A program made the translations under genes and the position numbers. Of a stretch of DNA of 64,000 bases, positions 1 through 64,000 are shown one piece after another. Source of the DNA: Methanolobus tindarius DSM 2278 (lineage in GTDB: Archaea > Halobacteriota > Methanosarcinia > Methanosarcinales > Methanosarcinaceae); contig NZ_AZAJ01000001.1 of NCBI RefSeq assembly GCF_000504205.1, positions 594,879 through 658,878 on the forward strand. The letters are read 5' to 3'. Every line of letters begins with the position of its first letter. The first letter of the stretch is position 1. The notes under the pieces are model-generated. The model saw only the letters and a list, made by a program, of their open reading frames with translations. It ran no database searches and had not been told where the DNA came from.

Positions 1-216
1 TTGTATCATAACAGAAATCTGGTTGAAACGATGTTCTCAGTCCTGAAAAGGAAATATGGTGAAGAAATTAGGGCAAAAAGGTATTGGAATCAACTAAAAG
101 AAGTCAAATTCAAGCTGCTTGTACATAACCTTGACAGGTATGTCAAGGTTATAATTGTTGTCAAAATGAGGATTTCTACAAAGCCAAAAATACAGTCTTT
201 TTTAAAAGTAAGATAA
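1..216 (+). CDS. C-terminal part of a DDE transposase, cut by the window edge
   Basis: The reading frame is open at the left edge and ends at 216. It carries a typical transposase tail: an [16 protein letters not shown] stretch, which contains the final catalytic Glu of the DDE motif in IS4/IS5-like enzymes, followed by a basic segment and LVHNLDRY. Only the last ~71 residues are visible, so I cannot tell whether the element is intact upstream. A degenerate second copy of this 3' end lies at about 35115-35275. A stem-loop followed by five T's comes directly after the gene. Confidence 0.75.
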
Positions 217-232
217 CAAAAAAGAATAAAGA

Positions 233-258
233 TGGTGGCACGATAAATGCCACTTTTT
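233..258 (+). terminator. Hairpin with T-run after the transposase
   Basis: The stem GTGGCA (235-240) pairs with TGCCAC (248-253) across a 7-nt loop and is followed by five T's. It sits between the transposase (+) and the end of trpB2 (-), so it may end transcription from the left. Confidence 0.6.
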
Positions 259-268
259 AAACCATATC

Positions 269-1567
269 TTAGTCGTTGCTCAGCTCACCGCTGAAGTACT
301 TGTCATAGGAAGCCATGTCAAAGTGACCGTGACCACTGAGGTTGAACATGATGGTCTTCTCTTCACCGGTTTCCTTGCATTTGAGTGCTTCATCAATAGC
401 GCATTTAATTGCATGTGATGATTCCGGTGCAGGAGCAATTCCTTCCGTACGTGCGAATTGAACTGCTGCATCGAAAACCTCGACCTGATGGTATGAGGTT
501 GCTTCCATTATTCCATCTGCAACAAGTTTACTGACAATTGGTGATGCACCATGGTACCTGAGTCCTCCGGCATGGATTGCAGGTGGTATGAATTCTGAAC
601 CGAGTGTGTACATCTTAAGCAGAGGTGTCATCTGGGCCATGTCACCGAAGTCATACTTGAATTCACCTGATGTGAGAGTTGGACATGCGGATGGTTCGAC
701 GGCTATGAATCTTGTGTTAGTCTTACCTGCAAGATTGTCTCTGATGTATGGCAAACTTACACCTGCAAGGTTACTTCCACCACCACAGCAACCGATTACG
801 ATATCAGGATAGTCGTCTGTTTTGTCAAACTGTGCCTGGGTCTCAAGACCGACTACTGTCTGATGAAGACTTGTATGGTTCAGGACACTTCCAAGTGCAT
901 ACTTGGTGTTGTCATTAAGAGCTGCATCCTCAATAGCTTCACTGATGGCTATTCCAAGACTTCCTGTTGTGTCAGGGTACATTTCACGGATCTTTCTTCC
1001 AAACTGTGTCTCTGTGCTTGGTGAAGGGACTACATTTGCCCCCCAGAGGTTGATAAGTGACTTTCTGTATGGCTTCTGGTAGAAGCTTGAGCTTACCATG
1101 TAGACCTTACATTCAATGTCAAAATAGTTACAGCAAAGTGATAATGCACTGCCCCACTGTCCTGCACCGGTTTCTGTTGTGATTCTTTCAGTGCCTTCCT
1201 TCATATTATAGTAAGCCTGTGCAATCGCAGTGTTTGGCTTGTGACTTCCTGCCGGACTGACACTCTCGTTCTTGTAGTAAATTTTTGCAGGTGTTCCCAG
1301 TGCCTTTTCGAGCCTGTGTGCCCTGTGCAGAGGTGATGGCCTCCAAAGTGCGTATATGTCCCTGATCTCTTCAGGAATGTCGATGTATCTCTTGGAGCTT
1401 ATCTCCTGATTGATGAGTTCCTTTGCAAAAATGGGCTCAAGGTCTGCAGGATTCATTGGCTCATTTGTTGCAGGGTTCAGTGGTGGCTCTACCGGCAGGT
1501 CTGCAAGTATATTATACCACTGTTTCGGCATTTCATTTTCATCAAGTAATATCTTAGTATGATCCAT
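269..1567 (-). CDS. trpB2: Tryptophan synthase beta-like protein TrpB2
   Basis: This is a 432-aa PLP enzyme. It has the lysine-containing GSHKPNTA motif that forms the Schiff base with PLP and a glycine-rich phosphate-binding CCGGGSN segment. Length and the N-terminal region ([25 protein letters not shown]) fit the TrpB2 group rather than the ~400-aa TrpB1. TrpB2 enzymes condense indole with serine and often act without TrpA. No trpA or other trp gene is adjacent, which fits a stand-alone or salvage role (inference). The ATG at 1567 is the natural start. The gene is monocistronic here, facing a transposase relic. Confidence 0.92.
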
Positions 1568-1686
1568 AGTTTATACCTCTGTAAAAAATAGAGTCCCTAA
1601 TGTATAGCAAAGTACATTAGGGTAATATTTAATGTTTTTGATTTATGCAGAACCCTGAACTGCAATAAAATGAGCAAATTATGAAA

Positions 1687-2133
1687 TCAGCTTACTTCTA
1701 TCGATTTTAAACTTGGTTTTTCCCAATCACTGAATCTGTGTATCCTTATTGAAATGATTTTAACTTCGCCCGGACCTAATTCACCATTCATGGAAGCTTC
1801 ATAATGCCGAAAAGTTGACATGTCATCATCAAAAGATATATCCGCAGAAATCTTGTTGATGTAAATCCCTGATGTTTCAGTATTTTCAAGTGTGACCAAT
1901 ATCCTGTCAACTGCAATTTTCCATTCTGTTACCTGAATCCCATCAGGAACTATAATAGTCTCTCCAGAATCTCCATAATGTTCTTCAATGGAAAATGAAT
2001 CCACATCGGCGTCTTCAAGAGTTTCTATCAGTTCCTCTGTCTCGACACCATTTTCCGTGCAACCAGACAGAAAAACAGCTACCAATATTACAATAGTTAC
2101 TTTGGGTGCAACCACCCATTTTTGTTCCAGCAT
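1687..2133 (-). CDS. Small predicted lipoprotein, function unknown
   Basis: A 148-aa protein whose N-terminus has a hydrophobic segment (about residues 11-22) ending in a lipobox-like LSGC, with Cys25 as the probable lipidation site. The rest is acidic and predicted to be extracellular, with beta-rich segments such as VTEWKIAVDRILVTLENTE. I do not recognise a family. It precedes a group of exported proteins on the same strand, but a strong terminator-like hairpin separates them. Confidence 0.7.
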   Translation of the reverse strand: MLEQKWVVAPKVTIVILVAVFLSGCTENGVETEELIETLEDADVDSFSIEEHYGDSGETIIVPDGIQVTEWKIAVDRILVTLENTETSGIYINKISADISFDDDMSTFRHYEASMNGELGPGEVKIISIRIHRFSDWEKPSLKSIEVS

Positions 2134-2211
2134 TCAACCACCACAAACAATTGAAGTGGTATTGTTTATAAATATAACTCATATGAAATTAAGCTCAGAA
2201 CAATACCATGA

Positions 2212-2239
2212 AAAGTAGATTCTAATCAGAATCTACTTT
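2212..2239 (-). terminator. 12-bp perfect stem-loop
   Basis: AAAGTAGATTCT (2212-2223) pairs perfectly with AGAATCTACTTT (2228-2239) across a 4-nt loop. It overlaps the last codons of the 199-aa exported protein gene ending at 2233 and is probably its terminator. Confidence 0.65.
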
Positions 2240-2832
2240 CTTTTGTAAATAGCTACCACTGTCAACACAAATACAGCATATAATGCAGTGAACGCAGGAG
2301 TTGACGGAGAGTTGCTTTCATTCCCTGAGTTTGATGTTGACTCAGTTGCAGACTCTGGACCATCGTAGTACTCTTCGGATATTGTGACGTAGGCGGCGGT
2401 GAATTCACCTCTTGTAATTGTTTTTCTAGTATCCAAATCAATCATTTGGTAGTAAAAGTTAATAGGGGCACTACCACCAGCCCATTCTTCGTTTGGAGCA
2501 ACAGTCCATTCAAAAAACCTTGTTTCATTTTCCTCTATGGTTCCATGAGTAGCAGAACCTAAACTTGATGTGGGTCCCTCAATTATGTCAAAGTCACTAT
2601 TACCTATAGATGTTAGCATAGCTGAGAGAGAATTCTTTTTATAGCACGTTACTTCAAATTTAAGAGAAAAAGGCTCACCTATTCTTAGGACAGGTTTGGG
2701 CGTTGAAGCACCCGGATATAACTGATCATTATAATACACATCAATTTTTAGATTAGAACTTTCTGAAGAGGCAGGAAGTGAAAACAATAACAATAAACAG
2801 ATAGCACACACAACAACCGACTTTAATTTCAT
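2233..2832 (-). CDS. Exported protein with C-terminal sorting-like tail (paralogue 1)
   Basis: A 199-aa protein. Residues 1-24 form a signal peptide ending in LPASSES. The middle is a beta-rich exported domain. The C-terminus is a Ser/Asn-rich linker followed by TPAF, a hydrophobic helix and a basic KRK end. That tripartite layout resembles PGF-CTERM archaeosortase signals, but with Ala in place of Gly. It is a close paralogue of the next gene upstream (2864-3469), so the pair arose by tandem duplication. Family and function are unknown; cell-surface attachment is inferred. Confidence 0.75.
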   Translation of the reverse strand: MKLKSVVVCAICLLLLFSLPASSESSNLKIDVYYNDQLYPGASTPKPVLRIGEPFSLKFEVTCYKKNSLSAMLTSIGNSDFDIIEGPTSSLGSATHGTIEENETRFFEWTVAPNEEWAGGSAPINFYYQMIDLDTRKTITRGEFTAAYVTISEEYYDGPESATESTSNSGNESNSPSTPAFTALYAVFVLTVVAIYKRK

Positions 2833-2863
2833 ACAACATCCTTTCGTTTTTGATTAAACTTAT

Positions 2864-3469
2864 CTAGCTCAACCTTTTTCCACATAGTATTGCCATAACA
2901 AATCCTAAAACAACACATAATGCTGTAAATGCAGGAGTTGAAGGAGAACTGCTTTTACTTTCAGATTCAGACGTTGAATCTTCTGTGGATTCTGAACCAT
3001 CGTAGTACTCTTCTGAGATTGTAACGTAGGCCGCGGTGAATTCGCCACTTGCAATAGTTCTAGGCTTTTCTAAATCCATCATTTGATAATAAAAATTGAT
3101 AGGTGCACTACCTCCTGCCCATGCTTCATTTGGGGCAACAGTCCACTCAATAATCCATGTTTCATTCACTTCAACTATTTTATCTGTATAAGATCCTAGC
3201 TTGGAAGTGGGCCCTTCAATTATGTCAAAATCATTATCTCCAATAGACCATAGCATTACTGACAATTCATTTCTTTTGTAACATGTAACTTCAAATCTCA
3301 GCTGGAAGGGTTCTCCTATCTTCAATAGTGGTTTTGGAGTAGAAGAACCTGAATACAATTGATCATCATAATATACATCAATCTTCAGATTAGAGCTTTC
3401 CGATGAAGCTGGTGCTATAAACATTAATAAAAAACATATCAAGCCTATAATAACTAGCTTATAATTCAT
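2864..3469 (-). CDS. Exported protein with C-terminal sorting-like tail (paralogue 2)
   Basis: A 201-aa tandem paralogue of the preceding entry. It shares the signal peptide ending in PASSESSNLKIDVYY, the repeated core EWTVAPNE-WAGGSAPINFYYQM, and a Ser-rich linker leading to TPAF, a transmembrane helix and GKR at the C-terminus. The divergent middle and conserved frame suggest both copies are functional. It lies 31 bp upstream of its twin and 9 bp downstream of the 1348-aa giant gene, so the three are probably one transcript. Function unknown. Confidence 0.75.
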   Translation of the reverse strand: MNYKLVIIGLICFLLMFIAPASSESSNLKIDVYYDDQLYSGSSTPKPLLKIGEPFQLRFEVTCYKRNELSVMLWSIGDNDFDIIEGPTSKLGSYTDKIVEVNETWIIEWTVAPNEAWAGGSAPINFYYQMMDLEKPRTIASGEFTAAYVTISEEYYDGSESTEDSTSESESKSSSPSTPAFTALCVVLGFVMAILCGKRLS

Positions 3470-3478
3470 TTTAGTCCC

Positions 3479-6400
3479 TCAAAATTGTAATTCAAACTCA
3501 TCATAATAAATTGATTTTTCATCTCTTTCTCCTACCTTATCACCAACACCTTTTGAACCTGGTCCTACAACTGTTGCTGCGTAGCCTGAAAAATTGAACT
3601 CAATCAACTGATTACTACCGAGATAAATATATCCACCTTTTTCATCTCTTTTAGTAGGATGGGCAATCCTTTCATTTTTCCTAACGTAAACTTGCGCATC
3701 GTGTCCAAAATATGAATTAAAAATGCACTCGTTGTCATTATCAATAACTTCAAACTCTTGATAAACACCTTTCACATCATATTCCCACACATTCACAGTA
3801 CACACCCAATTAGGTGGAATCACCGGCAGGCCACATGGAACATATTTCATGGACTTTTCGAGCCTCTTTTCAATCTGTTCGGCAAGTTTACCGGTAAGCT
3901 TCTCACCGGATTCATCCAGTTTGTTTTGTAACTCATTGTTGATGTTTTCAAAACACTGATCTATTGTTTCCTGGCAGAGTTCAATTGACTTGCAGACGCC
4001 TTCTGAGATTCCTATACGCAGATCGGCTTCAAGACGATAAAGAACCGCATCCATTTCATCGGAATTTATGGATGGATTGTCATTTTGTATTTTCAGGCTG
4101 ATGCGATATAAAATTTCATCCTGTAAAGTGTTTTCTGAAGCCATATCCACGATTTCCTCATCGGAAAGTGAGTCAAGATATGCTTCTGTAATTATGAGAA
4201 CATCCTCTTCGCTTATCCAGGTGCTTAGAACAGGATCTCCGGAAATCTCATCAGCAATAGTTCCGGGAATTTGTCCCCTGATGCTATCGCTATATTCATC
4301 CATCATTTTACTGCGGTTTTGTTCTATGAGAGTGGTATCCGTTGAGACTCCATTCATGACAAGCTCCGTACTGTTGCTTGCAAGATCTGTAAGCAGGGAA
4401 TCTATTTCTGCATTAGCGTCTGAAATACTCTGGCTCATGGATTGGGATATCATGTCTTTAAGTGGTTCAGATGCACCTGAAAGCATTTCAGCAATATCAT
4501 CACCTATGCCTGTGGAGAAAACACACACATTTCTGACAGCCAGCGGATAAACTTCTTTTCCGGTTCCATCATCCCATTTATACTGGCTCTGGAGATCGAA
4601 ATTCGGATCATGGTAAAGATAATCAGGATACTGATCTACAACAAGAGTCATATTCTCAGTCCAGTTATACTTGCTGTTTGGCATTCCCACAACTTCAATT
4701 GTTTCAATAATACCCATTTCAGCAGCAAGAGCAGTTGAAGCTTTATCCATAGCAGGATTGTTAAAGAGAACGTCAGTGGATATTTTATTTTGTACAAGAT
4801 CAAGGAGAGAATGACCCTGTTCTTTCTCAAAAGAGTCATTGATATACTCATTAAAAGACTCCTCTGTGTCTTTGTTCCGCTCCTTTAGCTCCCTGAGTAA
4901 GCGGTCATAAGCTTCATTCTTTGAGATTGCACGACATGCATCACTGCTTGTACTAAATTCCCCTGATTCCATATATTGAGATTCTTCAATGAAAGAATCT
5001 CTTTTGGAGGAAGCTCTCATTTCAGCAGCGAGGTCTAGTGAAGCCTCCTGTATCAATGTTGTTGGATTTTTACCAAGATTATCACCAAGCAAGTACACTT
5101 CCCTCGCAGGATTATCAGTATTTATGGCATCGAACATGCTTTCCATTTCCTGACTCATGTTCTTATGAAGCCACAAAGGAATATCGCAATAGACTTTTTC
5201 ATCGGAAAGAGAAGTTCCGTCACTATAGGTATTGTAACCTTTTTCAATCTCGTACAAATCAACATACTTATCACGATACTTATCTGCAGCATCGCTGCAG
5301 CCGGGATCATATTGCTTAACTCCATTGACAATGAAAGTTGTATTCCTGTAATCGTTGGAACTTCCGGAGTCGTAGATTGAATCTTCTCCAACATACCCAC
5401 CTGAAGGAAGATACTGATGATACACGATGCTTATGTATTCGGTTTCTGTTTGTTCATGAGGAACAGAAATCCCGTCTGTAATAATATAATTTTTTAATGA
5501 ACTGGAAGAATCACCATCATAATGATGCCTCCCTGCTGTAGGACTATAGGTAGTGAATGACCAGTGATATGAATAATAGATATTCCACTGTGTTTCAACT
5601 TTAAACCTAACATTGTAGGTAATCCTCCAGTCAAAAGAATGATTTTCATGGGATAGATAACCATCTGTCCTTTTAAGATCCACTAAATTATCGTTGCCCA
5701 GGTAATTGTAAGTTACATCCACATTTTCACAAACGACATTTGTAGAGACATGCTGTACATTTACATTGTTGAAATACCATTTATGAGAAGAAGCATCAAC
5801 ACTTACTTTATGATTCAAGTCGAAGACATCACTAAAACTGTAATCAGGAGAAAGAGCACACGTATGTGAAACGGATATAGGATGATGACTGGTCCAGGTA
5901 ATTGCTTTGTCTAATTTTGATTCTCCAGTATCATATGAAACGGAATCAAATGTTGTTGTACCGCTCAATAAACCGTAAGGTGCAGACGTATCAAATCCAT
6001 CCCTGAAAACCTGACCCTGTACTGTACCACTATACACTTCATGTGTCACATCATGCAACAGATCAGGATATGCATTGCTCCATACATCATCATTGTAAAC
6101 CCAGTTACTGTATACCTCATTGGTAAAATTGGAAACAGAAACAATAATTTTGGAATTGTCTGCAACATCTTCCATTGTTGTGTTGGCCTCTTTCATGGAT
6201 TGGTTAACACCCTGTTCAACACTTATATTGAAAGTTCCATCATCTGAAAGCCTGTCGTATGTTGTGCTGATATTCTTCCCGGAATCTTCTTCATATGAAC
6301 TCGTACCTTTTTTGACATCTTCGTAGAGCACTTTCCCATTATAATATGTCGTGTAGGTCAGCGCCCAAGGATCCACAGAGTCAAACACACGCTTCTGTGT

Positions 6401-7525
6401 ATAAAGAGTTCCGGAATTCACTGAAGCAGATAAAGATGGACCGGTTACGATATTCAACGGACCGTTCAGATAATGTTGCCACGGGCCATAAATAAAACTC
6501 CTGATATTTGTAGCTCCAAGCACAATGTCCGATGTAATCCCGTCATTTAGCTCATTTTTATACTCGTTCACCAGTTCTTCAAGTAAAGGCTCCCTTGAGG
6601 TGATAAGTGCAGTCACATTCATAGAACCACTTGTTGTACTATTGTCTGCAAGGTTTACCAGAGTATAATTGAGATTTTCAACTGTCATTGTATAGTATAT
6701 TGGATAGCCTAGATCATCCGCAGGGGAACGACTGATTTCTCTTTTGAGTGTACCGTTGATTGTATCAATCCTTATCTGCCGGGGAGAAACATCTGGATCA
6801 ATATTGATGGCATAATTGTTGAAAGTGTGCTGGTTTTCCTGATATGATGTACTGAGGTATTCGTTGAAATACTCCAATGTGATGTCTTTCAGTGGACTGC
6901 TGCCCACATAGAGCCAGTCTAGCGCTTTCTCCTCACCATCGTACTCAAGCACAAGATATGCGTATCCATATTCCGCATTAACAGGAATAATCAGTTCTTC
7001 TCCAAATTCTGAACATGTCCAGAATGAATGAGTTTCATCATAGGATATGGACTGGTAAACTGTCCCGGAATCACTTTTAAGGATAAGAGTTCTTGTTTTC
7101 CCGGAAAACAGGCATGATATTGCTTCAAGTACATTAGAAGGAAGAGTGACACTTACCGTTATATTGTCCCCTGGTTCGGTATTCCTGTTATCCGGCTCTA
7201 CGGAAAAACCATCAGAATCCATTGGTTCGTAAGTAAGATCTTCAGGCTTTATGACCGGATGTTCTCCCTGCCATGCAAGAGCTTCCATGCCTGCATAATT
7301 AAGGCAACGTGCAAGGTCAGAGGAAGCAAATTCAACTGCGGTCTTTTCCATATCTGTAGTATCCGTATTGTGTATCACTTCAGCAAGTGCATAATCTGTC
7401 TTTGTCAGGCATATCGATGCAATTACTGCAAAAAGCAGAATGAATATACCGATCACCACAAACGGGATATAAGCCCGGGTGTCCTGGCTAAAGCTACGTT
7501 TTTCGTTTTTGGGATCGGATATCAT
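3479..7525 (-). CDS. Giant membrane-anchored extracellular protein, pilin-locus type
   Basis: A 1348-aa protein. A short cytoplasmic N-terminus is followed by one hydrophobic segment (about residues 20-42), then a very long predicted extracellular region rich in Tyr, Ser, Asn and Asp with many N-glycosylation sequons. Residues about 800-1250 are helical and heptad-like. The layout, a single N-terminal helix on a large ectodomain with ALAEV and SSDLARCLNYAGMEAL after the membrane, resembles large proteins of archaeal pseudopilin/Tad-like loci such as haloarchaeal DUF7286 (from memory, not checked). It is divergent from hisS and its four pilin-like followers, which share the same N-terminal plan, so a common surface assembly is plausible. 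No secretion ATPase lies in the window. Confidence 0.7.
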   Translation of the reverse strand: MISDPKNEKRSFSQDTRAYIPFVVIGIFILLFAVIASICLTKTDYALAEVIHNTDTTDMEKTAVEFASSDLARCLNYAGMEALAWQGEHPVIKPEDLTYEPMDSDGFSVEPDNRNTEPGDNITVSVTLPSNVLEAISCLFSGKTRTLILKSDSGTVYQSISYDETHSFWTCSEFGEELIIPVNAEYGYAYLVLEYDGEEKALDWLYVGSSPLKDITLEYFNEYLSTSYQENQHTFNNYAINIDPDVSPRQIRIDTINGTLKREISRSPADDLGYPIYYTMTVENLNYTLVNLADNSTTSGSMNVTALITSREPLLEELVNEYKNELNDGITSDIVLGATNIRSFIYGPWQHYLNGPLNIVTGPSLSASVNSGTLYTQKRVFDSVDPWALTYTTYYNGKVLYEDVKKGTSSYEEDSGKNISTTYDRLSDDGTFNISVEQGVNQSMKEANTTMEDVADNSKIIVSVSNFTNEVYSNWVYNDDVWSNAYPDLLHDVTHEVYSGTVQGQVFRDGFDTSAPYGLLSGTTTFDSVSYDTGESKLDKAITWTSHHPISVSHTCALSPDYSFSDVFDLNHKVSVDASSHKWYFNNVNVQHVSTNVVCENVDVTYNYLGNDNLVDLKRTDGYLSHENHSFDWRITYNVRFKVETQWNIYYSYHWSFTTYSPTAGRHHYDGDSSSSLKNYIITDGISVPHEQTETEYISIVYHQYLPSGGYVGEDSIYDSGSSNDYRNTTFIVNGVKQYDPGCSDAADKYRDKYVDLYEIEKGYNTYSDGTSLSDEKVYCDIPLWLHKNMSQEMESMFDAINTDNPAREVYLLGDNLGKNPTTLIQEASLDLAAEMRASSKRDSFIEESQYMESGEFSTSSDACRAISKNEAYDRLLRELKERNKDTEESFNEYINDSFEKEQGHSLLDLVQNKISTDVLFNNPAMDKASTALAAEMGIIETIEVVGMPNSKYNWTENMTLVVDQYPDYLYHDPNFDLQSQYKWDDGTGKEVYPLAVRNVCVFSTGIGDDIAEMLSGASEPLKDMISQSMSQSISDANAEIDSLLTDLASNSTELVMNGVSTDTTLIEQNRSKMMDEYSDSIRGQIPGTIADEISGDPVLSTWISEEDVLIITEAYLDSLSDEEIVDMASENTLQDEILYRISLKIQNDNPSINSDEMDAVLYRLEADLRIGISEGVCKSIELCQETIDQCFENINNELQNKLDESGEKLTGKLAEQIEKRLEKSMKYVPCGLPVIPPNWVCTVNVWEYDVKGVYQEFEVIDNDNECIFNSYFGHDAQVYVRKNERIAHPTKRDEKGGYIYLGSNQLIEFNFSGYAATVVGPGSKGVGDKVGERDEKSIYYDEFELQF

Positions 7526-7879
7526 AGACTTACCTTTTTTCAGCTTTTTGAGCTGGACATTGCAGGTAAGAAGAATATTTAAACTTTATGATTTTATTCT
7601 ATTTTAATTTAAAGTTTATAATTAGATATCAATATTCGTTTATATGTAACATAAATAAAACATCAAAAATCCAGCCATAAAGGAATTTGTTCAGACATAC
7701 GGGAACTAATCGAAACTATAAAATATACTACATTTATACTAGCAGACATAATTTAACTGGAAGTTGTAATTTTCCATTCAGCTTTCTCAGCACTTATTAA
7801 GCAATAGTTGCTTACAGCATTCAGACAATTACATTCAAAATTTGATATTTACAATTCACACTTATCAGGTTGACACAAA
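7526..7879. other. AT-rich divergent intergenic region
   Basis: The 354 bp between the giant surface protein (-) and hisS (+) hold no credible ORF. They contain several AT-rich stretches, one of which looks like a BRE/TATA promoter for hisS. I see no structured RNA or repeat. Confidence 0.6.
7711..7726 (+). promoter_or_regulatory. Putative BRE/TATA promoter of hisS operon
   Basis: CGAAAC followed by TATAAAATA matches the purine-rich BRE plus TATA box of archaeal promoters. Transcription would start near 7745, giving a leader of ~135 nt before hisS. Confidence 0.4.
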
Positions 7880-9115
7880 ATGAAGATCACAAAGCCAAGA
7901 GGAACACGTGATTTCCTCCCGGAAGACACGAGAAAAAGAAGATATGTAGAAGGCATACTGCGCCAGGTAGTCAAGAACTGGGGATTCAGTGAAATTATCA
8001 CACCTACATTCGAAAACCTGGAACTCTTTACCCTAAAATCAGGTGAAGGTGTTATTGGAGAACTTTACAACTTCACTGACAAAGGTGACAGGGAAATGAC
8101 ACTTCGTCCTGAACTTACTGCACCTGTAATGAGAATGTATGTCAACGAGATGCAGGCACAGCAACAGCCTTTGAAGTTATTCTATTTCGAGAACTGTTTC
8201 AGGTATGAGAGACCACAAAAAGGACGCTTCAGAGAGTTCTGGCAATTCGGTGTAGAGCTCATTGGCAGCAGAAGGATGGACGCAGATGCAGAAGTAATTG
8301 CACTTGCAACCGAGATGCTCAAGTCTGTTGGTATCAAAGGTGACCTGAACGTAAACAATCTTGGAGTTATCAGGCACCTTCTCAGTGTTCTTGAAACCGA
8401 GAACCAGAGCAAAATAATGAGACTTGTTGACAAAAAAGATTATGAAGGACTTGACAACTTCCTTGAGGAGATTAACGCTCCTGTTGACCTTCGCCAGAAA
8501 CTTATCGAACTTATCTCACTCACTGGCAATGATGCAATTACAAAAGCAAGAGATATTCTTGGAGACCTGCCAGAGATAGATGATTTTCAGGAACTTCTTA
8601 CTATGCTGGATGCCTACGGTGTGCAATACACAATAAACTTTGGAATTGCCAGAGGACTTGATTATTACACAGGAACTGTTTTTGAGATTTACGCAGAAGG
8701 TCTCGGTGCCCAGAATCAGGTCTGTGGTGGCGGTTCATACCAGCTTATCCAACTCTTTGGTGGTGGTGACGTACCATCGACCGGTTTTGGCCTTGGTTTT
8801 GACAGGATAATGGAAGTCTGTGAGCTTGAAGCACCTGATGATGTGCCAGTTGTGATAATCGCAAAGGAAAGCACACGTCTTGATGCAATAAAGGCATCCA
8901 ATGAACTCAGGAAACACATGCCAGTTTACAATGACTTGATGAAGAGAAACTTCAAAGCTCAATTATCATATGCAAACAATATTAGCGCAAAACATGTAAT
9001 AATAATCGGTGAAAAAGAAGTTGAAGCCGGAAAGGTCATGTTAAAGGACATGATAAGCGGTGATCAGGAACTTCTGAGTATCGATGAAGTTATTGAAAAG
9101 CTCACAAACAAATGA
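7880..9115 (+). CDS. hisS: Histidyl-tRNA synthetase
   Basis: A 411-aa class II synthetase that charges tRNA-His. Visible features are the N-terminal [12 protein letters not shown] motif, class II motif 2 ([18 protein letters not shown]), the HisRS-specific [11 protein letters not shown], the motif 3 region [12 protein letters not shown], and a C-terminal anticodon-binding domain. Length is normal. Its stop codon overlaps the start of a pilin-like gene (ATGA at 9112), so hisS heads an operon with four small membrane proteins. Confidence 0.97.
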
Positions 9116-9603
9116 ATAACTTTTCTGAAACTTTCCTGAAAAATGAGAGGGCTGCAGATGCCCTCCCCATGAGAATGGTTGTTGCTGTCATAGCAATAGG
9201 AGCATTGCTAATCCTGATGACAGGAGCAGTTTCTTCACTGATTGAAAGTGAAGAAACATACATTACAAGAACAATCATTTCTGAAATAGAATCAAATGCA
9301 GAACAAATGTCAGCTAAAGGAGCAGGCAGCATTGTCACGCTTGATGTGAATGTTCCTTCAGGTGTGGAGATAATATTTGGGGTAATCCCTGAAAATCAAA
9401 ATTCTTGGCCTTCAGATGCTGAGAACTATTATTTTGAAATAAATGGAAAGCAGACAATAGGAGAATCATCTGCATCCTATTCTAATAAGACATTAAATGG
9501 CTATTTTATTCTCAGTCCCGGACCACATGTATTGACTCTTGAAAGTGTCCGCGATCAAAATGGAAAAATTTTTATCATACTTTGTGATAAGTCGCAGCCA
9601 TAA
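9112..9603 (+). CDS. Pilin-like membrane protein 1 of hisS-linked cluster
   Basis: A 163-aa protein with a short polar N-terminus ending in LPMRM, one ~22-residue hydrophobic helix ([20 protein letters not shown]), and an extracellular part with the repeating beta pattern expected of a pilin head domain. Its ATG overlaps the hisS stop, indicating translational coupling. The plan matches archaeal type IV pilin or pseudopilin-like proteins (such as haloarchaeal DUF728x families), although I see no clear prepilin peptidase site. It may be part of an envelope filament with the next three genes. Confidence 0.75.
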
Positions 9604-10232
9604 TGAAAAAACGAAAAGAAGTTGGCATTGGTCATCTGATGACAGATGAATCTGCCTGGGCAGACTTACTGCTCTCAAAAACGGCACTAATCCTGGCTAC
9701 TGTAATAATATTAATGGCAGTTTATAGTCTTGCTGGCAGTTCTGCAGAGATTGCCAGAAAGGATGAAGTGGAAACCATAGCCACAAAAATTGCTTCAAAT
9801 ATAGATTTGGCAGGATCATCCCGTTCAGGTAATTCTCTTAACTGCATGACATTTGATCCTGAAAGCTCTGAGATGCAATTAAGCAAAATAAGCGACCTGA
9901 ACATATCCATTAGTAGTGAGTATATATTCTGCACACTCAAAGAGAAAGGAAAGGACATTTCAGCCGCCAGGCAGCTAAGTTACAGGACACTTCCCTTTAG
10001 TCACGATAAACTCCGTGATATGTTATCTGTGAGGTTCGGAGCAAATGGCAACATCAGCCAGCCTATAAGCTCTGTTTTCCCATACGCAGATGTAACTGAT
10101 TTTCTTGATAAAAAAGGAACTGATGAACTCTATCTGAACATGAGTAAGGAACTTTGTATTCAGGAAACAACAATATATGTTAGAAACGGAGGCGAGGTGA
10201 ATGGACTTGAATATGTCCTCGTTTACCAGTGA
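9603..10232 (+). CDS. Pilin-like membrane protein 2
   Basis: A 209-aa protein with an N-terminal charged stretch, one hydrophobic segment (SKTALILATVIILMAVYSLAG, about residues 26-46), then SSAEIARKDEVETIATKIASNID, a helix pattern typical of pilin-like or TadE-like proteins. The rest is predicted to be extracellular. The start overlaps the previous stop as TAATG. No family recognised with confidence. Confidence 0.75.
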   Translation: MKKRKEVGIGHLMTDESAWADLLLSKTALILATVIILMAVYSLAGSSAEIARKDEVETIATKIASNIDLAGSSRSGNSLNCMTFDPESSEMQLSKISDLNISISSEYIFCTLKEKGKDISAARQLSYRTLPFSHDKLRDMLSVRFGANGNISQPISSVFPYADVTDFLDKKGTDELYLNMSKELCIQETTIYVRNGGEVNGLEYVLVYQ

Positions 10233-10713
10233 TGAGAACGCACTTCTGGAACCGAATAATGATATCATAGCCACAGCTCTTGTTGTTATTGGCTTTGTTG
10301 TGTTTGCAGCTATCCTTTCAAAGACATTTATAGCATTCAATGATAACTCTCATGCACTTGAGAATTACGAACAGGCTGCAATGATAGCAAAGGACATTGC
10401 ATCTTATCCATCACTTCAGGGAAGCAGGCAGGAGCTTATCTCTGCAGACACACTGGACATTCTGTCAAACCCTTCCCAAGACCCGAATGCACACTACATG
10501 TTTTTCCACAGATTCTCATCTAACCTTGACTTCTATGTAGAAGTACAAACAGATGACGGAAACTATCATTGGATAATTAGCAATAGAAATAACTCTTTGA
10601 ATAGAAGGGATGTCACCGCTGCATCAGTTCCTGTAGTAATTGAACTTGGAAGTAATGCGCGCTGTGAACCAGGATCAATAACTGTGAAAATTATGCAGAA
10701 TGGATGGAGTTGA
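10201..10713 (+). CDS. Pilin-like membrane protein 3
   Basis: A 170-aa protein with an N-terminal hydrophobic segment (IIATALVVIGFVVFAAILSK, about residues 21-40) followed by an amphipathic helix (YEQAAMIAKDIAS) and a beta-rich extracellular domain. The start is supported by GAGGTGA just before the ATG and lies 32 bp inside the previous gene. Same architecture as its neighbours. Confidence 0.72.
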   Translation: MDLNMSSFTSDENALLEPNNDIIATALVVIGFVVFAAILSKTFIAFNDNSHALENYEQAAMIAKDIASYPSLQGSRQELISADTLDILSNPSQDPNAHYMFFHRFSSNLDFYVEVQTDDGNYHWIISNRNNSLNRRDVTAASVPVVIELGSNARCEPGSITVKIMQNGWS

Positions 10714-10752
10714 GGGGAAGTCCTGAAAGTAAAACTAAAAACGGTGATATAA

Positions 10753-11928
10753 ATGATATTTGTAGAAGATGACAGGGCCTTTTCATCCAGCATAGACGCT
10801 ATTTTGTTCCTGGTGCTGGTATCTGTTTCTGCAGTAATACTTTTTCCTTCCATTGCAGCTGATGAGCAATATCGCTCTGCATCCTATTCTTCTGCACAGG
10901 ACATGGATAATCGACTCATGAACACAATTATGAGCAGTACTGTAGAAGAATTTCAATATACAGTGAAACCTGCAGAACTTGCTGGAATTGAAGTTAATTT
11001 ATCGGAAGATTCCATCCTTGAAAATGCAGAAGAAACACTGTTTGCAAAAGAACAGCAGCATCGAACCTTTTCTGACCTGGTGGCAGAAGGCCTTGCACTA
11101 AGTCTGGTGATGGAAAATAATGGTACTGAAAAACCACTAAATCCCATGACAAAGATGCAGAGTATTGAAACAGAAAATGCTATTGAAGAGCATCTTGAAA
11201 AGACAATAGGGCAAAGATATAACTACAGGTTTGAAGCACACTGGCAACCTGTTTCAGGATACAATATACACAGTGATATTATATTGGGCGAAACAGCTCC
11301 TGTGGATGCTGTAAAACAGAAGGCAAGAATATCGTTACCTGTTACATATACTGTAACCAGAGATGAAATTTATTTTCCTTTCAATGAGAGCAGCATCTAT
11401 TCTGCTGTAAACTCACCAAATCCCGACAAAGAACTTCGTGATATGTTCAATTCAAGTATTGAAATAGCTTCCACAGGAGCTTCTGATATAATCACTGACA
11501 TTGTATTCCCATATGAATACCTGTCATCACTTAATGGTACTGAAATATCTGTAGACAGCGAACAGCTTGCATGCATTGCGGGACCAGACAATGCAAATTA
11601 CAGCAGTCCAATAATCAAAAGTGCACTTGGTTGCATGAACTACACTGTAAACGACCTTTACGGGCTTAATATTGAACTGACACCTGAAGAACAAAGTATC
11701 AGTCTGGACTTTGTGGATACGGTACATGACCTTATCAAAGATACGAATACTAACCTGATATCAGAGTATATATTTGAGGTTCAGAGTAATGAAATCAATC
11801 GGACTGTTGCACTTATGTGCAATGAATCAGATAACAGCAGCAGGATTGAACTCGCAGATATGCAGCTCTCGAAAGTATACAGGACGGCAAATACTGGTGG
11901 CGCAGATATTATAATCATGATCTGGTGA
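10753..11928 (+). CDS. Pilin-like membrane protein 4 (larger)
   Basis: A 391-aa protein beginning MIFVEDDRAFSSSIDAI, then a hydrophobic segment (about residues 18-36), then an extracellular domain with several Asn-X-Ser/Thr sequons. A GGTGAT ribosome site precedes the ATG. It is the last gene of the hisS-led cluster, before a hairpin-rich region and rps15. The shared single-N-terminal-helix plan with the three preceding genes and the divergent giant suggests one multi-subunit surface structure (inference). Confidence 0.72.
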   Translation: MIFVEDDRAFSSSIDAILFLVLVSVSAVILFPSIAADEQYRSASYSSAQDMDNRLMNTIMSSTVEEFQYTVKPAELAGIEVNLSEDSILENAEETLFAKEQQHRTFSDLVAEGLALSLVMENNGTEKPLNPMTKMQSIETENAIEEHLEKTIGQRYNYRFEAHWQPVSGYNIHSDIILGETAPVDAVKQKARISLPVTYTVTRDEIYFPFNESSIYSAVNSPNPDKELRDMFNSSIEIASTGASDIITDIVFPYEYLSSLNGTEISVDSEQLACIAGPDNANYSSPIIKSALGCMNYTVNDLYGLNIELTPEEQSISLDFVDTVHDLIKDTNTNLISEYIFEVQSNEINRTVALMCNESDNSSRIELADMQLSKVYRTANTGGADIIIMIW

Positions 11929-12024
11929 AGTAAATTTCATATTGAAAGTCGTATGCCATCAATCATAACATATATATTAGATGATTGACTTCATAGGTAG
12001 CACTTCGCCAATCACATTAACATT

Positions 12025-12060
12025 TTATCGAACTGACTCCCAAGTTCAAGGGTTCGATAA
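12025..12060 (+). promoter_or_regulatory. Inverted repeat 1 in the rps15 leader region
   Basis: TTATCGAAC (12025-12033) pairs perfectly with GTTCGATAA (12052-12060) across an 18-nt loop. It lies about 95 bp upstream of rps15 and 130 bp after the pilin-like cluster. No T-run follows, so a regulatory or processing structure is as likely as a terminator. Confidence 0.5.
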
Positions 12061-12076
12061 GGATCAAAACATCAAT

Positions 12077-12109
12077 TCTATATTGAATCCTATCTAAATT
12101 CAATATAGA
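12077..12109 (+). promoter_or_regulatory. Inverted repeat 2 in the rps15 leader region
   Basis: TCTATATTGAAT (12077-12088) pairs perfectly with ATTCAATATAGA (12098-12109), a 12-bp stem with a 9-nt loop, about 45 bp before the rps15 start. It could be a leader hairpin acting on S15 expression or an operator palindrome. Confidence 0.5.
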
Positions 12110-12153
12110 CCTATTAAATCAAAACTCAAATTACAATTATCAGGAGGAAGATA

Positions 12154-12612
12154 ATGGCAAAAATGCACACCCGTAGGAAAGGAAACTCCGGACCTACAAG
12201 ACCACTTCGCACAGAAGTACCTTCATGGTCAACAATGACCGATGAAGAAATAACAACCGTGGTTACTGATCTCTGGAAGCAGGGAATCAGCACAAGCGAG
12301 ATCGGAATGATCCTCAGGGACAAGTATGGTGTACCTGATGTTAAGCTTGCAACCGGTAAGAAGATCACAAAGATCCTTAAGGACAATGGTGAGAAGTTCC
12401 CTGTACCTGAAGATCTCTATAACCTTATCGTAAAGGCAATCGGAATGAGAAAGCACATGAGCTACAACCACAAGGATGTACACAACAAGCGTGCTCTCCA
12501 GAACACCGAGTCCAAAATAAGAAGATTGGTTAAATACTACCAGTCTGCAAAGGTTCTTCCAGTTGACTGGAAATACAAGCCAGAAACAGCTGAGATGCTC
12601 ATCACTAGATAA
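12154..12612 (+). CDS. rps15: Small-subunit ribosomal protein S15 (archaeal form)
   Basis: A 152-aa protein beginning [17 protein letters not shown], as in archaeal/eukaryotic S15 (S13e), with an extended N-terminus compared with ~89 aa in bacteria. The core [19 protein letters not shown] binds 16S rRNA. A perfect GGAGG lies 6-7 bases before the ATG. It appears as a single gene between two perfect inverted repeats upstream and a stem-loop downstream. Confidence 0.96.
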
Positions 12613-12638
12613 GCAAGTTCAGATTCAATAATACATTC

Positions 12639-12676
12639 TTGTTTGGCCGATTGGTCAAACAAACTTTCTCTTTTTA
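12639..12676 (+). terminator. Terminator after rps15
   Basis: TTGTTTGGCC (12639-12648) pairs with GGTCAAACAA (12653-12662; one G-U) across GATT and is followed by T-rich sequence. Confidence 0.65.
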
Positions 12677-12745
12677 ATCAGTTTTTCATTCCAGCGATAG
12701 TTTCATACATAAGCTCATCCGTGAGGAGAAATCTATAGTTATCTA

Positions 12746-12776
12746 AAACACTTATAAAGGTAACTTATAAATTGTT
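12746..12776 (+). promoter_or_regulatory. Putative promoter of the glm operon
   Basis: TTATAAA at 12752-12758, preceded by an A-rich BRE-like stretch, would start transcription near 12780, about 16 nt before the first glm ATG. A second TTATAAA at 12765-12771 is too close to act from the same start. Confidence 0.4.
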
Positions 12777-12795
12777 TTAAAGAGCATTATATGCC

Positions 12796-14010
12796 ATGAA
12801 AGCTGTCATACTTGCAGCCGGTGAAGGAAAAAGATGCCGGCCTCTCACGCTCACAAGATCAAAAGTAATGCTTCCGGTGGCAAACAAACCAATCCTTGAA
12901 CATATTATCAACGCTCTTGTAAAGAATGACATAAAAGAGATCATCCTTGTTGTCGGTTACAAGAAAGAGCGTATCATGGATTATTTTGAAGACGGAATAA
13001 ATTTTGGTGTGAAAATAGAGTACGTAGAACAAAAAGCGCAGATAGGAACAGCACATGCAATTCTTCAGGCACGTAATCTGATAGGAAATGAGGAAAAGTT
13101 TGTTGTCGTGAATGGAGACAATATAATCGGACCTGATGCCATTGCAGATCTGATTAATGGAGAAGAGGGGGACGCAACACTACTCACCTGCAAAAAGGAC
13201 AATGTCAGTGGTTATGGAGTAATAGTTGCCAAAGGAAAAAATGTTATTGAGATTATCGAAAAGCCAAAGACGCTCATAAGTCATCTTATTAACACTGGTA
13301 TTTATCTTTTCAAAAAAGATATCTTCGAAATGATAGAAAGGACAGCCGTATCAACAACCGGCGAATATGCAATTACAGATACCCTTCAAATGATGATCGA
13401 CGAAGGAATACCTGTGACGACAGCAATAACAAATGCAGAGTGGCTTGATGCAGCTTATTCATGGAACCTGCTTGAGGCAAACACAATTATTCTCGGAGAC
13501 TTTGAAACTGACCTTTCAAAAGCAAAAATAGAAGATTGCGTCAGCATAAAAGGAAGTGTTTCTGTTGGAAGAAACACAACCATCAGGGCAGGATCATATA
13601 TTGTGGGACCTGTGGTTATTGGTGACAACTGCGATATTGGTCCAAATGTTGTAATTTTACCTTCGACAAGTGTTGGGAACAATGTATCTATTGCTTCATT
13701 CTCATATATCAAAAACAGTATACTAATGAACGATACCAGGGTAAGCACACACAGCAACATATCGAATTCTGTTGTAGGAAGCAATGTTACAACAGGTCCT
13801 AACTTCATCACAGAAGAAGGTGAAGAACTTCACATTATTCTTGGAAATGAGCTTCATGAAGCTGAAAAGCTTGGAACTGTTATTGGAGATGACACTGATA
13901 TTGGTGGGAATGTACTTGTACGCGCCGGAAAGATGGTTTCATCTAACTGTCGCATCAGTTCCGGAAAAACGATTTCAGAGGATGTACCAACAAATGCACT
14001 TTTAAAGTAG
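12796..14010 (+). CDS. glmU: Bifunctional sugar-1-phosphate nucleotidylyltransferase/acetyltransferase (GlmU-like, copy 1)
   Basis: A 404-aa protein with an N-terminal nucleotidyltransferase domain (LAAGEGKRCRPLT signature, NGDN metal site) and a C-terminal left-handed beta-helix from about residue 250 (repeats such as GPVVIGDNCDIGPNVVI). In archaea such proteins acetylate glucosamine-1-P and form UDP-GlcNAc or dTDP/UDP-sugars. It opens an operon with glmS, glmM and a second homologue, so UDP-GlcNAc synthesis is the most likely role. The acetyltransferase half is less regular than that of copy 2, so the two may have divided the work (inference). Confidence 0.87.
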   Translation: MKAVILAAGEGKRCRPLTLTRSKVMLPVANKPILEHIINALVKNDIKEIILVVGYKKERIMDYFEDGINFGVKIEYVEQKAQIGTAHAILQARNLIGNEEKFVVVNGDNIIGPDAIADLINGEEGDATLLTCKKDNVSGYGVIVAKGKNVIEIIEKPKTLISHLINTGIYLFKKDIFEMIERTAVSTTGEYAITDTLQMMIDEGIPVTTAITNAEWLDAAYSWNLLEANTIILGDFETDLSKAKIEDCVSIKGSVSVGRNTTIRAGSYIVGPVVIGDNCDIGPNVVILPSTSVGNNVSIASFSYIKNSILMNDTRVSTHSNISNSVVGSNVTTGPNFITEEGEELHIILGNELHEAEKLGTVIGDDTDIGGNVLVRAGKMVSSNCRISSGKTISEDVPTNALLK

Positions 14011-14025
14011 ACAGAGGTGAGAAAA

Positions 14026-15855
14026 ATGTGCGGAATAGTTGGATATATCGGGAATGAGCAGGCAGTACCCATATTGCTTGAATCACTTAAGATGCTGGAA
14101 TACAGAGGATACGACTCAGCCGGTGTAACTGTTTTCAATGAAAAACTTGAGACATATAAGATAGCAGGCAGAATAAAGGATCTTGAAGGAGTAATCCCTG
14201 AAAACGTATCAGGAAATGTGGGAATCGGACATACAAGATGGGCCACACACGGAAAACCGGAAACAAGAAATGCCCACCCTCATAATTCATCAGATATATC
14301 AGTTGTTCACAACGGCATAATTGAGAATTATCTGGAACTCAAGGAAAGGCTGATAGAGCAGGGATATGAGTTCAAGTCAGACACCGACACAGAGGTTATT
14401 GCACATCTTTTACATTTCAACATGAGCTGTGATAGCGAAATGTGCCTTCTGGACGGACTGGCTAAAACCATAAAGGAACTTGACGGGTCATATGCCATTG
14501 CTGCACTTTGCAATAATGAACCTGGAATAATTGCCTTTGCCAGAAAGGACAGCCCACTTGTAATCGGAATTGGAAATGGAAGCCACTATGCAGCATCTGA
14601 TGTTACAGCGTTTTTGAAGTATACAAAAGAAGTCATTTTCATAAATGATAATGAAATTGGTCTTCTAAGACCAGATTCAATTGAGATATATGATCTTGAA
14701 GGAAACTCAGTTTCAAGAGACACAGAAACAATCGAATGGGACCTTGAAGCTGCAGAGAAGGCAGGTTACGAACACTTCATGCTCAAAGAGATTCACGAAC
14801 AGCCAACTTCCATACAAAACACATTTGCAGGTAAGCTTTCTGAACTTGAAGGAACTGTTACGCTTGAAGAAATATATCTTAAACCCGAGGAGGTTAAAAG
14901 GCTCAGAAGGGCTACTATAATAGCCTGTGGAACTTCATGGAATGCCGGCATTCTCGGAAAATACCTTTTTGAGAAACTTGCAGGCCTGCATACTGATGTT
15001 GAAACTGCATCAGAGTTCAGGTACAGTAATCCGGTCCTTTGCGGAGAGGAACTTACAATTGCAATCACCCAGTCCGGTGAAACAGCTGATACCCTTGCAG
15101 CAGTCAGGAGTTCAGCATCTTATGGATGTCGAAGTATCGCAATTACAAATGTAGTTGGGAGTACAATCACAAGGGAATCGGACAGTGTGCTCTATACCAG
15201 AGCCGGGCCCGAGATTGGTGTGGCAGCAACAAAGACATTCACAGCCCAGCTTATGGCACTTTATATGCTTGCCATAAACCTTGGGAGAACAAGAGGAGTT
15301 ATCAGTGCCAACGAGGCAAAAGACCTTATTGTCGGTATAAAGAAGCTCCCCGGCCAGATACAGAAAGTTCTCAGCAGGAAGAATACGATTAACGAATGTG
15401 CTGTGCAGTTTGCAGATAAGAGAGATTACTTCTTCATTGGTCGTTACCTGAATTTCCCTGTAGCTCTGGAAGGTGCATTGAAGCTAAAGGAAATATCATA
15501 CATACACGCTGAAGGTTATGCAGCAGGTGAACTTAAACATGGTCCACTGGCTTTAATCACAGATGAGACCCCGGTTGTGGCAATAGCCACAAAAGGACAC
15601 ACCTACGAGAAGATACTGAGTAATATCAAGGAAGTAAAAGCACGTAATGCGACAGTCATTGCAGTAGCAGATGACGATGATACAGAAATTGAAAAGTATG
15701 TGGATGAAGTGATACGCGTGCCACCTGCACATGAACTACTGTCACCTGTACTCTCATCAGTAGCATTGCAGTTGCTTTCATATTATACAGCACTTGCAAA
15801 GGACTGTTCCATTGACAAGCCAAGGAACCTTGCAAAGAGTGTGACCGTAGAATAA
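14026..15855 (+). CDS. glmS: Glutamine--fructose-6-phosphate aminotransferase (isomerizing)
   Basis: Makes glucosamine-6-P from fructose-6-P and glutamine. The ATG at 14026 is chosen over an in-frame GTG at 14017 because it gives the MCGIVGYIG N-terminus whose Cys2 is the glutaminase nucleophile; GAGGTGAG lies just upstream. The N-terminal Ntn-hydrolase domain (HTRWATHG, HNGIIENY) is followed by two SIS domains (CGTSWNAG, SQSGETADT-type segments) and ends in KPRNLAKSVTVE, a complete C-terminus. Length 609 aa is normal. Second gene of the glm operon. Confidence 0.97.
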   Translation: MCGIVGYIGNEQAVPILLESLKMLEYRGYDSAGVTVFNEKLETYKIAGRIKDLEGVIPENVSGNVGIGHTRWATHGKPETRNAHPHNSSDISVVHNGIIENYLELKERLIEQGYEFKSDTDTEVIAHLLHFNMSCDSEMCLLDGLAKTIKELDGSYAIAALCNNEPGIIAFARKDSPLVIGIGNGSHYAASDVTAFLKYTKEVIFINDNEIGLLRPDSIEIYDLEGNSVSRDTETIEWDLEAAEKAGYEHFMLKEIHEQPTSIQNTFAGKLSELEGTVTLEEIYLKPEEVKRLRRATIIACGTSWNAGILGKYLFEKLAGLHTDVETASEFRYSNPVLCGEELTIAITQSGETADTLAAVRSSASYGCRSIAITNVVGSTITRESDSVLYTRAGPEIGVAATKTFTAQLMALYMLAINLGRTRGVISANEAKDLIVGIKKLPGQIQKVLSRKNTINECAVQFADKRDYFFIGRYLNFPVALEGALKLKEISYIHAEGYAAGELKHGPLALITDETPVVAIATKGHTYEKILSNIKEVKARNATVIAVADDDDTEIEKYVDEVIRVPPAHELLSPVLSSVALQLLSYYTALAKDCSIDKPRNLAKSVTVE

Positions 15856-15882
15856 TCATTTTATTTTTAGAGAGGATAGCAA

Positions 15883-17184
15883 ATGAAGTTATTTGGTTCT
15901 TCAGGTATCCGCGGACTTGCAAATGTAGAAGTTACCGTAGACCTGGCACTGAAAGTTGGAATGGCTCTTGGAAAATCAAAAAAGAATGCTGTTATCGGCA
16001 GGGATCCAAGGGTAGCAGGAGAGATGATTGAGCTTGCAGTAATCTCCGGTCTGATGTCTGCAGGTTGTGATGTTACAAGGGTTGGTCTTGTGACAACTCC
16101 TACACTTGCATATGCAGCAAGAAATTATGATTGCGGTGTAATGATAACCGCATCGCACAACCCTGCAACAGATGTTGGAATCAAGTTATGGAATCCTGAT
16201 GGGATGGCATTTGATTCATCCCAGCAGGAAGAGATAGAGAATATTATCGAAAAAGAAGATTTTATTTATGTTCCCTGGAATATGGTGGGTGAAATCACCA
16301 CATACGGAAATGCTGTAAGGGACCACATGGATATGATACTTAGCCACTCCACAGGTGCACCGATTCGTGTTGTAATTGATTGTGGAGGCGGTGCAGGAGG
16401 TACAATAACACCTTTCCTTTTACGTAAAATGGGATGCGAGGTTATCACACTTAATTCCCAGCTTGACGGACATTTCCCTGCACGTAACCCCGAACCAAAA
16501 GAAGATAATCTCTGGATGCTGAAAAAAGCAGTAAAGGAATTCGATGCAGCCCTTGGTATCGCTCATGATGGTGATGCTGACAGAATGATGGCTGTTGATG
16601 AAAATGGTGACTTCCTTTCCGGTGATGAGATGCTTGCAATCTTTGCACGCTTTGAGTGTAAAGGGAACCCCATGATTGTGGTTCCTGTTGATACATCAAT
16701 GATAGTTGATGATTCCATGCCCGGTTCCACTGTTGTTCACACAAGGGTTGGAGACGTTTATGTTGCCGAGGAAATGAAGAAACTAAAAGCTGATTTTGGA
16801 GGGGAGCCTTCAGGAAGCTGGATTTTCCCAAGGATTTCCTATTGTCCGGATGGAATTTATGCAGGAGCTCTGCTTGTTGATATAGTGAAAGAGAAGAAAC
16901 TCTCAGAACTGCGGGATGAGCTTCCAAAGTATCCGACACTCAGAAGTACGGTTGCATGTGCCAATGATAAAAAGGCGGCTGTAATGCAGGCTGTCAGTTC
17001 AAAACTTGAAAGCATGGGTGAAGTTTCCAGCATAGATGGTATCAGGGTTGATATGGAAGGTGGCTGGGTGCTTGTCAGGCCATCGGGAACCGAGGCAAAG
17101 ATAAGGGTCACAGCAGAAGCCAGACAGGATGTTGAAAAGCTGCATGCTAAGGTTGAGAATATAGTAAAGGAGTGCCTCAAATGA
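15883..17184 (+). CDS. glmM: Phosphoglucosamine mutase
   Basis: A 433-aa alpha-D-phosphohexomutase converting glucosamine-6-P to glucosamine-1-P. The phosphoserine loop is TASHNPATD, the metal loop DGDADRM, the sugar-binding loop GGEPSGSW, and the phosphate-binding loop [11 protein letters not shown]. All four loops are in order. It sits between glmS and the second glmU-like gene, with which it overlaps as ATGA, so it is part of the UDP-GlcNAc operon. Confidence 0.95.
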
Positions 17185-18389
17185 AAGTAGTGATTCTGGC
17201 TGCCGGTGAAGGCACACGTATGAGACCTCTCACTGCATCAAAACCAAAAGTGATGCTTCCAATCGCTAACAAGCCAATGATGGAACATACCATCAATGCG
17301 GCAATCGAGGCAGGAGTAAAAGAGTTCCTTATCGTTACAGGCTATCGTGAAGATGCTATTAAGGATTATTTCAAAGATGGCAGCCACCTTGGAATCAGTG
17401 TTGAATACGTGCGCCAGGAAGAGCAGCTTGGAACGGCAAACGCCATTGGTTGTGCAAAGGGTTTTGTGAATGGTCATTTTATTGTTCTTAACGGTGACAT
17501 GCTTGTCAGCACAGAACATATCGCTCATCTTGTATCAAGGACAGAAGATGCTATTATCAGTGTTAAGAAAGTGGAAAATCCTTCTCAGTTCGGAGTAATT
17601 GAAACCGACGAGGATAAAGTAACACGGATTATTGAGAAACCTAAAAACCCGCCTACAAATCTTGCAAATGCAGGAATATACCTTTTCCATGAAGCTATTT
17701 TCGATTACATTGATAAAACCGGAAAATCATCAAGAGGAGAATATGAAATTACAGATTCCCTGCAGATGATGATAGATGATGGTCTTAATGTTGGTTACGA
17801 ACTTCTGGAAACCGAGTGGATCGATATTGGCAGGCCATGGGATATTCTGGATGCCAACAAAGTTCTGCTTGAGAATATCGATAATACCTGTGAAGGAACA
17901 GTCGAACCCTATGCAACTCTCCATGGTAATGTGAAGGTTGGTAAAAACACAATTATCAGAAACGGTGCATACATCATGGGTCCTGTAATTATAGGCGATG
18001 ATTGCGATATTGGGCCAAACTGCTTTATCAGAGCTTCAACTGCAATTGGTAATGATGTCCGTATTGGAAATGCAGTTGAGATAAAGAACACTGTAATTAT
18101 GGATGGTACAAATGTCGGCCACCTTAGTTATGTAGGTGACAGTGTCATAGGAACTAACTGTAATTTCGGTGCCGGGACAAAGGTTGCGAATCTAAGGCAT
18201 GATAATAAGAATGTGAAATCGGTTATCAAAGGCGAGGTTGTTGACACCGGAAGAAGAAAACTTGGTGTTATCATGGGTGATGATGTACACACAGGCATCA
18301 ATTCCAGTATCAATATCGGGACTGTAATGGAAGCCGGAAGTTCAACCATGCCTGGTGAAGTCCTGATGTACAGAAGAAAGACTAATTAA
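17181..18389 (+). CDS. glmU: Bifunctional sugar-1-phosphate nucleotidylyltransferase/acetyltransferase (GlmU-like, copy 2)
   Basis: Starts at the ATG that overlaps the glmM stop (ATGA) rather than at a GTG nine bases earlier. 402 aa: nucleotidyltransferase domain with [13 protein letters not shown] and NGDML, then a left-handed beta-helix ([17 protein letters not shown]) and a terminal segment with [18 protein letters not shown]. It is a paralogue of the first gene of the operon (similar N-terminal block, same helix-repeat pattern). Together the four genes supply UDP-GlcNAc for envelope glycans and N-glycosylation. Confidence 0.88.
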
Positions 18390-18420
18390 GGCTCGTTGCC
18401 ATCTTTATTCGGAGATTCGG

Positions 18421-19761
18421 ATGAACTTAAATATCGAGATGCAAAAACTCAAAGAACTGGCACGTGAAGCGGCAGATGTAATTGAAAAATACGAGCACGT
18501 ACGTGTGATTTCCCATAATGATGCCGATGGGCTGACATCAGCCGGTATTATCTGCCAAGCTCTTTTAAGACAGGATATCCGTTTTCATACATCCATTGTG
18601 CCACGTCTCGATAAGTCTGTAGTTGAAATGGTAAAGGAGACTACAGCAGATGATGACCTTGTGATTTTCTGTGATATGGGTAGCGGTCAGTCAGATATAA
18701 TCTCCGAAATAAAACAGGATATTGTTGTACTTGACCACCACGTTCCTGTGGGTGAATCTCCTGCTAAAGTACTGGTAAACCCGCATATTGTGGGAATAGA
18801 CGGTGCTATGCATATATCTGGATCAGGAGTCACTTTTTTTGTGGCAATGGAGATGGAACCTGCAAATGTTGACCTTTCAGGACTTGCCATTGCAGGTGCT
18901 GTGGGTGATAAGCAGATTTTCAGCACCCTTAACGGCCACATTCTTGAAGAGGCTGTGAATGCTGAAGTTGTTTCAATCAAAAAAGGACTGAAAATCGGTG
19001 ATGGAGAAATTGCTAAAGTGCTTGAATACACGCCTGAACCTTATCTTGATATAACCGGTGACAGTGAGAAGATAGCTGAGTTCTTGGATTTCCTTGGAAT
19101 TGAGGGAAATATCGAAGACCTTAATCCTGACCAGACAAAAGCACTCACTTCAGCCGTTGCATTAAAACTTGCAAAGAATGCAAGTCCTGAAGCTGTGGAT
19201 GCTGCAATCGGTGATGTTTACATATTGAATAATGAGATTGTTTCCAATGTTTACGACCTTGTTGCAATTCTCAATACCTGTGGCAAGGCTGAAAAATATG
19301 GCATGGGACTTTCCATATGCCTGAAAGATAAAACCCATCTGGAAGAAGCAAGGGACATGGCAATCTCTCACCAGATATCCATTGTGGAGAATATCAAAAA
19401 AGGCATGGATATGGTCAAAGAAGGAAAAAGTATCGGTTACCTGATAGGCACCGACATGGAGTCTACAGGCATGATTGCCAGTACTTTTGTCAGGTATGTA
19501 AATCCCGATATGCCTTTTGTTGCTGTAAACCAGGTTGATGAGCTTGTAAAAGTTTCCGCAAGGGGCACCCGTGCACTTGTGGAAAAAGGACTTGACCTCT
19601 CATTTGCACTCCGTGAGGCTGCAAATTCAGTTGGTGGCGAAGGCGGTGGACACAATGTTGCATCCGGTGCATCAATTCCACCGGGAACTGCTGAGCAGTT
19701 CATTGCTAAGGTTGACGAGATAGTTGCAGAACAACTCCCAAAGCAGGAGCAGACTGAATGA
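18421..19761 (+). CDS. RecJ-like DHH-family phosphoesterase (GAN/archaeal RecJ)
   Basis: A 446-aa DHH-DHHA1 protein. Motifs: HNDADGLTSAGII (motif I), CDMGSGQ, VVLDHHVP (the DHH motif), a central region, and a C-terminal GGEGGGHNVASGASIP nucleotide-binding DHHA1 motif. Archaeal homologues are single-strand-specific 5'-3' (or RNA 3'-5') exonucleases, some associated with the GINS-MCM replication complex. The stop overlaps the Pcc1 start (ATGA), a common archaeal pairing. Confidence 0.88.
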   Translation: MNLNIEMQKLKELAREAADVIEKYEHVRVISHNDADGLTSAGIICQALLRQDIRFHTSIVPRLDKSVVEMVKETTADDDLVIFCDMGSGQSDIISEIKQDIVVLDHHVPVGESPAKVLVNPHIVGIDGAMHISGSGVTFFVAMEMEPANVDLSGLAIAGAVGDKQIFSTLNGHILEEAVNAEVVSIKKGLKIGDGEIAKVLEYTPEPYLDITGDSEKIAEFLDFLGIEGNIEDLNPDQTKALTSAVALKLAKNASPEAVDAAIGDVYILNNEIVSNVYDLVAILNTCGKAEKYGMGLSICLKDKTHLEEARDMAISHQISIVENIKKGMDMVKEGKSIGYLIGTDMESTGMIASTFVRYVNPDMPFVAVNQVDELVKVSARGTRALVEKGLDLSFALREAANSVGGEGGGHNVASGASIPPGTAEQFIAKVDEIVAEQLPKQEQTE

Positions 19762-19991
19762 AAATTACTACAACTATTGAATTCAAAGATGAAGGTGCCA
19801 TGCAGGTAGCTAAGAGAATTGCAAATTCACTGGCTCCTGATAACCTGACAAATATGCATACTGAAATCAAGAAGGACAGTGTGTGCATTCATATTTCAAC
19901 AGAAAAGATAACTTCACTTATAGCCACTGTTGATGATTTAATGATGAATGCAAAGCTTGCAGAAGAAATAGCTGAAGACCTTGAAGAGTGA
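19758..19991 (+). CDS. pcc1: KEOPS complex subunit Pcc1
   Basis: A 77-aa protein with the Pcc1 pattern: an N-terminal beta strand (MKITTTIEF), a helix (AMQVAKRIANSLAPDN), strands containing CIHISTEKI, and a long C-terminal helix. Pcc1 dimerises KEOPS, which makes t6A in tRNAs reading ANN codons. Length and the overlap with the RecJ-like gene fit archaeal practice. Confidence 0.87.
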   Translation: MKITTTIEFKDEGAMQVAKRIANSLAPDNLTNMHTEIKKDSVCIHISTEKITSLIATVDDLMMNAKLAEEIAEDLEE

Positions 19992-20084
19992 GCTTCCTTT
20001 CTCTTTTTTGGCTCTGTAGAAATTGTGCCATTAAAACTTAAAGGCGGGTTGTAAACTAATTAATCGTAAATTATGAATAACTTG

Positions 20085-20120
20085 TTTGATCCCGAAGGGT
20101 CTGGCGAAGCCGGCGTTTTC
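20085..20120. other. GC-rich palindromic patch in AT-rich spacer
   Basis: In the ~295-bp spacer between pcc1 and the UDG gene, the sequence CCCGAAGGG then GGCGAAGCC forms two adjacent tiny hairpins, followed by CCGGCGTTTTCCC. A further CCGCGCAGCGG element lies near 20219. There is no ORF. Possible transcript end structure or small RNA remnant; weak evidence. Confidence 0.25.
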
Positions 20121-20286
20121 CCACAATAAAAAACAAAATAATCTGCAAACATTTGAATTTTCTTCTTATGAGTTCTCTAGAATTCTTGTATGAATACAAT
20201 CATCTTTTGATTATCTTCCGCGCAGCGGATTCGCAATGTGCTGTCACTCAGATTAACAGGATTCCCCAAGAGCTTTTTTTGTCTTT

Positions 20287-20862
20287 TTATTCCAATTCCC
20301 ACAGATGCCTGTTATTATCAATGAGCGTATTCTGTTCCTCAATCCTTGAACGCTGGTAAATGAGTGCTGCAGGATGATATATTTTCAGAAGAGTATATTT
20401 TCCATCCACTGCTTTTGGAACTCCCCATTCCAGCTTATCACCATCACAAAATGCCTTTTCTGCTGTGTTTCCCAGCAGAATAATAACTTTAGGATTTAGC
20501 AATTGAATTTGTGCTTCAAGAAATGGTTTGCAGGCTTTGATTTCACTTTTAAGAGGATTGCGGTTTTTTGGAGGGCGGCATTTGATAGTGTTTATAACAG
20601 CATATTCATCGCCTGAAAGTCCCATGTACTCGATCATGCCGTCAAGGTTCTTGCCTGCCCTTCCGCAGAATGGGACACCGGTTTCATCTTCATTCTTTCC
20701 GGGTGCCTCACCAACAAAAACAACACTCGGAGTTCTGGAACCTTTACTGATTACCTTGTTGGTTACAGTTTCATGAAGCTGACAGTCTTTGCATTCAAGT
20801 ATTTCTTTTTCAACAGCCTCAAATCCCTGTTCCACAAGTTTACTTACTGACCTGACTGCCAT
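20287..20862 (-). CDS. Type 4 uracil-DNA glycosylase (4Fe-4S)
   Basis: A 191-aa DNA-repair enzyme that removes uracil from DNA. Four Cys for the FeS cluster are visible at residues 24, 27, 95 and 111 (C-x2-C-x67-C-x15-C), the spacing of family 4 UDGs. Motif A is GEAPG (51-55) with the downstream GVPFCGRAGK; motif B is HPAA near residue 168. The gene lies 33 bp downstream of panE on the same strand and is probably cotranscribed. Confidence 0.92.
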   Translation of the reverse strand: MAVRSVSKLVEQGFEAVEKEILECKDCQLHETVTNKVISKGSRTPSVVFVGEAPGKNEDETGVPFCGRAGKNLDGMIEYMGLSGDEYAVINTIKCRPPKNRNPLKSEIKACKPFLEAQIQLLNPKVIILLGNTAEKAFCDGDKLEWGVPKAVDGKYTLLKIYHPAALIYQRSRIEEQNTLIDNNRHLWELE

Positions 20863-20895
20863 ATAATCACTGTTCCGACCTTAGTTTTCAATCTT

Positions 20896-21825
20896 TTATG
20901 TTTTTTGCAGTTTTTCTGCCTGCAATGCTTCCATGAAGCGTATCTGCTCTGAAATAAACGTATTGTATGGTGCATCAATTCCGAGTTTCTTTGCCCTTGA
21001 GACTATTGCACCGTTGAGGAAATCAATCTCGGTCTTCCTGCCGGAAGTGATATCCTGATACATGGATGAATGGTGCTCTGCAGTATTCGGGAGCTGGAAA
21101 TCATGGAGGAAAGCAAGATATTCTTCTGCTGTTTTCCATGGAAGAACAACACCTTCGGCTTCAGTGACCTTGAAAGCCTCATGAACAATGTTTTCGATAA
21201 TAGTCCATGCGTGTGAGTTTTCAAGCTTACCGTATGGAACTCCCATGACCGCACCAAGGGGATTGAGGGCTGAATTGTACAGGACTTTTGACCAGACAGA
21301 ACTCATGATATTCTCTGAACCGCTAACCTGAATGCCTGCACTCTTTACCAGTTCTACTAGCCGAATTACACTTTCATCGAGTCCTGAAGGAAATCTTCCT
21401 AGATTCATTGGTCCGGTTTCCACAGACACATGTATCTGTGCATCTCCTGCCCATTCAAAACCGGTGATTATGGTGCCTCCGATTACCTTATCGGTGTATC
21501 TGGCAATAATCTCCTCGTTGCCAATACCATTCTGCATGCTGATAACTTCCCTGCCTTTAATGACATCTGCAAACTGCTCACAGATAGATTCAGTTGCAGT
21601 GGACTTCGAGGAAATGAAAATATAATCGTAATCATCTTCACGGGCATCTTCTGAACAGCTGAATTTACAGGTAGTTTCACCCCAGATGCCTGTCATCTTA
21701 AAACCGTCGGAGTTTATTTTGTCAGCATGTCTCTGGCGGCATACTGCATGTACATCACAAACAGAAGATAATTTTGCAGCAAGGGTAAGACCCACTGCTC
21801 CTGCACCTAATATCAGGACTTTCAT
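20896..21825 (-). CDS. panE: 2-dehydropantoate 2-reductase
   Basis: A 309-aa NADP-dependent reductase making pantoate for coenzyme A. It has the N-terminal dinucleotide-binding GAGAVG, the SSKST segment, MQNGIGNEE after it, and the conserved lysine-containing KVLYNSALNPLGA. The C-terminal helical domain ends with the typical GRKTEIDFLNGAIV motif. A 9-bp palindrome lies upstream, between it and serS. Confidence 0.92.
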   Translation of the reverse strand: MKVLILGAGAVGLTLAAKLSSVCDVHAVCRQRHADKINSDGFKMTGIWGETTCKFSCSEDAREDDYDYIFISSKSTATESICEQFADVIKGREVISMQNGIGNEEIIARYTDKVIGGTIITGFEWAGDAQIHVSVETGPMNLGRFPSGLDESVIRLVELVKSAGIQVSGSENIMSSVWSKVLYNSALNPLGAVMGVPYGKLENSHAWTIIENIVHEAFKVTEAEGVVLPWKTAEEYLAFLHDFQLPNTAEHHSSMYQDITSGRKTEIDFLNGAIVSRAKKLGIDAPYNTFISEQIRFMEALQAEKLQKT

Positions 21826-21889
21826 AGAGCACCTCTTTTTTGCCTTAGATGTTTTTTTCCGTTAAAAGAATAACTCTTGGAGAGGAACC

Positions 21890-21910
21890 AATTAAGAGAA
21901 GCTCTTAATT
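21890..21910. promoter_or_regulatory. Palindrome between panE and serS
   Basis: AATTAAGAG and CTCTTAATT form a perfect 9-bp inverted repeat with a 3-nt centre, in the divergent promoter region. It could be an operator or a short hairpin in the leader of serS. Confidence 0.4.
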
Positions 21911-22031
21911 AGCAAAAGATACATCTTGCATAAAGTAGCCTGAGGGCTGCAAATCAATAATCATAATTCACAAAAAGCAGTTATAGCTGCTTTATTTTCC
22001 CAATCGCAATCATACAGAGGAATGGAAATCT

Positions 22032-23603
22032 ATGGAAGCAAAGAAAAGAGATGAATGCTGTCCGGCAGATAAACCGGAAGGTGCAGGAATAGCAATCGAC
22101 TTTAAGTTCAGGCTGGAGTGTGCACTTAAGACAAGTGCCGATGCGACTCAGGTTGCAGAAGTTGTTGATGCATATATCCATGAAGCTAATCACAGTATTC
22201 TTACCAAGGGTGCACCGGAAGGACAGGGTGCAAAAGTCACAGGATGGAAAGTAGAGGGAGACAGGATTAAACTCATTATTGAATCCGGCAGACATGTACG
22301 TGTCCACGATGCACTGCTCCGTATGAGAAAACCTCTTGCAGGAAAACTTGGAAAAGAGTTCAAGATTGGTATCCGTGGAGTTGAGGTAGAGTCATTCACA
22401 ATTGAAGTTCCTTCTGAAAAAGAACTACCTCCAATGAAGATTCCTTATGTTACTGAAATGACATATACAGATGGAATTATCAAGTTAGTTCTTGATGTTG
22501 ATGAATCTGCGATGTCTAACCGTGTGCCAGACAGGATCCTCTCCCTCATGGAAGACAAGATAGAGCAGCAGTCCTACGGTGGAAAGACAGAACACTGGAA
22601 TATCCTCTGGCAGAGCGAGAAAAAAGACCACAAATTCAACGAAGACCCGACCAAGGCAATGATGGAAGCCGGATGGCTTAAAAGAGGTGCCAGCAGGGGA
22701 CAGTGGATACATGGTCCGCAGTCTACAAGGATGTTCAGGACTTTTGAGAGAATAGTTCTTGAGGAACTTCTCGAGCCCCTTGGCTACAGGGAAATGATCT
22801 TCCCGAAACTTGTACCATGGGAAGTCTGGCAGAAATCAGGACATGCAAAAGGTGTCTATCCTGAGATTTACTATGTCTGTCCTCCAAAGACAAGGGATCC
22901 TGAGTTCTGGGAAGAGGTTATTGATCATTACAAGGTAACCCTTGAAGTTCCAACTTCACTTATCAAGGAGAAGATTGGAGACCCTATCGGCGGAATGTGC
23001 TATGCCCAGTGTCCTCCTTTCTGGACATACCTGCAGGGTGAGACTGTACCAACCGACGAGTTCCCGATAAAGGTTTTCGACAGGTCAGGAACCTCACACA
23101 GGTATGAGAGTGGCGGAATCCATGGTATGGAACGTGTTGATGAGTTCCACAGAATCGAGATTCTCTGGGTAGGAAACAAGGAACAGGTTATCAAGACTGC
23201 AAATGAACTCCATGAAAAGTACATGTACATTTTCAACGAGATCCTTGATCTTGAATGGAGAAAGGCATGGGTGACTCCATGGTTTATGGCACAGGAAGGA
23301 CTTACCGGTGTTTCCGAGCAGACTGAAGCAGGTACAACAGATTATGAAGCTGTACTTCCTTACCGTGGTGAGGATGCTGAATGGCTGGAATTCCAGAATG
23401 TCAGCGTCAACGGAAACAAATATCCGTCAGGATTTAATGTCAAGTGCCAGTCCGGTGAGGAACTCTGGTCCGGATGTTCCGGTGTGGGACTTGAAAGGTG
23501 GGCTTCCGCTTTCTTTGCACAGAAAGGAATTGACCCTGAAAACTGGCCTGAGGAATTCAGGAAAAGAGCAGGAGAGATACCAAGAGGAATTAAATTCCTC
23601 TAA
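22032..23603 (+). CDS. serS: Seryl-tRNA synthetase, methanogen (type 2) form
   Basis: A 523-aa rare-type SerRS known mainly from methanogens. The zinc ligands described for the Methanosarcina barkeri enzyme (Cys306, Glu355, Cys461) fall, with a constant shift of 21, on Cys327 (YAQCPPFW), Glu376 (HRIEILW) and Cys482 (VKCQSG), so all are present. Class II motif 2 is near [12 protein letters not shown] and motif 3 is [12 protein letters not shown]. The shift means an N-terminal extension of ~21 residues with a Cys-Cys pair. A terminator hairpin follows. Confidence 0.95.
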
Positions 23604-23638
23604 TCTTTACTCCTTTGGTTTTTATTTAAATTGAAGTT

Positions 23639-23658
23639 CTGGTGGAGAAATCCATCAG
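23639..23658 (+). terminator. Stem-loop after serS
   Basis: CTGGTGGA (23639-23646) pairs with TCCATCAG (23651-23658), one G-U, loop GAAA; moderately T-rich downstream. Confidence 0.5.
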
Positions 23659-23705
23659 AGCGACTTATTTTCAAAATCAAAAAAGACGTTTCACTTAATT
23701 TAGAG

Positions 23706-24368
23706 TTATATTTGTGATCTGGTTCTTTGTATCAGGTCAATAAATTCCCTGGTTTCTTTTTCCACATCATCACTGCAAACAATTGCAGAAATAGCAACCA
23801 GACTGTCAGCTCCACCAATAATCACGCTTTCACTGTTCTTTTTATTGATGCCACCTATAGCTACAATAGGAATTTTTATAGCATCTTTTACAGGACGAAT
23901 GCTTTCAGGACCGATTCCATCCCCTGCATCTTTTTTAGTTGAAGTATTGAAAATAGGGCTGAGTCCTACATAATCAGCACCCATTCTTTCAGCTTCAAGG
24001 GCTTCCTCAACATTATGAACAGTAAGACCGATTATTTTGTCAGGACCAAGAAGATCTCTTGCAGCGTCCATAGGCATATCGTCCTGTCCAATATGGACAC
24101 CATCTGCATCAACAGCCAGAGCGACATCAACCCGGTCATTTACAAGGAAAATAGACTCGCTGCCGCAAAGTGCCTTGATCTGTTCTGCTTCAAGTATCAT
24201 GTCCTTTGTACTGATGGACTTTTCACGATACTGTATAATTCTGCATCCTGCAGCAACAGCTTTTTCCACATCTGAAAGTGTACCTTTTTTTGACAGACCT
24301 GAGTCCGTCACAAGATAGAAATCAATTTCATCCAGCAATACTCTTTTGTCAGTCATCGGTTTCAGCAC
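23706..24368 (-). CDS. thiE: Thiamine-phosphate synthase
   Basis: A 220-aa TIM-barrel enzyme joining HMP-PP and thiazole phosphate. It has IQYREKS, the [23 protein letters not shown] block that binds pyrophosphate and Mg, [12 protein letters not shown], and the phosphate-binding AIGGINKKN. The GTG at 24368 overlaps the thiM end; an ATG 12 bases further on (24356) is an alternative start. Second gene of a thiM-thiE salvage operon. Confidence 0.94.
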
Positions 24369-25147
24369 TCTTCAAAGTTCATCATGGACTGTGCTTTTTT
24401 ATCGGAAAGATTGTAGACCTCATCATAGAGATACATCTTAAAGGTCCCAGGACCTTCAGACTTTTCAGCTGCAAGCTGTCCTGCAATTCCGAAATAGCAG
24501 AGTGCATCCTTTGCAGCTTCACAGAGGTCTGAGTTTACTCCGGCAAAAGATCCGATAATTGATGCAGCCATGCATCCTGTCCCGACAATAGAACCCATTA
24601 GTGCATGTCCGTTCTTAACAACGAATGTCCTTTCTCCATCGCTGATGATATCCTCAACACCTGTCATTACAACTACACATGACCTGGCTTTTGCAAATTC
24701 TTTTGCAACCTTTTTCGGATCAGCTTCAATGGATGTGGCTTCTACCCCTCTTGTAATTGCATTTTCACCTGCAAGTTTTGCAATCTCGGAATAGTTGCCT
24801 TTGATAATATCCACACGAACTGAATCAAGTATTTTTGCAGCCATCTCATCACGGAACTTTGTTGCACCGACTCCTACCGCATCAAGGACTACGGGCATAT
24901 CCTTCTCGTTTGCAGCTTTTGCTGAAAGGAGCATTGCATCGATGAGTTCTGTTGTAAGGGTTCCGATATTCAGGACAAAAACTGTGGAAATGCCGGTCAT
25001 ATCTGCACATTCTTCCGGTGCATGAGCCATTATCGGAAGAGCACCGAAGGCTCTTGTGATATTTGCACAATCATAGATAGTTACCCAGTTTGTGATGTGA
25101 TGTACCAGTGGTTTCGATTCCCTAATAGATTCAAGTGGATTTTTCAT
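24362..25147 (-). CDS. thiM: Hydroxyethylthiazole kinase
   Basis: A 261-aa ribokinase-like enzyme phosphorylating the thiazole moiety for thiamine salvage. The N-terminal segment [42 protein letters not shown], and the catalytic-loop [17 protein letters not shown], whose Cys/Gly-rich turn carries the active-site region, are all present. It overlaps thiE. I looked for a TPP riboswitch upstream and did not see one. Confidence 0.94.
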
Positions 25148-25496
25148 TGAAGTGCCCCTTTAAGTTTTTGAAATTAATATTATAATTGATACTTTATGAA
25201 ATTAACACATACAACATATACGGTTATCAGTAGTTCAACTTTGATTGCCATAGAGAAGTATTTATTCATAAAATACTTTTTGTAACCACTATTTCCTGAA
25301 TCCAGACTTGATACAGGCTTCTTCTAAATCCGGACTAACCGATTTGTTTATATATGGACATGCATACTATAGAGAGCCAATTTATCAGTGCATACATTAT
25401 ATCATAATTATTTATGACAGCTCGTTGAACAATTACAGATTACAAATATTCATTAAATTATATCATTAAATCACACTCATCTGGAGGAATTATTAC
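25148..25496. other. Divergent intergenic region thiM / rps3ae
   Basis: 349 bp without a gene. The right half holds a strong TATA box for rps3ae and a ~120-nt leader. No hairpin or riboswitch core is apparent in the thiM-proximal half. Confidence 0.55.
25341..25356 (+). promoter_or_regulatory. TATA promoter of rps3ae
   Basis: TTTATATAT at 25347-25355 is a near-ideal archaeal TATA box. A start near 25380 would leave a leader of about 115 nt before the TTG start codon. Confidence 0.55.
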
Positions 25497-26087
25497 TTGG
25501 CAAGGAAAGTGCAGAGAAAGTTAGACAAATGGAAGTCAAAGACATGGTACAACGTAGAAACACCGGAATTCATCAGCAGGACAAACATTGGAGTTACCCC
25601 TGCAGAAGAGCCTGAACAGCTCATAGGTCGTATCGTTGAAACCACAGTCGGCGAGATTGCTAACGATTTCACAAAGCATAACACAAAGCTCAGACTCGAG
25701 ATCGACAATGTCAGCGGTGACATTGCAAACACAAGATTCCTCGGTCACGAGATTACAACAGATTACCTTCGCTCAATTGTAAAGCGTCAGACCTCAAGAA
25801 TCGATGCAAACCTTGATGTTAAGACAAAGGACGGATACGTCATCAGAGTAAAGCCAATATGCTTCACTGTAAAGAGAGCAAGAACCAGCCAGATCAAAGG
25901 CATCAGAGAAGTAATGGCTAAGATCGTACTGGAACGTGCAGCAGAGCTTAACTTCGAGCAGTTTATCGAAGAAGCAATCATGGGCAAGCTTTCCGCAAAC
26001 ATCTACAGGAACGCAAAGTCCATCTACCCACTCAGAAGGGTGGAAATCAGGAAGACAGAAGTAAAAACTGTCCCTGCAAAAGTTTAA
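25497..26087 (+). CDS. rps3ae: Ribosomal protein S3Ae (S1e)
   Basis: A 196-aa archaeal/eukaryote-specific 30S protein: [20 protein letters not shown] at the N-terminus, [28 protein letters not shown]. Translation starts at TTG (25497), placed by a strong GGAGG nine bases upstream and by the family's N-terminus. It stands alone, with a promoter upstream and a stem-loop after it. Confidence 0.96.
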
Positions 26088-26117
26088 ACATAAATCTAAT
26101 TTAAAGCTAAAAACAAT

Positions 26118-26150
26118 AGGTGGTTAAATCCACCTGTTACATACTTTTTT
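26118..26150 (+). terminator. Terminator after rps3ae
   Basis: AGGTGG pairs with CCACCT (26118-26123 / 26130-26135), followed shortly by six T's at 26145-26150. Confidence 0.6.
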
Positions 26151-26190
26151 AATTAATTGCGCCTCGGAAGCGTAGCTTTTTAGCTTCATT

Positions 26191-26430
26191 TTATTCAGAA
26201 ATACGTGCCTTACTTTCGTACTCGTCACGTATCAGTTTCATCATCCTTGGATTGGCATCGATAACAAAGGCACCTATGTAACCACAATACTTGCAGTGGT
26301 AAAGACCTTCAGTCCCACCTGCTTCATAATAGAGTTCCGGACTGCCACATACAGGACAAACTTCTATCAAATTTTCATCTTCATCAGATTCCTGAATATC
26401 TGCCAGTTCAATATCATTATTGTCTTCCAC
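26191..26430 (-). CDS. Small zinc-ribbon protein, function unknown
   Basis: The CPVCG and CKYCG knuckles (22 residues apart) form a zinc ribbon, followed by IGAFVIDANPRMMKLIRDEYES. I place the start at GTG 26430 because AAAGGAG lies 8 bases upstream of it; an in-frame ATG at 26463 would give 90 aa. The acidic N-terminus is low-complexity. Small zinc ribbons of this kind in methanogens may bind nucleic acid, but nothing here proves that. Confidence 0.7.
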   Translation of the reverse strand: MEDNNDIELADIQESDEDENLIEVCPVCGSPELYYEAGGTEGLYHCKYCGYIGAFVIDANPRMMKLIRDEYESKARISE

Positions 26431-26560
26431 AATAGCATCTCCTTTAGATTCCCCACGTGACATGTACCGACAATACAATATGGAAATTCAAACGATATGA
26501 AAGTATCTGATACTGATAAGTGTGTGTTGAGATATTCATCATTTTTACAATTCATGAAAA

Positions 26561-27529
26561 CTAAACAGATAATTCCGGTGGATACGGACAGAAAAGTGTC
26601 TGTTTTGAAAGATATTCAACATCATATTTTTCTGCCATTACCATGAACCATTGCCTTAATTCGAATATCAAAGATCCATCTGTCCTTAGCTTTTGTAATT
26701 GCTGCATGAACCAGAACTTTTCACCGGCACTTAAATGTCGTGAAAAATAACCGAATGAATGCATTAAAGCATTGATAACATGACCACTTTGAGGAGTCTC
26801 TGAGATAATCTGCGTCAAAAGTTTACTGTAATCCTCATACACTTTCTCAACCGGGAGATTATCCCTGTTAGCGATAATATTTCCCATCGCTGTCATTGTA
26901 CGCTTTTCATAAGCCATGAAAAGCAGCTTGTTTGCAGTATGAAACTGCACCAGTGTATGATGTTTGCATGAAACGGATGCATCCCTGAAAGATGCCAGAA
27001 CAAATACCTGCGTAAGAAAATGGTCCCTCTTCATCGGGTCTTTAAATTGTTCCTCATCTATGACAGGAATTTCCGGGTACCTATGAACTACTGTTTCTGC
27101 AAAGAATCCGTTCCCTTCATGATGAGTGTACTCTTCAGTCTCAGTATCAGGAAATACTTTAGTAGTACCAATTCCGCATGAAGGTGATTTAGATTTGAGT
27201 ATGAAACCATCAAAATCATCCAGTTTTTCAAGGTAGAACCTTGAAAATGATGTCATCTTATCAGTCAAATCAATTCCTGTTGCCGGTTGTATCAGTTTCC
27301 TGTTACTGACATCAGCTTCGGTATCTTCAACTATGAGTATAGGTTCTCTGGGAATCCCAAGTCCGATATCATACTCAGGACACACATCAATAAGTTCAAC
27401 AAATGGTTTCATGGCTTCTGCTAAAGGAAATGAAACTATTTGCCCATCATAGCGACAGTTATCAAAACCAAGACATCTGCTAATAACAATTATAGGGCGT
27501 GAAAAACTGCATTTGGGATGAGATTCCAT
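26561..27529 (-). CDS. DUF523-DUF1722 protein (YbgA-like)
   Basis: A 322-aa protein combining an N-terminal DUF523 domain (ISRCLGFDNCRYDG, VCPEYDIGLGIPREP, LKSKSPSCGI, with conserved Cys residues) and a C-terminal DUF1722 helical domain (RDHFLTQVFVLASFRD, HTLVQFHTANKLLFMAY). The same fusion is widespread in bacteria and methanogens. Roles proposed for DUF523 include tRNA-thiolation-like chemistry, unproven here. The start is the ATG at 27529 (MESHPKCSFSRPI), because a longer frame would run into the gene upstream. Confidence 0.85.
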   Translation of the reverse strand: MESHPKCSFSRPIIVISRCLGFDNCRYDGQIVSFPLAEAMKPFVELIDVCPEYDIGLGIPREPILIVEDTEADVSNRKLIQPATGIDLTDKMTSFSRFYLEKLDDFDGFILKSKSPSCGIGTTKVFPDTETEEYTHHEGNGFFAETVVHRYPEIPVIDEEQFKDPMKRDHFLTQVFVLASFRDASVSCKHHTLVQFHTANKLLFMAYEKRTMTAMGNIIANRDNLPVEKVYEDYSKLLTQIISETPQSGHVINALMHSFGYFSRHLSAGEKFWFMQQLQKLRTDGSLIFELRQWFMVMAEKYDVEYLSKQTLFCPYPPELSV

Positions 27530-27599
27530 ATTAAGTAAAACAGTAAACTGGAAAAAAGACTTTTTGGATAAACTCAGTAATAAAAATGAAATTAAATGA

Positions 27600-27622
27600 A
27601 AAGGATTGAAAATCAATCCTTT
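27600..27622 (-). terminator. 10-bp stem-loop at end of surface protein gene
   Basis: AAAGGATTGA (27600-27609) and TCAATCCTTT (27613-27622) pair perfectly with a 3-nt loop, overlapping the stop codon of the beta-helix protein gene. Confidence 0.55.
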
Positions 27623-29364
27623 CTCCTGTGAATTAATACTATTGATAGCATACAAACCATACCAACTAAAATGCTAAATCCAGGAGTACTGTTACTTTCT
27701 GTTTTTTCAACCAGTGAACCTGCTGTAGAACCTGTCTCTGCACCTTCATTCCCAACATCTGATGGTTCTTCAGGAGTAGATTGTAAAGGAGTTTCCTCAA
27801 GATCAGCAACTCCAGCATTCTGCTTATCAACTGTTTCGTCTTCAGAGGTTTCTTCCGGAGAAATAATTCTCAGAGAAGTACCAGTACTGCCACCAGATGA
27901 TTTTTTACTGCTGCTTCCGGTAGAAGTTGTAACTGGGGTTACTATCTGCAAGTCAGTCTTTGCAGTATCTTTTACTGAAGTTGAGTTGATATTACCTGAA
28001 GTATCCACAGTCATGATGACTATCTCATAGACCGTATCCTGAACAAGTCCAGTTGCATTGAATGACTCAGTAGAAGTAATTCCTGAGATAGTACCGTCAA
28101 TGTATACTATGCTGTGGTTGAAATCAAGATCTGCAGGATTAGTCCAGCTCCAGTTTATCCATGTATATCCAGTCTCTGATTCATTAAGACCGATTACGGA
28201 CGCAGGTGCAGTACCATCAAGTGTTGTGGCAGTGTCATTGACCCAAATAGGTTTAACATTTCCAAGTACATCAACTGTTTTTATTCCTATTTCATATTTT
28301 GTTGAATCTGAAAGTCCTGTTGCATTGAAAGACTCTTCACTGGTATTGGTAAGAAAAACACCATCCAGATATACCATACTATGATTGAACATTGAATCAG
28401 AAGGATTGGTCCAGTTCCATACTATCCATTCAGTCCCAACAGCAGATTCATCCAAGCCGGAAACATCACCTATAGGTGCAAAACCTCCAAGAGGGAAATA
28501 ATCTACATCTGCACCATAAACATAAGCTTCATCACAGATACCATCAGCATCAGCATCTATATGTGTCTGACTGAAGCCTGTTCCATCAGGTCTGCCCCAG
28601 TAGTTACCACCCATATATGAACCTCCGATAATGTTGACACCTGGACTTCTAGTTGTGTTCCAGATACTTACAGCACTTGCTGAGAAATGATTGTATCTGT
28701 TCATCAAATAATTGTTGTAGAAAAGATTGTTTGATATGTACATATCATTAAAAACTATTCCGTAATCAGTATTGAAGGAAATATTGTTTCCTGTAATAGT
28801 ATTATAAGAAGAAGTACCGTAGTAGCTTGAATCAATATAGACACCGTATTTGTTATTTGTGATAGTATTATCAGCGAACAAGTTATAGTTTGCATTCTTT
28901 ATTATTATGCCATTACCAGTAAGATATCCACTGATAGTATTCTTCTCTATGGTTAAGTTGCGTCCTTCATAGGAATAAATACCATAAGAACCTCCGAGAA
29001 GTGTCCCATTGATATTAAAGCCTGTGATAGTCACATTACGTGCATAATTTGCATCGAAACCAGCTACCATCGTATCAACTTGATTAGCTGATTCTGACAT
29101 TATTATGACATCTGTCTTATATTGAAGATCGACGATTTCCGAATAAATACCGGGTTTAACAAGAATGGTATCACCAGATGATACGGCTGTTACCGCAGAA
29201 CTGATTGATGTGTATGTTTCACCTGGGCCAACCGTTAGTGTCGCTGCAGAAGCGGAGCTTACGAATACTGCCATGAATATTCCAAAAATAAAAAGTGTCG
29301 CTACTGATTTTTGTAAATTATTGCAAAGAGTGTTTGTTTTTTGTTGTTTATTATATACCACCAA
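27613..29364 (-). CDS. Right-handed beta-helix surface protein with PGF-CTERM anchor
   Basis: A 583-aa protein. A signal peptide (about residues 18-42, ending SSASAATL) is followed by NosD-type parallel beta-helix repeats (residues ~60-260, e.g. NITGFNINGTLLGGSYGIYS and NTITNNKYGVYIDSS), then two ~85-residue fibronectin III-like repeats, each with WSWTNP/WNWTNP and SFNATGLS. A Ser/Thr/Glu linker leads to STPGF plus a hydrophobic helix and HRRKD: a PGF-CTERM signal, cut by archaeosortase A and replaced by a lipid anchor in known cases. Many Asn-X-Ser/Thr sequons fit an S-layer-associated glycoprotein. Ligand unknown. Confidence 0.87.
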   Translation of the reverse strand: MVVYNKQQKTNTLCNNLQKSVATLFIFGIFMAVFVSSASAATLTVGPGETYTSISSAVTAVSSGDTILVKPGIYSEIVDLQYKTDVIIMSESANQVDTMVAGFDANYARNVTITGFNINGTLLGGSYGIYSYEGRNLTIEKNTISGYLTGNGIIIKNANYNLFADNTITNNKYGVYIDSSYYGTSSYNTITGNNISFNTDYGIVFNDMYISNNLFYNNYLMNRYNHFSASAVSIWNTTRSPGVNIIGGSYMGGNYWGRPDGTGFSQTHIDADADGICDEAYVYGADVDYFPLGGFAPIGDVSGLDESAVGTEWIVWNWTNPSDSMFNHSMVYLDGVFLTNTSEESFNATGLSDSTKYEIGIKTVDVLGNVKPIWVNDTATTLDGTAPASVIGLNESETGYTWINWSWTNPADLDFNHSIVYIDGTISGITSTESFNATGLVQDTVYEIVIMTVDTSGNINSTSVKDTAKTDLQIVTPVTTSTGSSSKKSSGGSTGTSLRIISPEETSEDETVDKQNAGVADLEETPLQSTPEEPSDVGNEGAETGSTAGSLVEKTESNSTPGFSILVGMVCMLSIVLIHRRKD

Positions 29365-29556
29365 GATTACCTCCAGCCAATTGGATAATCTAAAGCTGTT
29401 TTTTTAAAAAGAAATTCAGCCTAAATGTGCAACCATGCACAATTATATAAACATTTCTTTATTTACGCCGTTAACTTGCGAATATGAAAAGTTCATCATA
29501 ATGAGGAAATAACAAAACAGAGTTGCAAGCTAACGATTAAGAAAAAAGAAAAATAA

Positions 29557-29578
29557 GAAAGGATTTTAGAATCCTTTC
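29557..29578 (-). terminator. Terminator after gltX
   Basis: GAAAGGATT (29557-29565) pairs with AATCCTTTC (29570-29578), loop TTAG, directly after the gltX stop and followed on the minus strand by T-rich sequence. Confidence 0.65.
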
Positions 29579-31286
29579 ACTTATGTGTGTAATAAGCTAC
29601 AACTTCATCGTCAACAGAGTCGATACGGCAGAAACCGAATCTTTCGAACTGAACTATCTTATCAAGTTCTGTTGTAACTTGCTTTTCGCCGATACCGGTA
29701 AACTCTCCGTCAGGTGACATTACTTTTACAGTAACACCATCCATTGGAGCCCAGTGGATGATTCTCATCTTTTCCTTTTTCACGGACTCGATTGAATCTC
29801 CGATATGCTTTGCCTGCAGAGGTTCTGTGGAAGTTATCTCCACATTAAAAAGGTCCTTAAGTCTGAGTTTTGAACCTACCTGGAATTTTTCAGCATCCTC
29901 ACTGCAGATATACACCTTATCAGCAACGTCTATCTCACGGCATCCTCTGTCTTCTGTTGGATGTAGTGAAGGATTCACTGTGCATGGTTCTGTATCTGTG
30001 ATTTCTATTTCAACCGGATCCCATACAAAGAAATACCTGTTTGCAATTGGGTCAACAAGCTTGCGGTTCTCTGCATAAAGTGTGTCCATACTGATGCTGA
30101 CATCAGTTTCTCCGACACCCATTTCAATGAAGAACTTGCGAATAGCTTCAGGAAGAATACCTCTCCTGCGCATTGCACGGAGTGTTGGGAGACGTGGATC
30201 GTCCCAACCAGAGTACTCACCATCTTCAATAGACTTACGCAATGCACTGGTACTGAACTTACCAAACTCGTGCATCTTCACACGACCCCAGTGAGTTGTT
30301 TTCGGATATTCCCAGCCAAGATAATTGTAGATATATGTCTGACGTTTCTCACTGTCCATCAGGTCTTTACCCCTGATAATGTGGGTCATTCCAAGTTCAT
30401 GGTCCTCAATGGCGCCTTCAAAGTCAAGAAGTGGCCAGACACAGTACTTGTCATCTACTTCCGGACGTGGATGAGGAACCTTAACAATCCTGAATGCTCC
30501 AAAATCACGGAGAGCAGGATCCTTGTGAGTAATATCAGTCTTTATACGAAGGACAGCAGATTTCTCCTCATACTCCCCGGCAAGCATCTTATCCCAATGC
30601 ATGAGGTTCTCTTGCGGACTTAGATCCCTGTGAGGACATGCTTCCTTTGCATCCTTGAACTTCTTGAAATCTGCACCGTCACAGAAACAGACATATGCTT
30701 TTCCCATCTCAATGAGTTTTCTGGCATAGTCATAATACATTGGAATCCTGTCGGACGCAATGACTATCTCATCAGGGTCAGCACCGAGCCATTTACAGTC
30801 ATCTACATACCAGTCGTAAGCTTCCATCATCGGGCGCTTTGTCTGAGGGTCAGTGTCATCGAAACGTATGATGAACTTACCACCATATTTCTTCACATAT
30901 TCTGAATTGACAACGATACCACGGGTACTTCCAAGAGTTGGCGGACCATTGGGATTTGGTGCAAAACGCATAACGACCTGCTGTCCCTCTTCAACATCAA
31001 GTGCCTTAAGACCCTTATCAGGTTCCTTCTTTGTATTGAGCTCCTCTATGAGTTCAGGAGCAATAGCTTCAAGACGTGCCTGCCACTCTTCTGGAGTTTC
31101 CTTGGCAACTTCTGCAAGAACTTCCTGTATAACAGGTCCGACTTCCTTTGCCATTGGACGCAGGTGAGCACATTCGCCCATTACACGACCCATAACTGCA
31201 CCGATCTGTGGTGCCTGGCCGTATTTTACAGCATTCTGCAATGCATATTTCTCTATGGTTTTTTTATCGTCATCAGTTAAAGTCAT
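29577..31286 (-). CDS. gltX: Glutamyl-tRNA synthetase, archaeal type
   Basis: A 569-aa class I synthetase with an archaeal beta-barrel anticodon domain. The nucleotide-binding signature is FAPNPNGPPTLGSTRG, where the usual HIGH reads TLGS; the downstream IIRFDDTDPQ and GWDDPRLPTLRAM are intact. In archaea GluRS also charges tRNA-Gln for later amidation. An N-terminal helical extension of ~105 residues precedes the catalytic domain, as in other archaeal GluRS. Monocistronic, with a terminator at the end. Confidence 0.95.
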   Translation of the reverse strand: MTLTDDDKKTIEKYALQNAVKYGQAPQIGAVMGRVMGECAHLRPMAKEVGPVIQEVLAEVAKETPEEWQARLEAIAPELIEELNTKKEPDKGLKALDVEEGQQVVMRFAPNPNGPPTLGSTRGIVVNSEYVKKYGGKFIIRFDDTDPQTKRPMMEAYDWYVDDCKWLGADPDEIVIASDRIPMYYDYARKLIEMGKAYVCFCDGADFKKFKDAKEACPHRDLSPQENLMHWDKMLAGEYEEKSAVLRIKTDITHKDPALRDFGAFRIVKVPHPRPEVDDKYCVWPLLDFEGAIEDHELGMTHIIRGKDLMDSEKRQTYIYNYLGWEYPKTTHWGRVKMHEFGKFSTSALRKSIEDGEYSGWDDPRLPTLRAMRRRGILPEAIRKFFIEMGVGETDVSISMDTLYAENRKLVDPIANRYFFVWDPVEIEITDTEPCTVNPSLHPTEDRGCREIDVADKVYICSEDAEKFQVGSKLRLKDLFNVEITSTEPLQAKHIGDSIESVKKEKMRIIHWAPMDGVTVKVMSPDGEFTGIGEKQVTTELDKIVQFERFGFCRIDSVDDEVVAYYTHK

Positions 31287-31418
31287 TATAGATCTCCGGG
31301 AAACTCAAATGTGAGCGTTAAATATCAACTATTATTAAGTTTCATGAACCCGAATCGCTTCGGGACTGCAACTATCAATATAGTAGAGTGAATTATAAGA
31401 ACTGAACTTAAAATATAT

Positions 31419-31436
31419 GGTCAGATAAAGCTGACC
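31419..31436 (-). terminator. Stem-loop after the winged-helix gene
   Basis: GGTCAG (31419-31424) pairs with CTGACC (31431-31436) just downstream of the gene ending at 31449; read on the minus strand it is followed by ATATATTTT. Confidence 0.5.
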
Positions 31437-31448
31437 TGTTAATTTCAT

Positions 31449-31748
31449 TTAAAAAGAAGTACCTATCTTTTTTACTGCTTCAGCTTTATCAATAAGTTCA
31501 TTGATGTTCTGTTCAAAATCAGAAAGGAAATCCTTAACTGAATCTCCTGCAACCGCACCGTGAGATGAGGGTTTAATCAGTTGTTCCTGTTCAAGCACAC
31601 GCAAAGAATAGCGCACTTTATGTGTTGGCATTCCGGTTTCCTCTGCAAGTTTGAGTATACCGATTGGTCCTCTTTCAACAACTACTTTTAAAACTTCCAA
31701 ATGACGTTGGGAAAGTTCCAGCTCTTTGTTAACCTGATCGAATAGCAT
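31449..31748 (-). CDS. Small winged-helix regulator-like protein
   Basis: A 99-aa protein. Residues 12-62 form a winged helix (SQRHLEVLKVVVERG, GILKLAEETGMPTHKVRYSLRVLEQEQLI), with GMPTHKVRYSLRVL as the recognition helix. The C-terminal third is a helix that could dimerise. Its ATG overlaps the stop of the FAH-family gene by one base (TAATG), so the two are cotranslated. A DNA-binding role is inferred; its targets are unknown. Confidence 0.8.
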   Translation of the reverse strand: MLFDQVNKELELSQRHLEVLKVVVERGPIGILKLAEETGMPTHKVRYSLRVLEQEQLIKPSSHGAVAGDSVKDFLSDFEQNINELIDKAEAVKKIGTSF

Positions 31749-32479
31749 TATGCAACCTCGTTGACCAAAATTCCTATTCCTTCAATTTCCACTTCAACAA
31801 CATCTCCCGGATGAATTTCACCTACCCCGGGAGGAGTTCCTGTTGCAATAATATCACCAACCTCCAGAGTCATAACTCCTGAAATGAATTCCAGCAGATA
31901 AGGAACATCAAATATCAGGTTGCTGATGTTAGAGTCCTGTTTTACCTCGCCATTTACACGACTTACAATAGTAGCATTCTCAGGGTCAAAATCATCAACA
32001 GGTACTACAAAAGGGCCCACCGGCGCAAATGTATCGAAACTCTTAGACCTTGTCCATTGTCCGTCTTTCTTCTGCAGATCACGGGCGGTCACATCGTTAA
32101 AACAGGTAAAGCCTGCAATTACATCGTAAGCCCTGTCGTAAGTTATATTCCTGCATCTTTTTCCTATAACAACAGCAAGTTCTGCTTCATAATCTACATG
32201 TGTGCTTATTTTCGGGTACATTATCTTTCCGTGATTCCCGATAATAGCTGAAGGTGGTTTTATAAATAAAATCGGCTCTTCAGGGACAGACATACCAAGT
32301 TCGGTAGCATGGTCGTGATAATTCAAACCCACACATACAATCTTTGATGGATTTGAAGGTGGAAGTATTTCCAGTTCGGAGAGTTCGCACTCCATAAAAG
32401 AGCCTTCCATGGAAGTGACTTTATTTCCATTAACTTCTCCGTAAAATACATTACCGTTATACCTGAATCGTCCAAACAT
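31748..32479 (-). CDS. Fumarylacetoacetate hydrolase-family protein
   Basis: A 243-aa FAH-fold enzyme. Signatures include [46 protein letters not shown] (acidic metal ligands), [25 protein letters not shown] and [13 protein letters not shown]. Such archaeal proteins are acylpyruvate hydrolases or oxaloacetate decarboxylases acting on 2-oxo acids; the true substrate is not readable here. It forms a bicistron with the winged-helix gene. Start ATG at 32479. Confidence 0.9.
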
Positions 32480-32783
32480 TAGTGGAACTGTTTTGTTTTC
32501 ATTCTAGATAAGGATGAGTATTGAAATTACGTGGGAGCAGAGGTCTGAGCATAATATTTAAACAAACCAGCAGATTTGAAGCTGAATTGACATCAGCAAA
32601 TTTTCAGTGATCCTTACAATAAGTGTAACTGAACTTAAGAAAATGTAATATATATGCATACAATTTTTTTAAATATAACGTACAATAGTATTTGATATAT
32701 ACTAAATTCTAATAATTGTTAAATAATCTAATAACAATTTATATTTCATCTTCTGTTCACAAATTACAAACGGAAAAGAAAAC
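32480..32783. other. AT-rich divergent promoter region
   Basis: 304 bp without a gene between the FAH-family gene (-) and the DUF3160 lipoprotein (+). TTTATATT at 32738-32745 is a possible TATA box for the latter, which would give a leader of ~17 nt. Nothing else seen. Confidence 0.45.
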
Positions 32784-35030
32784 ATGCAATCAAAATCCAC
32801 CAAGTTTCTCACACTGGCAACCGTTTTACTCTTTTTGTTCACTGGAGGATGTATTGATAATTCCAGTACGCCTAACAATACAAAAGAAACTATAGATAGT
32901 GTATCAATGCTGTCAACCAAAGAAGTGACTATTGATAAATCTGGAAGTAGGGAAATATCCTTCGGACAATACTACCATCTTGAACCGCTTGATGTTGAAC
33001 TTCAGGCAGCACAATACAAATTTCCGCTTGATACACAGGACATAGCGAATTACGATGAATTCATCTCACATGTATCCCTCGATGAGAATGCTATTAAAAA
33101 AATTCAGAAAAATGGTTTTGTAGTTATGGAAAATCCCTTCGACCCGGAAGAAGAGATTATCACTGACATGTACGGAACACTTGAAGACAAGGACATCCCC
33201 ATATTCATAACCTCAGACTCCCTGCTGCATTTATATCATATCCAGTTCGATGGAACACTGCGACGTATAGAGGAAAATGAGTTCTACAATACCATATGGG
33301 AAATAGACAACGAACTGCTCCAGAAATCCATAGAGGATTATGAAACGTCAACAGGAGAAACAAAAGAAGCGGCCAGAAGGAATATGGCGTATTTTGCAGT
33401 GGCGCTGAGTCTACTTGAGCCTGACGTTGAACAACTTGCAGTCGATGAAGAAGAGGCCTTATTCTCAGGAGATGGAAAGCTTAGTCCTGAAGAAGCCAGA
33501 GAGTACACATTTGAAATCCCTTATGATGTGAAGGAGGAAGTGGAAACAGAACTCACACTCATAGAGGGACATGAAGGATTTGCTCTCTCACCCATATTCA
33601 ACTATCAGGAAGATTATTCCCAGTATGTCCCACGAGGACACTACACCTACTCGGAAAAGCTTAAAAACTATTTCAAGGCAGTCATGTGGCACGGCCGTAT
33701 GAGCATGTTGCTTAAGGGTGACTTGATAGAGTCTGCAGATCCTGACCGGGATGCCAGGATACAGACACGGAGTGCCAGCCTTATAGCTTCTCATCTGGAA
33801 AACGAAGTGCAACTTATGGAAAGCTGGGAAAAGATTTACTCAGTAACCGCATTCTATGTTGGTTTTTCAGATGACCTGGGTCCATATGAGTACATAGAAG
33901 CCCTTAATTCTGTAATGGGAGGAAACGGGACAATAGAAGACCTTGATGTTGAAGCATTAAAGGCAGAACTTGCGATATACCAAAGTCCCGAAATATATGG
34001 CGGCACTGGGAATGTAATAATTGAGGGGACTGACCTTGAAGAACTAGACAGGTTACTTGAAGACACAGAAGGATTCAGGTTTATGGGCCAGAGATTCACA
34101 CCGGATTCCTATATGTTCCAGAATCTTGTATATCCTGCCGTAGATGACAGGTTCATGCCGAAAAGCCTTGATGTAATGGCACTTCTCGGTTCGCAGAGAG
34201 CTTACGAGTACCTTGAAGCACAGGGAGACACTTCAAAGCCCGGATATACAGAACAGTACGGAAACCTCGAGACGGAATTTAATACTTTTACTGATTCGGA
34301 ATGGTCAAGGAACCTGTATTGGTCTCATCTCTATACCCTGCAGCCTCTTATGAAGGATTACGGTACAGGATACCCAACTTTTATGCAAACGGAAGCGTGG
34401 CAGGATAAACAACTCACAACAAGTATGGCTTCATGGACAGAACTTCGGCATGATACAATACTCTATGCTAAACAGAGCTACGAGGTAAGATCAAGCCCTC
34501 CTCCTGAACCTGAGACGGAAAGAGTTGTGGGTTATGTCGAACCTGTGCCGGAATTCTACAACAGGCTACTTGCCCTTACACGCATGACTAATAGCGGTCT
34601 GGAGGAAATGGGAGTTCTTGATACCTACTCCATTATTCGCCTGGAAAAACTGGAAGACGTACTTGAAAGACTGGTAGAAATTTCAGAAAAGGAATTGCAG
34701 AATGAAGAACTCTCTGAGAAAGACTATGATTTTATTGAATCGTTTGGGCAAGAGCTTGAAAATGTGATGGTTGGTGTTGAAAAAGAACACCAGAAAACCA
34801 CAATAGTGGCAGACGTGCATACTGACTCAGATTCAGGCAATGTGCTGGAAGAAGGTGTAGGATATGTGGATATGGTAGTCGTGGCCTATAAATTACCTGA
34901 TGGCAGGATTCTCATGGGTGCTGGTCCTGTAATGACATATTATGAGTTTGAACAGCCAATGTCTGAGAGACTTACTGATGAGACGTGGGAGGATATGCTT
35001 GAAAGCTCTCCCCCTTCAAAAGCTGAGTAG
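32784..35030 (+). CDS. DUF3160 lipoprotein
   Basis: A 748-aa secreted protein. The N-terminus is a signal peptide with lipobox FTGGC, Cys23 being the lipidated residue. The body matches the DUF3160 family: ITSDSLLHLYHIQFDGTLRRIE, QTRSASLIASHLE, FMGQRFTPDSYMFQNLVYPAV, LYWSHLYTLQPLM, WTELRHDTILYAKQSY. No enzymatic function is established for this family. It is anchored outside the cell membrane. Neighbours give no pathway; it is followed by a decayed transposase. Confidence 0.85.
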   Translation: MQSKSTKFLTLATVLLFLFTGGCIDNSSTPNNTKETIDSVSMLSTKEVTIDKSGSREISFGQYYHLEPLDVELQAAQYKFPLDTQDIANYDEFISHVSLDENAIKKIQKNGFVVMENPFDPEEEIITDMYGTLEDKDIPIFITSDSLLHLYHIQFDGTLRRIEENEFYNTIWEIDNELLQKSIEDYETSTGETKEAARRNMAYFAVALSLLEPDVEQLAVDEEEALFSGDGKLSPEEAREYTFEIPYDVKEEVETELTLIEGHEGFALSPIFNYQEDYSQYVPRGHYTYSEKLKNYFKAVMWHGRMSMLLKGDLIESADPDRDARIQTRSASLIASHLENEVQLMESWEKIYSVTAFYVGFSDDLGPYEYIEALNSVMGGNGTIEDLDVEALKAELAIYQSPEIYGGTGNVIIEGTDLEELDRLLEDTEGFRFMGQRFTPDSYMFQNLVYPAVDDRFMPKSLDVMALLGSQRAYEYLEAQGDTSKPGYTEQYGNLETEFNTFTDSEWSRNLYWSHLYTLQPLMKDYGTGYPTFMQTEAWQDKQLTTSMASWTELRHDTILYAKQSYEVRSSPPPEPETERVVGYVEPVPEFYNRLLALTRMTNSGLEEMGVLDTYSIIRLEKLEDVLERLVEISEKELQNEELSEKDYDFIESFGQELENVMVGVEKEHQKTTIVADVHTDSDSGNVLEEGVGYVDMVVVAYKLPDGRILMGAGPVMTYYEFEQPMSERLTDETWEDMLESSPPSKAE

Positions 35031-35114
35031 ACGAGCTCTTTTTCTGCATAATTAGAAATGAAAGTATTAGTAAACACCAGATGAAAGAGAGATATTCAGG
35101 TACCGATGAAAACA

Positions 35115-35275
35115 GTGAATATAATGAAAAATAGGCAAGGGCAATAAGTTATTCTAATCATCTAAAGGAAGTTAAATTGAATCGACTGGGGAATAAACCT
35201 GACAGATATGTAAAGGTATAATTGCTATCAATATGAGGTTTTCTACCGAGTTAAAAAAGAATGAAGATATCCTAC
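35115..35275 (+). pseudogene. Degenerate 3' remnant of a transposase
   Basis: The stretch around 35151-35260 aligns by eye with bases ~80-220 of this window: both read as TCAAYTRAAAGAAGTYAAATT-like sequence, then GACAGRTATGTMAAGGTATAATTG, then ATGAGGWTTTCTAC, then AAAAAAGAATRAAGAT. Here the frame is broken by stops, so only the transposase C-terminus (HLKEVKLNRL, PDRYVKV) can be recognised. It is a relic of the same IS family as the element at the left edge. Confidence 0.7.
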
Positions 35276-35298
35276 AAACCGGATATCTCTTTTTATTT
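35265..35298. terminator. Terminator with T-run
   Basis: AGATATCC (35265-35272) pairs with GGATATCT (35281-35288), followed by CTTTTTATTTT. It follows the transposase remnant and lies just past the end of the TPR gene, so it may serve either strand. Confidence 0.55.
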
Positions 35299-35328
35299 TG
35301 AACTCCTTTAACCTGCGACATAACAGTC

Positions 35329-36435
35329 TCAAAGTATCTTGGAGAGAATCAGGACAATTAGCATTGCTACAACGCCGACTGCCCAGAATTTGAGAGTTTC
35401 ATTCAATGGTATCCTTATATCCACAAGATCAGCTCCTAAAATCGCAACTGGTTTAGAACCTGTTATGGTGCTGGAAGATGAATCATATCCTGCTGCCTGT
35501 CTTTTTGGTGCTTCAGGGACAGGAGGGACTGAAGCATCCACAGGTGTGCTTGCTGGAGCACTTGCAGGTTCAGACCTTATTGTTTCAGGTTCGGTTCTTC
35601 CAATTACATTTTCTTCTGCGGTGTAAGATGAAACAGGTTCCTGCGATGCCGGTGTGGATGGAGATGAAAATGTATCTTCCCTTTCTTCCACAGGCTCGGG
35701 AGATGAGAATACAGATGGTTCATCTCTTTCGACAACTGAAGGGGAACCTGAGATCACATCATGTTCTTCTGGTTCTGATGTTGAAACTGAACCGCTTCCA
35801 AAAACGTTCTCTTCTGGTTCTTCGCGGGATTCATACCCGAAGTCCTGTGTGGTAAATGTTTCTGGTTCAGGTTCCGCATCGAGATCTTCGATGAGCTCTT
35901 CCTGTCCTTCAACATAATCTTCGTTTGCATATGAAGGGGAGCCGTTGTCAGGCTCATCACCTGAGATTACATTGCTAAATATTGATTCGTCACCAACAGG
36001 TGTCTGGTATGATGAAACACCCTCATCAGAAGGTTCTTCTGTTGTGACTGGCTCAGGTTCAGAAGGAATTTCTTCTTCCACTATTTGTTCTTCAATTACC
36101 GGTGCAGGAGTCTCAGGCTCTGAAACATTGTCCTCCACTAAAGGAGCTGAAGACGCACTGGCTGATGATCCGGCTGTAGCACCAATCAGACCCTGATAGT
36201 CCGGATCGACCTCTATAGCAAGATCAAAGCTTTTTTTGGCTTCCTCAAAACGTCCCATTTTTTCAAGAGCTTTTCCTTTCTTGAACCATGCTTCAGCACT
36301 GTAAGGATCGATATCCAGTGATTTAGTATAATATTCTACCTGTTTATCAACCGTTTTGGCTGAATCACCCATTTTTATCCAGTTCTCAGCAGCTTTCTGC
36401 TTTTTCTTTGATTTTACGTCATCTAACATTCCCAT
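35329..36435 (-). CDS. TPR protein with acidic linker and C-terminal membrane anchor
   Basis: A 368-aa protein. Residues ~15-85 hold two tetratricopeptide repeats (AEAWFKKGKALEKMGRFEEA is a canonical unit). Residues ~90-320 are low-complexity, rich in Glu, Pro and Ser (EEPEENVFGSGSVSTSEPEE type). The last ~22 residues are one transmembrane helix (FWAVGVVAMLIVLILSKIL). The whole should face the cytoplasm as a tail-anchored scaffold. Partner unknown. An in-frame ATG at 36429 (MLDDVKSKK) is an alternative start. Confidence 0.78.
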   Translation of the reverse strand: MGMLDDVKSKKKQKAAENWIKMGDSAKTVDKQVEYYTKSLDIDPYSAEAWFKKGKALEKMGRFEEAKKSFDLAIEVDPDYQGLIGATAGSSASASSAPLVEDNVSEPETPAPVIEEQIVEEEIPSEPEPVTTEEPSDEGVSSYQTPVGDESIFSNVISGDEPDNGSPSYANEDYVEGQEELIEDLDAEPEPETFTTQDFGYESREEPEENVFGSGSVSTSEPEEHDVISGSPSVVERDEPSVFSSPEPVEEREDTFSSPSTPASQEPVSSYTAEENVIGRTEPETIRSEPASAPASTPVDASVPPVPEAPKRQAAGYDSSSSTITGSKPVAILGADLVDIRIPLNETLKFWAVGVVAMLIVLILSKIL

Positions 36436-36631
36436 GTAAACACCTTTTTCAAACCGGAAAGTTTTCCGTAAGAATTGATATAATCAGTACCTTTAACCCA
36501 GTCACTAAATTGCTTATCTATTTAATAACTGTATTGCATTTTTAATGCATGTATGAAGTATATAAAAATATATGCATTTAATTAGTGACTCAATTGGTCC
36601 ATAAAAAGTTCTTGTAGTATTGATGTAAGTA

Positions 36632-37165
36632 TCATTCCTTTACTTTTTCATATTCAAAAGCCCACATAGGAAGGCCTTCTATTTCCACATGATCCAGATG
36701 TTCCATCTCATGTGCAGCATAAAATGCGGAAGGGCCGGAGAATGATACTGTTTTTTCAGTAGATTCTTTTATGAATATTTTCTGTTTTGCTGTGCTGATT
36801 GAAGCTACTATTATCCTTTCAGCCCTGAGTGTAACTGAATAAGGCCTTGTGACAAGGGAACGCTCTTCCTTCCCACCACATTTTTCCAGTCTGTGAACAA
36901 TGCCTTCCTTTGATACCCATTCGGGATTCAGCAACAACCACACTTCTTCAATAGTATGGCCTGTTTTGCTTTCCTTATAGTAGTCAGTAAAGACCTTCAT
37001 CACAGAGATGCTTTTCAGGTCATTTGTGGAATAGCTCCATGCACCGCCAACTTTCAAAGAAAGGATCATTGGATAAAATGCATCCCTGGGAAGGTCGAAT
37101 TTTCCAAATATTGCTTCTTCCCTTGTACTGAATTTGAGGATGGCTTTCATGTCGTTGACCTTCAT
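36632..37165 (-). CDS. Peptide deformylase-like protein
   Basis: A 177-aa protein. The C-terminal half shows the order of elements found in peptide deformylases: LLLNPEWVSKEG (79-88), Cys96 in LEKCGG (cf. EGCLS), VTRPYSVTLRAE (105-116), and HEMEHLDHV with His152, Glu153 and His156 (cf. QHExDHL). The three expected metal ligands and the catalytic Glu are therefore present. The N-terminal GxGLAAxQ motif is not evident. Archaea start proteins with unformylated Met, so the role must be something else (inference). It is flanked by a TPR protein and a membrane protein, with no translation gene nearby. Confidence 0.55.
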   Translation of the reverse strand: MKVNDMKAILKFSTREEAIFGKFDLPRDAFYPMILSLKVGGAWSYSTNDLKSISVMKVFTDYYKESKTGHTIEEVWLLLNPEWVSKEGIVHRLEKCGGKEERSLVTRPYSVTLRAERIIVASISTAKQKIFIKESTEKTVSFSGPSAFYAAHEMEHLDHVEIEGLPMWAFEYEKVKE

Positions 37166-37314
37166 GTTTCAAAATATGATTTACTTTGAAGATAGATAAA
37201 ATAGCTGCATTAAACTTTAATATATACATTCAAATATCTAATAATACTGAATAATCAAACCTGTAAGATGTAAACAATCATTGAAAGCTTATTGTAATTT
37301 ACATTTGAAGGAGG

Positions 37315-38376
37315 ATGGGGGTTGGAATAGTGTATACTAAATCATCACAATATAACTTGAATGATGTTTTGTTTATGCCTGACAGGAGTGGTGAAGAAAA
37401 GTTCTTCAAGAAAATTAAAAATTCGATGTTAAGCAGCTGCATGTCTGCAGAAGATATTATTACTCGCTATGGATTGGAATCAAATTGCTTCAGGATCTAT
37501 ATTCCATATTATTATTTCAGACTTAGTTACAGAGTCAAGGTGGAATATATAGCATACTACATAAAAACACGTTTTGTGTCAGAGTCTGTTAAAAAAAGAG
37601 ATGAAAAAGGAAAAACAATAATAGTTAATGAAGTAAAACCCAGACATGAAAAGGATTTTTTTCAAAAAATCGGGACTTATCCGGGGAAAATTCAGCATAG
37701 TACTATTGCAACTGATCTGACATCTTCTATTGATAAGGACATCAATACCAGAGAAATAATATCATTTATTGTAAAGAATGAAGTTCCTTTTTCCGATATA
37801 AAATATTCCGGACAAAAATATGGAAACTTCAAGATGATTCCTTTTGGGTTTGAACCACATGAATTCAAAAATCAGTTTGATAATTATGTGGGAGAGAGAT
37901 TGCTTGATGGAATTAAATTGCAAGGCGATGGACAAAGAGATGTGAATGTACAGGACTTTGTCTCTGAAAATTTAGAATGTCTTGGACTATATAATCCGTT
38001 CATGATATACACTTACAGATATAAAGATAAGCAATACGTTATTATTATGAACTGCTTCAATGGAAAAACATACAACAACGGAAAACCCAGAAACCTGAAA
38101 ATGGATGGAAAACTGGCTTTAAACTTTGCAGGTATCTATGTAGCTGGAACAGGACTAATATTGTGTCTTATCGTTTTATATTCATTTGTAGTAGGGATGA
38201 ATAACTCTGTAGACTGGATAAATGTGCTGGAAAATAAATTAACAATTCATATTGGTGATGCACTGTTTCTCCCAATGTTGATAGGCAGTCTTTATGTGGG
38301 CTATGTAAAAAGCAGTATGAAAAGAGATAAGTCAAAAATTGTAAACAAATACTGCAAAGAAAAAGGATTATTCTGA
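37315..38376 (+). CDS. Membrane protein of unknown function, two C-terminal helices
   Basis: A ~353-aa protein. A long soluble N-terminal part (residues 1-260) contains many aromatic residues (RIYIPYYYFRLSYRVKVEY) and is followed by two hydrophobic segments (about 268-292 and 318-340) and a basic tail. No family recognised. The ATG at 37315 sits immediately against the GGAGG motif, too close for good use, so initiation may be at GTG 37330. AT-rich, like the accessory genes that follow, and possibly acquired. Confidence 0.65.
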   Translation: MGVGIVYTKSSQYNLNDVLFMPDRSGEEKFFKKIKNSMLSSCMSAEDIITRYGLESNCFRIYIPYYYFRLSYRVKVEYIAYYIKTRFVSESVKKRDEKGKTIIVNEVKPRHEKDFFQKIGTYPGKIQHSTIATDLTSSIDKDINTREIISFIVKNEVPFSDIKYSGQKYGNFKMIPFGFEPHEFKNQFDNYVGERLLDGIKLQGDGQRDVNVQDFVSENLECLGLYNPFMIYTYRYKDKQYVIIMNCFNGKTYNNGKPRNLKMDGKLALNFAGIYVAGTGLILCLIVLYSFVVGMNNSVDWINVLENKLTIHIGDALFLPMLIGSLYVGYVKSSMKRDKSKIVNKYCKEKGLF

Positions 38377-38442
38377 ACAAAAAACTAAGTTTATATCCTA
38401 CGAACTGTATAGAACTCATTCCTAACTACCGGAGCAGGCTTT

Positions 38443-38664
38443 ATGAAAATTAGAATGGTTAAATGCAATGATATAGGAATCGATGGCTGTAACTATATGG
38501 CAATAGGAAATAGTCTTGATGAGGTTGAGCAGAATATGTTTGAGCATATTGATACTGAGCACAAGGATATACTCGATAATATGAGCGAGCATGAGGTCCA
38601 CCATCTTAAACACCGGGTTTCCACTTTTCTTGGAAGAAGCTGCGGTTGTGGCAAACACAAATAA
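38443..38664 (+). CDS. Small DUF1059-like protein
   Basis: A 73-aa protein with the DUF1059 layout: IRMVKCNDIGIDGCNYMAIG at the start, an acidic helix containing MFEHIDTEHKDIL, and a C-terminal CGCGKHK. Cys and His residues suggest metal binding. GGAG precedes the ATG by 8 bases. Function unknown; family members are common in haloarchaea and methanogens. Confidence 0.75.
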   Translation: MKIRMVKCNDIGIDGCNYMAIGNSLDEVEQNMFEHIDTEHKDILDNMSEHEVHHLKHRVSTFLGRSCGCGKHK

Positions 38665-38898
38665 AACTGTAGAATTTATTGTCTAATCAAATTGTCCTGG
38701 CATAGCAGAACTTTTGAACAGGTGCTGTACTGCCTTTCTTTTTTAATGAATACTTAAGATTATAGTATTTTTAATGTTCCATTGATTTGATATATGTTAA
38801 AATCCCATTTATTTATGGCAATACAATGATAATTCGGGGGTTGCATCTGAACATTGTATTCAGTATATTTACGAAAACTAAATAGTGGGAGTTATAAT

Positions 38899-39240
38899 AT
38901 GGATAAAATGAAAAAAGTCGGTCTTTTAGGAGCAGCAGCACTTATCGGTGCAGGACTTGCAGCACTTTCAGAAGAGAGAATCAGAGAGTTCGTTAAGGAA
39001 AAAGTTGATACCGGAAAATTAAGCAAGGAAGAAGGGAAGATCCTTGTTGATGACCTTATCAGCGAAACAAAAAGACAAAAACTCAGCCTGGAGAAAAATA
39101 TTGTTGAAAAACTCCACGATTCAGTTAAACTTGCTGACAAGGAACTGGACGAACTTACCGATAAGATAGATGAGCTGAAAATCCAGGAGCTTGAGACTGA
39201 ACTTGAAAGAATGAAGAGTTTGAGGAAGGGGCAACAGTAA
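38899..39240 (+). CDS. Short coiled-coil protein (phasin-like)
   Basis: 113 aa from the ATG at 38899, chosen because GGGAG lies 7 bases upstream; an in-frame upstream start adds 15 unconvincing residues. After a small hydrophobic Ala/Gly stretch (LLGAAALIGAGLAAL), the protein is charged helix with heptads up to the end (KELDELTDKIDELKIQELE). It resembles phasin-like or polyhydroxyalkanoate-type helical proteins only in a general way. Role unknown. Confidence 0.72.
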   Translation: MDKMKKVGLLGAAALIGAGLAALSEERIREFVKEKVDTGKLSKEEGKILVDDLISETKRQKLSLEKNIVEKLHDSVKLADKELDELTDKIDELKIQELETELERMKSLRKGQQ

Positions 39241-39327
39241 GTTGCTTCTTTGTATTTTCAAAGCGATTACATTGTTCAATTTATACATGAAGAATTCTGG
39301 TGTGCTTTAACTAGGATAATCTGAAAT

Positions 39328-40101
39328 ATGGACGAAAATGGAACACATGACAGACTTGCTGTACTGATTGATGCTGATAATGCTCAGCCTTCAATCATAG
39401 AAGGGTTGATGGATGAGATTGCGATATATGGTATTGCCAGTGTGAAGAGAATATATGGAGACTGGACATCTCCTAATCTGGTTTCATGGAAAGAGTCATT
39501 GCTTGAGCATTCTATCCAGCCGATACAGCAATTTGCATATACCACAGGAAAAAATGCAACTGACAGTTCACTAATTATTGATGCCATGGATCTGCTTTAC
39601 ACAGAGAAACTGGACGGATTCTGCATTGTTTCAAGTGATAGTGACTTTACCCGCCTGTCCCAGAGAATTAGAGAATCTGGACTAAAAGTATACGGTTTCG
39701 GTGAAAAGAAAACACCTGTAGCTTTTATTTCAGCCTGTGACAAGTTCATCTTTACTGAAAACCTGAGAAAAGAAGAAGCATCTAAATCTGAAGTTTCAGA
39801 ATCCCCAAAATCAGAAAAAAATGATATTGAAAAACTTAGAGGAAATGCAAAACTTATGAATCACCTCAGAAATGCGGTCGAAGATTCTGCTGATGAAGAA
39901 GGATGGGCGTTCCTCGCAGAAGTCGGTGGAAATCTTATCAAACGCAATCCTGCCTTTGACCCGAGAAACTATGGTTACAAAAAACTTGGAGAACTCGTGG
40001 AAGCAACAAACCTATTCGACATCGACAGAAGGACGCATGGAGGTTCAGGAAAAAGTGTGTTGATATATGTGAGGGATAAGAGGAACAGAGGGAAGAAGTG
40101 A
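39328..40101 (+). CDS. NYN (PIN-like) RNase domain with C-terminal OST-HTH/LOTUS domain
   Basis: A 257-aa protein. Residues 9-145 form a NYN domain: VLIDADNAQP (first acidic residues), KRIYGDWT, DSSLIIDAMDLLY and IVSSDSDFTRLSQRIRE supply the conserved Asp cluster of these Mg-dependent RNases. After a charged linker, residues ~170-250 fit the LOTUS/OST-HTH RNA-binding fold (EGWAFLAEVGGNL, DPRNYGYKKLGELVEA, FDIDRR). No SD site, so possibly leaderless. It lies 87 bp upstream of the NurA-HerA operon on the same strand; whether it belongs to that locus is open. Confidence 0.85.
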   Translation: MDENGTHDRLAVLIDADNAQPSIIEGLMDEIAIYGIASVKRIYGDWTSPNLVSWKESLLEHSIQPIQQFAYTTGKNATDSSLIIDAMDLLYTEKLDGFCIVSSDSDFTRLSQRIRESGLKVYGFGEKKTPVAFISACDKFIFTENLRKEEASKSEVSESPKSEKNDIEKLRGNAKLMNHLRNAVEDSADEEGWAFLAEVGGNLIKRNPAFDPRNYGYKKLGELVEATNLFDIDRRTHGGSGKSVLIYVRDKRNRGKK

Positions 40102-40143
40102 AACTCAAAAAGTTGTTCTGTTGCTAGAACTAATAGATTGATT

Positions 40144-40160
40144 TAAAAAAATATTTATTT
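40144..40160 (+). promoter_or_regulatory. Putative promoter of the NurA-HerA-DpdA-like operon
   Basis: An A-rich tract leading into ATATTTATTT at about 40150-40159 lies ~30-38 bases before the ATG at 40189, the spacing expected for a nearly leaderless archaeal transcript. Confidence 0.35.
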
Positions 40161-40188
40161 GAGTTTTTACAACTTATATTAGAACATC

Positions 40189-41994
40189 ATGGGGTCAATA
40201 ATATCTGAAATTCTCTCGGGGTACAAAAAAGCACTTGATATATCTCAAAATGAATATGAAAAGCTCTACACTGAAAGAGCAAAAAATGCAAAAGAATTTT
40301 ATGACACTTTTTTTTCAGAATTAATTAAAGATTGTTCTCACTTTGCAGACAGTTCTAAACAGAGGCAAATTAAACGTTTAGTTGAACACATTTTTAAGAG
40401 TGATGAAGTTAAATTCGCTGCAATAGATGGTACCTGTTATAAAGACCGTTTAGGAGACTATATGGTCTTTTTTGGAGGTTCTTATGGAATACGAGGAAGT
40501 ATTCATTTTGAAGGCGAACCTCCTAAAGTAAAGTATGAAAAATGGTCATCTGAACAAGATGTAAGCATGGTTGCCTATGTTCCTGTACCATTTGCAGAAT
40601 TAAATGATGTATCAGAAGAACAATTTGTGTTAAAACCAGATGAGGAAAAAGTGAATCTTTTGTCTATCCATACACAAATAATGCAACTCGCCGAAATATA
40701 CCTCATATATGATTTAATGAAAGCTTCTAGCTTACGCCCTAAATTTATTCTTTGGGATCAAACAATGAGTGGGATATTAGCTAGTAACGACATTGGAACC
40801 GATAACATCGAAATGATTGGATTGGTGCATAATGGTAGGAAGTTAAACATAGGGGATGTGTTAATAGCTTATTCACATCCTTACAACAGAGAATTAGGCG
40901 TTCCATCCACCAAAAAATTTAGACTTTATAATTATGTACTCAGCAGACTTTTCCAAGAATCTCCGCTTCAAATATCAAAATTGGTTAGTGAGATTGATAT
41001 TGATGAAAAAGAGTTTTTGCGTCGCATCAACAAATTATATCTCAAGAGTTTTCCCGATGATGAACCTATTATCAAAAAAGAAGGAGATTACCTTCATTTA
41101 AATGACTTATATCGTGATTCATGGCCATATACACTAAGTCTATTTGATAAATTTTGTGAAAAACTGTTCAAAAATAAAGATCAAAGAGTCCTTATGTATG
41201 AAACTAAAGAGCATGATGACATCAGAAAACGCTGGATGTCCCCTAATGATTTGCGTTTTCTTATATCTGTAGGAATGAGAGCAATCATAGAGGAAGCTTG
41301 GAAACATGATATTCTATTAATAGGAATCACAAAGGATTCATCTGCAAGATATCTTTCTAGAAACTATTTAGGGTGTATGCGGTATCTAAAACAATATGAG
41401 TTCGAAGACGTATTATTACCTTGGACTGACCGATCTTTTCTTGAAATTATACCTCTTGGAGATGATAATCTAAATGCTCCTTGGACAACAATAGAATATG
41501 ATTCTGCGTTTATGACCTTGCATTTAGAAGATATAAATGGACCAATTAGAGGTGTTCAAGGAAAGGTTGTAAACACCGAAAGAATCATTGTCAAATCACT
41601 GGCACAATTTTATTTGAAGAGAGATCGTCATCACCCTTTAATGGGGCATGTAATTTTCATTGATAGATTGCTCATGCCTAGTTTTGAAAGAGAAAGATTT
41701 GAAACCGTTCAAATAAACGAGCATTACTTGGGAAAAGTAAAACCAGTCACTTTTTGCAACAATGAAAACGAAAATCACGTTCAAGATGTTACTATTTATC
41801 TTTTGAACATCTTAACTAGAAATCTGTATCCAGAAGTAATTGGTTACCCTGACCCATTACATAAGGCAGATTGGGGAGCTAAAACACTCTATAAGAAAGT
41901 AAAATTCATGATTGATAGTAGTGGGGTTACTTTAAGAACAAGACCACTTAACAAGACTTTTAGACGTATTAGGGATGAAATAAGGAGAATTTAG
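40189..41994 (+). CDS. Enlarged NurA-like nuclease of a putative defence operon
   Basis: A 601-aa protein. Residues ~73-100 read KFAAIDGTCYKDRLGDYMVF, the motif I region of NurA nucleases, where Asp80 would bind Mn. Residues ~376-386 (LLIGITKDSS) match the second NurA motif with its Lys-Asp. Asp residues near VIFIDRLL (~490) could complete the site. Canonical NurA is about 300-450 aa, so this protein has a large insert. NurA proteins are 5'-3' exo/endonucleases that work inside a HerA hexamer. Its stop abuts the HerA ATG with no gap (41994/41995), so the two are coupled. I am fairly sure of the family, less sure of each catalytic residue. Confidence 0.72.
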   Translation: MGSIISEILSGYKKALDISQNEYEKLYTERAKNAKEFYDTFFSELIKDCSHFADSSKQRQIKRLVEHIFKSDEVKFAAIDGTCYKDRLGDYMVFFGGSYGIRGSIHFEGEPPKVKYEKWSSEQDVSMVAYVPVPFAELNDVSEEQFVLKPDEEKVNLLSIHTQIMQLAEIYLIYDLMKASSLRPKFILWDQTMSGILASNDIGTDNIEMIGLVHNGRKLNIGDVLIAYSHPYNRELGVPSTKKFRLYNYVLSRLFQESPLQISKLVSEIDIDEKEFLRRINKLYLKSFPDDEPIIKKEGDYLHLNDLYRDSWPYTLSLFDKFCEKLFKNKDQRVLMYETKEHDDIRKRWMSPNDLRFLISVGMRAIIEEAWKHDILLIGITKDSSARYLSRNYLGCMRYLKQYEFEDVLLPWTDRSFLEIIPLGDDNLNAPWTTIEYDSAFMTLHLEDINGPIRGVQGKVVNTERIIVKSLAQFYLKRDRHHPLMGHVIFIDRLLMPSFERERFETVQINEHYLGKVKPVTFCNNENENHVQDVTIYLLNILTRNLYPEVIGYPDPLHKADWGAKTLYKKVKFMIDSSGVTLRTRPLNKTFRRIRDEIRRI

Positions 41995-43806
41995 ATGCCT
42001 TTTAAAATGAAACCTGGAAGGCTTATGCTTATGGAGCCTGATCCAAGAACATCATATAAGTATACAATATGGTTTGACTATACTCGTAATCAAATGATTA
42101 ATATAAAAGAAGGTGATTTAGTCGCGGTTCCTAATTTTAATTCTACCGTAGATTTGACAACTTATAGCATACTTTCAATAACTAGTACTATGCCAATTCA
42201 TTACGCACTTGGTGGAGGTGGTAATGATATAAAAGGTTACCCTGGATATGTTATGGAAGCGGCCTCAAACCTTCCTGTAGATTGGATGGAACAAGAGAAC
42301 GATTCTTTTGAGGACACAACTAAAATAATTTGCACTGCTGTGCCCATTTTCATGGAATTTGTAGACAATATTGGTACAGCTATTAAACAAAAAAAGATTG
42401 TTCAAGAAACATCCGTACCCATGCTAGGTGGGGAAGTTAGACTATTATCACCTGAATTCACTGAAAGAATATTTAATAATGGGATTGATAATGAAAAAGA
42501 AAACACAATGGCTATTGGCAATCTTATTCGAGATGAAGATATACAAATATACACAAGAATTGATGATTTGATTAAAGTGCATTTTGGATTGTTTGGGTTC
42601 ACTGGTGTTGGAAAAAGCAATTTCTTAAGTAATTTCATTTCAAATATACTGGACAAATCCAATGAAACTTTAAAAATTCTTCTTTTCGATTTAATGGATG
42701 AGTATGCAGGTTTACTCATTGACAAATTACTAGATGATAGCATAAATTCCTGTATATTATGTGTTGGTGAGAAGTCTTTACCGGGACCTGTTTTGGAGTA
42801 CTTAAAATATCGTGAAGAAGATAAACTCGATTTTGCAGTCGATTCCTTACTTAAAAATTTATTAGTACCTAAAGGATTAAAACCACATAAAAATCAATAT
42901 CAAGATTCACTCAAAAAGTTACTAGTTCAAAATAAAATAAAGATCATTGAATCAAGTATGGAAAGGACGTATACTCAGTTTATGAGTGAAATTCATGATA
43001 AAATCTATGACCAATACACAAGCGACAAAATGGAATTTGCATTGAATAAAGCATTAAAACCTCCTTTGAAGAAATTTGGAGAAGAAAAGTTAAATGATGA
43101 AGTTGCAAGAAAAATAATTGTGTATCTGGAAGAAATCGCGAATTTAGATGAGAACAAATCCATAAAGGAAAGACTTGAAAGACTCATATACTTACTTGAA
43201 GAAATCGCTGAAAACAAAATAGAAGAAATAAATATAAACTCTAGAATTTCTCTTACTCAACTAGTTCATGATTTAAATAATGAAGATAAAAATAGCTTGT
43301 ATATAGCAATATCACATGACCCTCATGCTTTGAGAAATTTTGCTAAAAAAATAGGATATTACATATATGAAAATAGGCGTGCAAATGGTAAAATTACACC
43401 AATCAATTCATTCATATTTGATGAAGCCGATGAGTTTATACCTCAAAGTGCAACTGGAAGCTATGCTGAATCCAGTCAAATTATAGAAACATTAGCAAGA
43501 AGAGGAAGAAAATTTGGAATTGGTATTGGAATAGCAACCCAAAGAATAACCTATCTAAATACAAATATCATGGGTCAACCACATACATATTTTATTAGCA
43601 AGCTTCCAAGAGACTCCGATAGAGAAAAAGTCGCAGAAGCTTTTGCTATGTCAAAAGAAATGCTTTCTCAGACGTTTAAGTTTAATAAAGGAAATTGGTT
43701 ATTAGTTAGCCATGATGCTACCGGTCTTGATGCAGTACCAATACCAATCAAGACAGATAATGCAGAAGATAGGTTGAAGAAGTTCCTTGGTGTTGATGGT
43801 TATTGA
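41995..43806 (+). CDS. HerA-like hexameric ATPase
   Basis: A 603-aa protein. An N-terminal beta-barrel (HAS-like, residues 1-130) is followed by a FtsK/HerA ATPase core: Walker A GFTGVGKSN (201-209), LLFDLMDEYAG after it, an inserted helical segment (~270-420), Walker B FIFDEADEF (~473-481), then ETLARRGRKFGIGIGIATQR, an arginine-finger/sensor region. HerA pumps DNA through a ring and drives NurA. The gene is fused head to tail with the NurA-like gene and overlaps the next start. There is no Mre11-Rad50 here, so it is not the housekeeping end-resection operon. Confidence 0.88.
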   Translation: MPFKMKPGRLMLMEPDPRTSYKYTIWFDYTRNQMINIKEGDLVAVPNFNSTVDLTTYSILSITSTMPIHYALGGGGNDIKGYPGYVMEAASNLPVDWMEQENDSFEDTTKIICTAVPIFMEFVDNIGTAIKQKKIVQETSVPMLGGEVRLLSPEFTERIFNNGIDNEKENTMAIGNLIRDEDIQIYTRIDDLIKVHFGLFGFTGVGKSNFLSNFISNILDKSNETLKILLFDLMDEYAGLLIDKLLDDSINSCILCVGEKSLPGPVLEYLKYREEDKLDFAVDSLLKNLLVPKGLKPHKNQYQDSLKKLLVQNKIKIIESSMERTYTQFMSEIHDKIYDQYTSDKMEFALNKALKPPLKKFGEEKLNDEVARKIIVYLEEIANLDENKSIKERLERLIYLLEEIAENKIEEININSRISLTQLVHDLNNEDKNSLYIAISHDPHALRNFAKKIGYYIYENRRANGKITPINSFIFDEADEFIPQSATGSYAESSQIIETLARRGRKFGIGIGIATQRITYLNTNIMGQPHTYFISKLPRDSDREKVAEAFAMSKEMLSQTFKFNKGNWLLVSHDATGLDAVPIPIKTDNAEDRLKKFLGVDGY

Positions 43807-45125
43807 GTTGGGAAGATGATAAAATATTTGTTCCTTTTTTTGTTTCCGATAGGCAGGCCTCTCTAAGAATACTCAGAGGACTGGATATTCCTAAAGAAAA
43901 AAAAATAGGAATTATGACCCATGCAAACACCAGTAATAACTTCAAAGAAGTAATTGCAAATTTCCCTTGTTCTGAAAATGAGTATTGCGAGATAATTGGC
44001 AAAGATTGTCCCCATAATAAAGACTTGAACAAGTGCAGTAAAGGAAAAAAATATGCACAAAAAATCATCACAATTTCCGATTCCGGGGTTTTCACAAAAG
44101 AAGGATGTATGTTTGATGATTATGAGCAGCTTTTTGAGCAATATGAAAAAATGAAAGTTCATTATGGAATAATGATCGATCACCTCAAAGACAAGGAAGA
44201 GACCCTAAAAAGCGCTAAATTGGCAATTGAAACATACAACAAAGAAAAGAGAACTTTCAAAATAATAGGAGTGGCACAGGGTAATTCACTAGATGAATAT
44301 ATAGAATGCTATCAAAAATTAAAAGAGATGGGATTTGAGTATGTTGCTGTTGGTGGCTTATTAGAGAAAAGAGAAAATACCGTTAGATATGTCAGAATTC
44401 GGGATGAAAGTTTTCTATATAATGTTCTCAAAGCAATTCGTAAAATTGATCCAGATGGATGGATTTTTGCACTCGGTAGCTATGCACAAAGTAGGCATTA
44501 TAATTTTTTAGAGATTGGAGTTCAAGGAAGCGATTACAAAGGCTGGATATTCCAATATAAGAAAGAAAATAAAGATGCTGTCAAAGGAGACCTTGAAGCA
44601 CGTAAATCCAGATTTAGACAGGTCAGAACCTATATTTTGGATAATATATTGAATAAAAGGCAGTCCTTTGGAATATGGCCTAAATTAATGATATTGCCTT
44701 GCTCTAAAAGAAAAGCAGATTTTGAAGATGAAATTCCTGCTATTGAAAGATATGAAGGTCAATATTTCAGAATAATCAAAAATTATATTGATGATTTTTC
44801 AAACTGCGATGGTTTTGACATAGCAATCTTGTCAGCAAAATATGGTCTTATAGAACCTATGGAAAAAATAGAAAATTATGACCTCAAAATGAATGATTCA
44901 ATTGCCTTAGAATTAAACAAATCAGTCATTAAAAAACTTAAGGTAATGAACAAGAAAAAGCAATACAAAGAAGTTGCCATCAATCTTGGTGAAACTTATT
45001 TCAAAGCTATTAATGGCTACGAGAAGATATTTGGTGATAATACAGAACTCACTATTTTTGAGGGAAAAATTGGAAAAAGGCAACAACAAATGAAAAAGTG
45101 GCTTGACACAATTAAAATTAATTAA
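43803..45125 (+). CDS. DpdA-like transglycosylase fused to a DUF6884/YaaA-like domain
   Basis: A 440-aa protein starting at TTG 43803, which overlaps the HerA stop. Residues 1-~280 are tRNA-guanine-transglycosylase-like: SDSGVF (92-97; cf. DSGGFQ, Asp93 equivalent to the catalytic Asp), MIDHL (124-128), IIGVAQGNSLDEY (154-166) and VAVGGLL (181-187) in the VQG/GGL order, and Asp244 as a candidate nucleophile. Cys56, 62, 69 and 78 form a possible zinc knot; the C-terminal CxCxxC zinc site of tRNA enzymes is missing. Residues ~294-440 have LPCSKRK (298-304) and LSAKYGLIEP (343-352), typical of DUF6884/YaaA-like proteins. DpdA enzymes put preQ0 into DNA; I infer the same here. Confidence 0.72.
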   Translation: MSWEDDKIFVPFFVSDRQASLRILRGLDIPKEKKIGIMTHANTSNNFKEVIANFPCSENEYCEIIGKDCPHNKDLNKCSKGKKYAQKIITISDSGVFTKEGCMFDDYEQLFEQYEKMKVHYGIMIDHLKDKEETLKSAKLAIETYNKEKRTFKIIGVAQGNSLDEYIECYQKLKEMGFEYVAVGGLLEKRENTVRYVRIRDESFLYNVLKAIRKIDPDGWIFALGSYAQSRHYNFLEIGVQGSDYKGWIFQYKKENKDAVKGDLEARKSRFRQVRTYILDNILNKRQSFGIWPKLMILPCSKRKADFEDEIPAIERYEGQYFRIIKNYIDDFSNCDGFDIAILSAKYGLIEPMEKIENYDLKMNDSIALELNKSVIKKLKVMNKKKQYKEVAINLGETYFKAINGYEKIFGDNTELTIFEGKIGKRQQQMKKWLDTIKIN

Positions 45126-46122
45126 TTTCAGATGGTAGTTTAAAGATATAACAATTGTTTTCAATATTGGACTTTTTCTTTTTGACTTTGTCTAAGTCTT
45201 CAGTAATATTGACTCGCTTAATAGGAATACTATAGACAACTTGGGTTTTAGGATGGTCCCTACAAAATAAATATAAACCTAATGTTTGAATTTTTGTACC
45301 TAAAGGTGAAATACATACATCCACATTCTTATATTGAGAAACGATTTCAATCAATTGATGATAAAAATCCACAGGGCTAAAAGAAGAGATAGTATGAATC
45401 TTATTGTTGCTTGTTCTGACTACACTATTTTTATTAAGCAACCCCCAATTGCATTTATAAACATTATCATAAAATAATTCATCTTCTTTTTTGTCCCCCT
45501 TGCTAGGCACACTAATAATAGGGAGGATAATATCACTAGAGAAATTTGATAAAAAAGAGATTGTACGATGGCCTTCATAACCAAGTATTAAAACTAATAA
45601 TATTTCTGTAGTAAGGTCAGTTTCTCCTTCAAAACCGTCAACAACAACTATATCCTTTAATCCTATATCTAGTTCATCATCAGTTGGTATCCTCCAAGAA
45701 TCTATTAAATAAAAAAATAAATTATGAGCACCATCAAATTCTTTAGCCAACATTAATATCCAATTTTTAGGAAATGTTGTAATATTTACTATAGTTTTAC
45801 CATCAATCAAATCAAATTTCTGCTTTAGTGATTGATAATTAGTCAATTCTGTTTCAAATATATCATGTACTATATTATTTTCATTCAAGAAGGATTCCAA
45901 CTCTTTTTTTTGTGATAACCACTTTTCAGTTAGTTCGTCACTCAAATACTTTGTTCCAAAGTTTATTAATAAAACAGTAGATATGTTGAAATTGATTAGA
46001 ATTTGTTTCGTAGATTCCAATCCTCTTTCTTCATAACTTATTGCAGTAATTAGATAGTCAAAATGACAATTCAATCCTCTTCTTTTGTATTCATTTAACT
46101 TAATTGAAGTCCAAGAATTCAT
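45118..46122 (-). CDS. Protein of unknown family paired with the SIR2 gene
   Basis: 334 aa from the ATG at 46122, preceded by GAGGG and directly after the stop of the SIR2-like gene; a longer start at 46167 lies inside that gene. I recognise no named family. It has Rossmann-like alternation: FDYLITAISYEERGLES (21-37), STVLLINFGT (48-57), IVNITTFPKN (111-120) and VCISPLGTKIQTLGLYLF (269-286), suggesting a sensor or nucleotide-binding domain. It converges on the DpdA-like gene with an 8-bp overlap of 3' ends. A role as partner or regulator of the SIR2 effector is inferred from operon structure alone. Confidence 0.7.
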   Translation of the reverse strand: MNSWTSIKLNEYKRRGLNCHFDYLITAISYEERGLESTKQILINFNISTVLLINFGTKYLSDELTEKWLSQKKELESFLNENNIVHDIFETELTNYQSLKQKFDLIDGKTIVNITTFPKNWILMLAKEFDGAHNLFFYLIDSWRIPTDDELDIGLKDIVVVDGFEGETDLTTEILLVLILGYEGHRTISFLSNFSSDIILPIISVPSKGDKKEDELFYDNVYKCNWGLLNKNSVVRTSNNKIHTISSFSPVDFYHQLIEIVSQYKNVDVCISPLGTKIQTLGLYLFCRDHPKTQVVYSIPIKRVNITEDLDKVKKKKSNIENNCYIFKLPSEIN

Positions 46123-46129
46123 ATTTCCC

Positions 46130-48610
46130 TCAGAACTCGAGTATATTCTTTTGATCAATGCCATCAATAACTTTTGACTTTGGATCAGTTATATCAAACC
46201 TTCTAGTTATTTTGTTTACAAATTCACTAGGGTCATCAAAAAGCTGATTAAAATCTTTACTATCTATTTCTTTAGGCCATCTTTGAGTAAGAGATAAATT
46301 AAATCGCGGACATAAAAGACGGGGAAACTTGAAAGACTCTCCTAAAACATAACCTGAACCTTGTGTCCCAGTTCGCTGGTTTAATGATATTTGTAGAAGT
46401 CTATAAGAAACTGCATCATCTAGCGCTCTTCTAGAAGTACTATTTAAGTATTCAATATTTTTTAGTTGAAAACTAGATACAGTACGACGCTCTTTACTTT
46501 GAGATTTTGTTAATATTTTCAAGAAGGTTATAGCAAAATTATCAATTAAAATTCTAACATTGTTTTTCCGAGGTTCCTTTGTATTAGAGTCAACACCAGA
46601 AATATTATCAATTTCATTATACAATATATTTGAGTGAATTTTAATAATTCTGTTTTGGATATTCGGAGGAACAATATCTAATTTGTTTCTATTATCAGTA
46701 GTATCAATTAACCATCTGTTTGACATGTACACCATGTCTTTACACAATTCTAAAAAATCTCTAATAATACCAGATGATAGTTTAGCTACGTCTTCAAACC
46801 CAGAATAGTCCTTGAAAAGTGCATTGAGATCATCATTTCCATTATTTACATCTTTATTTTTATGAGCTGGCAACAATTCTTCAATCGAATTTTCATAATT
46901 ATAAGCAAGGAGTCGTCTATTTGCAATTTCTCGCACAAAACCTATATATTCTTTTGACGAGCCATCATAGTCAAATCTGTCTGTATTTACATAAACAAAG
47001 TCATGGTTTTCTTCTAAAACATCGTGACCAATACAATCATAGCTCATGCCTAATAGCTTAACTCCTATTTTATAGTGAAAATCTCTATCTTTTATCAAAG
47101 TGTTAACTATCTTTTGCTGTTTATCATCTAAATTATCATATTCATCCAACAGGATGTATAAATTTTTGTCATAAAACGGAGTAATATTAGATTTTAAGGC
47201 ATCTTGAAGTTGATATAAAAAATCAGGAGGAAAACATATATTAGTATTAGATTTATCCCAATTGTCTGTTAATGAGTTTCTTAAATTACGGATACCTAGT
47301 TTTAAATATCTTAAATTTGATGAATTCATTGCTATATTTTTTGAAAATAAGCTAGGGAATAAATATTTCATTTCCTGTATGAAATTGTCAATTGAATTTG
47401 AATCAATATTATTTAGATTGTTCATTTCTTCTAAAGTTCCAACAATAGCCTCACCAATAATCAAATTAATGTATGTTCTAAAAAAAGAATCCCAGCCATT
47501 TGAATACAATCCAAAACGATCATTTTTCATGGATTTCATCATATTTGGTTTTAGCTTGACATAAATGCCAATATTTTGCTTATCCCATTCTGTAGTAAAC
47601 TGCCTTTTCACTTGTTGCTCACAAGATAAATATTTTAAAATCATGGATTTTCCACTTCCACGATGCCCCTCAATTATTGTATTACCTGGATCTGAAATAC
47701 TCTTAAAATTGATAGGTTCAATGAAAGTGCCATTAATTAGATCTTTTCTTTCTGGAAAAAACTCAGTGCTATAAAATGAAAATGGATTGTTATTGTTTGA
47801 ACTTCTATCATCCATTTTATATGGAAATGTAGAATTTTGTTTATTTTTTTCATTATCCATTGCTTCAGTTATTTTTGTCAAAAAAATTCTTGCAGATGAA
47901 TTTATAAACTTAAACCCAAATTTTTCAGCAGTCTTTGCCCTATTTTCATCAATATCTACTAAATATACACGTGGTGCACTTTCTTTTAAGGTGCTGCATA
48001 AGTTTTCATATAATTCATAGATATGCTGATCATTAAAACTGTATCCAATGAATACTGTTGTTTTTGAATGTAAAAGAGACTTGACTTGACCCCACAAAAT
48101 AGAATTTTCTTCTTTGTAATTTAATAGATCATTTGTAGTTATTTTCAAATTAGAAAAATAGATATCACCGTGTAACTTGAATAGATTAGTTTTTGATTTC
48201 GAAATTTTTGAAACTGCCTTGTTGTCAAAAATAGGTTCAAAATCGGCATAATCCAATTTATTTTCTAAAAGCCTATCATAATTCGTAGTAATAATATCGC
48301 AAGGGAGAGGAGTTAAATTTGCTAGTAATTCATAGGAAGTAGGGTCACAACTTTTTATTTTGCTCTCAATTTCGTCTTTGATCAACGTCTCGAGCTGTGG
48401 TCTACTATATTCATTAATATATTTTTCTGCAAATTGTTGCAAATTATATTCGTTTGTATGATCAGATACCTTTAATTTTGAAGCTATAATCTTCGCTAAG
48501 TCCCTTCCACTTGGAAGATTTGCTTCTTTTGACATTCCTGCCCCTATAAAAAAGACACATTCTTTTTTACCTAAGGCATCACCTAATTGAGGAGGAACTT
48601 CAATATCCAT
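46130..48610 (-). CDS. SIR2-like NADase domain fused to P-loop ATPase, putative defence effector
   Basis: An 826-aa protein. Residues ~1-250 are SIR2-like: FFIGAGMSKEANLPS (20-34), TTNYDRLLE (108-116; Asn110, Asp112), KLHGDI (145-150; His147) and FIGYSFND (187-194). Residues ~290-560 hold a P-loop domain with Walker A EGHRGSGKS (314-322) and an acidic Walker B-like LLDEYDN (~485). The C-terminal ~250 residues are helical with a winged-helix-like end. SIR2 plus P-loop/STAND proteins in defence loci destroy NAD on sensing invaders. The ATP domain is probably the sensor. Low GC, leaderless-looking start, and a partner gene directly downstream. Confidence 0.82.
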   Translation of the reverse strand: MDIEVPPQLGDALGKKECVFFIGAGMSKEANLPSGRDLAKIIASKLKVSDHTNEYNLQQFAEKYINEYSRPQLETLIKDEIESKIKSCDPTSYELLANLTPLPCDIITTNYDRLLENKLDYADFEPIFDNKAVSKISKSKTNLFKLHGDIYFSNLKITTNDLLNYKEENSILWGQVKSLLHSKTTVFIGYSFNDQHIYELYENLCSTLKESAPRVYLVDIDENRAKTAEKFGFKFINSSARIFLTKITEAMDNEKNKQNSTFPYKMDDRSSNNNNPFSFYSTEFFPERKDLINGTFIEPINFKSISDPGNTIIEGHRGSGKSMILKYLSCEQQVKRQFTTEWDKQNIGIYVKLKPNMMKSMKNDRFGLYSNGWDSFFRTYINLIIGEAIVGTLEEMNNLNNIDSNSIDNFIQEMKYLFPSLFSKNIAMNSSNLRYLKLGIRNLRNSLTDNWDKSNTNICFPPDFLYQLQDALKSNITPFYDKNLYILLDEYDNLDDKQQKIVNTLIKDRDFHYKIGVKLLGMSYDCIGHDVLEENHDFVYVNTDRFDYDGSSKEYIGFVREIANRRLLAYNYENSIEELLPAHKNKDVNNGNDDLNALFKDYSGFEDVAKLSSGIIRDFLELCKDMVYMSNRWLIDTTDNRNKLDIVPPNIQNRIIKIHSNILYNEIDNISGVDSNTKEPRKNNVRILIDNFAITFLKILTKSQSKERRTVSSFQLKNIEYLNSTSRRALDDAVSYRLLQISLNQRTGTQGSGYVLGESFKFPRLLCPRFNLSLTQRWPKEIDSKDFNQLFDDPSEFVNKITRRFDITDPKSKVIDGIDQKNILEF

Positions 48611-48646
48611 ATAAAGTTATTTATGCTATTTAAGATATTAAATTAT

Positions 48647-48688
48647 TTGGTTATGCCAAAAATAACATTGAATTGGTAATATAACCAA
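48647..48688 (-). promoter_or_regulatory. Inverted repeat upstream of the SIR2-like gene
   Basis: TTGGTTAT (48647-48654) and ATAACCAA (48681-48688) are perfect 8-bp arms 26 bases apart, starting ~37 bp upstream of the SIR2-like start, around the expected promoter. Candidate operator. Confidence 0.4.
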
Positions 48689-48707
48689 TAATTAATCACT
48701 AATTGAC

Positions 48708-48947
48708 TCATCTTATTTTTACCTCCAATATCCAATACCACAAAGGCATATACCTAACCTTCTTCCCCTCTATCTCATCCTCGCCAAACTTATCGGAAGT
48801 GATTATTAATCCTTCATTCGTTATGAAATTCTTCATGCCGGCGAGCAGACCGTTTATCTCACGTTCTTTTGTTTCGGGGTCTGAAAGATAGTAGCAGACC
48901 TGTATCAATTGAGTTGGTTCAGGACAAAATGAAGTTAATATAGACAT
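48708..48947 (-). pseudogene. C-terminal relic of an archaeal AAA ATPase (DUF4143-type)
   Basis: 79 residues survive: LIQVCYYLSDPETKEREINGLL, then ITNEGLIITSDKFGEDEIEG and VRYMPLWYWIL. This is the usual end of the ~400-aa ATPases whose C-terminal nuclease-like domain is DUF4143. The P-loop half is absent and the frame has no proper beginning, so I call a truncated remnant. It lies between the SIR2 gene and a tandem repeat. Confidence 0.65.
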
Positions 48948-48951
48948 CGAA

Positions 48952-49008
48952 TATACTCGATAAGATCGCCAAATTTATCCAGTATAGTCGATAAAACAAC
49001 GCCAATTT
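48952..49008. repeat. Imperfect tandem repeat, two units of ~26 bp
   Basis: TATACTCGATAAGATCGCC and TATAGTCGATAAAACAACGCC begin at 48952 and 48983 and both continue into AAATTT/AATTT. The units are 31 bp apart. They lie between the ATPase relic and the DJ-1 gene and might be an iteron-like site or the scar of the event that truncated the ATPase. Confidence 0.5.
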
Positions 49009-49017
49009 CACAAAACC

Positions 49018-49647
49018 TTACTTCTCCAATGAATCCATAAGTGCATAGTAATACTGTGCCTCATGAGTAGTATACAGATTGTACCAAGCTTGCAGAGTTT
49101 CAACAGAAAGTACATCGAGCGCTCTTAAGACCTCACGTGTAAACTCCAGTGGAGCAACACCGGTAGCGGTAATTACATTATCGCCAATAACAGAAGGTTC
49201 ATTACGATAAAACTTTTCACCAGTGTAATTCGGACAAACTGCCTTTAAAAACTCGAGGTCATTGCTTGTATGTGCTCTGCTATCAAGAATTCCTGCATTT
49301 GCAAGTCCCATTGTTGCACCACAAATAGCAGCAACCAGAACACCTGCATCCAGAAACTCTTTTACTTTACTTATGATAGGATCATGAATTGGTTCAAGCC
49401 ACGTATCCCCACCGGGAAGGATCAATACACCTGCATCATCGATTGCTAATTCTTCAAGACTTATGTCAGGAACTATTCTTATTCCTCCCATTGTTACAAC
49501 AGGTTCTTTTGTAATACCAACAGTTTTTACGGTGTACTTTTCTGCATCCTTTTTAAATGCACGAGCCGTATTCAGTTCAGCGATCAAAAAACCTGGCTCC
49601 CAGTCAGCCATTGTGTCAAGTAAGTACAGGTAAGCAATTTTAACCAT
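49018..49647 (-). CDS. DJ-1/PfpI family protein
   Basis: 209 aa from the ATG at 49647 (MVKIAYLYLLDT); a start 12 codons earlier is less likely. Class I glutamine amidotransferase-like fold: GVLILPGGDTWLEP and the nucleophile elbow VAAICGATMGLANAGILD with the conserved Cys, plus NDLEFLKAVCPNY. Members include deglycases, chaperones and amidases; the exact activity cannot be read. Unlinked functionally to the neighbouring defence genes. Confidence 0.87.
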   Translation of the reverse strand: MVKIAYLYLLDTMADWEPGFLIAELNTARAFKKDAEKYTVKTVGITKEPVVTMGGIRIVPDISLEELAIDDAGVLILPGGDTWLEPIHDPIISKVKEFLDAGVLVAAICGATMGLANAGILDSRAHTSNDLEFLKAVCPNYTGEKFYRNEPSVIGDNVITATGVAPLEFTREVLRALDVLSVETLQAWYNLYTTHEAQYYYALMDSLEK

Positions 49648-49717
49648 AGAATATCTTTTGAGAATCAAAATATGAAAATACATTGCTCGGAATTGGTTAT
49701 TTTACCCAGTTTCCGAC

Positions 49718-50014
49718 TTATCCATGAACAACTGTAACCGTATTACTAAGAGTTGCAAGCAGGCCGATACCGGCGACAGAATATCTCGTTATGTTCCAGT
49801 AATACCTGTCAGCATTGTTGTAAACATGGTACATGACAAACAAAAAACCGATTTTTAACGGGATAAGAGAAGCAAAACCATATGACTGGAAAATATTAGA
49901 CAATATAGGATTGCCTTCATAGAAATTTCCTGTCTGTAATGCATATAAGGTAGTTAGAGTATCACCTATAAAATAGAGAAGCAACACAGACCACATGTCT
50001 TTCACAAAAGACAT
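49718..50014 (-). CDS. Small integral membrane protein (DUF5658-like)
   Basis: A 98-aa protein with three hydrophobic helices and the motif GDTLTTLYALQTGNFYEGNPIL, in which acidic and NP residues lie between helices, as in DUF5658-type proteins. The function of that family is unknown. Single gene. Confidence 0.72.
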   Translation of the reverse strand: MSFVKDMWSVLLLYFIGDTLTTLYALQTGNFYEGNPILSNIFQSYGFASLIPLKIGFLFVMYHVYNNADRYYWNITRYSVAGIGLLATLSNTVTVVHG

Positions 50015-50392
50015 AATAAGCCAGCCATTGGATCAATAAAAAGACTAATATCTTTCAAATCTGCTTTACAAAAGCAAAGCTCATTAGCATTATTGTCTGC
50101 GTTTTCCATGTATACCACCATAGATTGCGTTTGGTAATTTCATAACTATATTATCTAAAGTCAGGTATAAATCTTCCGACATAATTTTATACTGTTTTTG
50201 AAAATAAAAACCATAGTATTTTTCAGTTTTAATATCAGAAGAAGCATAACAATTTAACAATAAAATAACATTAATTTCAAAATAGAAATATAGATAAAAT
50301 GGAAAAGTCAGATGTCAGATCAACTATTTTTCTAAAGCAACTCGATTATTATCTGGCTTCGATCTGACATTATATGCTACATCTCTGTAGGT
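50015..50392. other. 378-bp intergenic region
   Basis: No ORF is supported. It is AT-rich apart from the long inverted repeat at 50312-50370, listed separately. Confidence 0.5.
50312..50370 (-). terminator. Long-armed inverted repeat after the RDD gene
   Basis: ATGTCAGATC (50312-50321) and GATCTGACAT (50361-50370) are perfect 10-bp arms with a 39-nt loop; a direct partial copy (GTCAGAT) lies next to the left arm. It is ~23 bp past the stop of the RDD gene on the minus strand and is followed there by T-rich sequence. Probable terminator, but unusually long. Confidence 0.4.
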
Positions 50393-50941
50393 TTATTCTG
50401 CATTGACAACCAGAGTTCCGGCGATTATGTCATGCAAACCCTGTTGTTGTTTAGTGAAAGCTATCATTATGTAACCTATAAACATTACAGAGGAGGCTAT
50501 CTTTCCTAAGTTCCTTATCAATGCTTTACTAAAAGAAAGCCTTCCACCCTGAAGATCTGTTACTTTTATGCCTGCCACCCTTTTACCCGGAGTTGCCTGC
50601 TTGCCGGAGCTTTCAAATACTGCAAAGTAAAGCGTCTGAATTATGAATATACCTGAAGACAACACAGATGCTATGATATTGCCTAAAGTTTCTACTGCAT
50701 GCGCACCTTCCATGTTACCTCCAAAGAAGGTTACAAATAAAGCTGCCTGGAGTACAAAAACCAGAACAAAGAAAATGATTATCGATGGAACAAAAATAAT
50801 AAGAGAATCCACAATAGCAGCTATGAGCCTTTTTCCAAATCCTGCATATATTTCATTACCTGATCCCTGGGGATTGAAACCGCAATTGATACAGGACTTC
50901 GACATTTCATTGATGTCCGAACCACATTTTTCACATTTCAA
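50393..50941 (-). CDS. RDD-family membrane protein with N-terminal zinc ribbon
   Basis: A 182-aa protein. Residues 3-22 are a zinc ribbon (CEKCGSDINEMSKSCINCGF). The RDD domain follows: YAGFGKRLIAAIVDSLIIF, two to three transmembrane helices, and GKQATPGKRVAGIKVTDLQGGRLSFSKALIRN. RDD proteins are transport- or envelope-associated, with no fixed substrate. It precedes another zinc-ribbon membrane protein, on the other strand at 51520. Confidence 0.85.
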   Translation of the reverse strand: MKCEKCGSDINEMSKSCINCGFNPQGSGNEIYAGFGKRLIAAIVDSLIIFVPSIIIFFVLVFVLQAALFVTFFGGNMEGAHAVETLGNIIASVLSSGIFIIQTLYFAVFESSGKQATPGKRVAGIKVTDLQGGRLSFSKALIRNLGKIASSVMFIGYIMIAFTKQQQGLHDIIAGTLVVNAE

Positions 50942-51164
50942 AATATGACCACCTTAAATTTATGAAGATAGAAGGCATAACCACATATAGTAATAAATGT
51001 TTCTAAAATAGTTCATAAAAAAAATGTAGTATAAATATATGAATTGTTTTTATGAATAATGTACATCTCATTCAATATGAAAACAGGTTCATATAAAGAC
51101 CCCATAACATCACTTTCACTACACTTAGCACATCGGCATATATGCTGAAAACATACTAACTCAT

Positions 51165-51425
51165 ATGAACCAAAGTCCCATAAAAACAGAAAGGGAACTA
51201 TACAACAAGATAAAACAGTATCGTAAGAAACAAAATACTGCTGCACTTACATCATACGATGTGCAAGCATTCATTGAAACTCTGGAAAATTATCTGCATC
51301 CTGATATTGCGCTGAAGTCTATCATTCTTGCAAATGCGTGTGCATGGGAAACATATGCTGCAGCATGCCAGCATTTTGAAAATCACATGCGGGCTTTCAG
51401 GCATTTCCAGGTATTTAATCTGTAA
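51165..51425 (+). CDS. Small helical protein, unknown
   Basis: An 86-aa mostly helical protein (ERELYNKIKQYRKKQNTAAL, DVQAFIETLENYLHPDIALKSIIL) ending in a His/Phe-rich tail. The start is an ATG without a clear SD site. No family recognised; coding is plausible because of length and composition, but unconfirmed. Confidence 0.5.
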   Translation: MNQSPIKTERELYNKIKQYRKKQNTAALTSYDVQAFIETLENYLHPDIALKSIILANACAWETYAAACQHFENHMRAFRHFQVFNL

Positions 51426-51519
51426 ACAGAGTAGGCACATGGAATTCAGAAAATAAAAAGAACATGACACATTATAGCAATTATTAATAACCTCTACTCA
51501 ATAAACTGGTGAAATAATA

Positions 51520-51852
51520 ATGAATTGTTCAAACTGTGGTATGGAAATCAATGATACTGAATGCTGCCCTAATTGTGTAGCACCTACCACCGGAACTATT
51601 ATGAATCAACAAACTAAACCCCGAGGACAAAAGAATCCAGTTGTTGCAGCTCTGCTGTCTTTATTTATTCCTGGCCTTGGACAGATTTATAGTGGCCGGT
51701 TAGCTACTGGCAAAGTAATAATTATTGGTATGATAGTCCTGTTTACTTTCGCTTTTATTTTACCAAGACCCGGATCAGGTATATTCATTGGATGCTGGCT
51801 GTTTAATGTAAAAGATGCCTACGAAAAATCAAAACATGGCTTCAGCTCCTAA
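51520..51852 (+). CDS. Zinc-ribbon plus TM2-like membrane protein
   Basis: A 110-aa protein. N-terminal zinc ribbon CSNCGMEINDTECCPNC, then a basic linker, then two helices with PVVAALLSLFIPGLGQIYSGR between, the consensus of TM2-like/DUF5683-type proteins, and GCWLFNVKDAYEKS at the end. Small envelope protein of unknown role. Confidence 0.75.
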   Translation: MNCSNCGMEINDTECCPNCVAPTTGTIMNQQTKPRGQKNPVVAALLSLFIPGLGQIYSGRLATGKVIIIGMIVLFTFAFILPRPGSGIFIGCWLFNVKDAYEKSKHGFSS

Positions 51853-51955
51853 CACAGTGTGATTGAAGAAAATATGGCAATCGAATTTTTATCTACAACA
51901 ATTGATTTGTAGAAATACAAAGAATAATCTGAAGGCTTTGAACTTTAGAATAAGA

Positions 51956-52026
51956 GCCTCGGGTGGGATTTGAACCCACGGCCTCGTCCTTACCAAGGAC
52001 GCGCTATACCCCTAAGCCACCGAGGC
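51956..52026 (-). tRNA. tRNA-Thr (anticodon GGT)
   Basis: On the minus strand the 71-nt cloverleaf closes completely: acceptor GCCTCGG/CCGAGGC, D-arm GCTTAGGGGTATAGC, anticodon stem CGTCC/GGACG with loop TTGGTAA (anticodon GGT), and T-stem GTGGG/CCCAC with loop TTCAAAT. CCA is not encoded and no intron is present. It is ~3.3 kb to the right of the SIR2 gene; I found no partial tRNA copy that would mark an integration site. Confidence 0.95.
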
Positions 52027-52101
52027 ACGAACAGAATATGGGGGTGCTCTCCCCTAATATACAGAATCAATTAATAAGCTTTCGGTTGGAAGAGCGATTA
52101 T

Positions 52102-52608
52102 TTATAAACACCAGCGCGTGTCAACAGGGAACTTTTCATTGATCCACATAAGCACACCGCTATGGTGAACAATGCGATATGAACGTGAAAGCAGTTTTTG
52201 TGCTCCAAAAAGAGTCTCATCTTCCATAATCTCAATATTCTCAAAGTCCCTGCGGGTTTCAATATCATGGTCACGCAGAATCCTGCCTATTGGAATATCA
52301 GCCTTCATCATATCAGAACGCACACCTTCGGGCATATTTTCAATAGCTGAAAGGGAGCGGGCAAACACATAAGGTACATCACCGGCAGTAAGGGTCACCA
52401 CACGTTCATTGATATCTGAACCTACATTCACATCAAACAATTCCGCCATTTGCTCATCCGCAGGAATGATGTGTTGATACTCAGTAACAACAGCAGTCGG
52501 GTGTTTAGTCATAATTTCCAACAGGAAAGTCACCGAACCATCGGTTCCTGCACAAATTCTCAGGCAAGTTGGAATATCAAAGCTCTTCAGTTTTTCCAGA
52601 AAGTCCAT
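52102..52608 (-). CDS. Chorismate lyase-like protein (DUF98/UbiC-like)
   Basis: A 168-aa protein with the DUF98 pattern: DGSVTFLLEIMTKHPTAV, NERVVTLTAGDVPYVFARSL and IGRILRDHDIETRRDFENIE, ending RIVHHSGVLMWINEKFP. Archaeal DUF98 proteins are proposed to release 4-hydroxybenzoate from chorismate for methanopterin synthesis. The family assignment is firm, the activity is from literature memory. It lies next to a DUF5611 gene on the same strand. Confidence 0.82.
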   Translation of the reverse strand: MDFLEKLKSFDIPTCLRICAGTDGSVTFLLEIMTKHPTAVVTEYQHIIPADEQMAELFDVNVGSDINERVVTLTAGDVPYVFARSLSAIENMPEGVRSDMMKADIPIGRILRDHDIETRRDFENIEIMEDETLFGAQKLLSRSYRIVHHSGVLMWINEKFPVDTRWCL

Positions 52609-52642
52609 ACCAGTGACTCCGTGAGCTTAAAAAAGAAGAAAA

Positions 52643-52954
52643 TTATTTGGAAACTTCCTTCTTTGCCTGTTTCAGACGTTCCTTAGCAGTATAGCCTGTA
52701 GCTGCGTAAAGGAAATCCCTGAAACGCTTGTTAGAATCAAGAATAAGCTCATCATCTGTCATAGAAGTATCAGACTCAGTATCAACAGCCAGCTTCTTGC
52801 CTTCTATCCATACTGTTATTTTGGAAAGAACACCATAAGAAGTAACAAACTTACCATCCTCTTCTTTGATCTCACTTGGAAAAGCCTCTTTGAGGCATTC
52901 ATGAATCCTATCCGTTTCAGGTTTAAAACCACGCTTTAACTTGTATTCCTGCAT
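52643..52954 (-). CDS. DUF5611 family protein
   Basis: 103 aa from the ATG at 52954 (MQEYKLKRGFKPE); the upstream 27 codons to 53035 are Cys/Tyr-rich and unlike coding sequence. The pattern KITVWIEGKKLAVDTESD and SNKRFRDFLYAATGYTAKER is that of a small conserved methanogen protein (DUF5611). Function unknown. Confidence 0.8.
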   Translation of the reverse strand: MQEYKLKRGFKPETDRIHECLKEAFPSEIKEEDGKFVTSYGVLSKITVWIEGKKLAVDTESDTSMTDDELILDSNKRFRDFLYAATGYTAKERLKQAKKEVSK

Positions 52955-53053
52955 TTCGATCAACCCTATATAACATTCTTTAAACGAATAAATGTACCGG
53001 TTTATCTTATAAAAATTAGCTGAGAGACAAAACAAATTATATAAAAACGTAGT

Positions 53054-54571
53054 TTATAAAGTCCCAAGAAACTCTTCAGCAATGTTGGAAAGCCTTATCT
53101 TCTTTTCATTATCCATACGTTTGTAGACTGACACCATCATACCCATACGGAAATTACTCTTAAGTGCATCCCTGTTTTTGTTAACAAAGCGCCAGTAAAG
53201 TGCATCCCATACATCGCACCACTCACCTTTCCTATAATCGCTCATTTTCAAAATATACGTTGAACCTGAAATATAAGGTTTTGTCGATAGAGTACCGCCG
53301 TCAGCAAACTGACTCATGCCATAGACATTTGGAATCATCACCCACTCATAGGAATCAACAAACATCTCCATAAACCACCGATAAACATCATCCGGGTCAG
53401 TTTCACATAGAAGCATGAAATTGCCAAGTATCATCAGTCTTTCAATGTGATGACAGTATCCATGCTTATTCACCTTTCTAATCACATCATCAACAGGTTC
53501 AATTCCAAGCTCTCCTGTATACCATCTGTCATCCAGTTTCCGGTTATGCCGGAAAAAGTTCTTACGCATATCAGGACCATGATACATGCCCCTCATAAAC
53601 TCACGCCATCCGATAATCTGTCTTACAAATCCCTCTATACTCGAAATAGGAATATTATTTTCCTGGCCTTTTTGCTCATAATAAACAAGAGCATTCTCAA
53701 CAATCTCATCAGGCGTCAGAAGGCCAATATTCATCAAAGGCGAAATAACCGAATGAAAAAGAAAAGATTCACTTTTGATAATTGCATCCTCATAAGGACC
53801 AAAGTTTTTCAGACGCTTCTCAATGAAATCATAGAGCCATAAAAGAGCATCTTTTCTGGTTGTAGGAAGATAAAAATATGAGGATTTACCTGGATTTAAG
53901 GGAAAAATATTCTCAATAATATTAATCAGAGCCTCCGTATGGAAAGTTCTTTTAGCGTGAATTATCTCAGGAACATAGATAGAATCCGGCAGGCTTTCTC
54001 TGTTCTGTGAATCAAAGTTCCATTTGCCACCTGAAGGTTTTCCTTTATCATCAAGTAGAATTGCGGATTTTCTGCGTTGGTAAATGTAGAAATTGTTCAT
54101 CAGGAGCTTTTTCCGGCCTCTACGATGTGAATTAAACTCTTTAATAGTAGTCATAAATCCGGGAGAATCAACAATATGCAGATTAATTCTATTATTTCTG
54201 CAAAAATTAGTGATTACATTTTTAAGTCCAATCGATTCAAAATCATAAGTTATGATGTCCTTTATCCCGGTTTCTTCAAGAACAACACGAAGTTTCTCCA
54301 AGTATTCAACGTCTTGCGATTTCACTATTTCATAATAAACAAGATCATTTTTTTCTGCCAACCAGTCACGATATGATCTCATTGAAGATAACAGCAGAAT
54401 CAGTTTATGCTTATGGTATCTGAAGCGGTTGCAAAAAGCCAGGTCTTCAGCCATAAAAAAAAGAGTATTGTTATCAGACTCAAGTTGCTCAAGGTTATAA
54501 AAGAGGCAATTTCCGGGAACCAGAATGAGCCGCTTATACTTCCCGGATACAGGATTATCAATTAATGTCAT
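53054..54571 (-). CDS. Cryptochrome/photolyase-related protein lacking the usual FeS loop
   Basis: 505 aa from the ATG at 54571. It belongs to the FeS-BCP (deoxyribodipyrimidine photolyase-related) family: LVPGNCLFYNLEQLE, SMRSYRDWL, FVRQIIGWREFMRGMYH, GYCHHIERLMILGNFMLL, NVYGMSQFADGG, STKPYISGSTYILKMSDY, ALYWRFV. The family normally carries a four-Cys 4Fe-4S cluster with two Cys in the loop after MSDY; here that loop reads RKGEWCDVWDALYW, shorter and with only one Cys. FAD-dependent (6-4)-type DNA repair or a light-sensing role is therefore possible, without a standard cluster (inference). Confidence 0.83.
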   Translation of the reverse strand: MTLIDNPVSGKYKRLILVPGNCLFYNLEQLESDNNTLFFMAEDLAFCNRFRYHKHKLILLLSSMRSYRDWLAEKNDLVYYEIVKSQDVEYLEKLRVVLEETGIKDIITYDFESIGLKNVITNFCRNNRINLHIVDSPGFMTTIKEFNSHRRGRKKLLMNNFYIYQRRKSAILLDDKGKPSGGKWNFDSQNRESLPDSIYVPEIIHAKRTFHTEALINIIENIFPLNPGKSSYFYLPTTRKDALLWLYDFIEKRLKNFGPYEDAIIKSESFLFHSVISPLMNIGLLTPDEIVENALVYYEQKGQENNIPISSIEGFVRQIIGWREFMRGMYHGPDMRKNFFRHNRKLDDRWYTGELGIEPVDDVIRKVNKHGYCHHIERLMILGNFMLLCETDPDDVYRWFMEMFVDSYEWVMIPNVYGMSQFADGGTLSTKPYISGSTYILKMSDYRKGEWCDVWDALYWRFVNKNRDALKSNFRMGMMVSVYKRMDNEKKIRLSNIAEEFLGTL

Positions 54572-54637
54572 CAACACTCCATAAACAGAATGGACAACAG
54601 TGGACAACTATTGCCAATGAAAACAAAGTTTCAAAGC

Positions 54638-55333
54638 TTATTTTGTCAGCACCAGTTTTCCCCTTTCTCCTACAAGCCTTACCTGAGGAACCTTTTCAAG
54701 AACCATATTTCCAAGTTCTTTTAACTCATTCCATGAAGGTGTTGGTGAGTCATGACCCATAAATGAAAGATCAAAATCCGGGTTGCTCATGAATTGGTAG
54801 AGCATAACTTCAGAAGCCCCTTCAAGGTCAGGTAATATGCGAGGCATGTTTTCAGCATTCACATATTCAGGAATAACACGTATCCATACCCTGAGCCACT
54901 TCTGCTTTGCAATATTCATTGATTCACCAAGAAGCTTGAGGTATTTCTGTGTTCTCTCTTCAGACATTCCAGTAACTTCCATCACCGCCTTTACATCGTC
55001 ACCTGGCGCTTTGATCTCAAGCACAAAACCATAAACAAAGGGAAGAGATTTTTCTAGTACATCGGGTTTCATGCCATTGGACTTCAGAATTACCTGTTTT
55101 CCCATCCCATGCAAGCCCTCTATTAAAGGCATCAGATCCTTCTGCAAAGTCGGCTCTGCACCCCCAAGATACACATTCTCAGTTGTAGACTTTTGAGCGT
55201 AATCCAGCACCTCATCTACAGTCCATTCTTTTACAGGCTGATGTATGTGAACGCAATAGGGACATTTCATATTACATCCTCCAAACTCAACCCTAATCTG
55301 TCCTTTTGCATCGGATAAATCAATTAATCTCAT
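54638..55333 (-). CDS. Radical SAM protein of unknown substrate
   Basis: A 231-aa protein with the radical SAM CNMKCPYC motif (Cys20, 24, 27), then VYLGGAEPTLQKDL as the GGE-like SAM-binding motif, and VILKSNGMKP. Size and order resemble activating-enzyme type (PflA-like) methanogen proteins. The actual substrate is not evident. No glycyl-radical partner lies adjacent. Confidence 0.83.
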   Translation of the reverse strand: MRLIDLSDAKGQIRVEFGGCNMKCPYCVHIHQPVKEWTVDEVLDYAQKSTTENVYLGGAEPTLQKDLMPLIEGLHGMGKQVILKSNGMKPDVLEKSLPFVYGFVLEIKAPGDDVKAVMEVTGMSEERTQKYLKLLGESMNIAKQKWLRVWIRVIPEYVNAENMPRILPDLEGASEVMLYQFMSNPDFDLSFMGHDSPTPSWNELKELGNMVLEKVPQVRLVGERGKLVLTK

Positions 55334-55634
55334 TCATAAGCACCTCACTCAATATCAATTTTAAAATAATCATCACTATCTATATTTTTATAACTAACAG
55401 TATTAATAGTTAAAGCTTAAAAGTATTTTAAAAGTTGGTTTGGGTATTTATAAATATATGAAGGAAAGCACTTAGAATATTAGTTTGATTCGATTTTACT
55501 GTAACAAAATTAATATTGATTTGATTCTGCAGGATAACTCTGATTTGAAATAAATTCCCAATTCAATAAATAGTGCTTATATACAAAAATATACATGTTA
55601 AATTGATGAATCATCTTACAGAATCAATAAAATT
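55334..55634. other. 301-bp AT-rich intergenic region
   Basis: Between the radical SAM gene and the histidine kinase end. No ORF or clear hairpin seen. Confidence 0.5.
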
Positions 55635-57830
55635 TTAACAATTCGCCTGTTTGATAGATTTTGAAACACAATTTATATTTCTATTACCATCAAATTCATT
55701 TTCCGGAATTGTAAATTTAAATGTACTACCCATTCCAACTTGACTATACACACTGATATCACCCCTTAAAATATCGATAAACTCTTTTACAAGAGCAAGC
55801 CCTAATCCGGCTCCTTCGTGCTTACGATCCAAAGTTTTTTCAAGTTGAATAAAAGGCTTAAAAAGTACTTTCATATTTTCTTCAGAAATACCAATTCCTG
55901 CATCTTTGACAATGAAGTGAAGATCTCTTTTATCATCCTGTTCTACATCTACAACTACTTCCCCACCATCCGGTGTGAACTTTATTGCATTGCTTATTAG
56001 ATTGATTAGTATTGTTTTGATCTTCGATCTATCACCTATTATATTGTCAAAAGGGATACTTGTATTAAACATTATATTGATATTCTTTTTTGAAGCCATT
56101 GAACTTGTAATCTTTTGAATCTCTGATAGCAGAGGGGACAATGAAAATTCAGTTATTTCAAGTTCCATTTTTCCACTTTCTATTTCCGCTATGTGGTTTA
56201 ATGAAGTTAGTAAATCAAACAGTTTTTTACTTGCAGATCTAATATACTGAACATATTTCAGTTGTTGTGAAGTTAGAGGTTGCCCTTTATTATCCATAAG
56301 TACTTCTGAAAATCCCATTACATGGCTCAGGGGAGTACGTAGTTCATGGTTTATAATTGAAAGAAATTCATTTTTTGTATTTGATGCATTCTCAAGTAAC
56401 AATTTAGCTTCGACTGACATCTTTTCTATCATTTTGATTTTGGTGACATCACGAGCCATACCTACTATTTTTTCAATATTGCCATTGGAACTGTAGATTA
56501 AATGAGCATTTGCAGATACATAGATATCATCACCATCTTTTTTCTTTATTTTTACAATGTAATCTTTAATGCCTCCCGTAAGCTCTAAATTCTGAAGAAT
56601 ATCCAGTTTTCGTTCTGGATGCGCAAAAATATCAATAATAGATGTTCCTATTAGTTCTTCTGGCTCAAATCCAATATGATCCTTTATGGAAGGGCTGATG
56701 TTTAATATACTTCCATCCATTTTAATTTCAAAATAAACATCATGGATCTGCTCGAAAATCGTCTTGTATTTATGAGCAGTATCTTTAATCTCGTCGTCTT
56801 TCCTTTTATGCTCAAGCGCATTTGCAAAAACCTCTCCCATCATCCTGAGAACTCTTAGGAACTCATCTGTCCTGTTTATTACAGTTGAATAAAACAAGCA
56901 TAGATTTCCAAGAATTCTGCCATGGTAGATCATTGGTACAACCAATAAGGACTTTGTATTTGTTTCCTGCAATAACTTTCTTTCAATAATAGCTTCAGAG
57001 GGGATATCATCAACAGAATTGATGCAGAAAGTTTCACCTTTTAATAACTCATTCAGCCACCAAGAATTATTCCCTACAGCGAAGTCATAGAAACACCGCA
57101 CATCATGTTCATTTTCAACCGCACTCCAACTATGAGTCACATTTGCATACATGTGATCATCAGATAACATGAAAATTCCTGTTTTATCAGCACCTGTCAG
57201 TTCACCAATTGTTTTTAATGCTGTTTTTACTTCATCGTCTGTTTTTTCTGAATCCATATCTATAAAGCGTGTAGACATTTCAGATAATTGTTTCCTCATC
57301 TGAGCCATCAGATTTAACTGATATTCAACCCTTGTGCGAGCGATTATATTCTCCAAATGTGCAATTATTGTTTCTAGTACCATCTGTACAGGAAGTGGGA
57401 TTTCCTCCTCAGAATGGGAAGAAACACTCATTATAGCTATGGTTTTACCTTTTGACCTTATAGGAAGGAACAATATAGTACCCTGATTTTCAGAGACACA
57501 TGAACTATTTAATTCAAACTGGATTAAATCTGATTTTCTTCTTATCGCAGGATCGTCTGTCATTGCTTGTTTCATGACATGTGTTGGTTCTTTTAAGCCA
57601 AGAAGATGATTTTGAAATTCTTGAGAAAAACCCTTGCAGGTTATAAAGGTAAGTTCATCAGTCTCTGAATCTACAAAATGAACTGCTCCTGAATCAATTA
57701 CTTCAAGCTGAAGAGCATGTTCAAGAATTATTTCTAAACTTTCATGAAGTTTATTTGTTGATTTTAAGGCCATTACCATATCATGTTGGATGCGTAAGTA
57801 ATCAATCATATTTATTTCACCTGGAAACAA
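55635..57830 (-). CDS. GAF-GAF-PAS sensor histidine kinase
   Basis: A 731-aa protein. Order: GAF domain 1 (~25-160), GAF domain 2 (~195-350), PAS (~365-470; LNISPSIKDHIGFEPEELIGTSI), HisKA with the H-box INHELRTPLSHVMGFSEV (His ~495), N-box NLISNAIKFTPDGG, G1/G2 box KDAGIGISEENM and GAGLGLALVKEFI, ending with the basic tail NCVSKSIKQANC. No transmembrane segment, so a cytoplasmic sensor, perhaps of redox, light or small ligands. No response regulator is adjacent. Confidence 0.93.
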   Translation of the reverse strand: MFPGEINMIDYLRIQHDMVMALKSTNKLHESLEIILEHALQLEVIDSGAVHFVDSETDELTFITCKGFSQEFQNHLLGLKEPTHVMKQAMTDDPAIRRKSDLIQFELNSSCVSENQGTILFLPIRSKGKTIAIMSVSSHSEEEIPLPVQMVLETIIAHLENIIARTRVEYQLNLMAQMRKQLSEMSTRFIDMDSEKTDDEVKTALKTIGELTGADKTGIFMLSDDHMYANVTHSWSAVENEHDVRCFYDFAVGNNSWWLNELLKGETFCINSVDDIPSEAIIERKLLQETNTKSLLVVPMIYHGRILGNLCLFYSTVINRTDEFLRVLRMMGEVFANALEHKRKDDEIKDTAHKYKTIFEQIHDVYFEIKMDGSILNISPSIKDHIGFEPEELIGTSIIDIFAHPERKLDILQNLELTGGIKDYIVKIKKKDGDDIYVSANAHLIYSSNGNIEKIVGMARDVTKIKMIEKMSVEAKLLLENASNTKNEFLSIINHELRTPLSHVMGFSEVLMDNKGQPLTSQQLKYVQYIRSASKKLFDLLTSLNHIAEIESGKMELEITEFSLSPLLSEIQKITSSMASKKNINIMFNTSIPFDNIIGDRSKIKTILINLISNAIKFTPDGGEVVVDVEQDDKRDLHFIVKDAGIGISEENMKVLFKPFIQLEKTLDRKHEGAGLGLALVKEFIDILRGDISVYSQVGMGSTFKFTIPENEFDGNRNINCVSKSIKQANC

Positions 57831-58177
57831 ACTGGCACAATGTGTGTTTGTTATACATATATTAATTATGCACTATGAACAAGTATAGTCATGTCTAATA
57901 TATTAACGTTATTCCCTATCAGTAGCAATGAACATATATGAAAATTGTGAAAATATTCTAATTATTAGTGATTGAACACAAATATTAGAAAAATAATTTG
58001 GATGATTAATACTAGAAACTATTTTCTTAACAAACCAAATACAATATTGTCATGCAAGGTTGATACTAGCACATCTGTAAATGAAGATGAGAGGGAACAA
58101 AATCGATCTCATTTCATATACATATCAACCTAACTTCAATTGTTTCAGAGAGAAGGCCGTAATACACATATAGAACT
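57831..58177. other. 347-bp intergenic region
   Basis: Divergent region between the histidine kinase (-) and the 122-aa gene (+). AT-rich; no gene or strong repeat seen. Confidence 0.5.
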
Positions 58178-58546
58178 TTGATAAACCTGAAACACAGCGA
58201 TTACTATTTATGTGTATTAGACCATCAAGGCAGAAAGACGGTGATCACATTGACAAGGAAACTTACTCTTGAAGATCTTGAAAGATCAAAAACAAAGAAG
58301 GAAAACAAACCTGAAGAACAGGATCTTACAGACCTTTATGACCTTCTCATACCACCTGGAACCCCTTCATACATTATCTATGACCTTGTAGAAGAATTCG
58401 ACCTTGAACCTGTTGAAAGGAAGGTAAATATACAAATTGTGGACACTGATGAAAGGGAACTGATTGCTCTTAGAGGAAGTCTGGAAGTGGTAAGGGCTGC
58501 TGAGAAGTTCCTGCATGAAGAACTCCAGGCATGGATTGAGAGTTAA
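58178..58546 (+). CDS. Small conserved-looking hypothetical protein
   Basis: Up to 122 aa. The N-terminal ~20 residues (TTG start) are unconvincing; GTG at 58241 gives ~101 aa beginning ITLTRKLTLEDLE. Charged linker, then LYDLLIPPGTPSYIIYDLVEEFDLEPVERKV, then IQIVDTDERELIALRGSLEVV. It resembles small methanogen proteins with a KH-like or ferredoxin-like beta-alpha fold, but I do not recognise the family. Confidence 0.65.
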   Translation: MINLKHSDYYLCVLDHQGRKTVITLTRKLTLEDLERSKTKKENKPEEQDLTDLYDLLIPPGTPSYIIYDLVEEFDLEPVERKVNIQIVDTDERELIALRGSLEVVRAAEKFLHEELQAWIES

Positions 58547-58657
58547 ACTAATTAGAGTGCTCTCTTTTATATCCAATTTTTTGCATACATTTAGTGATTT
58601 AATCTTACTACCTTTTCAAAAAAAGATTCAGGAACAGGACAGCATTTTGTTGTCAAT

Positions 58658-59629
58658 TTATATTCCTGTAATTCCACTGTCCTTAAAATCAAAGACCACA
58701 GCTTTACCGCTTTCATTGTAAATATCAATTACCTGACTGTCATTGATCTCACCAATCACAGCAGCCTTTAATCCTGATTTTTCAAAAACGTCAATACATT
58801 CGTCAGCATGCTCGGCTTTTGCTGTGACTACATAACCTGTTGCCGGATATATCTTAAGCCACTGCTCAAAATCAACATCCTCAGGACATGGAATCTTACT
58901 CAGATCAACTGAAGCACCCACCCTGCTAACTTCACAGAGCATTCCAAGTGTACCGATTGTTCCGGGGTTGCTAATATCTTTTCCAGCAGTTACCAGTTTC
59001 TTTTCCCCGATCTCCTGCATTACCATAAAACGCTCACGCACAACATCAGCATCCTTAAAAGAGGTGGTATCCCAGCTATATGAAGAGTTCTTTCCGACAC
59101 GACCATCCATGTCATAGGCAACTATTACAAGATCTCCGGGCTTTGCACTGTCACTTCTGATAACACAGTCTTTCTTTGCAATTCCAATTATTGCAACAGC
59201 AAGGGAGTTGTAGGGAGTGTCAGGGTGCATATGACCGCCAACCATAGGAACTCCAAATTTACTGATACCATCACGAATTCCTTTCATGATTTCTTCTGTG
59301 GATTCAAGGTCACTGGAAGCCATCACATTTACCATTGCAAGAGGACGGCCACCCATTGCAGAAATATCATTCACGTTGACTATAACGGAAGTATAACCTG
59401 TCCACCAGGGACTCTTATTGACAATCCTGCCCCATATAGCATCGGCTGCAAACAGAATTACATCATCGGTTCCAATATCAATGATAGCTGCATCATCACC
59501 AAAATCGTCAATGACCTCGCCATACTCTGACCTGACAGTTTCAAATATACTTACGATATCTGCTATCGGTTTTTTTCTGGTGACACCTTCAAAGTTTCTT
59601 AAATTTGCCGCAAGCTCTTCGATATTCAA
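58658..59629 (-). CDS. AIR synthase-like methanogenesis marker protein 2
   Basis: A 323-aa protein. It belongs to the PurM/AIR-synthase superfamily: IDDFGDDAAIIDIG, ILFAADAIWGRIV, GYTSVIVNVNDISAMGGRPLAMVNV, GVPMVGGHMHPDTPYNSL, NPGTIGTLGMLCE. This matches methanogenesis marker protein 2, conserved in methanogens with unproven function. GGTG lies 6 bases before TTG 59629, which I prefer over the GTG at 59638. Downstream of nifB on the same strand. Confidence 0.85.
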   Translation of the reverse strand: MNIEELAANLRNFEGVTRKKPIADIVSIFETVRSEYGEVIDDFGDDAAIIDIGTDDVILFAADAIWGRIVNKSPWWTGYTSVIVNVNDISAMGGRPLAMVNVMASSDLESTEEIMKGIRDGISKFGVPMVGGHMHPDTPYNSLAVAIIGIAKKDCVIRSDSAKPGDLVIVAYDMDGRVGKNSSYSWDTTSFKDADVVRERFMVMQEIGEKKLVTAGKDISNPGTIGTLGMLCEVSRVGASVDLSKIPCPEDVDFEQWLKIYPATGYVVTAKAEHADECIDVFEKSGLKAAVIGEINDSQVIDIYNESGKAVVFDFKDSGITGI

Positions 59630-59704
59630 AAAAAACACCTATAATTAGTAGAATTAATAGAATAAAATGACGAAATAATATGAAAAGGTTTCAGTGAAAA
59701 GGAC

Positions 59705-60637
59705 TTACTCCTTTCCACATGAACTCTTCTTTTTCATATCAACCTTAATAACATTCCTGCGTTCTTCACTCATCTGTGACATGTCCTGTCCGATAAGTCC
59801 GTATGCATCAGACCTGCACTGGCGACAATGCCTCATTTGCTGGACATAAGGTGCACACTTGTCCTGAACAGCCTTACATTCTGCCGGTGTTGGTGCTGTC
59901 TTGTCAGCAAACTTTGCCTGACAGATAAGTGGCATTACATTCATTATGAAGACACCAAGTTCATTGATCTTCTGCGCGAGCTCTACGATATGCTCATCGT
60001 TTATACCAGGAACAAGAACTGTGTTAATCTTAACAACAAGACCTGCTTCCACAGCCATCCTGATACCTTCAAGCTGGTTCTTAACCATTAGCTCACCAGC
60101 TTCAAGACCTTTGTAAACCTTTCCTTTATATGAAGCATGGCTGATCATCTGTGCCTCAATCTCAGGATCAATGGCATTCATTGTCACTGTCAAAGTGGTG
60201 ACTCCGACTCTTAGAAGCTCAGGCATCTTATCAGGAAGATTCAATCCATTTGTACTCAGACAGAGAGTTACATCAGGGAATTCCTTCTTGATGAGTTCCA
60301 GTGTCTCAAAAGTCTCATCGTTTGCCAGTGGATCTCCTGGTCCTGCTACACCGACAACTTTGATGAACGGATAAGCTTCAAGTACCTGCTTTGTCTTTTC
60401 GAGTGCAGCCTGTGGACTTAGAACTTCACTGGTAACACCGGGTCTGCTCTCATTCACGCAGTCAAACTTACGATCACAATAATTACACTGAATATTGCAT
60501 TTCGGAGCTACTGCAAGGTGAATACGGCCAAACTTGTGCTGGGCCTCTTTGGAATAACAAGGATGCTGTGCTATCATTCTCTTGACATCTTCATCCCTGG
60601 AAACTTCTATTTCGCAAACGTCTTTCTCATTTTCCAT
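59705..60637 (-). CDS. nifB: NifB-like radical SAM protein
   Basis: 310 aa from the ATG at 60637. The radical SAM motif CNIQCNYCDRKFDC, the upstream HPCYSKEAQHKFGRIHLAVAP block and VGVAGPGDPLAN are those of NifB, which builds the NifB-co carbide Fe-S precursor of nitrogenase. The C-terminal Cys-rich RHCRQCRSDAYG is present, but the fused NifX domain of bacterial NifB is absent, as in methanogens. No nif structural gene is near; many non-diazotrophic methanogens keep NifB homologues. It follows queD and precedes the marker 2 gene. Confidence 0.88.
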   Translation of the reverse strand: MENEKDVCEIEVSRDEDVKRMIAQHPCYSKEAQHKFGRIHLAVAPKCNIQCNYCDRKFDCVNESRPGVTSEVLSPQAALEKTKQVLEAYPFIKVVGVAGPGDPLANDETFETLELIKKEFPDVTLCLSTNGLNLPDKMPELLRVGVTTLTVTMNAIDPEIEAQMISHASYKGKVYKGLEAGELMVKNQLEGIRMAVEAGLVVKINTVLVPGINDEHIVELAQKINELGVFIMNVMPLICQAKFADKTAPTPAECKAVQDKCAPYVQQMRHCRQCRSDAYGLIGQDMSQMSEERRNVIKVDMKKKSSCGKE

Positions 60638-60770
60638 TTTTATAGCTCCTATGGTTTCTGAGCAGCTCCAATAAACACGGCTCAATTTAAGGGAAACTAG
60701 TAGATATACCTTTGTATAAACTTATGACAAATATCGATTAACAAAAGTACTCCGGATTCCCTCATTTTCC

Positions 60771-61115
60771 TTAAAATGCACTTACTTCACACCACTTACC
60801 ATTGCCTTCCCACATCTTGACTGAAAGTGGAAAGTCAAGTCGGGATGACAGATTTGCATGAACATGCTCACACAGGTTCTCAACACTTGGGAATTCCAGT
60901 ATGTCATTGAGAAGCACATGGTCGTATTCCTTTAGAACTTCTTTTATGACCTTCTTGATCTCATAGAAGTCCATGACCATTCCGGTCTCTTTCTTTTCAC
61001 CTTCAATTACAATCTCTGTTTTGTAAGTGTGTCCGTGAACTATACCACATGTTTCATGCCCTGGCAAATAGTGGGCACTATCAATATAATCAACAATTCC
61101 AAGTCTCATTTTCAT
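60771..61115 (-). CDS. queD: 6-carboxytetrahydropterin synthase-like protein (QueD)
   Basis: 114 aa from the ATG at 61115, which overlaps the queE stop as TAATG. The zinc-binding His residues lie in DSAHYLPGHE and HGHTYK, and ETCGIVHGH supplies the catalytic Cys. Family members convert dihydroneopterin triphosphate to 6-carboxytetrahydropterin, the second step to preQ0. Length is normal. Third enzyme gene of the que operon in transcription order. Confidence 0.92.
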   Translation of the reverse strand: MKMRLGIVDYIDSAHYLPGHETCGIVHGHTYKTEIVIEGEKKETGMVMDFYEIKKVIKEVLKEYDHVLLNDILEFPSVENLCEHVHANLSSRLDFPLSVKMWEGNGKWCEVSAF

Positions 61116-61810
61116 TATAAACAACCCCACATCTTATGTGTCTGAGGTATTATTCGTGTATCAATTTCATTAAGGGAGGATTCCTGTAATTTCAGCAGAA
61201 ATCCGGGTTTTGGCTGCATTTCTTTCTGTGTCACAGGTTGCAGTATCAAACTGGAAATATACCCGGATATAGCTCCCACAACACCTTCAATATCGTCTGC
61301 GGATGTATCCTTTGTTACAACTATCTTGCAGAAACAATCCCTGTCTTTGGTGACTTTAAGAGTCCTGAAGCACTCAATTGTGCTTTCAAGATGCAGCTCA
61401 GGATCTTCCAACAACTCTGATGGCAGCAGCTTCACATCACCTGAAACATAGGACACTTTGTCCTTTACTTTTTTAGCCATACGTGGAAGTGTCATATTTG
61501 ATTCCAGATACAACGGAGCTTTAGTTTCAAGCATGTTGATAAAATCTGCATTCATGAGTGGTTCTCCACCAGTTAAAGATACAGAGTGCAAACCGGAGTA
61601 AGAATTAACTATCGCACTGACCTTTTCAGGCGTCAATGGATTTTCAAGTTCCTGAAACTCATTTGAACCTGGCACAGCTTCAAACTTGCAGATTTTTGTA
61701 GCCTCAACAGGAGTATCACAATAATTGCATTTCAGGTTGCATCCGGTAAACCGGACAAAGGCCTGCCTGCATCCTACATAAGGACCTTCACCCTGTACCG
61801 AACAGAACAC
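61115..61810 (-). CDS. queE: 7-carboxy-7-deazaguanine synthase (QueE)
   Basis: A 231-aa radical SAM enzyme: FCSVQGEGPYVGCRQAFVR and the cluster motif CNLKCNYCD, then VSLTGGEPLM. It rearranges 6-carboxytetrahydropterin to CDG. The GTG start at 61810 is the only standard start, but it trims two residues usually seen before FYS-QGEG, so initiation may be at a non-standard codon upstream. Its end overlaps queD. Confidence 0.92.
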   Translation of the reverse strand: MFCSVQGEGPYVGCRQAFVRFTGCNLKCNYCDTPVEATKICKFEAVPGSNEFQELENPLTPEKVSAIVNSYSGLHSVSLTGGEPLMNADFINMLETKAPLYLESNMTLPRMAKKVKDKVSYVSGDVKLLPSELLEDPELHLESTIECFRTLKVTKDRDCFCKIVVTKDTSADDIEGVVGAISGYISSLILQPVTQKEMQPKPGFLLKLQESSLNEIDTRIIPQTHKMWGCL

Positions 61811-61830
61811 TTCACTAAGAGAAGTCTGAA

Positions 61831-62388
61831 TTATATCACATCCAATGGTCTGGATTTTCTGAGATCCTTCTCAATATCGATAAATTCATTGTAATATCGT
61901 TTTGCTATTTTATCCATCACGTCTGCAACATCATCGCTTCCAAGTCCAAGGTCTTCAAAACTTCCATAGAAATCATGAACAACATTAATTCCAAAATGGA
62001 TTTTCTGTGAAACCGCTGATGTGCTTGCAATTGACACTGTCAGTTTTTTATCATCTACAAAAAGATCATCACCTTGCCGGACAATATCGCTGCGATATTC
62101 GGAAAGAATCTCTTTAACCATTGCAGTGAACAGGCGCTGTCTTGCATAGATAAGTTTCAGGTCGGTTGAATCAAAATGCTCGATGATAAAATGAACCATG
62201 TCAGTAGAGAATATCATGTCTCCCTGTTTCTTGTCCTCAAGATCAATCATGTGCTCTATCTTAACATCACAGCCACCTCTGAAAGCTATGATGGAATCTT
62301 CCTGGATGTCTGCAAGATTGTAAGCCCATAGGGATGAAATCTGGCTTCCGTCATAATCTGTTTTCTTATCGAGAATTAAGCATTCCAT
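61831..62388 (-). CDS. DUF366 family protein in the preQ0 operon
   Basis: 185 aa from ATG 62388 (MECLILDKKTDYDGSQ), preferred because GGTG lies 8 bases upstream; the frame extends to 62436 and overlaps queC. Motifs: SLWAYNLADIQEDSIIAFRGGCDV, FIIEHFDSTDLKLIYARQRLF, HFGINVVHDFYG. DUF366 is conserved in methanogens with unknown function. Its place between queC and queE is strong circumstantial evidence for a role in 7-deazaguanine (archaeosine) metabolism. Confidence 0.8.
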   Translation of the reverse strand: MECLILDKKTDYDGSQISSLWAYNLADIQEDSIIAFRGGCDVKIEHMIDLEDKKQGDMIFSTDMVHFIIEHFDSTDLKLIYARQRLFTAMVKEILSEYRSDIVRQGDDLFVDDKKLTVSIASTSAVSQKIHFGINVVHDFYGSFEDLGLGSDDVADVMDKIAKRYYNEFIDIEKDLRKSRPLDVI

Positions 62389-62422
62389 AAATAACACCAT
62401 ATTACTCAAAGAACTGCAAATT

Positions 62423-63121
62423 TTATTCCTTGCCAAGCCTTACAAGCAGAGGGTCTTTGACACCTGCAGCTTCAAAAGCTCTTCTTCTACGGGTACAACT
62501 TTCACACTCTCCACAGGGAACATCAGCACCATGATAGCAGCTCCAGCTATACTCCAGAGGAGCTTTTAGCTCAATGGCCCTGGCAACTATCTCTTTTTTG
62601 TTCATTCCAATAAGTGGTGCAAGCACTTTAACATCATTCTGAGTGGAATATGAAAGTGAATCATCAATTGCAGAGATAAATTCCGGGGAATTATCAGGGA
62701 ATGTGACAGCTTCCTCTTTATTAAAGCCTACAACAACATGCTCACAGTCCATGCTTTCAGCATATGCTGCTGCTATGTTTATGAGAATACCGTTTCTGTT
62801 TGGAACCCAGACAGCTTTGGCAGATTCAACTGTTATGGAAGGGTCAGCTTCATCGGATATTTCTTCCATACTGAGTTTTGGAACATCAGTATTTGTGTTC
62901 ACAAGTGAAGTGTTGGTAATCTCCTGCATCCAGGTAATATCGAGAACACGATAATCCAGTCCAAAATGTTCACATACTTTAATGGAATTCTGTATCTCAC
63001 GATCAACAGCACGCTGCCCGTAATTGAAAATAAGAGCCATTTTTATATCGGTCTTTTCAAGGACTGCCGCAACGGAAGTCACTGAATCAAGACCGCTACT
63101 TAACAAAGCAATTGCAGTAAT
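62423..63121 (-). CDS. queC: 7-cyano-7-deazaguanine synthase (QueC)
   Basis: ~232 aa. PP-loop ATPase signature [32 protein letters not shown] and the C-terminal zinc site [16 protein letters not shown]. Turns CDG into preQ0. I set the start at 63121, an ATT codon, because the conserved first strand (TAIALLSSG) lies upstream of the first TTG (63106), and AAGGAGGA ends exactly 6 bases before the ATT. Heads the que operon. Confidence 0.9.
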
Positions 63122-63392
63122 AGGGATTCCTCCTTAAGAGTTATTTGATAATGAATAATACTAGAGTAATACTGAAGGATTGCTTAAAGAATACGAATAT
63201 ATAAATAACCATCGCTATAAGAAAGACAAATTAATAAGCAGATACAAAAATAGGAGAAAAACTACACCAGAAGAAGTACTGGCAAAAAGAAAACAATAAA
63301 CAAAACAGTAATACCAGGAAAACAACAGTAATAAAAAATAAAATTAAAAAAATGTAGTTAAAAACGTAATTATACGGTTTTAATCAGTTAGT

Positions 63393-64000
63393 TTACTGCC
63401 TTCTGCTGAAGATGAAAGCCATTCCAATGATTGCTGCCATTGGGATCGCAATTGTCGGGAATTCCGGAACTTCCTGTGTTACAGGGTTGTTGCCTTTCTC
63501 TTCTTCTTCTTCGCCTGAACCTTCTTCACTAGTTTTCGAAGTCAGGTCGATATCCATTTCTCTTGAAGCATTCACTTCATCTTCATTAGATGCAGTCAAA
63601 GTAACTGTATAGATATTAGCGCTTTCATATTCATGCACAAAAGAACTATTATCTTTTGTTGTCAGATTGGTATTGTCCCCAAAGTCCCAGAACCATGAAG
63701 AAGCATTCTCTGACTTGTCAGTGAAAGTCACATTAAGACCATCAATTTCGTAGTCAAAATCTGCTACTACAATATCATCCTCTTCAACTACTTTAGTTGG
63801 GCTTTCACTTTCTTCTGTGCTGGAAGCTTTTGGTGAACTGACTCCTCCGCCACCGCCAAAGAACATGGTAGCTGAAGGTTCAGGAGCTTCTTCTTTTGTA
63901 GTGTTAGAACTTACTTCTACAGGCTCCTTTACACTTGCTTTCGGACTGTCCTGAACGACAGTTTCCTTGTCCCCAATCACCGGAGCAGGTGTTTCTTCAG
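63393..64000 (-). CDS. PKD-domain surface protein with PEF-CTERM, cut by the window edge
   Basis: The frame runs off the right edge (the first readable residues are EETPAPVIGDKE), so the N-terminus is missing. A low-complexity acidic linker with GGGGG leads to a PKD domain (DFDYEIDGLNVTFTDKSE, SWFWDFGD, YTVTLTASNEDE), a Glu/Gly spacer, then VPEFPTIAIPMAAIIGMAF and SRRQ: a PEF-CTERM sorting signal handled by a dedicated archaeosortase. Probably a cell-surface glycoprotein. Confidence 0.85.
   Translation of the reverse strand, partial: EETPAPVIGDKETVVQDSPKASVKEPVEVSSNTTKEEAPEPSATMFFGGGGGVSSPKASSTEESESPTKVVEEDDIVVADFDYEIDGLNVTFTDKSENASSWFWDFGDNTNLTTKDNSSFVHEYESANIYTVTLTASNEDEVNASREMDIDLTSKTSEEGSGEEEEEKGNNPVTQEVPEFPTIAIPMAAIIGMAFIFSRRQ

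Follow-up and report, generated by a model that had tools for sequence, protein, structure and literature searches.

A divergent peptide deformylase-like protein of methanogens, encoded in Methanolobus tindarius

The gene and its neighborhood

We analyzed a stretch of 64,000 nucleotides ("the window") from the genome of Methanolobus tindarius DSM 2278, which is a single contig of 3,151,883 bases. On the minus strand of the window, an open reading frame that runs from an ATG at 37165 to a stop codon at 36632 encodes a protein of 177 amino acids (Table 1). This is a real gene, because 23 of the 27 congeneric genomes contain a match, which is full length in 21, and because dN/dS between it and three congeneric relatives is 0.06-0.08. 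The gene is under purifying selection.

Table 1. The gene and its motifs in the window, with the basis for each
Feature	Position in window	Strand	Basis
ORF, PDF-fold metallohydrolase-like protein, 177 aa	36632..37165	-	Of 27 congeneric genomes, 21 have an intact homolog
GGAWSY, residues 40-45, where PDFs have motif I; GGxWSY invariant, without Gln	37031..37048	-	84-sequence family alignment
NPEW, residues 80-83, equivalent to the INPE strand of PDFs, with P81 invariant	36917..36928	-	Translation, hhalign, family alignment
LEKC, residues 93-96, motif II equivalent with predicted metal ligand Cys96	36878..36889	-	hhalign: aligned with EGC of PDFs
VTRPYSVTLRAE, residues 105-116, counterpart of VxRxxxVxxRA in PDFs, with R107 invariant	36818..36853	-	Translation, hhalign, family alignment
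HEMEH, residues 152-156, motif III equivalent: predicted ligands H152 and H156, predicted catalytic E153	36698..36712	-	Family alignment

In Methanolobus, the neighboring genes encode a TPR protein, an FAH-fold protein, and gltX (the FAH and gltX names are our reading of the sequences). Outside Methanolobus, the neighbors vary by group and include Thg1, UDG/NUDIX, FdhD, TrmO or HerA. A neighborhood search of 63 loci found no conserved partner beyond the genus, and in the neighborhoods examined, neither a ribosomal gene nor a formyltransferase gene adjoins this one. (The TPR protein, at 35332-36435 on the minus strand of the window, has a long stretch rich in proline, glutamate, and serine and a hydrophobic C-terminal segment. 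In each of the 15 Methanolobus loci that we examined, it adjoins the gene, in some with one open reading frame between the two.)

Elsewhere in the window, at 40189-45999, genes for a HerA-like helicase (PADLOC "HerA, Type III coevolved", 5e-92), a DpdA-like/DUF6884 protein, and a CARF6 protein adjoin each other, with an unnamed protein of 601 amino acids ahead of them. This region is a possible defense or CRISPR-ancillary island.

Conserved and altered deformylase motifs

A first-pass annotation, made from the letters of the window, had described the protein as similar to peptide deformylase (PDF), with NPEW, Cys96, VTRPYSVTLRAE, and HEMEH in the deformylase order and with all of the metal ligands and the catalytic glutamate present. 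The 177-residue translation confirms the order, and the second part of the description is borne out by an alignment of 84 homologs from the Methanosarcinales and other methanogen families of the same phylum. Cys96, His152, Glu153, and His156 are identical in all 84 sequences, as are Gly40, Gly41, Trp43, Ser44, Tyr45, Pro81, Glu94, Arg102, Arg107, and Glu155. Leu93 is also kept in 84 of 84 and Lys95 in 80. Every member thus has, in the right order, the metal-binding cysteine, the HExxH, and the catalytic glutamate that are expected of the PDF superfamily (PF01327). NPE and the metal cysteine are spaced 16 residues apart, as they are in the E. coli PDF.

The glutamine of motif I is important in canonical PDFs. 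Two papers give the three motifs of PDFs as G-Phi-G-Phi-A-A-X-Q, EGCXS, and QHEXDH (PMC12690207, PMC5591237). Motif I (GxGxAAxQ) is not conserved in our family, a point that the first-pass annotation had missed: none of the 84 members has a glutamine at residues 46-47. At motif II, all members have E[K/R]C[G/S]x, so the glutamate and the cysteine are kept and the glycine and the serine are gone. At motif III, xHExEH is found in 84 of 84; the two histidines and the glutamate are kept, and the glutamine and the aspartate are gone. Judging by these motifs, the protein is not a canonical PDF.

Evidence for deformylase ancestry

We then asked how the family relates to PDFs as a whole. Comparison against 70 PDFs with hhalign gave a probability of 94.5% and an E value of 8e-8 over 88 columns, with Cys96 placed on the metal cysteine of PDFs and HEMEH on HExDH. 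A PDF HMM that we built ourselves matched 51 of the 84 members. The Pep_deformylase model (PF01327) scores the M. tindarius protein at 16.3 bits, which is below its cutoff of 22.8, and a relative (from G153) passes that cutoff with 23.5 bits, over motifs II and III. NCBIfam models gave no match to the protein.

A structure predicted with AF2 from 13 close sequences has pLDDT 79.8 and pTM 0.77, with pLDDT below 50 for the last 16 residues. In this model, HEMEH lies on a helix (residues 145-157). The top Foldseek match is the E. coli PDF (E 2.7e-4, probability 1.00), and in VIA-align, all of the best 50 rows are PDFs (Z 7.8-9.0, 112-136 residues). A Z of about 8-9 is modest support on its own. 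The case for the fold holds because the list is uniformly PDFs and because it agrees with the independent sequence evidence. The predicted fold is that of the PF01327 superfamily. Overall, profile-profile comparison, the predicted structure, and the order and spacing of the motifs indicate that the family descends from the PDF superfamily.

Compared with bacterial PDFs (Def, PF01327; types 1 and 2), then, the protein shares the predicted fold and, in the same order, the NPE strand, the metal cysteine, the VxRxxxVxxRA strand, and the HExxH helix. It also shares the spacing from NPE to cysteine and the Cys/His/His ligands with their catalytic glutamate. It differs in lacking the motif I glutamine and in having LEKCG instead of EGCxS and HExEH instead of QHExDH. 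Because of an insertion, the cysteine and HExxH are 56 residues apart, versus 42 in the E. coli PDF. Furthermore, it lacks a methionyl-tRNA formyltransferase (Fmt) partner in its own genome, and its family forms a separate long-branch clade (see below).

Pfam gives the protein another name. The "Zn_protease" model, PF05618, scores it at 34.2 bits (the cutoff is 27), matches all 21 intact congeneric proteins, and reaches up to 48 bits in relatives, which would make it a retropepsin-like aspartic protease of the RimB or "ATP-dependent zinc protease" family. What the protein shares with RimB-like proteins is this score above the cutoff. But the DTG of the active site is missing, and VGGAWS stands in its place; a genuine member of PF05618, with VDTGA, is encoded elsewhere in the same genome. 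An HMM from 14 genuine RimB-like members had no matches among the 84 family sequences, and hhalign against the genuine RimB-like profile aligned 14 columns that were not colinear (E 0.045, probability 1.2%), which we take as a match by chance. The predicted fold is PDF-like, as the list of structural matches indicates. For these reasons we rejected the PF05618 name, and we find an aspartic protease barely credible here. We infer that the match is an artefact of the Pfam model, which seems to have absorbed members of this PDF-like family. PF05618 is a likely source of misannotation for the family.

Distribution and loss

The best 12 named relatives are all from Methanolobus, with 65-91% identity in the best segment. 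With a genus-level alignment as the query, we found matches in 73 of the 238 genomes from the class. With a broader alignment, matches came from 66 of the 393 genomes in the phylum, in 14 genera and several families. No homolog turned up among the plasmids, phages, and viral contigs that we searched. A scan of genome contigs with the single protein had no match; in a follow-up scan of genome contigs, the only matches were from Methanolobus and one Methanosarcinaceae MAG. Searches of PDB sequences, by single-sequence phmmer and by profile, found no relative.

When the family was placed in a tree together with 12 PDFs, a very long branch (support 100/100) set it apart from them, and the branching order within its clade follows taxonomy. 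Since this is a single clade that follows taxonomy, the tree indicates that the gene is old in these methanogens and has been inherited mostly vertically, with losses. Any acquisition would be ancient.

Within the genus, the gene is broken in two genomes and missing from four (one of these four genomes is 70% complete). (In one broken copy, from G012, the parts are about 40 kb apart and there is an internal stop; the other, from G014, has several stops.) With 6 of the 27 congeners thus doing without an intact copy, the gene is dispensable.

Formyl-methionine in this and other archaea

If the protein deformylates nascent chains, then there should be a source of formyl-methionine (fMet). To our knowledge, there is no source of nascent fMet other than Fmt. 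We detected no Fmt in the M. tindarius genome, whose one Formyl_trans_N protein is PurN (NCBIfam equivalog, 246 bits versus 150), so the check for Fmt that the first-pass annotation had called for gave a negative answer and the partner of a canonical PDF is missing.

That annotation had also stated that Archaea do not use formyl-methionine. At the level of genes, this is too strong. In another archaeal genus of the same phylum, all 8 genomes (1.6-2.0 Mb) encode two canonical PDFs, and in all 8, one of the two is directly followed by Fmt on the same strand, in a def-fmt operon. The Fmt proteins of the operons are full length and are 37-41% identical to E. coli Fmt, and one of them scores 289.6 bits against TIGR00460 (the cutoff is 201.5). 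In the literature that we searched, we found no published account of def-fmt operons in that genus.

Three G-C pairs in the anticodon stem are typical of initiator tRNAs, and bacterial initiators have a C1xA72 mismatch at their end. When we searched about 1.4 Mb of the 1.80-Mb genome of one member of the def-fmt genus (G455), we found a candidate initiator CAU tRNA with three G-C pairs in the anticodon stem and the archaeal A1-U72 end. (There are also orphan canonical-type PDFs in L140-L142 and in L143 (G335). These have QHEIDH or QHELDH and a motif II that is altered, for example to WDSC or WESC, and no Fmt adjoins them.)

Proposed function and alternatives

We propose that the protein belongs to the PDF superfamily as a divergent member and is probably a metallo-amidohydrolase that acts on a non-ribosomal formyl or acyl amide. 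Our analyses establish its ancestry, its predicted fold, the strict conservation of the catalytic set, the lack of a detectable Fmt or of a conserved partner, and its dispensability. Metal binding, hydrolysis, the type of substrate, and the role of GGxWSY are what we infer. Cys96, His152, and His156 would bind one metal ion (Fe or Zn), Glu153 would activate the metal-bound water, and a formamide or another short acyl-amide bond would be hydrolyzed. GGxWSY, together with Glu94-Lys95 and Arg102/Arg107, may replace the motif I glutamine and form a different substrate pocket.

The first-pass annotation had left a choice between a different substrate and a gene that was acquired and repurposed. A non-ribosomal substrate is the better reading, because the organism's own genome lacks Fmt and has only PurN. 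Repurposing by way of acquisition fits only in part, given a clade that follows taxonomy. So the substrate would be something other than the nascent fMet chains of the cell's own ribosomes. More likely, it is an N-formyl or N-acyl compound that is small or is scavenged; our guess would be, for example, fMet peptides from neighboring bacteria. A scavenged substrate would fit the repeated loss of the gene.

PDFs with altered motifs have been described before. According to two papers, type 3 PDFs, which occur in Archaea, protists, and some bacteria, carry replaced residues in motifs I and II and are weakly active or inactive (PMC5591237, PMC12690207). As far as these descriptions go, which name no methanogen, and our comparison is by description only, the family resembles the type 3 PDFs of Archaea and trypanosomatids in its occurrence in archaea, in its substitutions in motifs I and II, and in its uncertain activity. 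Finding a PDF-like protein in an archaeon is thus no novelty by itself. What seems new, judged against those descriptions, is a strictly conserved clade of methanogen proteins without the glutamine, whose member here has no NCBIfam name and sits in a genome that lacks Fmt.

Could the protein instead be a working nascent-chain deformylase of this kind, with the initiator methionine formylated by an enzyme that is not recognized? The metal site is intact in 84 of 84 members, and def-fmt operons occur in another genus of the phylum. Archaea and protists are reported to have type 3 PDFs in which motifs I and II are altered, and those of trypanosomes are active (PMC12690207, PMC5591237). But the organism's own genome has no Fmt, the motif I glutamine and the motif II glycine and serine are gone, and the gene has no ribosomal or formyltransferase neighbor. 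Its absence or breakage in 6 of 27 congeners would also be odd for a needed housekeeping step. We consider a nascent-chain role quite unlikely. The opposite idea is a non-catalytic metal-binding or regulatory protein on a PDF fold. The loss of the canonical motif I is consistent with this, and one paper describes some accessory PDFs that have altered motifs and no activity (PMC12690207). However, all 84 members keep Glu153, a residue that does not serve as a metal ligand, and they keep both arginines and GGxWSY as well, which makes a non-catalytic role unlikely.

We also considered a replacement for ArfB, the formamide hydrolase that other archaea use in making riboflavin and F420. Creatininase-type ArfB is missing from all 27 Methanolobus genomes, and only one genome in the phylum has both a creatininase and this PDF-like family. 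But GTP cyclohydrolase III (PF05165), which makes the formyl substrate, is missing from 80 of 80 relatives, so the expected co-occurrence is not seen. Both genes are missing from many genomes, among them those of congeners whose PDF-like gene is absent or broken, and the anticorrelation is confounded by taxonomy. Given the presence of creatininase and GTP cyclohydrolase III across genomes, we rejected this role, which is very doubtful. (With no GTP cyclohydrolase III in the 80 genomes and no creatininase-type ArfB in the 27 Methanolobus genomes, the first steps of riboflavin and F420 synthesis must use other enzymes.)

Implications

Returning to the amidohydrolase that we favor, the family might constitute an archaeal branch of its own within the deformylase superfamily, found in many methanogens without tRNA formylation, that acts on a formyl or acyl amide of a new, non-ribosomal substrate with a rebuilt oxyanion site in which GGxWSY stands in for the glutamine. 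We see this fuller picture as evenly balanced between right and wrong. The fold of a bacterial translation enzyme, with its catalytic site intact, has been kept where methanogens show no visible need for deformylation. The identity of the substrate would reveal an undescribed reaction in the one-carbon or peptide metabolism of methanogens.
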